32,833 nt of DNA from Bacteroidota bacterium (GTDB lineage: Bacteria; Bacteroidota; Bacteroidia; JABDFU01): assembly GCA_016183775.1 (NCBI GenBank), contig JACPDY010000052.1, positions 1 through 32,833 of the forward strand. Direction: 5' to 3'. Position 1 is the first letter of the stretch. Every line of letters starts with the position of its first letter. A program made the position numbers and the translations under genes. Positions 1-32,833 of this stretch are shown here, in pieces. The notes under the pieces were generated by a model. The model did no database searches, was not told where the DNA came from, and saw only the letters and a program-made list of their open reading frames with translations.

Positions 1-189
1 TGATGTTATGCTATTGGGATCAACCCCTATGAGTTTCGCTAAATCTCGTTTGGAAATAGAGCGACCATCTTCTCGCTTTATTTCAATAAGCATTAATAGC
101 CGTTTATTAATTGTATCACTGCTGTTTTTTCTCAGCTGGGTTAATTCCTTCACACTCTCTTTGATGTGTATTGTTTTTGCGAATGACAT
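1..189 (-). CDS. IS630-type transposase-like helix-turn-helix protein, 5' part only (cut by window edge)
   Basis: Reading from the ATG at 189 down to base 1 gives 63 uninterrupted codons with no stop, so the gene continues beyond the window. The protein starts MSFAKTIHIKESVKELTQLR and has a helix-turn-helix-like stretch near residues 43-62 (ISKRDLAKLIGVDPNSI). This opening resembles the N-terminal DNA-binding part of IS630-family transposases and related orphan helix-turn-helix proteins of Bacteroidota; that assignment is from memory of the family. The catalytic DDE domain, if present, would lie outside the window, so this could also be a stand-alone regulator. A canonical promoter and a dyad lie directly upstream (206-255). 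Confidence 0.6.
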   Translation of the reverse strand, partial: MSFAKTIHIKESVKELTQLRKNSSDTINKRLLMLIEIKREDGRSISKRDLAKLIGVDPNSITS

Positions 190-205
190 ATTGTTATATT
201 TATAG

Positions 206-255
206 TTTAGTCCAAAAATAATAAAAAAAATCTATTCTGCAAATATTGGACTTAA
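206..255 (-). promoter_or_regulatory. Bacteroidota-type promoter overlapped by an inverted repeat, for the helix-turn-helix gene
   Basis: On the minus strand a TTTG element (243-240) is followed after 19 bp by TATTTTTG (220-213), matching the Bacteroidota TTTG / N19-21 / TAnnTTTG consensus. The start codon at 189 would then have a leader of about 15-20 nt. Two 10-nt inverted arms, TTTAGTCCAA (206-215) and TTGGACTTAA (246-255), match at 9 of 10 positions and bracket the promoter. They could be an operator or an internal part of an insertion sequence end; the sequence does not decide. Confidence 0.5.
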
Positions 256-292
256 TTTTATTTATAATTGGTATAAAAACTTTTGACACATT

Positions 293-1546
293 TCATTTTT
301 CTTTTAACAACTTGCCTACAAACTCATTTATTTCCTCCACAAACTCGTCGTAGTATTTACCGGTAGCCGGCCCGCTAAAGCCTGTATGGATTTTTCTGAC
401 TTTCCCTTTTTTATCAATAAAAATTGTTGTGGGGTACGACATAATATGATTCAACATAGGAAGCGTTTTTGCTGCCACCTCCTTCTCGGAAGATGTTGCT
501 GCAATCAAGACATCATACCTGCAGTTAAACTTCTTTGTTACCCGCTGAACATTTGTAACAGCTTTGCTCATATCACCAGTACGCTCATAGGCCAATGCAA
601 CCACTTCAAGCCCTTTTGCTTTCTGTTTATCATAAAAACCCGCTAAAAACTTTGTCTCGTCAATACAGTTCGGACACCATGAACCCATGATCTGAACAAT
701 AACAACTTTGCCTTTATATTTTGGATCAGTGATCGAAACTTTTTTACCGGTCAGATCAGGAAATGAAAACTCGAATTTGTCAAACCCGGGTTTTAAAAAG
801 GTTAAAGAGTCAGGATCTCTTAATTCAAATCTGTCATTAATTTTCGCTTTCCACTTTTCATGTCCGTGCGAACCCGACCAGAAATCACCTTCAAGGGTGG
901 TATCAGGTTTCAATTTAGCTTTAAACATAAATGCATGGGCTCCATCAAAGCAGGAAAAGGAAAGTGTTTGATCATCAAGGAATGAGCCTGCAAGATACCG
1001 GTAATCGCCTGTTTCTGTTAATATTGTTCCTTCAACCCGGTCTCCTGCCTTGTTTCCATGTTCAACCAAACCGATTCCTTTATATTCATCAGCAGCGGAC
1101 GGATTGAAAGTCATTTCCCATTTGGTTTTAATGAGTGATGAATGCGATTCTGAAGCCTCACTATTTTTACCTGTCTTTGTTGCACTAAAAGGTAAAATGT
1201 TATTTGTTTTCCGGGCATGATTGATCCATGATCCTGAAATTGAATCCCCGGTTTTTTTACACTTGAATTCCGAATCGAAGACAGGCATTTTAAAACTCAG
1301 CGAATCTTTTGTTTCAGAAACCTGGCTTATTGTTATGCTCTCTTCGCCGTTATGAATAATAATTTGCTTCCCCGCTTTTGTGTTTAAAATTCCGAGGTCG
1401 AAATACAGAAGAGTACTGTCGTTTAATTTCAATTTTCCCAGCCACATAGTTTCCACCGGTTTTTTTTCAGTTGTGTTTTGCTGAGCGCTTATGCTGTAGT
1501 ATAGCAACAGGCCCGACAGAAGGGTGATGGTTCTCATTTTGTTCAT
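293..1546 (-). CDS. TlpA-like thioredoxin-fold protein, exported
   Basis: A 417-aa exported protein with an N-terminal signal peptide (residues 1 to about 21, ending SISAQ). Residues about 25-260 form a beta-rich region that I do not recognise. Residues about 265-410 form an AhpC/TSA/TlpA-type thioredoxin domain with the active site WCPNC (Cys291, Cys294) and the usual cis-proline segment YPTTIFIDKKG. Family members reduce disulfides or transfer electrons in the periplasm, often in envelope maturation or stress tolerance. The gene lies 31 bp downstream of the ALDH7 gene on the same strand and is probably the last gene of that operon. Two close Met codons open the ORF; the first has AGAAG about 6 bp upstream. 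The partner and true substrate cannot be read from the sequence. Confidence 0.85.
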   Translation of the reverse strand: MNKMRTITLLSGLLLYYSISAQQNTTEKKPVETMWLGKLKLNDSTLLYFDLGILNTKAGKQIIIHNGEESITISQVSETKDSLSFKMPVFDSEFKCKKTGDSISGSWINHARKTNNILPFSATKTGKNSEASESHSSLIKTKWEMTFNPSAADEYKGIGLVEHGNKAGDRVEGTILTETGDYRYLAGSFLDDQTLSFSCFDGAHAFMFKAKLKPDTTLEGDFWSGSHGHEKWKAKINDRFELRDPDSLTFLKPGFDKFEFSFPDLTGKKVSITDPKYKGKVVIVQIMGSWCPNCIDETKFLAGFYDKQKAKGLEVVALAYERTGDMSKAVTNVQRVTKKFNCRYDVLIAATSSEKEVAAKTLPMLNHIMSYPTTIFIDKKGKVRKIHTGFSGPATGKYYDEFVEEINEFVGKLLKEK

Positions 1547-1577
1547 TTGCTTCTTTTAATAAATTTTATTCCGAAAA

Positions 1578-3128
1578 CTAAACATTAAATTTTATTCCCT
1601 GTGCCAAAGGCAATTCCGTTCCGTAATTGATTGTATTGGTCTGCCTGCGCATATAGGCCTTCCAGGCATCGGAACCCGACTCGCGTCCGCCGCCGGTATC
1701 TTTCTCGCCGCCAAATGCCCCTCCTATTTCTGCACCAGAGGTCCCGATATTTACATTGGCAATCCCGCAATCCGAGCCTTCCGGAGAAAGGAATTTTTCA
1801 GTTTCCAGTATATTTCCGGAGAATATGGAGGATGACAATCCCTGCGGCACATCATTTTGCATTTGTATGGCCTCTTCAATTTTTGAATATTTCATTAAAT
1901 ACAATATCGGCGCAAATGTTTCTTCCTGAACTTTTTTATAGTAATTTTTTGCTTCAATGATACAGGGTGTTACGTAACAACCCGATTCAAAATCCTTACC
2001 TTTCAAAATCTCCCCGCCGCAAACTACTTTTCCTCCTTCAGCCTTCACTTCCTTTATCGCTTCCTCAAACATACGAACCGCCTGCTTATCAATAAGCGGT
2101 CCCACCATCGTTCCGTTTTCGAGCGGATGACCGATACGTATCTGTGAATAGGCTTTCTCTAATTTTTCTTTAAAGGCGGTGTAAATGCTGTCTTTTATTA
2201 TCAACCTGCGCGTAGTTGTACAGCGCTGACCCGCAGTGCCTGCTGCACCAAACAATACGGCTCTCAGCGCCATGTCCAGGTCCGCATGTTCGGTAATGAT
2301 AATGGCATTATTTCCGCCCAATTCCAGTAAAGAACGGCCCAGGCGCTGCGCAACTGTTGTTCCCACGTTGATTCCCATACGTGTTGAACCGGTAGCCGAT
2401 ACAAGCGGAATGCGCTTATCCTTACACATCAATTCCCCTATATGCGAATTACCAATAATTAAATTTACAACTCCTTCGGGCACGTCATTTCGTTTTAATA
2501 CTCCGGCAATTATATTTTGACAAGCGATGCCGCATAATGGTGTTTTCTCAGAAGGTTTCCAAACCACCACATCACCGCATATAAGTGCCAACATGGCGTT
2601 CCAGCTCCATACGGCGACAGGAAAATTAAAGGCTGATATTATTCCAACAATGCCAAGCGGGTGCCATTGTTCATACATACGGTGCTTAGGCCGTTCGGAA
2701 TGCATGGTTAAACCGTACAACTGGCGGGACAACCCAACCGCGAAATCACATATATCGATCATTTCCTGCACTTCACCCAGACCTTCCTGATATATCTTTC
2801 CCGTTTCATACGACACCAATTTTCCCAAGGCTTCTTTATTTCTTCTTAATTCCTCCGCCATTTGCCTTACAATTTCTCCGCGCGCCGGAGCCGGGATCAG
2901 CCTCCAGGTAACAAAAGCCCCTTCCGCGACTTTCATCATTTTCTCATAATCAATTTTTGTTGCCTGGTTCACAATACCTATCAACTCTCCATCGGACGGA
3001 GAATAAGAATCGATACGGTCGCCCTTTGTATCGTACCATTTTACACCTGTACTTATCCCCTTATTGAGGCGTTTCAAACCAAGCTCCTGCAGAGCTTGTG
3101 CAATTCCATATTTATCCTTTGCTGCCAT
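1578..3128 (-). CDS. amaB: ALDH7-family dehydrogenase (L-piperidine-6-carboxylate / alpha-aminoadipate semialdehyde dehydrogenase)
   Basis: A 516-aa NAD(P)-dependent aldehyde dehydrogenase closely resembling the antiquitin (ALDH7) family along its full length. The family oxidises alpha-aminoadipate semialdehyde (in equilibrium with piperidine-6-carboxylate) in lysine breakdown. Visible landmarks are the catalytic glutamate in LELGGNNA (Glu269), the catalytic cysteine in GQRCTTTRR (Cys303, 34 residues later as in the family), and the C-terminal segments ETFAPILY, GSDCGIANVNIGTSGAEIGG and GGGRESGSDAWK, which are typical of ALDH7. It is cytosolic with no signal peptide. It starts 4 bp after the stop of the TPR membrane protein gene, so the two are almost certainly co-transcribed, although no functional link is obvious. 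Family assignment is firm; substrate is inferred from the family. Confidence 0.93.
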   Translation of the reverse strand: MAAKDKYGIAQALQELGLKRLNKGISTGVKWYDTKGDRIDSYSPSDGELIGIVNQATKIDYEKMMKVAEGAFVTWRLIPAPARGEIVRQMAEELRRNKEALGKLVSYETGKIYQEGLGEVQEMIDICDFAVGLSRQLYGLTMHSERPKHRMYEQWHPLGIVGIISAFNFPVAVWSWNAMLALICGDVVVWKPSEKTPLCGIACQNIIAGVLKRNDVPEGVVNLIIGNSHIGELMCKDKRIPLVSATGSTRMGINVGTTVAQRLGRSLLELGGNNAIIITEHADLDMALRAVLFGAAGTAGQRCTTTRRLIIKDSIYTAFKEKLEKAYSQIRIGHPLENGTMVGPLIDKQAVRMFEEAIKEVKAEGGKVVCGGEILKGKDFESGCYVTPCIIEAKNYYKKVQEETFAPILYLMKYSKIEEAIQMQNDVPQGLSSSIFSGNILETEKFLSPEGSDCGIANVNIGTSGAEIGGAFGGEKDTGGGRESGSDAWKAYMRRQTNTINYGTELPLAQGIKFNV

Positions 3129-3132
3129 ATTT

Positions 3133-5169
3133 CTATTTGCTTTGAACGGGTTGACCCGCGATGATCTTTTTTAATTCCATGTAGCCTTGTTGTGCCTGCT
3201 GGTGGTCGGGTTTGAGCTCAAGTGTTTTCCCCCATGCCTGCAACGCCTTCTGGTAATCATTAATGGTGAAGTATGCCCCGCCAATGTTATACCAGATCTC
3301 CGGGTTATTTGGAGCGATCTGTTTTGCTTTTTCCATTTCGGCAATGGCTTCCATTACCTTTTGGTTCTTGCCCAGGTCGAGTCCACGGTTCAGATAACCA
3401 GTGGCGAGAATATCCTTATACCTTGGTATATCAGGGTAATGCGGATAATATACTTCCACCATATCCCAGTTGGCTTTTGTTTTTTCCAGGTCATCCAATT
3501 TGTAATAAGCCAAACCACGATTTATGTAGCTTGTTACATAACGGGGGTGTATGGCAATCGCTTTATCAAGATACCCGATCGCTTTCGCGAGCAACTCCTT
3601 TTGCTTTGCTTTGTTCTCCGGACGTTCCGAAAGATCAATGTAGCGTGCGCCTGCATTACCATTAGCTAAAGTACTACCGGGAACTGTTTTTACATCTTTT
3701 GTGAATAATGTTATGTCATTTTTCCATTCCGCATTGCGCTCAATGGTTTTGAAAGCGCTCGCTACAATAACTATAACAAGAAGTCCCAACAGGACTATGC
3801 GTCGTGAAGCATCGGTTATCCGCATTTTTTCAACCCCTTTTACCAGCAGGAAAGCGAGAGCTATAACAAAACCAACAGAAGAATGATAGATCAGGCGCTC
3901 GCCCATGGTAGCGCCGATGTTCAAAAAAATATTGCAGACCAGAAATAAATTCATCAGGTAAAATGCAATAGCGAAAGACAATACATGCCGCTTCTTAAAA
4001 AGCTTTATCCCCGCGATAATCATTCCTACGTGAACAATTAGCGAAAGCCAAACGATCGGATTGGCAAAATCCTTGTAAGGAATAGCGTTGTATGAATAGT
4101 CCGCCGACAATGGATGGGGGAATATCAATAGTTTAAGGTAGTTGAGTGTGGTGGATATCTCTGTGGCGATTTTCTGCGCTTTGGTGGCAAATAAATACGG
4201 GTTGTTCAACACCTCATTGTCAGGAACATTTGCTTTCAGCACCACGATAGAAAGACGGATCACAAGGTAAATAACCACCACAAGGGTATATGGCAGAAAC
4301 GCCTTTATGCCGTTTTTAAACGAATGGTTTTTGAAGAGATAAAAGGCAAGCGGAAGCAGGACGATGAGTGTGATGGCATATTCCTTTGATAATAGGGCGA
4401 GAAAGAAACACAACAAAGCTTTAAGCAAGGTTGCTTTTTTATTATCATCCTTATACCGGAAGGCATAAATAAAAGTCAAGCAAATAAAGAGCAGGGACAT
4501 GATCTCGTCACGACTTTTCACATTAGCCACTACCTCTGTGTGGAGCGGATGAATGGTAAACAAAAGTGCGGCAATAAAAGCGATGTCCGGCTCCAGCGGG
4601 AAAACAATATTTCTTAAAAAGTAAAGCAATATTATAACGGAAAGAATGTATATCAATACATTTATAACATGTCGGACATGCATACCATATATCGCGCAAT
4701 CCATTTCATTCCACAGGCTGTCACCGTTCAGATCCTCTTCAACATCCGTTTTCCCGTTCCCGTTTTTATCCCAGCAATTGGGAATTGCTTTTCCGTCGGG
4801 ATTGGTGCCCATAAATTGTTGCTCAATGGCGAAAGTAACGATTGACAAAGGACGATAACGACCGCCTGAAAGCTGATCCTTAGCATTCATCGACCGATAA
4901 AAACTATCATAAGCATCTTTGCTTAATATTTTCGGAATGCCTTTTATTCCCTGCTGAACATATTCATTTTTTATGATAACTATACCATCATCTAACGCGA
5001 ACTCATTAAAAAATGAATTGAAGTAAAATACAAACCCGATTATCGATAGTATGATGGCCTGCGCGCGAAAGCCGGAAAACGAGAACAAAGAAGATGGCTG
5101 TAACGGAAGCCGGGCCTCTGTAACTCTTTCTTCTTTAGCCGGTTTTGGTTTGTTACTATGTTTGGCCAT
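3133..5169 (-). CDS. TMTC-like (GT-C fold) membrane protein with C-terminal TPR repeats
   Basis: A 678-aa polytopic protein. A short cytoplasmic tail precedes a first membrane segment (residues about 36-52), followed by the acidic pair FALDDG (Asp60-Asp61) expected of a GT-C glycosyltransferase first loop, the YRPLSIVTFA segment (about 105-114), and HPLHTEVVANVKSRDEIM, the hallmark of TMTC/DUF1736 proteins. Roughly ten further membrane segments follow, then a TPR domain from about residue 500 to the end with at least four repeats. TMTC proteins in animals are O-mannosyltransferases; bacterial homologues are mostly uncharacterised, so transfer of a lipid-linked sugar is inference. Residues 134-157 contain two EF-hand-like loops (DKNGNGKTDVEE and DLNGDSLWNEMD) in the first outer loop. 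It heads the operon with the ALDH7 gene. Confidence 0.85.
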   Translation of the reverse strand: MAKHSNKPKPAKEERVTEARLPLQPSSLFSFSGFRAQAIILSIIGFVFYFNSFFNEFALDDGIVIIKNEYVQQGIKGIPKILSKDAYDSFYRSMNAKDQLSGGRYRPLSIVTFAIEQQFMGTNPDGKAIPNCWDKNGNGKTDVEEDLNGDSLWNEMDCAIYGMHVRHVINVLIYILSVIILLYFLRNIVFPLEPDIAFIAALLFTIHPLHTEVVANVKSRDEIMSLLFICLTFIYAFRYKDDNKKATLLKALLCFFLALLSKEYAITLIVLLPLAFYLFKNHSFKNGIKAFLPYTLVVVIYLVIRLSIVVLKANVPDNEVLNNPYLFATKAQKIATEISTTLNYLKLLIFPHPLSADYSYNAIPYKDFANPIVWLSLIVHVGMIIAGIKLFKKRHVLSFAIAFYLMNLFLVCNIFLNIGATMGERLIYHSSVGFVIALAFLLVKGVEKMRITDASRRIVLLGLLVIVIVASAFKTIERNAEWKNDITLFTKDVKTVPGSTLANGNAGARYIDLSERPENKAKQKELLAKAIGYLDKAIAIHPRYVTSYINRGLAYYKLDDLEKTKANWDMVEVYYPHYPDIPRYKDILATGYLNRGLDLGKNQKVMEAIAEMEKAKQIAPNNPEIWYNIGGAYFTINDYQKALQAWGKTLELKPDHQQAQQGYMELKKIIAGQPVQSK

Positions 5170-5176
5170 TGGGTTA

Positions 5177-5184
5177 CAAAATTA
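5177..5184 (-). promoter_or_regulatory. -7 element of the promoter for the TMTC-like operon
   Basis: The minus strand reads TAATTTTG here, an exact TAnnTTTG match 7 bp upstream of the ATG at 5169. No good TTTG is seen at the usual distance, so it may be weak, and it leaves almost no leader. Confidence 0.3.
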
Positions 5185-5206
5185 CATTTTTTACCGCCTT
5201 AATTGC

Positions 5207-5214
5207 TACCTTTG
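5207..5214 (+). promoter_or_regulatory. -7 element of the promoter for the NtrY-like kinase
   Basis: TACCTTTG matches the Bacteroidota TAnnTTTG consensus and is followed by C, as is common. It lies 18 bp before the TTG start codon at 5233. No clear TTTG occurs 19-21 bp upstream. It faces away from the element at 5177-5184, making a compact divergent promoter region of 63 bp. Confidence 0.4.
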
Positions 5215-5232
5215 CCTTTAATTTTTTGACTC

Positions 5233-8200
5233 TTGAAATGGTTCTCCTCATACTCCTTTCGCCTTTTATTATCGGGGCTTGCCGCAATTTTACTCAGTTA
5301 TGTATTTCACGGACCATCCAATACGGATCACACTCCTGAGCTTCAAAAATTTGAATCCGTTTTGCATAAAAAAGAGTTGCAGCTCGAACACGAGTTAGCG
5401 GTGCTGGCCGACCGGGCTTCGAAAGAAAGCTACACCCGTTTATTCACCGAAAAACCCGAATACTACAATAAACTTTATAAGGAGTTTGGTTATGTACTGT
5501 TGATCTATGAGAACGACACCTTAAAATTCTGGTCCGACAATTCAGCTGCAGTAGAAAACCAGATGAAAACAGTTTGCCTTGATGACAAGCTGGCCCGGCT
5601 GCGCAACGGCTGGTTCGAAGTTATCCGTACAAAATCATCCGCGTCTACCAAAAACTGTATCGGACTATTCCTGATCAAAACCGATTACCCTTATCAGAAC
5701 GATTATCTCCTTAACAAATTTCAAAAACAGTTCTCATTGTCCAGCGATACACGCCTTTTAAAAGGCAACAGCGCTGATGTGCTTGCTGTTCATGACCATT
5801 CCGGAAATTACCTGTTCACGTTAAAGTTCAATGAAAGCAACGAAGCTGCTTTCATGGTATACAGCTGGCCGATAGTTCTGGAGCTTACCGGCCTTCTTCT
5901 GCTTGTACTGGGACTCTGTTTATTATTTGATCCATCGCTGCATATCAATGTGTATAATCCCTTTAAAGCTCTGCCCTTTATTTTCAGCCTGGCGGCTTTG
6001 CGTTTTATAACTATAAAATTTCATCTGCCCGAAGCGCTTTATTCTACTCCCTTATTCGGGCCCCAGTTTTATGGCGATGCCACTTCCTTTTGGCTGCCCT
6101 CATTGGGCGACCTGCTTTTAAACACTTTATTCATCCTTGCGATCGGGATCTATTTGAACTTATCTACAGCCGCGGGACATGAAAATAAGATCTTAAAAAA
6201 TAAATTCATAATTGCAACCCTCCTGCTCTTCGCACTTTTCTGCGGCTCACTTATTATAAACAAATTTTTTATCAGCCTTATCGAAAATTCCAACATTTCA
6301 TTTAACATAAATAATATCTTCAGCCTTAATGCCATAAGTTATACGGGGTTTGTAATTGTTGCCCTGTTACTACTTTCCTTTTTTCTTGCTGCCAATAGGG
6401 CTGTCAACGTAGTTAATGATTTACAGTTGTCGTTAAGATCACGTATTAATTCTTTTTTTATTGCGGCAATCCTTTTCTCGGTCATTTGTCATATCATCGG
6501 CTATGTCGATTGGATCTATATTTCAATGCCGCTTATTATAACGATAAGTGTTTACATTGTTAAAAATAAGGCGTCCCGCGGCGGCTATTCATTTCCCGAT
6601 ATTGTACTCATTGTATTACTGTTTTCCATATACAGTGTACACACATTCACTAAGGAACTGCGCGGGAAAGAACATGAAAACCGTATTGTAATTGCCGAAA
6701 AGCTGGCAGCGGATAAGGACCCATTGACAGAACACCTGTTCACGGAAGTGGAAGAAAAGCTGAACTCAGACAGCTTACTCGTCAGCTACCTGCTGCAGCC
6801 CGAAAAGGACATTAATGCGTTTGAAAAACGTTTACGTCAGAATTATTTTGGCGGTTATTGGGACAAATACAACATACGATTTACCGTGTTCGATACACTT
6901 TGCCGGGTACTGGTAAAACCCGCCGGCTCTACCATTGAAAACAACACTTATTACGATGAGATCATTGAGCGGGAAGGCCAGGAAACGGCCAGCGAACATT
7001 TTTATTTTTTAAAAAATAATTCAGGGAAAATAAGCTACATGGCCAAATTGCCCGTCACAATTGATAAATACGGGAAACGAAAACTGGCTACCATATATGC
7101 TGAACTGGACACCCGTTTCCTGCCAGAAGAGATCGGGTTCCCTGAATTATTACTCGACCGGAACATGGGGATTGACCGGGACCTCTTTAATTATTCATAC
7201 GCAAAGTATAAGAACAACGTATTGATCAGTCAATACGGCAAATTCCGGTTCAGTTTAACCCCCCGGCAATTTATCACAGGTGGAACAGACGTTACTTTTA
7301 CCGACATCGATGGATATAACCACCTGAGTTTTTCACCAAACAGATCCACCGTAGTGGTCATCAGCCAGCCCTCGCAAACATTACTTGATATGGTAACCTT
7401 TTTCTCCTACCTCTTTAGTTTTTTTAGCCTTATCGTTCTGATTGTAATAATCGTCCGGCAGGTGATCCGCGGCAGCTTATTCGATCATAACAGCTTTAAA
7501 TACCGGATACAGTTCTTACTTGTGCTTATTGTGCTGGTTTCACTTGCTTTATTCGGCACAGGCACAATAATTTATATTAAACAGCAATATGAAGTGAAGA
7601 ACAGGGAAAGTATCAGTGAAAAGATCAACTCAGTATCTGTTGAACTGGGAAGTAAACTTGGTGAGGAATCGGTACTCAATAGCGGCTTCAAAGAATATGC
7701 TAATTATTTTCTTAAAAAACTTTCGTCAGTGTTTTTTACAGATGTTAACCTGTACGATCTTAACGGCAATGTTTATGCCTCTTCCCAGCCCAAGATCTTT
7801 GAAGAGGGTCTCGCCTCTACTAAAATGAACCCGGATGCGTATCTCGAGATGGCCATTCAGCAAAAGACTCAATACATACATGATGAAGAGATCGGCAGCC
7901 TGGAATACCTCTCGGCCTATGTTCCCTTTAAAGGAAAAGACGGGGAACTGCTGGCCTATATTAACCTGCCTTACTTTGCCAAGCAAACTGAACTGGAAAA
8001 AGAGATTGCCGGCTTTCTCGTCGCGTTAATCAATATTTACGTTTTACTCTTTGCTCTTTCCGTTTTAATGGCCATTTTTATTTCCAATTATGTAACACGC
8101 CCGCTTAAACTTATACAGGACAAACTCGGCAAGATCCAATTGGGAAAAATAAATGATCCTATCGACTGGACCGATAATGACGAAATAGGCAGCCTTGTAA

Positions 8201-8934
8201 AAGAATACAACCGCATGATCATGGAGCTGACCAAAAGCGCCGACCTGCTTGCCCGGTCGGAGCGGGAAAGTGCCTGGCGCGAAATGGCCAAACAGGTGGC
8301 GCATGAAATAAAAAATCCACTTACCCCGATGAAGCTTAGTGTACAACATTTGCAACGTATGTGGAGTGACAAGACACCTGACCGGGAACAAAAGCTTCAG
8401 CGAATTACCAATACCCTCATCGAGCAGATCGATGCCTTGTCATCCATTGCAAGCGCATTTTCGAGTTTTGCAAAAATGCCTAAACCCAACAATGAAAAAA
8501 TTGACTTAAATAATATTTTACAGAACGCTATTTCTTTATTCAAGGAAACAGATGGTTCAACTTTTCAATATACGAATGAAACAGAAGGTGAAGCATGCGT
8601 ATTTGCCGATAAAGAACAATTACTTCGTGTCTTTAACAACCTGATAAAAAACGCAACTCAGGCAATACCAGAAACCCAGGAGGGACGGATAAAAGTATCG
8701 TTGACAAGGGAGAATGATCATTACCTGGTAAAAGTGGAGGATAACGGCAATGGAATCAGTAATGATTTTATTGATAAAATATTTACTCCGAATTTCACAA
8801 CCAAAACGGCCGGAATGGGACTGGGACTCGTTATGGCGAAAAACATCATTGAAAGTTGCGGCGGGAAAATATGGTTTAAAACAGAAGAGGGAAAAGGGAC
8901 TACATTTTATGTCTCGATCCCTTGTTGTAAATAA
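5233..8934 (+). CDS. NtrY-like membrane sensor histidine kinase, very large
   Basis: A 1233-aa sensor kinase of the NtrY type. One membrane segment near residues 9-25 is followed by an outer domain, a block of about seven membrane helices (about 212-470), a second outer domain (about 475-718), two helices (about 720-745 and 760-785), a third outer domain (about 786-915), a final helix (about 921-946), HAMP, and the kinase core. The phospho-acceptor is His1024 in QVAHEIKNPLTPMK; the ATP-binding part has Asn1140 (NLIKNATQ), Asp1170 (DNGNG) and GMGLGL at 1194-1199, all intact. The ORF has no Met before about residue 110, and the N-terminal helix lies in frame with the TTG at 5233, so TTG is the likely start. 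No response regulator gene adjoins it. The signal sensed is unknown; regulation of nitrogen or envelope functions is only suggested by family resemblance. Confidence 0.9.
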   Translation: MKWFSSYSFRLLLSGLAAILLSYVFHGPSNTDHTPELQKFESVLHKKELQLEHELAVLADRASKESYTRLFTEKPEYYNKLYKEFGYVLLIYENDTLKFWSDNSAAVENQMKTVCLDDKLARLRNGWFEVIRTKSSASTKNCIGLFLIKTDYPYQNDYLLNKFQKQFSLSSDTRLLKGNSADVLAVHDHSGNYLFTLKFNESNEAAFMVYSWPIVLELTGLLLLVLGLCLLFDPSLHINVYNPFKALPFIFSLAALRFITIKFHLPEALYSTPLFGPQFYGDATSFWLPSLGDLLLNTLFILAIGIYLNLSTAAGHENKILKNKFIIATLLLFALFCGSLIINKFFISLIENSNISFNINNIFSLNAISYTGFVIVALLLLSFFLAANRAVNVVNDLQLSLRSRINSFFIAAILFSVICHIIGYVDWIYISMPLIITISVYIVKNKASRGGYSFPDIVLIVLLFSIYSVHTFTKELRGKEHENRIVIAEKLAADKDPLTEHLFTEVEEKLNSDSLLVSYLLQPEKDINAFEKRLRQNYFGGYWDKYNIRFTVFDTLCRVLVKPAGSTIENNTYYDEIIEREGQETASEHFYFLKNNSGKISYMAKLPVTIDKYGKRKLATIYAELDTRFLPEEIGFPELLLDRNMGIDRDLFNYSYAKYKNNVLISQYGKFRFSLTPRQFITGGTDVTFTDIDGYNHLSFSPNRSTVVVISQPSQTLLDMVTFFSYLFSFFSLIVLIVIIVRQVIRGSLFDHNSFKYRIQFLLVLIVLVSLALFGTGTIIYIKQQYEVKNRESISEKINSVSVELGSKLGEESVLNSGFKEYANYFLKKLSSVFFTDVNLYDLNGNVYASSQPKIFEEGLASTKMNPDAYLEMAIQQKTQYIHDEEIGSLEYLSAYVPFKGKDGELLAYINLPYFAKQTELEKEIAGFLVALINIYVLLFALSVLMAIFISNYVTRPLKLIQDKLGKIQLGKINDPIDWTDNDEIGSLVKEYNRMIMELTKSADLLARSERESAWREMAKQVAHEIKNPLTPMKLSVQHLQRMWSDKTPDREQKLQRITNTLIEQIDALSSIASAFSSFAKMPKPNNEKIDLNNILQNAISLFKETDGSTFQYTNETEGEACVFADKEQLLRVFNNLIKNATQAIPETQEGRIKVSLTRENDHYLVKVEDNGNGISNDFIDKIFTPNFTTKTAGMGLGLVMAKNIIESCGGKIWFKTEEGKGTTFYVSIPCCK

Positions 8935-8988
8935 AGCTTTGTGAGTATTGTTGCATTGCAGAAAAATAAGAAACAGCAGAAAAGACGT

Positions 8989-9552
8989 ATGAAAAATATA
9001 GCGGTATTCGCTTCCGGGGAAGGCACAAATGCTCAACAGCTGATCAATCATTTCAGATCAAGTGATCTGGCCCGTGTGGCATTGATCGTAACCAACAATC
9101 CTAAAGCCCATGTGATAGAAAGAGCCAAGGCTTCACACATACCTCACCTGTTGATCGACAAGAAAACTTTTTCCGAAACCACATTTTTGCCTGGTGAATT
9201 AAAAAAATATAACATTGATCTTATCGCGCTTGCCGGATTCCTGTGGTTGATACCGGCCTATTTAAACAAAGTTTTTCACAACAAAATTGTAAACATTCAT
9301 CCCGCATTACTTCCAAAATATGGCGGGAAGGGGATGTACGGGGCTAACGTTCATAAAGCAGTTATTGCAGGCAATGAAAAGGAAAGCGGCATAACCATCC
9401 ATTACGTGAATGAAAACTACGATGAAGGAGAAATTATTTTACAAGTGAAATGTGACGTGACTCAAACGGATACTCCTGAAACACTCGCCGCTAAAATTCA
9501 CAAGCTGGAACATGAATATTACGCAAAGACAATAGAGAAGTTATTGAAATAA
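8989..9552 (+). CDS. purN: Phosphoribosylglycinamide formyltransferase
   Basis: PurN transfers a formyl group from 10-formyltetrahydrofolate to GAR in step three of purine synthesis, in the cytosol. Starting at the ATG at 8989 gives 187 aa beginning MKNIAVFASGEGTNAQQL, the expected first strand and phosphate-binding loop. The catalytic residues are visible as Asn102 and His104 in VNIHPALLPKYGG and Asp145 in NYDEGEII, matching Asn106, His108 and Asp144 of the E. coli enzyme. A longer reading from the GTG at 8941 would add 16 lysine/glutamine-rich residues not found in the family, so I prefer the ATG. It follows the sensor kinase by 54 bp and is probably transcribed with it or from that gap; no functional link is apparent. 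Confidence 0.95.
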   Translation: MKNIAVFASGEGTNAQQLINHFRSSDLARVALIVTNNPKAHVIERAKASHIPHLLIDKKTFSETTFLPGELKKYNIDLIALAGFLWLIPAYLNKVFHNKIVNIHPALLPKYGGKGMYGANVHKAVIAGNEKESGITIHYVNENYDEGEIILQVKCDVTQTDTPETLAAKIHKLEHEYYAKTIEKLLK

Positions 9553-9570
9553 CCGTACTAAATTGAACCG

Positions 9571-11091
9571 CTATTTTATCTCCGTACAATCAAATGTATT
9601 CTCGTTCACATAATATAACCTGTCTTCCTCCTGTTTAAAATGAAATCCGAACACGGAGTTGAACACAAACCGGAATGTATTTACAGGTGTTATTGTTGCA
9701 GGTACTTTATTGTTGAATTCCCGGGGAAGATGGATAGCATTTAAAATGCTGTTTGCTTCATTTATTTTATCACTTCCGCCAAGCATATTAAAACCATGGT
9801 CGCCCTGGATAATGATCACAGGCGGAACAGCGGAATTCGCAAGAATCGAATCCGTAATTTTCATTATCAGATCATCGGTATAGATCAATTGGTCCAAATA
9901 CTTTTCCTTATCTCCGATGCTGTCGCTTTCAATTGCCCTTAACTCTCCCTTCCTATTATAATGATAGGGATAGTGCGGCAACAAAAAATGTGCATAAACA
10001 AATGTAGCCTTCTTGTTCTCTTTTGATCCTTCAATAAATTCATTCAGTTTTGTAAGCACACGCTTATTACCAGCCACATTGTCTTCCTCCTGAAAAAAAT
10101 TATCAATAACTTTCCCAAACCCCAATGACAGGTCCGTTAACACCTTGCCGGGAAAAGTTTTCCTCCACAGGTACCTGCTCAGGGAAAACGTATAATAGCG
10201 GGTATATAACCTCGGCTGCGCACATAAATCAAACGGCGAAAGGTTAATTATATCATAACCCAAAGTATGAAATAATCCTGCCGCTTTGTTTTCTCTTATC
10301 ACCTTGCCTAAAGAATTTATGCGGGCCCCTATCCCCTGTTTGTATTCAGGTAGTTTGTTTAAGTGCTGCATACTAAAGGCGGAGGCAAGTGAGTATAGTG
10401 TGAAATTGTAATTGCTTCGGGCATTTTTAACCACATAAAAATTCCTGGATTCGAGCTGTTTCACGAAAGATGTATCCGCGTAATCCCAATATTTTTTCAG
10501 ACTCTCTGACCCGGTATGCATATCAAACAACAGGTAATATACATTTGGCAAACCGGCGGGAAGGGTTACAGGAAGATCGACCTGCTCATCCGCATACGTA
10601 TAGTCATTCCACGCTTTATTGCCAAAGGGGTAATAAGCGATTTTGATAAGCTCTGTAAACAAAAGAAAAAAAGCAAAAGAAAAAAGGAATTGATTGAAAC
10701 GTACGAATGTTCTCCTGCTCTTTATAATTTTTACCACAAAAAAAATAATGAGTGTGGGAAAAAGAATTAATATATACCTGTATCGTAAAACAGATTGGCA
10801 GACCGCGGCTCCCGGAAACAAGTCGGATGCAAAACCAAAAAAAAGAACGGGCATGAGAATAGCAGTTGTTATGAGCGCCGGCTTAATACTATTCCCCGTT
10901 ATCTTTTTACATACAAAGAAAAATGCTGAAACAAAGATCAGCATCCCTGCCAAAGGCCCAATCAACGAGCCTGGATTAAGGTAGTCCTGCATTTCATGAA
11001 AGCCGGCAACAACAAAAAACGCGGTAAAAAGAAGCGAAGATAAGATCGGATACCTGAAAATAACAGCCTTTACGCTCTCAATTATTCTCAT
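9571..11091 (-). CDS. Alkaline-phosphatase-superfamily (sulfatase/LTA-synthase-like) membrane protein
   Basis: A 506-aa protein with about five membrane helices in residues 10-155 and an extracytoplasmic catalytic domain from about 180. The domain opens with VYYLLFDMHTG (Asp190, metal ligand), followed by RSNYNFTLYSLASAF, where Thr231 sits where the nucleophile of LTA-synthase-like enzymes is expected. YAHFLLPHYPYH (His368, His373) and IIIQGDHGFN (Asp431, His432) supply later ligands. The superfamily moves phosphoglycerol or phosphoethanolamine groups, or hydrolyses sulfate or phosphate esters, on envelope lipids and glycans; which applies here cannot be read off. The gene follows the methyltransferase by 3 bp and is the last of a three-gene operon, suggesting joint modification of one surface molecule. 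Its stop faces purN 18 bp away. Confidence 0.8.
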   Translation of the reverse strand: MRIIESVKAVIFRYPILSSLLFTAFFVVAGFHEMQDYLNPGSLIGPLAGMLIFVSAFFFVCKKITGNSIKPALITTAILMPVLFFGFASDLFPGAAVCQSVLRYRYILILFPTLIIFFVVKIIKSRRTFVRFNQFLFSFAFFLLFTELIKIAYYPFGNKAWNDYTYADEQVDLPVTLPAGLPNVYYLLFDMHTGSESLKKYWDYADTSFVKQLESRNFYVVKNARSNYNFTLYSLASAFSMQHLNKLPEYKQGIGARINSLGKVIRENKAAGLFHTLGYDIINLSPFDLCAQPRLYTRYYTFSLSRYLWRKTFPGKVLTDLSLGFGKVIDNFFQEEDNVAGNKRVLTKLNEFIEGSKENKKATFVYAHFLLPHYPYHYNRKGELRAIESDSIGDKEKYLDQLIYTDDLIMKITDSILANSAVPPVIIIQGDHGFNMLGGSDKINEANSILNAIHLPREFNNKVPATITPVNTFRFVFNSVFGFHFKQEEDRLYYVNENTFDCTEIK

Positions 11092-11094
11092 ACT

Positions 11095-12492
11095 TCAATC
11101 GGTTATGCGACGCATTAAATACAAGACCCTTTCAGTGCCTGCTAGTTTTATTTTTTCTTTGATCGCAAAATAATTAGAAAATTCAGCTTCAAAGTTCTCA
11201 ACAGTATAATCTGGTATAATGTCCGCTTTAGACCTGAATAATTTTTGCGCATTCGCATCCTCCTTTGGTACAAACTCAATCACAAGATGTTTTGTTATGT
11301 CGTTGAAAAAGGATGCTATTCTGTTTAAAGGTAAATTATTTGTGATCGCCAGGTGGTGGACGAGAGCCAATGCCATTACCAGATCAGCGGCTCCTCTTTT
11401 AAAAACAGGATCCCGCTCCTTGTTCTCCCAGCCCAGACCTGGGCTGGGGTTCATAACATCTATCACCAAAGGCAAAATATTGGTACTCCCATTCTCCCTG
11501 CAATCAGTATATATTTTATCCACGCACTCATATGAACTATCCATCGATACCACGAAGCTGTTTTTAAGAGAATCCAGTTTGCTGAAAACGCCTGTATTTG
11601 CCCCGAGATCCCAGACACAATGGGGACTTACTTGTTCACAGTAATTATTAACCATTTTGATCTTTTCCGGGATGTACGCTCCGGGCAATTCAATATCAGC
11701 ATAATAGTTGTACCAGGAAGCAACATGCCCCGGAGATCTTAACCCTGCAATTGCTTTACCAAGACTTTCAACCAACCCACTAAATGCGTTCCGGCTGAAT
11801 TTTTTCTTCCCTGAGTTTCTATCAATCTTTTTCTCAGAAAATTTATTTTGACCAACCAAATGGAGGTGAATATGTATAAGAATACCTGTGTTAAACCGGC
11901 TGCCTGCAGGAAGTAATGAAGCGGCCAGGTCAAGCGGGATCCCATCCAGGTTGTTTTTGAACAGCTGAATGAGCCGCGGATCTTTAAAACTCATTAAAGC
12001 CAGCGGAGCTAAAAAATGCTGGCAAAATTGTTTGTAAGCCACCCAGGGCTCTCCTTCCTTGCAGATCTCAAATGACAGTGTGTCGATCAAAACAGGTTTG
12101 CCCTCATTAAACTGTATATTAAAAGCGCTGCTGTCTTTCAATGTCATGCCATGCGCCAGTGCTATCCTCTGTATTTCAAGGACGAGAAAAGCCGCATCTT
12201 TCAATTGATTGAACGACCATTCATACGGATAGGAAATAAACTTTATTCTTTTCGGCTTTAAGAGTTTAAAATATTCCGTGGCGTCCGGTGAAACATCAAC
12301 CTCATCATGATGAATAAGGAAACCCAGAGCGGTAAGCTTTGAATAAAGTCCTGATCGGATAAGTTGTAAATAATTCTCTTTGTAGGAAAAGGCAACCGAG
12401 CGGTACAGGATATTCTCTCTTAAAAAAACCCGGCCATCCGGATCACGGAATGAGCCCGGGATCGCAATAATAGAATTGACATTATCGGGCAT
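11095..12492 (-). CDS. Class I SAM-dependent methyltransferase with a kinase-like N-terminal domain
   Basis: A 465-aa protein in two parts. Residues about 285-460 form a Rossmann methyltransferase with the SAM-binding motif VWDLGANTGVFS (Asp295 to Gly301) and ADLVMALALVHHL as a later motif. Residues 1-250 are usually left unnamed, but LKDSSAFNIQF followed by PVLIDTLSF places Asp120, Asn125 and Asp137 at the spacing of the catalytic loop and metal-binding Asp of protein and aminoglycoside kinases (D-x4-N-x11-D). That reading is mine and needs a structure comparison. The gene overlaps the small membrane peptide gene by 11 bp and is followed after 3 bp by the alkaline-phosphatase-type protein gene, so all three are translated from one message. 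Substrate unknown; a surface lipid or glycan is a reasonable guess. Confidence 0.82.
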   Translation of the reverse strand: MPDNVNSIIAIPGSFRDPDGRVFLRENILYRSVAFSYKENYLQLIRSGLYSKLTALGFLIHHDEVDVSPDATEYFKLLKPKRIKFISYPYEWSFNQLKDAAFLVLEIQRIALAHGMTLKDSSAFNIQFNEGKPVLIDTLSFEICKEGEPWVAYKQFCQHFLAPLALMSFKDPRLIQLFKNNLDGIPLDLAASLLPAGSRFNTGILIHIHLHLVGQNKFSEKKIDRNSGKKKFSRNAFSGLVESLGKAIAGLRSPGHVASWYNYYADIELPGAYIPEKIKMVNNYCEQVSPHCVWDLGANTGVFSKLDSLKNSFVVSMDSSYECVDKIYTDCRENGSTNILPLVIDVMNPSPGLGWENKERDPVFKRGAADLVMALALVHHLAITNNLPLNRIASFFNDITKHLVIEFVPKEDANAQKLFRSKADIIPDYTVENFEAEFSNYFAIKEKIKLAGTERVLYLMRRITD

Positions 12493-12697
12493 CTTTACTT
12501 TTCTTTATCAATTTAAAGGCCCGCACGGCCAGTGATTTTAAAATATCTTTAATGGTTTTAAAATAAAAAGTCAATGCAAGGAATCCACCCAGCAAAAGCT
12601 GAAAAATGTAACTGCCGCTACCCGGATCAATATATTGGGCATGCGCGCTGAACGCAAAAGATAAAAATATATTCAGAAAAAATAATTTGTCCTTCAT
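12482..12697 (-). CDS. Small IDPG-motif membrane peptide
   Basis: A 71-aa protein that starts with a signal peptide (to about Ala20), continues with YIDPGSGSYIFQ, has one membrane helix (about residues 28-45), and ends in a lysine/arginine-rich cytoplasmic tail. The start is the ATG at 12697; a longer ORF to 12748 would run through the terminator hairpin and lacks a signal-like start. Small proteins with an (Y)IDPGxGS motif just after a signal peptide are, as I recall, often next to methyltransferase and alkaline-phosphatase-type genes, but have no known function. It heads the three-gene operon and overlaps the next gene by 11 bp, which suggests coupled translation and a role as a subunit or anchor. 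Confidence 0.75.
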   Translation of the reverse strand: MKDKLFFLNIFLSFAFSAHAQYIDPGSGSYIFQLLLGGFLALTFYFKTIKDILKSLAVRAFKLIKKSKDAR

Positions 12698-12726
12698 TAT
12701 ACATCTAAATAGATATAAATATATAT

Positions 12727-12757
12727 AAAAAGAGGCGGATGTATGCATCCGCCTCTT
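12727..12757 (-). terminator. Rho-independent terminator of the matrixin-like protease gene
   Basis: A perfect 12-bp stem (12730-12741 and 12746-12757) with a 4-nt loop. In the minus direction it is followed by TTT and then ATATAT, and it lies 22 bp after the stop codon at 12780. The plus-strand side lacks a T run, so it works mainly on the minus strand. It separates the protease gene from the three-gene operon downstream. Confidence 0.8.
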
Positions 12758-12779
12758 GTGTTAAACAATATGCTATAGG

Positions 12780-14594
12780 TTACCTGCTTCCCGTCAGAAT
12801 TAATTTTCCGGTAGCAAAAACTTTTTCCTCATTTTTCAATTGGTAAAAATATACGCCATTGGAAAGACCATCACGGGACAATACATAATTTTCAGAACTG
12901 ATATTGACTGGTACCCTCGCCTGATTACCGATGATATCAAATAAAGCCAATGAAACCGGACCGGCAGACCGCAGCAATTCAGGATCTAAGCTCAATGTAG
13001 CTGAATTATCGAATGGATGCGGATATATGCTTACCCCCGGGTTATTTGCGGTGGATTCATCGATACCAATTACCGAACAAACCCCCGCACTGATTTTAAC
13101 ATGCCCGGTAGCTCCGCAGGGGTTATTGGTAAGCGACCGTGCGATATTATCATTATTACAAGCTATGTCAATAGCGGCATCCAGTGTGCGAACATCCGTC
13201 GCGGCATTCCTGGTCCAGTGCATTAGTTTAGGAATATTTATTACATGCGCTTCCAACTGGGCGTGTGCAATTTCGTGCAAAGCGGTAGATTCAAAATCGT
13301 ATACTTTGGTGCCTGAAGTGGCTCCGGGACCATAATTCCAGGATCCTCCGGCGGCAGAAGCGGCAAATTGAATATCAACTTCCTTCAGGATCCAATAGCT
13401 GACTGAATTTTTTGTACATGCGGAATAAAAAGTAAATGTTTTTCCCAGTAAACTACCCCCTAATATGCAGCCATTATCAAAACTAACAATGTTGACTCCA
13501 TCCTGACCCTGGCAACCCACAGAGGTAGTTGTATTGCCGATCGTATAATTACATAAAGTGGCGCACCTCCACGTCTTTAATGCTCTTTCAAAAGCCGCTA
13601 CCGCTGCAGTATTTGTTTTGAAAGAGGAATTATATTGAAACGTATAGCCACCTGTTGTATTCTGATTGGTTAAATTTAACCGGTTTTCTTTTGATCCATC
13701 ATGATATGTCATCTGATCATAAGTAATAGTTAATGAATTGTTTGATACAATGGAAGAACCGGTATTATCTGTTACTCTGAACGTGCCAGTACCTGCTTTT
13801 GAAGGAACCATTACCTGGATCTGGCCGTCTGACCATGAAGAAATATTCGATGCGGGAACTGTATTGTATGAAGAACCCCCGTCATCAGCATTTTTAAATT
13901 CCACTTTTGCAGATCCGGAGTTTGTGCCAAAACCGGAACCATTAATAGTTAAAACACTTAATGTGCCCGCAGTGATTGTTGTCGGTGAAAACGACGAAAT
14001 AACAGGAGCCGAAGAAGTTTTGGCTGCGTTTTTTGTCTGACTGATATTGAATTGCTTTATTACCTTATGATCCTGTCCGGACTTATTTTTAATAACGCCA
14101 TACAACTCCTTTTCCACATCTGTATAGACTTTATGGGCATCTGTTGCAACCCGGTCCACCAAGTCGTATTTTATAAAACTTTGCACATTCACAGCCGGTT
14201 CAAATTTCAGGTTTGCCGGCATTGCGGTTATCGAATTTGTTACTGATGAGGGCTGTACGAAAAAAAGGCCCGTCTCATTTTCATTTAGCTCTATGCCTGG
14301 GGTTACTATTTCCATCTCCGTACCAACAACTCCACCCTCCGTTACCAATTCAACCCGGGTTCCGGAAATAGTGCCTTTAAGCACCTTATACACTTCAATG
14401 ATATTTGAAGTATATATATTGGTATGTTCCGTATTCCAGAATGAGCTTTTACGCACAACACTTCCTTCAAAAATGACCCGTGAAGCCTCAATCTTTTCAG
14501 ATAAGGGAACTTCTATGGTACCGCATTGTGAATACGCAGATAGTTCTGCAAATACAACAGCCGCTGTCAACAAGAATAGCTTTTTCATCATCAT
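12780..14594 (-). CDS. T9SS-secreted matrixin-like metalloprotease with IPT/TIG domain
   Basis: Read from the first of three consecutive ATGs at 14594 this is 604 aa; the ORF extends upstream to 14675 but those codons are not signal-like. A signal peptide (to about SAYSQ) is followed by a TIMP/NTR-like Cys-starting region, an IPT/TIG immunoglobulin-like domain (about residues 193-291), and a zinc protease domain. The zinc site is HEIAHAQLEAH (His440, His444, His450), with Met458 exactly eight residues after the third His, as in the Met-turn of matrixins; Leu447 stands where the family has Gly. The last about 80 residues (SIYPHPFDNSATLSL to the end) form a T9SS sorting domain, so the protein should be exported across the outer membrane and anchored or released. 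Substrate unknown. A strong terminator follows the gene. Confidence 0.85.
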   Translation of the reverse strand: MMMKKLFLLTAAVVFAELSAYSQCGTIEVPLSEKIEASRVIFEGSVVRKSSFWNTEHTNIYTSNIIEVYKVLKGTISGTRVELVTEGGVVGTEMEIVTPGIELNENETGLFFVQPSSVTNSITAMPANLKFEPAVNVQSFIKYDLVDRVATDAHKVYTDVEKELYGVIKNKSGQDHKVIKQFNISQTKNAAKTSSAPVISSFSPTTITAGTLSVLTINGSGFGTNSGSAKVEFKNADDGGSSYNTVPASNISSWSDGQIQVMVPSKAGTGTFRVTDNTGSSIVSNNSLTITYDQMTYHDGSKENRLNLTNQNTTGGYTFQYNSSFKTNTAAVAAFERALKTWRCATLCNYTIGNTTTSVGCQGQDGVNIVSFDNGCILGGSLLGKTFTFYSACTKNSVSYWILKEVDIQFAASAAGGSWNYGPGATSGTKVYDFESTALHEIAHAQLEAHVINIPKLMHWTRNAATDVRTLDAAIDIACNNDNIARSLTNNPCGATGHVKISAGVCSVIGIDESTANNPGVSIYPHPFDNSATLSLDPELLRSAGPVSLALFDIIGNQARVPVNISSENYVLSRDGLSNGVYFYQLKNEEKVFATGKLILTGSR

Positions 14595-14955
14595 TATGGT
14601 TTTTAGATTAGTAATTTTAACATCACTTTTATTAAATTTATAATGCAGAATATTTAAACGCAAACCACAATACACTCAAAATTGCAATTCATCGGTTTGA
14701 TCTTTGCTTAACTAAAACTACAGAATATCCACTGGAAAAGGCCCCAGCTATAGGCAGTCCGGGCGGTTACATACCCTTAATGCACGAACCTGAATTGAAT
14801 AAGAAAGCCTGAAGGGGGAAGATGATATGATAAAAAAGTAATTTCAAAAATCAGGTTTCAGGAAAATACAGGAGAATGCATAAAAAAAATCGTGAATAGA
14901 TTTGTTGAAGCCGGCCTCAAGAAAAATAAAATGACAATTGTACTGAGGTAAGGGC
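14595..14955. other. Intergenic region, no gene recognised
   Basis: A stretch of 361 bp between the protease start and the end of the outer-membrane protein gene. I found no TAnnTTTG element facing the protease gene. An open frame without a start runs on the plus strand from about 14826 to 14951 and ends KKNKMTIVLR; it may be the tail of a decayed gene or chance. No tRNA or strong terminator is visible. Confidence 0.4.
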
Positions 14956-15567
14956 TTATCGCGTTTTAATACTGATGCCAAAACTGGAAACCCCGGTCGA
15001 CATGTCGAGGAACATTCCAATTTTTGGATTAAAGTGGTATTCGGCTCCTACATGTATATCAATATATCCTCCGCTGCTGGTCCGTTTAACTGCGGTAGTA
15101 GAGCCGGTATAGCCATCTTCCCAGATAGTTTTACGATATGCAAAACCAAGAGAAGCTGCAGCATAAAAATCCCACTTCTCTCCGGCAAGAAGAAGCTCAT
15201 CAAAGTAATATGAACCTTTAAGTCCTATGGGCACAACTACTGTCCGGTAAGAGTAATCCCTGTAAGGTTTATTATTTCCGGGACTGCCCCAATAATAGTA
15301 ATTGGTATAGGAGAAAAAAGAAATGAATGGCGCGAGGGTGAAATTCTTTGCTACATCAAACTCGTAATTAATAAGGAACGGGAAAGAGTCCCCATAATAG
15401 CCGTAACCATAGCTAAAACCTAATGACATATTCAAAGTATTACCGTATTTTTCTCCTCCCTGATCTTCTTTTCCTTCATTACTGCTTTTCTTCTGTGCAT
15501 GAACACAAAGAGTCCCGATAATAAGGGAGCCCATTAATAGCTTTCTTTTAAACATTGGAAAATTCAT
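14956..15567 (-). CDS. Outer-membrane beta-barrel protein (OmpW/OprF-like size, unknown role)
   Basis: About 203 aa from the ATG at 15567 (or 199 from 15555, MFKRKLLMGSL). It has a signal peptide ending near CVHAQ, a short charged linker (KKSSNEGKEDQGGEKYG) and then about 160 residues of alternating aromatic and polar residues typical of a small eight-stranded barrel, with tyrosine-rich strands (SFGYGYGYYGDS-like). The C terminus ends SFGISIKTR, not the classical final Phe. A longer start at 15588 is ruled out because it is TTG lying inside the promoter -7 element. It may be a porin-like or adhesin-like protein; nothing in the sequence gives a ligand. The next gene upstream, at 15697-16167, lies 109 bp away. 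Confidence 0.7.
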   Translation of the reverse strand: MNFPMFKRKLLMGSLIIGTLCVHAQKKSSNEGKEDQGGEKYGNTLNMSLGFSYGYGYYGDSFPFLINYEFDVAKNFTLAPFISFFSYTNYYYWGSPGNNKPYRDYSYRTVVVPIGLKGSYYFDELLLAGEKWDFYAAASLGFAYRKTIWEDGYTGSTTAVKRTSSGGYIDIHVGAEYHFNPKIGMFLDMSTGVSSFGISIKTR

Positions 15568-15585
15568 TATTAGAGCATAAAAATA

Positions 15586-15614
15586 CAAAATTATGCGACA
15601 ACATAAATAGCAAA
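15586..15614 (-). promoter_or_regulatory. Promoter of the outer-membrane barrel gene
   Basis: On the minus strand TTTG (15614-15611) is followed after 17 bp by TAATTTTG (15593-15586). The spacing is at the short end for Bacteroidota but within what is accepted for flavobacteria. The start codon at 15567 gives a leader of about 12 nt. This also decides the start of the gene, because the longer alternative overlaps the element. Confidence 0.5.
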
Positions 15615-15696
15615 GTTAAAGTCCGGGGCGATGAAAAAATCTTCATTAGCTGCCTGCTGATCAACTGCTCTGACAGTTACAACAAATGGCCGATAG

Positions 15697-16167
15697 CTAA
15701 TAATCGGCGTTTTCCTGTAACCCGATCAGCATAACTATTTTCGCTCTTTTTTTTACATTGGTGCCGGAGGGAGGAATATCGTACTCAATGTAATAGGTGC
15801 CTATTTTGGGAGGTTCGAAAAGACAAAAATCTTTGTCAATCACATTGTTGTTATCATACACTTTACGGCGGTATTTATTTCCTTCGGGCTTATCATAAAT
15901 ACGCATTGCCAATTGTTCGCCCAGGCCGGTCGTACAAAATATTAACTTATACTTCCTTCCTGCAAATACCGTAAATTCAATTTCTTCCTTTTGATTCTTT
16001 TTTGGGAGCAGCACAATATCCCTTACCGCATAACTATCCAGTTCATACAATCCCAAATTGGACTTATACTCCGCCACCATATTATTTACTTCCTTCTGCG
16101 AAAAACTTTTGCCGGTAAATAACATCATGGATAAAATTGTAAACAGAACTGGCATCATATTTTTCAT
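15697..16167 (-). CDS. Small exported protein of unknown function
   Basis: A 156-aa protein with a signal peptide (to about KSFSQ). The mature part is beta-rich, with YKLIFCTTGLGEQLAMRIYD and FEPPKIGTYYIEYDIPP, a pattern like the beta-sandwich pre-peptidase C-terminal type domains found in secreted bacterial proteins. It has no T9SS sorting domain, so it is probably periplasmic or lipoprotein-free outer-membrane associated. A purine-rich stretch AGGGGGGCAGCA lies directly before the ATG, an unusually strong ribosome binding site for this phylum. I do not recognise the family by name. It could pair with the barrel protein downstream, but a separate promoter before the barrel gene argues for independent expression. 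Confidence 0.65.
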   Translation of the reverse strand: MKNMMPVLFTILSMMLFTGKSFSQKEVNNMVAEYKSNLGLYELDSYAVRDIVLLPKKNQKEEIEFTVFAGRKYKLIFCTTGLGEQLAMRIYDKPEGNKYRRKVYDNNNVIDKDFCLFEPPKIGTYYIEYDIPPSGTNVKKRAKIVMLIGLQENADY

Positions 16168-16445
16168 TGCTGCCCCCCTGCGGCTCTTATAGCACTACCG
16201 CTTTGTAGACTATTATACGTATCCGCAATGTGCTTTGTTGCACTATTTGGATGAATTCGCAGGGGAAATAACAGTTAAATACGCTTAAATAAAAGGAGTA
16301 GAGCTGATTACGGTGCAATTGCCGTCCCAAAGGGTTGAATGTTGCCCAGAAATGGGTATAACAGTATTGCTTGCTTTGGTGATAATATTATCCCCATTAA
16401 TAATGTTAATTTCGATAAATATTCGGACATTAGAGTTGCATAAAA

Positions 16446-17537
16446 ATGAAACCGGTACGATTTATAGGTAAAGACAGGACTGAGTTCTCGGCCACGCTGC
16501 GAAAAAATGTAAACAACTATTTCAGGGAAAATAATATCTCTGTGAATGGTAACAGAATCCTGTTTTTAAAAACCGCCATACTTTCCGCATTATACATAAT
16601 CCCATTTATTTTGATACTTACCATCCCAATGAAGGGTATCACTGCACTCCTTCTATGCGCAGTGATCGCGATCGGGATGTCGGGTATTGGGATGTCGGTT
16701 ATGCACGATGGCGGGCATGGCGCGTACTCCGATAAGAAATGGGTCAACAAGATCATGGCAAAAACCATGTATATACTGGGGGGCTGTGTTTTTAACTGGA
16801 ACATGCAGCACAATATCATGCATCATACATTCACCAACATACTGGGGTATGACGAAGATATAGAGCCCCGTGCAGTTATTCGTTTAAGTCCGCATGCCCC
16901 TGCACTGAAATTTCAGCGCTTTCAACACATCTACGCGCTCTTTCTGTATGGAATGATGTCCCTTTCATTGGTGACAAAAGATTTCCGGCAACTCTGGTTG
17001 TATTATAAGAAAGGTGTATTAAAGCAGCAAAATGCAGAACCTGTCGCCGAATTTTTGACATTATTTACTACTAAGGTGCTTTACCTGTTCACGGCTATTG
17101 TTCTGCCTGTATTACTTACAGACTTCAGCTGGTGGCAGGTGCTGATTGGATTTTTGCTCATGCATTTTATATCCGGTGTTATTATGAGTACCATTTTCCA
17201 GATGGCTCATATTGTTGAAGGGGCCGATCATCCTTTGATAAATGTTGAAGGAAATATTGATAACGAATGGGTTATTCACCAGCTATATACAACTTCTAAT
17301 TTTGCCCGAAACAATGCACTGCTGAACTGGTTCATAGGAGGACTTAATTTCCAGATTGAGCATCACTTGTTTCCGAATATCAGCCATGTTCACTACCCTG
17401 CCATCGCCCCTATTGTTGAAAAAACTGCTTATGAATTCGGATTGCCCTATAACATGAAACCCACCTTCTTTGGCGCGCTGAAGTCGCATCTGCGGACATT
17501 GAAAGAATTTGGCGAGAGAAAAGCCGCGGCAGCATAA
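16446..17537 (+). CDS. Membrane fatty acid desaturase (acyl-lipid / acyl-CoA type)
   Basis: A 363-aa integral membrane di-iron desaturase. All three histidine boxes are present: HDGGH (His87-His91), HNIMHH (His122-His127) and QIEHH (Gln303-His307). The last box, with Q in front, resembles front-end desaturases (delta-5/6 type), but the N-terminal cytochrome b5 domain of eukaryotic forms is absent, as in bacterial relatives. Four to five membrane helices lie at about 42-62, 64-86, 105-118, 200-225 and 230-250. It introduces a double bond into a fatty acyl chain, using an external electron donor; regiospecificity cannot be told from sequence. It is followed after only 9 bp by the T9SS cargo gene. 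No convincing TAnnTTTG promoter was seen in the 278 bp upstream (nearest is TAATTTCG about 35 bp before the start). Confidence 0.9.
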   Translation: MKPVRFIGKDRTEFSATLRKNVNNYFRENNISVNGNRILFLKTAILSALYIIPFILILTIPMKGITALLLCAVIAIGMSGIGMSVMHDGGHGAYSDKKWVNKIMAKTMYILGGCVFNWNMQHNIMHHTFTNILGYDEDIEPRAVIRLSPHAPALKFQRFQHIYALFLYGMMSLSLVTKDFRQLWLYYKKGVLKQQNAEPVAEFLTLFTTKVLYLFTAIVLPVLLTDFSWWQVLIGFLLMHFISGVIMSTIFQMAHIVEGADHPLINVEGNIDNEWVIHQLYTTSNFARNNALLNWFIGGLNFQIEHHLFPNISHVHYPAIAPIVEKTAYEFGLPYNMKPTFFGALKSHLRTLKEFGERKAAAA

Positions 17538-17546
17538 GCTATCAAA

Positions 17547-19040
17547 ATGAAAAATCAATTATTTATTTTTCTATTTGTATTACCTTTTATTGTACCGGTC
17601 TTTTCACAGGAAAATTTTTCAACTGCAAAATTAATCCCGTTTGATGAGGAAGGATGTAGAACCGATGCTAAAAAAGCAGGTATATTGGAAAGTGAATTAG
17701 ATGGCTACGTTAATTATAAAAAATTCTATTATTATTCAACGAAGCAATCTCATATCAGCCAATTAAAAATAGTTAGCCCTATTGTACAAAATACAAAAGT
17801 TGCATCTCCATGTGACAATACTGATTTTGAACAACAAAATTTTAATTCCTGGACTGCAGATACGGGTTCTATTAATTCTATCACTGATGCAGCAACTTAC
17901 GCAAGTGGGTTTTCGAATATTGGGAATAATGCATCATTGCTTAACCCTTTAGCCAGACATACAATTTTTACCATCAAGCCATCTTTTAATATATTGCCAG
18001 TCCCGCCTCCGTACACTGGTTATGATGAACGTTTAGACTTCAAGGATTTGACAATGCCTATAGATTCAGCCATCGCCTATGTTGCTCCAAACGGAGGCAA
18101 TGTTTCTGTTAGATTGGGCAATGCAGTTGCTGGCGGGAAAACAGAAAGATTAAAGAAAACCTTTATTGTTGATGCCAATAGCTCTGCCTTTACTTACAGT
18201 TTTGCAGCGATACTGGAGAGTCCCACAGCACACTCTCCACTTGAGCAGTCACGATTTACTTTCCGACTACTTGATTCGAATGACTCTTTGGTTCCGGGCT
18301 CGTGTTCGCTTTATGAAGTTTATGCTGGAAAAGATTCTACCCATATTATATTTAATGATTCTATATGTCGAACCTCGATGTTTGGAACGACAACCTGTAC
18401 CTTTACCACTTTCGATTTTGTAAACTGGACCACTGTGGGTGTTGATCTTTCCGCGTACCTCGGCCAACAAATAACTGTGGAATTTTCAACTCGCGATTGC
18501 TCGTTGTCCGGACATTTCGGATATGCGTATGTTGATGCAAAATGTTCCCCCTTTGAGATTAAAACAAATTTTTGCATGGGAGGAGGGAAAATAATATTAA
18601 CAGCTCCTGATGGCTACGTTAACTACCAATGGAAAGATCCAACAAATAGCAATTTTTCAAATAAGCAGGAAGTGGAACTTAACAATCCCAAGATCGGAGA
18701 TGAATATACAGTTCTATTGACTTCAGTCACCGGCTGCACATCAACATTAAAATCCAAGATTGCGAATTGTGGAACCGGGATATATGAATTAGATAATAAT
18801 TTAAACTTTAGTATCTATCCTAATCCAGCAATCACTGATATTACAATAGAAACCTTAACAAACAAACCATATACATCCGAACTGTTCAACATATTAGGTG
18901 AGCTGGTTTATACCAGTAAACAAGTATTAACGGGCAAAACAATCATTGATGTTAGCTCATTTCCGAAAGGCATTTATGTAGTTCATACCCGTGATTTACA
19001 TTTTGGTGTCGCCATGAAGCAAAGAATAGTTATCCAATAA
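17547..19040 (+). CDS. T9SS cargo protein with C-terminal sorting domain, unknown function
   Basis: A 497-aa secreted protein: signal peptide (to about VPVFSQ), a Cys-containing beta-rich region (about 85-340) with a conserved-looking cluster DFEQQNFNSWTADTGS (an opening like those of jelly-roll/MAM-type modules in Bacteroidota cell-surface proteins), a small immunoglobulin-like segment (about 345-405), and the T9SS sorting domain from about 420 (NFSIYPNPAITDITIE, ending GVAMKQRIVIQ). It should be exported across the outer membrane. No catalytic motif was seen. It is more AT-rich than the desaturase just upstream. Co-transcription with the desaturase is likely from the 9-bp gap, but a functional link is not evident. 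Confidence 0.75.
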   Translation: MKNQLFIFLFVLPFIVPVFSQENFSTAKLIPFDEEGCRTDAKKAGILESELDGYVNYKKFYYYSTKQSHISQLKIVSPIVQNTKVASPCDNTDFEQQNFNSWTADTGSINSITDAATYASGFSNIGNNASLLNPLARHTIFTIKPSFNILPVPPPYTGYDERLDFKDLTMPIDSAIAYVAPNGGNVSVRLGNAVAGGKTERLKKTFIVDANSSAFTYSFAAILESPTAHSPLEQSRFTFRLLDSNDSLVPGSCSLYEVYAGKDSTHIIFNDSICRTSMFGTTTCTFTTFDFVNWTTVGVDLSAYLGQQITVEFSTRDCSLSGHFGYAYVDAKCSPFEIKTNFCMGGGKIILTAPDGYVNYQWKDPTNSNFSNKQEVELNNPKIGDEYTVLLTSVTGCTSTLKSKIANCGTGIYELDNNLNFSIYPNPAITDITIETLTNKPYTSELFNILGELVYTSKQVLTGKTIIDVSSFPKGIYVVHTRDLHFGVAMKQRIVIQ

Positions 19041-19100
19041 AATAATGCCCCTCCCTAAAGCACTTTTGCCGAATTTCAAAATCTCAAATTCACCTCGTCA

Positions 19101-20600
19101 TTAACCATTATCATCTACCCCAAACCCGATCACCAACACGTCATCCGTTTGCTCATTACTTCCCTTCCACGACTTGTGACTTTCGTAAAGTCGCTTATGC
19201 TGAATATTAAAATCGAGTCCAGCGATTTCGATGAGTAATTGCTGCAAATTTTTTATGAGAAATTTTTTGCTGTTGGGACCTCCGAACTGATCGGCATAAC
19301 CATCACTGAACATATAAAACCTGTCGCCCTTTTCGATCGCAATGTGATGATTGGTATAGGATTGTGCTGTGTCTTCATATCCGCCAATCGGGCGCTTATC
19401 ACCTTTGTATTCCATTATCGCCTTGTCGCGAACAACATACAGTGGCCTGTTGGCTCCCGCAAAATCGATCGTGTTATGTTCAAGATCAACGAGGCACAGA
19501 GATACATCCATTCCATCCCGGGTCTCACTGTATTTGCCCTCCTGCTTTAAGGCATTTACAACACCCCGGTTCATCTGGTTCAATACTTCAGCGGGAACAA
19601 TATCGGGGTTGGAGGGGATAATATGGTCAAGTAAATTATTTCCTATCATTGACATTAATGCGCCCGGGACGCCATGCCCTGTACAATCGCAGGTGGCAAT
19701 AAAAAATCTTTTCTTCGGTTTTAGCTCATGAAAAAAATAAAAGTCGCCGCTCACAATGTCTTTTGGCGAATACAAAACAAATGAGCCGGGCAGATTTTTC
19801 CGGATCAGATCGAGTGGAGGTAAAATGGCGGTTTGTATTTTTTTCGCGTAGTTAAGGCTATTCAACACATCCTTATTATGCTCCTGAATTATCCGGTATG
19901 ATTCTTCCAGCTCACGTTTTACCTCCTCTTCATTTACAAGAACAAATCGCACATAGCGCAATAACATTATTGCGACCACAATAAAAATGACCAACGAAAT
20001 GCCCATGTTCCTGTAAAGCTTCACATCGGCCACATGCAAAAAATCGTCATACTTTTCGTCCACCTCCAGTATGCCTACAACAACATTATTTTTGTTTTTA
20101 ATCGGGCTAAAAGCGGTTAACCACGTTCCATACTCATCCGTATAGGCTTCAATTGTGCCGCCCTTCGTGTAATCATCATAAAATTTCTTGTGAAACTGTT
20201 CATACGGATCAAGGTAATACGGTGTATCACTTGAATTCACCACATACGAAAAATGTTTCGCGGCGCTGTCAAAATAAAGTGTAGCGATCTCCGACTGCAG
20301 GTTATTGGCCGTATATCCTTTTGCAAGCTCCTGCTGTATTTTATGGTAAACCGAATCCTGTTCATTCGTTTTAATGGCTCCTTTTTCCTTATATGTTTTT
20401 ATCAGGTACTGGTGTTCGTCCCCGTTTACCTGCAAAGCGAGGGTTTTAGCAATGGCCTCCAGCTTTAATAAGGTCTGCGCCTGAAATTCCAGGTAGGATG
20501 TTATTGTAAAGTACCCCATCAGGAATATCAAACCGGCCAATACCACCAAAACAACTTTGGTGCTGGTCTTTTTGCGGCGTAATAAGGGTATACGAATCAT
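19101..20600 (-). CDS. Membrane-anchored SpoIIE-type (PP2C) phosphatase
   Basis: A 499-aa protein: membrane helix at about 15-35, extracytoplasmic sensor domain (about 38-192), second helix (about 198-220), a coiled-coil linker (about 222-258), and a SpoIIE/RsbU phosphatase domain (about 260-495). Metal ligands are seen in DIVSGDFYFF (Asp286), ATCDCTGHGVPGALMS (Asp305) and FSDGYADQFGG (Asp433, Asp437). The segment SLNYAKKIQTAILPP precedes the catalytic core as is usual in Bacteroidota. Such phosphatases usually act on anti-sigma-factor antagonists or other Ser/Thr phosphoproteins in response to an outside signal; neither a partner kinase nor an antagonist gene lies in the window. TAGGTTTG, a TAnnTTTG match, lies at 20615-20608 on the minus strand just before the ATG, without a good upstream element. 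Confidence 0.9.
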   Translation of the reverse strand: MIRIPLLRRKKTSTKVVLVVLAGLIFLMGYFTITSYLEFQAQTLLKLEAIAKTLALQVNGDEHQYLIKTYKEKGAIKTNEQDSVYHKIQQELAKGYTANNLQSEIATLYFDSAAKHFSYVVNSSDTPYYLDPYEQFHKKFYDDYTKGGTIEAYTDEYGTWLTAFSPIKNKNNVVVGILEVDEKYDDFLHVADVKLYRNMGISLVIFIVVAIMLLRYVRFVLVNEEEVKRELEESYRIIQEHNKDVLNSLNYAKKIQTAILPPLDLIRKNLPGSFVLYSPKDIVSGDFYFFHELKPKKRFFIATCDCTGHGVPGALMSMIGNNLLDHIIPSNPDIVPAEVLNQMNRGVVNALKQEGKYSETRDGMDVSLCLVDLEHNTIDFAGANRPLYVVRDKAIMEYKGDKRPIGGYEDTAQSYTNHHIAIEKGDRFYMFSDGYADQFGGPNSKKFLIKNLQQLLIEIAGLDFNIQHKRLYESHKSWKGSNEQTDDVLVIGFGVDDNG

Positions 20601-20754
20601 TTATACTCAAACCTACATGATTTTTTTGAAAAAGAATGTAAAAAAACAGATGAAATACTTGTGCTGGCAGCGGATACATACAAATAAAACTTTCAGAAAT
20701 TAGCTGCCTGTTTCGTATCTTAACCGCGCTCAATTTTTAAAAATAATTTCAACT

Positions 20755-21468
20755 ATGACAAACATGGTTTTACATAAAGCCGAAACACGCGGGCATGCCC
20801 AACATGGCTGGCTTGACGCGCACCACACATTTAGTTTCGCGAATTATCACGATCCGGCACGCATGCACTTTGGCGTATTACGTGTATTGAATGATGATAT
20901 CATTGATGGAGGAGGAGGCTTTGGAATGCATCCGCATGATAACATGGAGATCATTACCATTCCTATTGAAGGTGAGTTAGAGCACAAGGACAGCATGGGT
21001 AATGTCGGTGTCATCCGCCAGAATGAAGTACAGGTAATGAGTGCCGGTACAGGTATTCATCATTCGGAATACAACAAAAATTCTGACAAAAAAATTAACC
21101 TGCTCCAGATATGGATCTTCCCGAATAAACGCAATGTAACTCCGCGTTACGACCAGATCAGCTTCGATCCCAAAGACAGGGTAAATAAATTGCTGCAAAT
21201 AGTTTCTCCGAACGCGAATGAAAAAGGCCTTTGGATCCACCAGGATGCCTGGTTCCATTTGGGGAATCTCGACAAAGACCTTTCAATTGATTACACCCTG
21301 AAGAAAAAGGGGAATGGCATTTACTTATTTGTGATCAGCGGCTCTGTGTTTGTTGAGGATCAATTATTGAACAAGCGCGATGGCATTGGTGTTTGGGCCA
21401 TTGATAAAATAAAAATAAAGGCTGAAGCAACAAGTGAAATTCTGATCATGGAAGTTCCTATGCAATAA
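20755..21468 (+). CDS. Pirin family protein (YhhW-like)
   Basis: A 237-aa bicupin. The metal ligands expected in pirins are all present: His59 and His61 in GFGMHPHDNMEI and His103 and Glu105 in AGTGIHHSE. The opening RGHAQHGWLDAHHTFSF is the pirin signature. Pirins bind iron or another metal; the E. coli relative YhhW oxidises quercetin in vitro, but the physiological substrate is unclear and redox sensing is another suggestion. The protein is cytosolic. The start at 20755 is chosen as the first Met; Met4 is also possible. It is followed by an inverted repeat at 21513-21552 that may end the transcript, and then idi. Confidence 0.92.
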   Translation: MTNMVLHKAETRGHAQHGWLDAHHTFSFANYHDPARMHFGVLRVLNDDIIDGGGGFGMHPHDNMEIITIPIEGELEHKDSMGNVGVIRQNEVQVMSAGTGIHHSEYNKNSDKKINLLQIWIFPNKRNVTPRYDQISFDPKDRVNKLLQIVSPNANEKGLWIHQDAWFHLGNLDKDLSIDYTLKKKGNGIYLFVISGSVFVEDQLLNKRDGIGVWAIDKIKIKAEATSEILIMEVPMQ

Positions 21469-21512
21469 ATAAGCCTACATCAAATACGATTTTTTTTGTG
21501 GACTTTCGTGTT

Positions 21513-21552
21513 CCTGCCTGCCGTAACAAGGGCCAGCGCGTTGGCAGGCAGG
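21513..21552. repeat. REP-like inverted repeat between pirin and idi
   Basis: Ten-nt arms CCTGCCTGCC (21513-21522) and GGCAGGCAGG (21543-21552) are perfect complements around a 20-nt GC-rich centre, with a further 3-bp match just inside. The composition differs from the AT-rich flanks. It has no T run directly after the arm, so it is not a classic terminator. It looks like a dispersed palindromic element; no second copy was noticed in the window. Confidence 0.55.
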
Positions 21553-21588
21553 TTTGTGTTTTAGTGGCATACGGCAAAAAATTCTACA

Positions 21589-22113
21589 ATGAGCAAAGAA
21601 ATGGTCATACTTGTCGATGAAAATGATAACTCGACAGGCGTATGCGAAAAACTGGAAGCTCATCAGAAAGGATTATTGCACAGGGCCTTTTCTGTTTTTG
21701 TTTTTACAAATGAGAATAAATTAATACTTCAAAAAAGATCGGATAAAAAATATCATTCCGCCGGCCTATGGACCAATACCTGCTGCGGGCATCCCCGGCC
21801 TGATGAGGATGTAAAAGCTGCGGCGCAGCGACGCTTAACAGAAGAAATGGGAATTGCCTGTGAACTACAACATCATTCTCAATTTACCTACAGAACAACT
21901 TTTAAAAACAAGCTCATAGAACATGAACTCGATCATATTTTCATCGGCCGTTCAAACGAAATACCACAATTGAATTTTGACGAAGTGTCGGAATGGAAAG
22001 CGATCGGGATAGTGGAATTAAAAAATGATATTTCACAGCATCCGGATAATTATACTTATTGGTTTAAACTATGTGTTAACAATATCGACGAAATGAAAAA
22101 CAAATTCATTTAG
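21589..22113 (+). CDS. idi: Isopentenyl-diphosphate delta-isomerase, type I
   Basis: A 174-aa Nudix-fold enzyme that interconverts isopentenyl and dimethylallyl diphosphate for isoprenoid synthesis in the cytosol. Catalytic Cys66 is in TNTCCGHP, the metal-binding histidines correspond to His25, His31 and His68, and the acidic pair Glu111 and Glu113 lies in IEHELDHIF. The helix RRLTEEMGI is the Nudix-like signature. Length matches the family. It is followed after 15 bp by the DUF6056-like gene, so the two are likely co-transcribed. Confidence 0.96.
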   Translation: MSKEMVILVDENDNSTGVCEKLEAHQKGLLHRAFSVFVFTNENKLILQKRSDKKYHSAGLWTNTCCGHPRPDEDVKAAAQRRLTEEMGIACELQHHSQFTYRTTFKNKLIEHELDHIFIGRSNEIPQLNFDEVSEWKAIGIVELKNDISQHPDNYTYWFKLCVNNIDEMKNKFI

Positions 22114-22128
22114 CACATAAAAGAATTC

Positions 22129-23526
22129 ATGCAAAATAAAAAAATCATTTTACTGTTATTAACTATTGTTCTTCTCCCCTATGCGATCATCAGCTTCTAT
22201 TGTCACCCTGCCGGTGACGATTTTTCATACGCTGCTTCATCTATACATAAAGGATACTGGTTCTCTTACTTTCGCGACTACCATGTCTGGAACGGGCGCT
22301 ATACTTCCAACTTCCTTGTATTCGCTTCGCCATTGGTGTGGAACTCATTTTTCATATATAAATTGATCCCACTCTTGTTATTATGCCTCACTTATTTTGC
22401 GCTTCTGTTTTTTATACAAACAATAACCAACAAGAAAATTACGGGAACTGAATTGCACTTATTCGCTTCGGTCATACTCGCATTATATTTATACAATGCT
22501 CCTTCATTCACCGAAACATTTTACTGGTATACAGGCGCAGTTACGTATCAACTGGCAAATGTGTTAACCCTGGTATACTTAGCCCTTTTGTACCGGTATT
22601 GTGATCACGACTATTGTTTTAACAGAACAATACACATAAGCCTGATGCTCTTTCTTATACCGGCAATATGCGGGTTCAATGAAGTGATCATGCTGTTCAT
22701 GTTAGCCTTCCACGCACTTTTTATTTTTAAATGGGGCAGGTTCAAAAAAGAAAACAGGAGTATCGCCTTTCTTCTTTTATTTATTGTGGCAGGCGCCGCT
22801 TCCATCATGCTCTTCGCACCGGGCAATAACGGACGCGCTTCAAATTTTCCTGCTAAATATCAATTGCTCCATTCGCTCTGCATGACCGCTCTGCAAATGG
22901 TCCGGTTCATGTTCAAGTGGATAATACAGGTTCCGCTTATTGCCGCTACTGTTTTATTTGTGCCTGTAAGCAAACGTCTCGCGGAAGTTTCCTCATTTTT
23001 CAGGAATAAATTTTATGTTTCACCGCTCATTACCTTTTTGTGTTTGCCCGCCATACTTTTTTTATGTGTGTTTCCCGCCTATTGGAACATGGGGATGTTG
23101 GGCCAGCACCGCACACTTAACGTGGCCTACTTCTTTTTTATTCCACTTTGGTTCATGAACGTACACCTCGCGGTCGGCTATCTTTCTTCCAAAGTTCAAC
23201 AAACAATCATACCAAACAGAAAATACACAGTAGTGTTTATCCTGCTGCTTTTTGCCGGAATGTTCCTTGCCAATAACGGATATATGGTTTGTATTGATCT
23301 CCTGAGCGGAAAAGCGACATCCTATGACATCGAAATGAATGAACGCTATGTTATACTCAGATCAGCTGCTGCTGTAGGGACGAAGGAGGTGATCGTGTCA
23401 AACTTAGATTCAAAGCCGGCAGCGCTGCATATTTTCGATATTACATGCGAGCCCGGGAATTGGATAAATAAAAGTAACGCGGATTATTTTGGATTAGAGA
23501 GAGTGCGGCTCAGGACGTGCGATTGA
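22129..23526 (+). CDS. DUF6056-like polytopic membrane protein
   Basis: A 465-aa protein with about ten or eleven membrane helices. The first outer loop opens HPAGDDFSYA; an acidic pair after the first helix is what GT-C glycosyltransferases use, and FVEAS-like outer loops with NAPSFTETFYWYTGAVTYQL are typical of the DUF6056 family. The last about 75 residues form a small soluble domain. A role in moving sugars onto surface molecules is an inference from the fold type. The gene lies 15 bp after idi, so it may share its message; the isoprenoid carrier made via idi would be the lipid substrate of a GT-C enzyme, but this link is speculative. Confidence 0.75.
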   Translation: MQNKKIILLLLTIVLLPYAIISFYCHPAGDDFSYAASSIHKGYWFSYFRDYHVWNGRYTSNFLVFASPLVWNSFFIYKLIPLLLLCLTYFALLFFIQTITNKKITGTELHLFASVILALYLYNAPSFTETFYWYTGAVTYQLANVLTLVYLALLYRYCDHDYCFNRTIHISLMLFLIPAICGFNEVIMLFMLAFHALFIFKWGRFKKENRSIAFLLLFIVAGAASIMLFAPGNNGRASNFPAKYQLLHSLCMTALQMVRFMFKWIIQVPLIAATVLFVPVSKRLAEVSSFFRNKFYVSPLITFLCLPAILFLCVFPAYWNMGMLGQHRTLNVAYFFFIPLWFMNVHLAVGYLSSKVQQTIIPNRKYTVVFILLLFAGMFLANNGYMVCIDLLSGKATSYDIEMNERYVILRSAAAVGTKEVIVSNLDSKPAALHIFDITCEPGNWINKSNADYFGLERVRLRTCD

Positions 23527-23555
23527 TACGCGTCCATTGATCGGGGGGAAATTCT

Positions 23556-23831
23556 TTAAAGGTTTGAATATTCTTCCTTCAAAAACTCCTTGTAATCCCC
23601 AAGGTTTGCCATAACCTGCAACTCACGGTAACGAATATGAAACTCCTCGTCACTTGTGATCTTGTTCAATTCAGAGATCCTGAACTTGTCAAAATTGCGT
23701 AAGGCTAATGCTTCGCTTGATGAAAGCTCAATATTGTTGAACTCTTTGTAACGTAAGTCGTTTATACTTACTATACCTGTAAGTTCAGCCTTGAGACTTT
23801 GCCGGGTACCTGTGTTTTGCTGAATAGCCAT
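23556..23831 (-). CDS. Small protein of unknown function
   Basis: A 91-aa charged, mostly helical soluble protein (MAIQQNTGTRQSLKAELTG at the start, ending KEFLKEEYSNL) without signal peptide, membrane helix or recognised motif. The codon pattern is good over the full length, and a TAnnTTTG element (TATTTTTG) lies 18 bp before the ATG, which supports a real gene. It faces the DUF6056-like gene (29 bp between stops) and is transcribed away from mnmG. Not recognised. Confidence 0.6.
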   Translation of the reverse strand: MAIQQNTGTRQSLKAELTGIVSINDLRYKEFNNIELSSSEALALRNFDKFRISELNKITSDEEFHIRYRELQVMANLGDYKEFLKEEYSNL

Positions 23832-23848
23832 ATCTGTTTAGGTTTTAG

Positions 23849-23856
23849 CAAAAATA
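23849..23856 (-). promoter_or_regulatory. -7 element of the promoter for the 91-aa gene
   Basis: The minus strand reads TATTTTTG, an exact TAnnTTTG match 17 bp upstream of the ATG at 23831. No good TTTG was found at the usual distance. Confidence 0.35.
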
Positions 23857-23979
23857 GGTCGCTAAACAACTGCATTTATGTGGTTCTTAGTGTACTTTTC
23901 AACATCAGAGTGTTGAAACGGACGCAATTTGCACACTTCTGTCTACTGCTATCACTTCCACTCAATGCTCATTCTTCCC

Positions 23980-24010
23980 TTGAACTGTGCAGCTTTTTGA
24001 TGTATCTTCG
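23980..24010 (+). promoter_or_regulatory. Probable mnmG promoter
   Basis: TTG (23980-23982) is followed after 20 bp by TATCTTCG (24003-24010), one base off TAnnTTTG. The mnmG ATG lies 80 bp downstream, giving a leader of roughly 70 nt. Confidence 0.4.
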
Positions 24011-24090
24011 CAACCCATTGTGAACTACATTGTGCCGCCCTTTCAGGACTTCAACGCCCAATGAGCTCACAATAAATTTTATACAGACCC

Positions 24091-25998
24091 ATGTTTCAAA
24101 CGTACGATGTAATAGTAGTTGGTGCCGGACATGCCGGTTGTGAAGCTGCTGCTGCTGCTGCAAACATGGGATCAAAGGTATTGCTGGTTACAATGAACAT
24201 GCAAACCATTGCCCAGATGAGCTGCAACCCTGCTATGGGAGGCATTGCCAAGGGACAGATTGTACGCGAGATCGACGCGCTGGGAGGTTATTCAGGAATT
24301 ATTAGTGACAAGACCGCTATACAGTTCCGCATGCTTAACCGCTCTAAGGGTCCTGCCATGTGGAGCCCGCGTACACAAAACGACAGGCAGTTGTTTGCCA
24401 ACGAATGGAGGCTGATGCTGGAACAAACACCCAATGTTGATTTTTTCCAGGACATGGTGAAGTCGTTAATAGTAACAGGAGACGAGGGCGAGGGACGAGG
24501 GAAAAAAGTTTCAGGAATTGTTACCGGTATGGGAATGGAGATCCGTGGAAAGTCTGTCATCCTGACTAACGGTACTTTTTTAAACGGCCTTATTCATATT
24601 GGCGATAAACAATTCGGCGGAGGCCGTACAGGTGAAAAGGCCGCGACTGGAATTACGGAACAGTTAGTGACATTGGGTTTTGAAAGCGGCCGCATGAAAA
24701 CCGGAACACCTCCGCGCATTGATGGCCGCTCACTCGATCATTCAAAAATGGAAATACAGAATGGTGATGAAGACCCCGCCAAGTTCTCGTTCCTGGACAA
24801 CACCTCCCCATTTGAAAAAAATTCAACGTTCCCCAAAAAACAACACAATTGCTGGATTACCTATACCAATGCTGCGGTACACGATATTTTGAAAACGGGT
24901 TTTGAAAAATCACCGATGTTCACCGGCCGTATCAAAGGTCTTGGTCCGCGTTACTGTCCTTCAATCGAGGACAAGATCACCCGCTTTGCTGAACGTGAAC
25001 GCCACCAGTTATTTGTTGAACCCGAAGGCTGGGATACTGTGGAAGTTTACCTGAATGGATTTTCAACATCATTACCCGAAGATGTTCAATATGCGGCGTT
25101 AACAAAAATACCCGGCTTCGAAAAGGCAAAGATGTTCAGACCCGGCTATGCCATAGAGTATGATTATTTTCCTCCGCAACAGTTGCATCTCACGCTTGAA
25201 ACAAAACCGGTCAGGAATTTATACTTCGCAGGACAAATAAACGGCACCACCGGTTATGAAGAGGCAGCCTGCCAGGGAATAATGGCCGGCATTAACGCGC
25301 ACCTTAAAATCAACGATCGGGCTCCTTTCATTTTACAGCGTTCCGAAGCATACATTGGTGTACTGATCGATGACCTTGTAACGAAAGGAACGGATGAACC
25401 TTATCGCATGTTCACTTCACGTGCGGAATACAGGATATTACTTCGCCAGGACAATGCAGATGTACGCTTAACCCCCAAATCATTCGAACTCGGACTCGCA
25501 AGCAAAGAACGTTACGAACGCGTACAGGAAAAAGTAAAACAAAGTCATGAAGTGATGCGTTACTTTAAAAACGAAAGCATCGATCCTTCAGAGATCAACC
25601 CTGTGCTTGAAGCTGTAGGCTCCAGTCCTATCAATCAAAAAGTAAAAATGTTCAACGTGTTGGCACGGCCTAACGTAACAATAATTGATTTTACACTTTA
25701 TTGTATCCGCATTAAAGAGTTTTTGCAACAATTTCGTTGGGAAAGTGTGGTGCAGGCCGAAATATTAATGAAATACGAAGGCTACATCTCAAAAGAAAGC
25801 GAAATGGTTGACAAACTTCAACGCCTTGAGGAATTAGTGCTCCACGAAGATTTTGATTATAAACAACTCACCTCTCTTTCGTCTGAAGCCCGTGAAAAAC
25901 TGGCAAAGATCCGTCCGCGCACCATTGGCCAAGCTTCACGCATTAGCGGAGTAAGCCCTGCCGACATCTCTATTTTAATGGTATACATGGGAAGATAA
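24091..25998 (+). CDS. mnmG: tRNA uridine-5-carboxymethylaminomethyl modification enzyme MnmG
   Basis: A 635-aa FAD protein that, with MnmE, makes the cmnm5 modification on the wobble uridine of several tRNAs, in the cytosol. The FAD-binding signature [14 protein letters not shown] opens the protein (residues 7-20), followed by [18 protein letters not shown] and later [18 protein letters not shown], with [13 protein letters not shown] before the C-terminal helical tRNA-binding part. Length is normal apart from a short insertion at residues 131-137 (DEGEGRG) encoded by two copies of GACGAGGG. A run of six Ala codons at about 16-21 is a GCT repeat. The reading frame is intact. Confidence 0.97.
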
Positions 25999-26105
25999 TG
26001 TGAGTATTCAAACAGATCTTCCTTTTGTATTTAATATTAAAATTCTGATTGTCAATCATTTAACGAAGCGTTTTGAACTCAATTTTCTTTAATCACTGTT
26101 TATTC

Positions 26106-26134
26106 TTGGTTTTTGTCAATTTCCATTATATTTG
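26106..26134 (+). promoter_or_regulatory. Possible promoter of the 136-aa gene
   Basis: TTG (26106-26108) is followed after 18 bp by TATATTTG (26127-26134), an exact TAnnTTTG match. The ATG at 26252 lies about 115 bp further, a long leader in which I see no structure. Confidence 0.35.
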
Positions 26135-26251
26135 TTTTTACGACTTACAGATTTGGAGGTTTTGCCAAGTAGGCGGATTTATATGGCCACTTTTGCAGGC
26201 CCCATTTTTCTTGTTGCTTTTTAATACTTTAGAAATAACTTACACCAACTC

Positions 26252-26662
26252 ATGAACCACTCATTTACAGTAAAGGTTTTGTATGACGAATCACTTGAAG
26301 ACATGCTAATAGCCGCAAAACTTACTCATATTACTCCTGATATTACCAGTAAGAATTTTCCACCCTCTATAAAGAAAGGAGAAATAACGGTAGAATTGGT
26401 AATAGTAGATTTAAAAAAGAAAATGAAGAGGCCAGATTTAATTAAAGAGCTTGCTGCGAAAGGGTTACGACTTGCAACACTTCCTGAGTTACTAGCTTTA
26501 ACTCGTGATTATTATGATGAGCTTAAAGATATCAACAGACTTGTGGCACCTGGTTCATTATGGGGAATTAAAATGGCATATCTTTCAGGTGGTGGAAAGA
26601 GTATTGCTTGGTGCACAAAAGAATGGAGAGACTGGTATACCTGTCTTGCCGCAAAACTTTAA
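26252..26662 (+). CDS. Orphan 136-aa protein of unknown function
   Basis: A soluble 136-aa protein without signal peptide. It resembles, from memory, a family of short hypothetical proteins with many copies in genomes of the Patescibacteria (CPR): an N-terminal beta part (FTVKVLYDESLEDMLIAAK), a central LRLATLPELLALTRDY segment, an APGSLWG motif and a final WRDWYTCLAAKL. The function is unknown. It stands alone between mnmG and the rimP operon, and both it and its 250-bp upstream region are more AT-rich than the neighbours, which would fit acquisition from elsewhere. A 60-aa frame directly upstream (26073-26255) overlaps its start but looks non-coding. Confidence 0.65.
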   Translation: MNHSFTVKVLYDESLEDMLIAAKLTHITPDITSKNFPPSIKKGEITVELVIVDLKKKMKRPDLIKELAAKGLRLATLPELLALTRDYYDELKDINRLVAPGSLWGIKMAYLSGGGKSIAWCTKEWRDWYTCLAAKL

Positions 26663-26759
26663 ACTAATCATGAATTTCTGTTACCTGAAAAGAATTAAAC
26701 CATTGAGCCTGTGGTGCCTTTGAACGGCAGTGTGGATTTTTAAGGGATTCATATTATGG

Positions 26760-26791
26760 TTTGTTTTTATCAATAATCTGTATTAACTTTG
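26760..26791 (+). promoter_or_regulatory. Canonical promoter of the rimP-nusA-infB operon
   Basis: TTTG (26760-26763), a 20-bp spacer and TAACTTTG (26784-26791) match the Bacteroidota consensus TTTG / N19-21 / TAnnTTTG exactly. Transcription would start near 26798, leaving a leader of about 90 nt that contains the hairpin at 26815-26838. Confidence 0.7.
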
Positions 26792-26814
26792 TACTCGATG
26801 TTTACGGTACAGAT

Positions 26815-26844
26815 AAGAGGGGACAACAGTCCCCTCTTCTTTTT
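26815..26844 (+). terminator. Terminator-like hairpin in the leader of rimP-nusA-infB (candidate attenuator)
   Basis: A perfect 10-bp stem AAGAGGGGAC (26815-26824) and GTCCCCTCTT (26829-26838) with a 4-nt loop, followed by CTTTTTC. It has the form of an intrinsic terminator but lies downstream of the operon promoter and 50 bp before rimP, so every operon transcript must pass it. It could end upstream transcripts as well. Control by attenuation is an inference. Confidence 0.65.
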
Positions 26845-26888
26845 CTCAGATTGTTTGAGGTATTCCAGGAGATCGAACAGTTAAAAAA

Positions 26889-27353
26889 ATGATTTCGGTA
26901 CAACACATAACAGAATTAGTTATAGAGGCCATTACAGGAACTGATATTTTCCTGGTTGATCTGAAAGTTACACCAGATAATAAGATCACTATCTACCTGG
27001 ATAACAGCACACGCATCACGATCGGCGAATGTGCGAATGTGAGCCGTTATGTGGAAGAAAAACTTAACCGTGAGGTGGAAGATTTTGAGCTTACTGTATC
27101 ATCGCCCGGTTTGGATGAACCGTTCAAGCACATCCTGCAGTATAAAAAACGCATAGGGAACCAAGTGGCTGTTGTTACAAAAGAAGGACAAAAAGTGGTA
27201 GGCAAACTGAATAATGTTGATGATAACGGGATCAGTATAGAACAAAAAAGCAAAGAAAAAACAGAAGGAAAAAAAGGCCGGCAGGTCATTATTAATAATG
27301 TAAACTTAATGTTTAACCAGATAAAAGAAACCAAATTAGTTTTAACATTTTAA
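26889..27353 (+). CDS. rimP: Ribosome maturation factor RimP
   Basis: A 154-aa protein needed for maturation of the 30S subunit. The N-terminal domain contains the expected DLKVTPDNKITIYLDNSTRITIGEC and DFELTVSSPGLDEPFK segments; the C-terminal part is an SH3-like barrel (about 85-154) including KRIGNQVAVVTKEGQK. Length is typical of the phylum. It is the first gene of the conserved rimP-nusA-infB operon, 19 bp before nusA. Confidence 0.95.
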   Translation: MISVQHITELVIEAITGTDIFLVDLKVTPDNKITIYLDNSTRITIGECANVSRYVEEKLNREVEDFELTVSSPGLDEPFKHILQYKKRIGNQVAVVTKEGQKVVGKLNNVDDNGISIEQKSKEKTEGKKGRQVIINNVNLMFNQIKETKLVLTF

Positions 27354-27372
27354 TTCATCAAAATCAAATCAA

Positions 27373-28590
27373 ATGGAAACCGTAAATTTAATTGACTCGT
27401 TTCAGGATTTCAAAGAAATAAAGAATATCGACAAGGCAACCCTTATGAACATCCTGGAGGATGTTTTCAGAAGTGTGCTTACAAAACGTTACGGCACCTC
27501 CGAAAACTACGATATTATTGTAAATCCTGATAAAGGTGACCTTGAGATCATGCGCAACCGTTTTGATTACAACGAAGGCATACACATAAGCTTAAGTGAC
27601 GCGAAAAAAATTGACGACTCTTTCGAGATCGGAGAGGAAGTTTCCGAACCTGTTCATATTGACGACTTCGGCCGCCGTACGGTTTTGGCTATTCGTCAGA
27701 ATCTTATTTCACGCGTTCTAGACCTTGAGAAAGACGCTATTTACCGTAAATACAAAGAACGTATAGGTGAAATCGTTGCGGGCGAAGTGTATCAGATCTG
27801 GAAAAAAGAGATCCTTGTCCTTGATGATGATGGCAATGAACTATTAATGCCAAAATCGGAACAGATCCCAACCGACTTTTTCAAAAAAGGCGACAGCATT
27901 CGTGCCGTAGTTGCGCGTGTTGAAATGAAAAACAATTCTCCCGTTATCATCCTATCGCGTACATCGCCATTATTCCTTGAGCGTTTGTTTGAACAGGAAG
28001 TACCTGAAGTATTTGACGGACTCATCACTATTAAGAAAATTGTACGCGAACCCGGCGAACGCGCTAAAGTGGCAGTTGAATCGTACGACGACCGCATTGA
28101 CCCGGTCGGAGCGTGCGTGGGAATGAAAGGATCCCGCATACATGGTATTGTCCGCGAATTAAAGAACGAAAATATAGATGTAATCAATTATACAACTAAC
28201 TCAACATTATTTATCACACGCGCACTAAGTCCTGCCAAGATCACCACAATAAAACTGGACGAGGAAGCAAAACGTGCGGATGTTTATTTACGCCCCGAAG
28301 AAGTTTCAAAAGCAATTGGTAAAGGCGGACACAACATTAAGCTGGCCGGCAAACTAACAGGATACGAGATCGATGTTTACCGTGATACAGATACGGATCA
28401 TGAGGACGTTGACCTGGAAGAATTTGCAGATGAAATTGAAAGCTGGATCATTGATGAACTTAAAGCTATAGGCTGTGATACTGCCAAGAGCGTGCTTGAA
28501 TTAAGCGAAGAGGAATTGGTTAAACGTACAGACCTTGAAGAAGAAACGATCAAGGAAGTGCGGGGGATTCTTAAATCAGAGTTTGAGTAA
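27373..28590 (+). CDS. nusA: Transcription termination/antitermination factor NusA
   Basis: A 405-aa factor that binds RNA polymerase and nascent RNA. The N-terminal RNA polymerase-binding domain (about 1-125) is followed by an S1 domain (about 130-200), two KH domains (about 225-345, with GACVGMKGSRIHGIVRELK and AIGKGGHNIKLAGKLTGYEI) and a short acidic C-terminal tail with a helix-hairpin-helix-like segment. It lacks the extra repeats of the E. coli protein, as usual in Bacteroidota. It lies between rimP and infB, and because it modulates hairpin-dependent pausing it could act on the hairpin in its own leader. Confidence 0.96.
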   Translation: METVNLIDSFQDFKEIKNIDKATLMNILEDVFRSVLTKRYGTSENYDIIVNPDKGDLEIMRNRFDYNEGIHISLSDAKKIDDSFEIGEEVSEPVHIDDFGRRTVLAIRQNLISRVLDLEKDAIYRKYKERIGEIVAGEVYQIWKKEILVLDDDGNELLMPKSEQIPTDFFKKGDSIRAVVARVEMKNNSPVIILSRTSPLFLERLFEQEVPEVFDGLITIKKIVREPGERAKVAVESYDDRIDPVGACVGMKGSRIHGIVRELKNENIDVINYTTNSTLFITRALSPAKITTIKLDEEAKRADVYLRPEEVSKAIGKGGHNIKLAGKLTGYEIDVYRDTDTDHEDVDLEEFADEIESWIIDELKAIGCDTAKSVLELSEEELVKRTDLEEETIKEVRGILKSEFE

Positions 28591-28599
28591 AATGTATCG

Positions 28600-28663
28600 G
28601 TTGTTGGTTGTTAGTCAATAACCGGCATCCAAAACCAACAACAGATAACTAACAACAAACAAC
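28600..28663. repeat. Inverted repeat between nusA and infB
   Basis: Arms at 28600-28615 and 28648-28663 (left GTTGTTGGTTGTTAGT) match over 15 of 16 positions across a 32-nt loop. A second 8-nt copy of the complement (CCAACAAC, 28635-28642) lets the left arm pair in a different way. The right side is an A/C-rich tract running to the infB start, without a T run. It could influence relative infB expression or be a dispersed simple-sequence element. Confidence 0.55.
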
Positions 28664-28675
28664 TTACAACAAAAT

Positions 28676-30829
28676 ATGTCAGAAACCCTTAAAGTTCACC
28701 GATTAAGTAAAATTGCCAAAGAACTCAATGTGAGTACTTCAACTATCATTGATTTCCTCAAAGGCAAAAAATACGATATTGAGAACAACCCCAACGCGAA
28801 GATCTCAGATGATATTTATACGGTTCTATTGGGCGAGTTCCGGTCGGAGAAAGAAATTAAGGAAGAATCGAAAAAGGTAACATTACCAAAAATAAAAAAA
28901 GAAGATATTACTCTTGAAGGAAATACACGCGTTGGGAATAAGAAGTTAAGTGACCAGGAAGATATCGTCATTAAAAATATTCACGGCGCTACTTCCGATG
29001 CAGAGATCTTTAAACCTAAAACTGACAAAGAAGTAAGTGTAAAAGTTGTATCGAAGATCGATCTTGATGCATTGTCTCCTAAGGCAAAAACAGAAGAACC
29101 GGTAAAAGAAGAAAAGCAAGTCAAGGGGAAGAAAAAAACAGAGAGTGAAGCTCCTGTTCAAGCACCCGTTGAGCCTCCTGTAGAAAAGAAGGAAGATTTT
29201 TTCGAAACAAAAGTTCAGAAACTGGAAGGCCCCACTATTGTCGGAAAGATTGACCTGCCGGTTTCCGAAGAGAAAAAGAAACAACCTATTGCTTCATCAG
29301 CCGGCGGTTCACTTGAAAATGATAAAAAGAAAAAACGTAAACGTATCCGTAAAGGACTCACTGAAGGGGAAATAGGCAATATTGCGGCAAGTGGCGAAAA
29401 ATCAAAATTCAGCCCTGGAACCGCCCGCGGACGCGGCAGGGGAAGAGAACCAAAAGTGGCCCTCACCGAAGATGAAGTTCAAAAGCAGATCAAGGAAACA
29501 CTTGCGCGTTTAAGTAACCAGGGCTCCAAATCAAAAACATCCAAATACCGTAAGTTAAAACGCGAAGAGGTCCGCGAACAAATGGAAGAGGATGCAATGA
29601 AGCAGGCCGAAGAGAAAAAGGTATTAAAAGTGACCGAATTCGTATCTGCCAGTCAGCTTGCATCCATGATAAACGTTCCCGTTAACGAGATCATTCAAAC
29701 CTGCATGAGCCTGGGAATGTTCGTTTCGATCAACCAGCGGCTCGATGCCGAAGCTATCGCCATTGTCGCCGAAGAGTTTGGATACAAAGTGGAGTTTGTG
29801 AGTGTTGAGGTTGTTGAAGCGATCAAAACAGAAGAGGATGCCCCTGAGGACCTGCTTCCTCGTTCCCCTATTGTTACTGTAATGGGCCACGTTGACCATG
29901 GTAAAACATCATTACTTGACTATATCCGTAAAGCTAACGTTATTGCCGGTGAGGCAGGTGGCATTACCCAGCACATTGGCGCATATAGCGTGGAACTTGA
30001 AAACGGTAAACATATTACATTCCTCGATACTCCCGGTCACGAAGCCTTTACAGCTATGCGTGCCCGTGGTGCACAGGCAACTGACCTTGCTATTATAGTG
30101 ATCGCGGCTGATGACAGCGTGATGCCCCAGACACGTGAGGCGATCAACCACGCCCAGGCAGCAGGTGTACCTATTGTTATCGCGATCAATAAAATTGATA
30201 AACCCGGAGCTAACCCGAATAAGATACGTGAAGACCTGTCACAAATGAACATCCTTGTTGAAGAATGGGGTGGAAAAGTTCAGTGCCAGGAAATATCGGC
30301 GAAGAAAGGAACAGCTGTGGATTTGTTACTGGAGAAAGTCCTGCTCGAAGCGGAAATGCTTGACCTGAAGGCGAACCCAAAGAAACGCTCACAGGGTATA
30401 GTTATTGAAGCCTCACTTGATAAAGGCAAAGGATATGTTGCAACAATGCTTGTCAGCTCCGGCACCATGCATGTTGGGGACGTAATACTGGCCGGTTGTT
30501 ACAGCGGACGTGTTAAAGCCATGCATAACGAACGCGGCGCGCCGATTGAAGCGGCGGGTCCCGCAAGTCCTGTAATGGTACTTGGATTAACGGGTGCACC
30601 GCAGGCCGGAGATAAATTCAATGTGATGGATGATGAACGTGAAGCCCGCGACATTGCCACCAAGCGCCTGCAGCTGCAACGGGAACAAGGCATACGCACA
30701 CAAAAACACATTACACTTGATGAGATCGGACGGCGTCTGGCGATCGGCGATTTCAAAGAACTGAATATTATACTTAAAGGCGACGTGGACGGCTCCATTG
30801 AAGCCCTCTCCGATTGGTGCCATCACTGA
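28676..30829 (+). CDS. infB: Translation initiation factor IF-2, 5' part of a disrupted gene
   Basis: IF-2 is the GTPase that places initiator tRNA on the 30S subunit; it is essential. The part in this frame covers the N-terminal domain ([20 protein letters not shown]), a long charged linker (about 85-320), the G domain with GHVDHGKT (404-411), [12 protein letters not shown] and SAKK motifs, domain II, and the start of domain III ([14 protein letters not shown]). After the GAT at 30812-30814 the expected sequence is interrupted: it continues in another frame (GAITESDV, from 30816), and this frame stops at 30829 after five foreign residues. By alignment from memory with E. coli IF-2 about 19 residues are absent, i.e. 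about 56 nt. Confidence 0.93.
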
Positions 30830-31310
30830 ATCGGATGTATTGTTAGCCTCCGCTTCAAATGCAATCATTATTGGTTTCCAGGTACGTCCTTCGGCCGGTG
30901 CCCGCAAATTGGCGGAACAGGAACAAATTGATGTACGCCTTTACTCCATCATCTACGATGCCATTAACGAAGTAAAAGATGCTATGGAAGGGATGTTGGC
31001 CCCTGAATACCAGGAAAAAATTACCTGCAACGTTGAAGTGCGCGATGTATTTAACATTACAAAAGTCGGAACAGTTGCCGGTTGCATGGTGATCGACGGC
31101 AAGATCAGCCGTAACACTAAGGTTCGTTTAATACGCGATGGAATTGTTGTACACTCGGGCAGTCTCGGCTCACTTAAACGCTTTAAAGACGATGCCAAAG
31201 AAGTGGCTACCGGCTTTGAGTGCGGACTGAATATGGAGAATTTTAATGACATTAAAGTCGGCGATATTATTGAAGGTTATGAACAGGTTGAGGTGAAAGC
31301 GAAATTGTAA
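30816..31310 (+). CDS. infB: Translation initiation factor IF-2, 3' part of a disrupted gene
   Basis: From GGT at 30816 the frame encodes 164 residues of IF-2 domain III and the initiator-tRNA-binding domain IV, starting [20 protein letters not shown] and ending EQVEVKAKL. It has no start of its own: the Met at 30798 belongs to bases that encode GSIEA in the other frame. Together with the first part and about 19 missing residues the protein would be about 896 aa, a normal size. Codon quality is as good as in the first part, so there is no sign of long decay, which fits a recent event or an assembly error. A terminator follows 26 bp after the stop. Confidence 0.9.
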
Positions 31311-31335
31311 TTAACAAACTGAAGTTATTAATAAG

Positions 31336-31360
31336 CGCGGCACAAAGTGTCGCGTTTTTT
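31336..31360 (+). terminator. Rho-independent terminator after infB
   Basis: An 8-bp stem (CGCGGCAC, 31336-31343, with GTGTCGCG, 31347-31354; one G-T pair) with a 3-nt loop, followed directly by six T. It ends the rimP-nusA-infB operon. Confidence 0.85.
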
Positions 31361-31369
31361 GTTTAGCAG

Positions 31370-31377
31370 TATATTTG
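31370..31377 (+). promoter_or_regulatory. -7 element before the first copy of the clc start
   Basis: TATATTTG matches TAnnTTTG exactly, 29 bp before the ATG at 31407. No TTTG lies at the right distance. It may be the original promoter of the ClC gene, now separated from it by the insert. Confidence 0.35.
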
Positions 31378-31402
31378 TTATCTATTCAGGCTCTCAACTG
31401 TG

Positions 31403-31447
31403 TTAAATGACCTATTTAAATTTTTACGAAGCGTTAATAAACCGGAT
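31403..31447 (+). repeat. Upstream copy of a 45-bp direct repeat (degenerate clc 5' end)
   Basis: The first 31 bp are identical to 31779-31809, and the full 45 bp differ at three positions. It contains an ATG (31407) opening MTYLNFYEALINRINHRQD and then a stop, compared with MTYLNFYEAPINWIHNK in the intact gene. After base 31447 the similarity fades. Confidence 0.85.
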
Positions 31448-31513
31448 AAATCATAGACAAGATTAATAACCCCTAATGGAAATAGATTTAATACCAATAC
31501 AACAATCTTTACA

Positions 31514-31786
31514 ATGAATAACATTAAACTATTTGAAAGCAAAAAAGTCAGAACTCATTGGGACGAAAAAGAGGAGCAATGGTATTTTTCTATTATTGAT
31601 GTAGTTGAAATTTTAACAAACAGCCCTAATCCAAGAGATTATTGGTTTAAAATGAAAATAAGAATTAAAACAGAAGATGGGCTTGAACTGTCGACAATTT
31701 GTCGACAGTTGAAATTAAAAGCCAATGATGGAAAAATGAGAGAACCCGATATAGCTGATACAAAGGTTTTATTACGTATTAAATGA
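31514..31786 (+). pseudogene. Bro-N domain protein, 3'-truncated
   Basis: A 90-residue frame starting MNNIKLFESKKVRTHWDEKE with WYFSIIDVVEILTNSPNPRDYW and DIADTKVLLRIK. This is the Bro-N (antirepressor-like DNA-binding) domain found in phage and in many stand-alone bacterial genes. Intact relatives, as I recall them, continue after ADTxxLLR with LIQSIPSPKAEPFK and another 40-200 residues; here the frame ends three codons later, at the exact place where the clc repeat begins. The TGA stop overlaps the clc ATG (ATGA). It has no obvious promoter. Probably a remnant; a short functional protein cannot be excluded. Confidence 0.7.
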
Positions 31787-31823
31787 CCTATTTAAATTTT
31801 TACGAAGCGCCAATAAACTGGAT
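31779..31823 (+). repeat. Downstream copy of the 45-bp direct repeat (true clc 5' end)
   Basis: Partner of 31403-31447 at a distance of 376 bp. It holds the start codon of the intact ClC gene (31783) and its first 13 codons. Confidence 0.85.
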
Positions 31824-32833
31824 CCATAATAAACTGAACAAACGGCAGTTTCTTATTTTCTCCAGCATGCTTGTGGGTTTAACCGCAGGACTTGCGGCAG
31901 TCATCCTTAAAACACTGGTGCATTTTATTCACGAGGCCATCACACACGACTACCACTTCAAATTTCAGTATTACCTGTATATTTTTTTTCCGCTCATCGG
32001 CATCCTGCTCACTGTTTATAGTGTAAAACGTTTCCTTCACGGTAAACTGGGAAGAGGTACAGCTAATATCCTGCATGCGATCATCAAAAAGTCGGGGATA
32101 CTTCCGAAAGACCAGATGTATTCGCATGTTATAACCAGCGCACTCACCGTGGGCTTTGGAGGCTCCGCAGGCCTGGAGTCACCTATGGTAACAACAGGTT
32201 CCGCGATAGGCTCGAACTATGCAAGAACCTATCATTTAACCTATAAAGACAGGGTCCTGCTCCTGGCTAGCGGTGCCGCTGCCGGAATTGCAGCCGCATT
32301 TAATTCTCCTATAGCGGGAGTGCTGTTCGCATTGGAAGTTCTTTTAGCCGATGTAAGCATTTCCGCATTTATCCCCCTAATTATATCAGCGGCAATTGGC
32401 GCACTCTGTTCAAAGATCATACTTCAGGAAGGGATCCTTCTTTCATTTCACTTTCTTGAACCTTTCAATTATCGTTACGTTCCTTTTTATGCGCTGCTTG
32501 GTGCGCTTGCAGGACTCGTGTCTGTTTATTATTCGCGTACATTTACACGGATCGAAAAACTTTTAAAACCGGACAAAGAACATCCCTACAGGAAAGCAAT
32601 AATGGGCGGAGTTATACTGGCCGGACTTATTCTTTTATTTCCATCATTGTTCGGCGAAGGATATAGCAGTATCATCTCCTTGTCTCAAATGAAGGCGGAA
32701 CAACTTATGGTCAACAGTATATTTTCAGGGTACAGTAGTAATGAATGGTTCCTGCTGGTCTTTATCGGCGTAGTCATGATGGTTAAAGTTATTGCTACAT
32801 CGGTTACTATTAACAGCGGTGGCAATGGCGGAA
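31783..32833 (+). CDS. ClC-family chloride channel/transporter, 3' end beyond the window
   Basis: Reading from the ATG at 31783 gives 350 codons without a stop to the window edge. The protein has the ClC fold: first helix at about 22-45, GFGGSAGLESPMVTTGSAIG (about 124-143) corresponding to the GxEGP region with the gating glutamate at Glu132, AAGIAAAFNSPIAGVLFALE (about 166-185), and the beginning of the SGGNGG segment at the very end. The GSGIP chloride-filter region reads GRGTANIL (about 90-97), as in other Bacteroidota members. It moves chloride (or fluoride or another anion) across the inner membrane, as channel or H+ antiporter. It starts within the stop of the Bro-N remnant, so its original promoter was probably displaced by the insert. 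Confidence 0.9.
   Translation, partial: MTYLNFYEAPINWIHNKLNKRQFLIFSSMLVGLTAGLAAVILKTLVHFIHEAITHDYHFKFQYYLYIFFPLIGILLTVYSVKRFLHGKLGRGTANILHAIIKKSGILPKDQMYSHVITSALTVGFGGSAGLESPMVTTGSAIGSNYARTYHLTYKDRVLLLASGAAAGIAAAFNSPIAGVLFALEVLLADVSISAFIPLIISAAIGALCSKIILQEGILLSFHFLEPFNYRYVPFYALLGALAGLVSVYYSRTFTRIEKLLKPDKEHPYRKAIMGGVILAGLILLFPSLFGEGYSSIISLSQMKAEQLMVNSIFSGYSSNEWFLLVFIGVVMMVKVIATSVTINSGGNGG

What the first reader, a model, noticed from the sequence alone, without database searches (positions are those of the whole stretch)
11095..12492. Kinase-like active-site pattern in the N-terminal half of a methyltransferase
The first 250 residues of this protein carry Asp120, Asn125 and Asp137 in LKDSSAFNIQF...PVLIDTLSF. 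This is the D-x4-N-x11-D layout of the catalytic loop and metal site of aminoglycoside/protein kinases (HxDxxxxN ... D). The histidine of the loop is replaced by Leu. If correct, this is a two-headed enzyme (phosphate transfer plus methylation) that is normally annotated only as a methyltransferase.
Basis: inference. Interest (0 to 1): 0.62.

Follow-up and report, generated by a model that had tools for sequence, protein, structure and literature searches.

The report
NoeA-type kinase–methyltransferase fusion enzyme
The protein labelled only as a methyltransferase does carry a kinase-like half with an intact predicted active site, and it belongs to a predicted family already published in 2022 (rhizobial NoeA and relatives); the added clue is that its methyltransferase half shares the phosphate-handling residues of WbdD, which suggests it adds a phosphate to a surface molecule and then methylates that phosphate.

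Summary
D120, N125 and D137 are where stated and are invariant in 81 of 81 proteins aligned. The spacing alone would be weak evidence: 30 of 439 unrelated ORFs of 200 aa or more contain it. The fold carries the case: an AlphaFold2 model of residues 1-268 (mean pLDDT 91.8) matches protein-kinase-fold structures in PDB, CK2, PknG, RIO and AceK among the 50 listed hits.

It is not new in kind. The protein is a full-length homologue (33%) of rhizobial NoeA, and PMC9758233 (2022) already proposed the NoeA/Lani_1194 family as kinase plus class I methyltransferase, with Arg in place of the usual Lys (R31 here, invariant).

Two additions. (1) The best PDB sequence match of the family profile is the methyltransferase domain of WbdD. 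WbdD's three phosphate-handling residues (H132, H133, R203) align with invariant H379, H380 and R455. The best reading is therefore phosphorylation followed by methylation of that phosphate. (2) The gene sits in a compact cassette with a small YxDPGxGS membrane protein and an alkaline-phosphatase-superfamily membrane protein (NoeB-like): all three adjacent in 70 of 83 loci.

No activity has been shown for any member in the papers I could search.

The parts
11095..12492 (-). NoeA-like protein, 465 aa: N-terminal kinase-like domain (about 1-250) and C-terminal class I SAM methyltransferase domain (about 255-465)
   Evidence: 33% identity over 462 columns to S. meliloti NoeA; full model pLDDT 93, pTM 0.93; 81 proteins aligned
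11743..12492 (-). kinase-like domain, residues 1-250
   Evidence: domain model of residues 1-268, mean pLDDT 91.8; Foldseek PDB hits are protein-kinase-fold entries, best E 3.5e-5, TM-scores modest at 0.3-0.46
12433..12456 (-). G13-S14-F15-R16-D17-P18-D19-G20, proposed glycine-loop equivalent; D17 in 80/81 proteins (the exception has a gap)
   Evidence: conservation; assignment as the glycine loop is inference, the paper describes such a region for the family
12400..12402 (-). R31, likely counterpart of the kinase beta-3 lysine (K72 of PKA); invariant in alignment A1, 80/81 with one gap in the larger set
   Evidence: the paper assigns R38 of Lani_1194 to K72; equivalence R31 = R38 is inferred, not aligned here
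12211..12231 (-). Y88-P-Y-E-W-S-F94, near-invariant, at the position of the kinase hinge
   Evidence: hinge assignment is inference from the order of secondary structure
12118..12135 (-). catalytic-loop equivalent D120-x4-N125
   Evidence: 81/81 invariant
12082..12084 (-). D137, metal-site (DFG-type) aspartate, in IDTLSF
   Evidence: 81/81 invariant
11095..11730 (-). class I SAM methyltransferase domain, residues 255-465
   Evidence: Pfam methyltransferase models hit other family members, though not the window protein itself; best PDB sequence match of the profile is WbdD
11353..11358 (-). H379-H380, align with WbdD H132-H133
   Evidence: 81/81 invariant; hhalign
11128..11130 (-). R455, aligns with WbdD R203
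   Evidence: 81/81 invariant; same alignment with three hhalign settings, in a weakly aligned stretch
12482..12748 (-). small membrane protein (88 aa from the ORF list; an internal Met gives a shorter form) with YIDPGSGS motif; overlaps the start of the NoeA-like gene by 11 bases
   Evidence: counterpart lies between nodL and noeA in S. meliloti, BLASTP E 3e-8; adjacent upstream in 73/83 loci. No 19-residue stretch passes the hydropathy cut-off of 1.6 used, so the membrane assignment rests on reading the sequence
9571..11091 (-). NoeB-like membrane protein, 506 aa, alkaline-phosphatase/sulfatase superfamily; starts 3 bases after the NoeA-like stop codon
   Evidence: Pfam Sulfatase E 1.6e-7; hydrophobic N-terminal stretches up to residue 153; D190 in 74/75 and D431-H432 in 73/75 relatives, T231 is Thr in 64/75 and Ser in 10/75 with no Cys seen

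Best explanation
This is a NoeA-family bifunctional enzyme that works like the O9a chain-capping enzyme WbdD with the domain order reversed. The N-terminal kinase-like domain transfers phosphate from ATP to a hydroxyl of a membrane-associated acceptor, most likely a lipid-linked or surface glycan. The C-terminal domain then methylates that phosphate with SAM, leaving a methyl phosphodiester. The small membrane protein may hold the enzyme at the membrane, and the NoeB-like protein, with its catalytic domain probably on the outer face, acts on the phosphorylated product (transfer or trimming). Shown here: kinase-like fold, invariant active-site residues, WbdD-like methyltransferase with aligned phosphate-site residues, conserved cassette. 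Inferred: catalysis, the order of the two steps, the acceptor, the roles of both partners.
For: Kinase fold and invariant D/N/D plus R31. Both halves are under purifying selection against the nearest relative (dN/dS 0.12 and 0.06), with the kinase half as conserved as the whole (mean column identity 44% and 43%). The only PDB sequences matched at E <= 0.01 by the family profile are WbdD chains, in the methyltransferase domain; hhalign against WbdD gives probability 95.5-97. WbdD H132, H133 and R203 are each required for phosphate methylation and R203 is not found in NodS or RebM (PMC3482155); their counterparts here are invariant. Conserved cassette. Flanking genes in a sample of relatives include sugar-nucleotide and polysaccharide genes.
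Against: No biochemical activity is known for any member in the papers searched. The kinase half has no detectable sequence similarity to solved kinases or to the WbdD kinase domain. The alpha-C glutamate could not be identified by the 2022 authors and none stands out in my conservation list. The WbdD match is modest (E 5e-4), and R455-R203 lies in a low-confidence part of the alignment. Two adjacent His also occur in methyltransferases such as NodS that do not act on phosphate. In the window itself the cassette sits among genes with no sign of a polysaccharide cluster.
Confidence: 0.5

Rival explanations
1. The kinase-like half is a real, active kinase but the methyl group goes elsewhere (a sugar hydroxyl or amine on the same acceptor), so the two activities are separate decorations.
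For: Most class I methyltransferases do not methylate phosphate; NodS, an N-methyltransferase, is among the Foldseek hits of the full model and can carry the His pair.
Against: Invariant Arg aligned with WbdD R203, and WbdD as the best sequence match in PDB.
Confidence: 0.25
2. The kinase-like half is a pseudokinase: it keeps the fold and perhaps binds nucleotide, but serves as a substrate-binding or regulatory module for the methyltransferase.
For: The usual lysine is Arg, the loop His is Leu, and no alpha-C glutamate has been identified.
Against: All three catalytic and metal residues are invariant across 81 proteins from several phyla; a scaffold need not keep exactly these. The 2022 authors class the family as having a conserved active site, in contrast to two families they call pseudokinases.
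Confidence: 0.15
3. The kinase-like half transfers something other than a phosphate, for example AMP, as some atypical kinase-fold proteins do.
For: Atypical N-lobe (SFRDPxG loop with an invariant Asp, Arg for Lys). From general knowledge, the kinase fold can catalyse AMP transfer in SelO.
Against: No specific feature of an AMP-transferring kinase was tested or found; phosphate transfer is the common activity of the fold.
Confidence: 0.07

Closest known systems
NoeA of Sinorhizobium meliloti (nodL-noeA-noeB, nod box n5 operon)
   Same: Full-length homologue, 33% identity, D/N/D, H-H and R all conserved in the aligned sequence; small YLDPGTGS protein directly upstream and an alkaline-phosphatase-fold protein directly downstream in both
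   Different: S. meliloti noeA is in a symbiosis operon with nodL; the window gene is in a Bacteroidia-type genome beside unrelated genes
Lani_1194 family of predicted kinase-methyltransferases (PMC9758233, 2022)
   Same: The paper names NoeA as homologue, gives the same domain order, an Arg for the kinase Lys, conserved D/N/D in atypical motifs, and a NoeB-like neighbour
   Different: No direct alignment to Lani_1194 was made here; the paper's main text, as found by term search, does not connect this family's methyltransferase to the phosphate site of WbdD
WbdD of E. coli O9a (chain-terminating kinase-methyltransferase)
   Same: Two-activity design; methyltransferase domain related by profile, with the phosphate-site residues aligned
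   Different: Order reversed (methyltransferase first in WbdD); kinase domains not detectably related by sequence; no WbdD-type C-terminal extension here

Membership tests
NoeA / Lani_1194 family | full-length homology to NoeA | tested here: met
   BLASTP E 6e-76, 33% over 462 columns
NoeA / Lani_1194 family | kinase-fold domain followed by class I SAM methyltransferase | tested here: met
   models and fold searches
NoeA / Lani_1194 family | conserved Asp, Asn, Asp of the kinase active site | tested here: met
   81/81
NoeA / Lani_1194 family | Arg in place of the kinase Lys | tested here: inconclusive
   R31 is invariant in A1 and lies in a strand before the first long helix; its match to R38 of Lani_1194 was not aligned
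NoeA / Lani_1194 family | alkaline-phosphatase-fold neighbour (NoeB / Lani_1195) | tested here: met
   9571-11091; 62/67 loci with enough flank
protein-kinase-like fold | kinase fold | tested here: met
   Foldseek PDB hits for the domain model, by prediction only
protein-kinase-like fold | alpha-C glutamate ion pair | tested here: not met
   no Glu in the 35-46 helix reaches the 85% conservation list; the 2022 paper reports the same for the family
protein-kinase-like fold | phosphotransfer activity | not testable with these tools
   needs an enzyme assay
WbdD family | phosphate-site residues H132, H133, R203 in the methyltransferase | tested here: met
   hhalign, three settings; counterparts 81/81 invariant; R203 region weakly aligned
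WbdD family | methyltransferase first, kinase second | tested here: not met
   order is kinase then methyltransferase
WbdD family | homologous kinase domain | tested here: not met
   no alignment of the kinase half to WbdD

The most novel reading that the evidence does not exclude
A widespread, independently assembled phosphate-methylating capping enzyme: kinase plus WbdD-type phosphate methyltransferase in reverse order, working in a three-part membrane cassette with an alkaline-phosphatase-superfamily partner, and the missing biochemical activity behind the noeA/noeB host-range genes of rhizobia.
Probability: 0.3. Interest if true: 0.65.

Novelty: new member of a known kind. Interest (0 to 1): 0.4.

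Why it matters
NoeA is a host-range gene for nodulation of particular Medicago species (Ardourel 1995, cited), and in the papers found here its modification is still described only as hypothesised. If the family makes a methyl phosphate, the product becomes a defined thing to look for by 31P NMR or mass spectrometry, in rhizobia and in the flavobacteria and other groups that carry the same cassette. It also shows that annotation as 'SAM-dependent methyltransferase' hides half of these proteins: neither Pfam nor NCBIfam named the kinase half.

Tried and rejected
Sequence-only searches of the kinase half gave nothing: no Pfam match for the window protein, none above noise for the kinase half in 49 members, no PDB sequence with the domain profile even at E 10, no alignment to WbdD's kinase. 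The spacing pattern alone was rejected as evidence because 30 of 439 unrelated ORFs of 200 aa or more have it. Phages as carriers: no match. In the BFVD fold search the best hit was a giant-virus protein named as a methyltransferase; its sequence was not compared.

Full report
What was checked. The ORF at 11095-12492 (-) encodes 465 residues. D120, N125 and D137 have the stated spacing. That spacing also turns up in 30 of 439 unrelated ORFs of 200 aa or more from the window and the fetched loci, so it needs independent support.

Conservation. Relatives came from a scan of genome contigs (66 loci) and of 395 genomes of the phylum. In an alignment of 81 proteins D120, N125 and D137 are invariant. 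In the 49-sequence alignment A1 the invariant residues of the first half also include D17, R31, S140, W150 and P163. The relatives were found through short peptide patterns or similarity to this protein, so the set leans towards its own relatives; it still spans several phyla by record title. Against its nearest relative (88% identity) dN/dS is 0.12 for residues 1-250 and 0.06 for 251-465, so both halves are constrained.

Fold. The full model has mean pLDDT 93.0 and pTM 0.93, the model of residues 1-268 mean pLDDT 91.8. Foldseek with the domain model lists protein-kinase-fold entries in PDB (PknG, CK2, PLK4, JAK1, RIO, AceK and others), best E 3.5e-5, TM-scores 0.3-0.46; one listed entry is a chain of a pre-40S ribosome whose identity the row does not give. 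In BFVD most named hits are viral protein kinases. TM-scores are modest: the C-lobe core is kinase-like, the N-lobe is divergent. Coordinates of the model were not available, so the geometry of the active site was not measured.

What it is. tblastn against plasmids found 65 records, mostly Sinorhizobium, several annotated as noeA. The S. meliloti protein aligns over its whole length at 33%. PMC9758233 already describes this family (named Lani_1194 there, with NoeA as homologue) as a kinase domain plus class I methyltransferase, with Arg for the kinase Lys, D/N/D conserved, no identifiable alpha-C Glu, 94% of about two thousand homologues with both domains, and a NoeB-like neighbour. The finding is therefore a member of a published, predicted family.

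Link to WbdD. The A1 profile matched four PDB sequences at E <= 0.01, all WbdD, in the methyltransferase domain; the next match was at 0.012. hhalign against WbdD of E. coli HS gives probability 95.5 to 97. WbdD numbering was checked on that sequence. H132-H133 align with H379-H380, and R203 with R455 in all three settings run; the C-terminal stretch is weakly aligned. [quoted passage not shown] The kinase halves are not detectably related. From this I infer methylation of a phosphate placed by the kinase half.

Cassette. Profiles of the two window neighbours, iterated on ORFs of the loci, found the small YxDPGxGS protein within 200 bases upstream in 73 of 83 loci, the alkaline-phosphatase-superfamily protein within 200 bases downstream in 62 of 67 with enough flank, and both in 70 of 83. 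In several exceptions a copy lies elsewhere in the locus. The PMC9758233 frequencies for neighbours of Lani_1194, 65% and 38%, were obtained on a different and wider set. The NoeB-like protein keeps D190 and D431-H432 and has Thr or Ser at position 231, which fits a phosphatase or phosphotransferase better than a formylglycine sulfatase; this is inference from residues. Its relation to NoeB itself is weak by BLASTP (E 5e-4) but recovered by the iterated profile (4.1e-48).

Context. A scan of 69 flanking proteins from a chosen sample of loci matched sugar-nucleotide dehydratases and epimerases, polysaccharide biosynthesis proteins and glycosyltransferases among other families, which points to surface glycans in some relatives. 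In the window the neighbours scanned are a histidine kinase, formyltransferase, desaturase, MnmG, NusA, IF-2 and others, with no polysaccharide cluster.

Host-range evidence from the literature. noeA was truncated in S. meliloti M162, which failed to nodulate 17 of 27 M. truncatula genotypes (PMC4053727); the authors call the link a suggestion. NoeA and NoeB are described as hypothesised to modify the Nod factor (PMC9048898).

Verdict. Observation confirmed, interpretation supported, already proposed in print for the family. The new element is the phosphate-methylation reading, supported by sequence comparison only.

Noticed in passing
L087 and L088 (IMG/VR contigs): Two contigs of the viral collection encode a relative at 42-44% identity; in L088 a short ORF resembling the small membrane protein lies upstream, and both have a hydrophobic ORF downstream. 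Whether these contigs are viral was not examined.
   Followed up: partly
BFVD A0A481Z196 (Mimivirus LCMiAC01): Best viral fold match of the kinase-like domain (E 8.5e-8, TMq 0.55) is a giant-virus protein named 'Methyltransferase domain protein', possibly another kinase-methyltransferase.
   Followed up: no
L045, L053, L055, L019, L020, L023 and others: Several flavobacterial loci carry two to four copies of the NoeB-like gene around one NoeA-like gene.
   Followed up: no
window 12482-12748 (-): The small protein has a signal-peptide-like start followed by YIDPGSGS and a basic tail; some relatives begin almost directly at the motif.
   Followed up: partly
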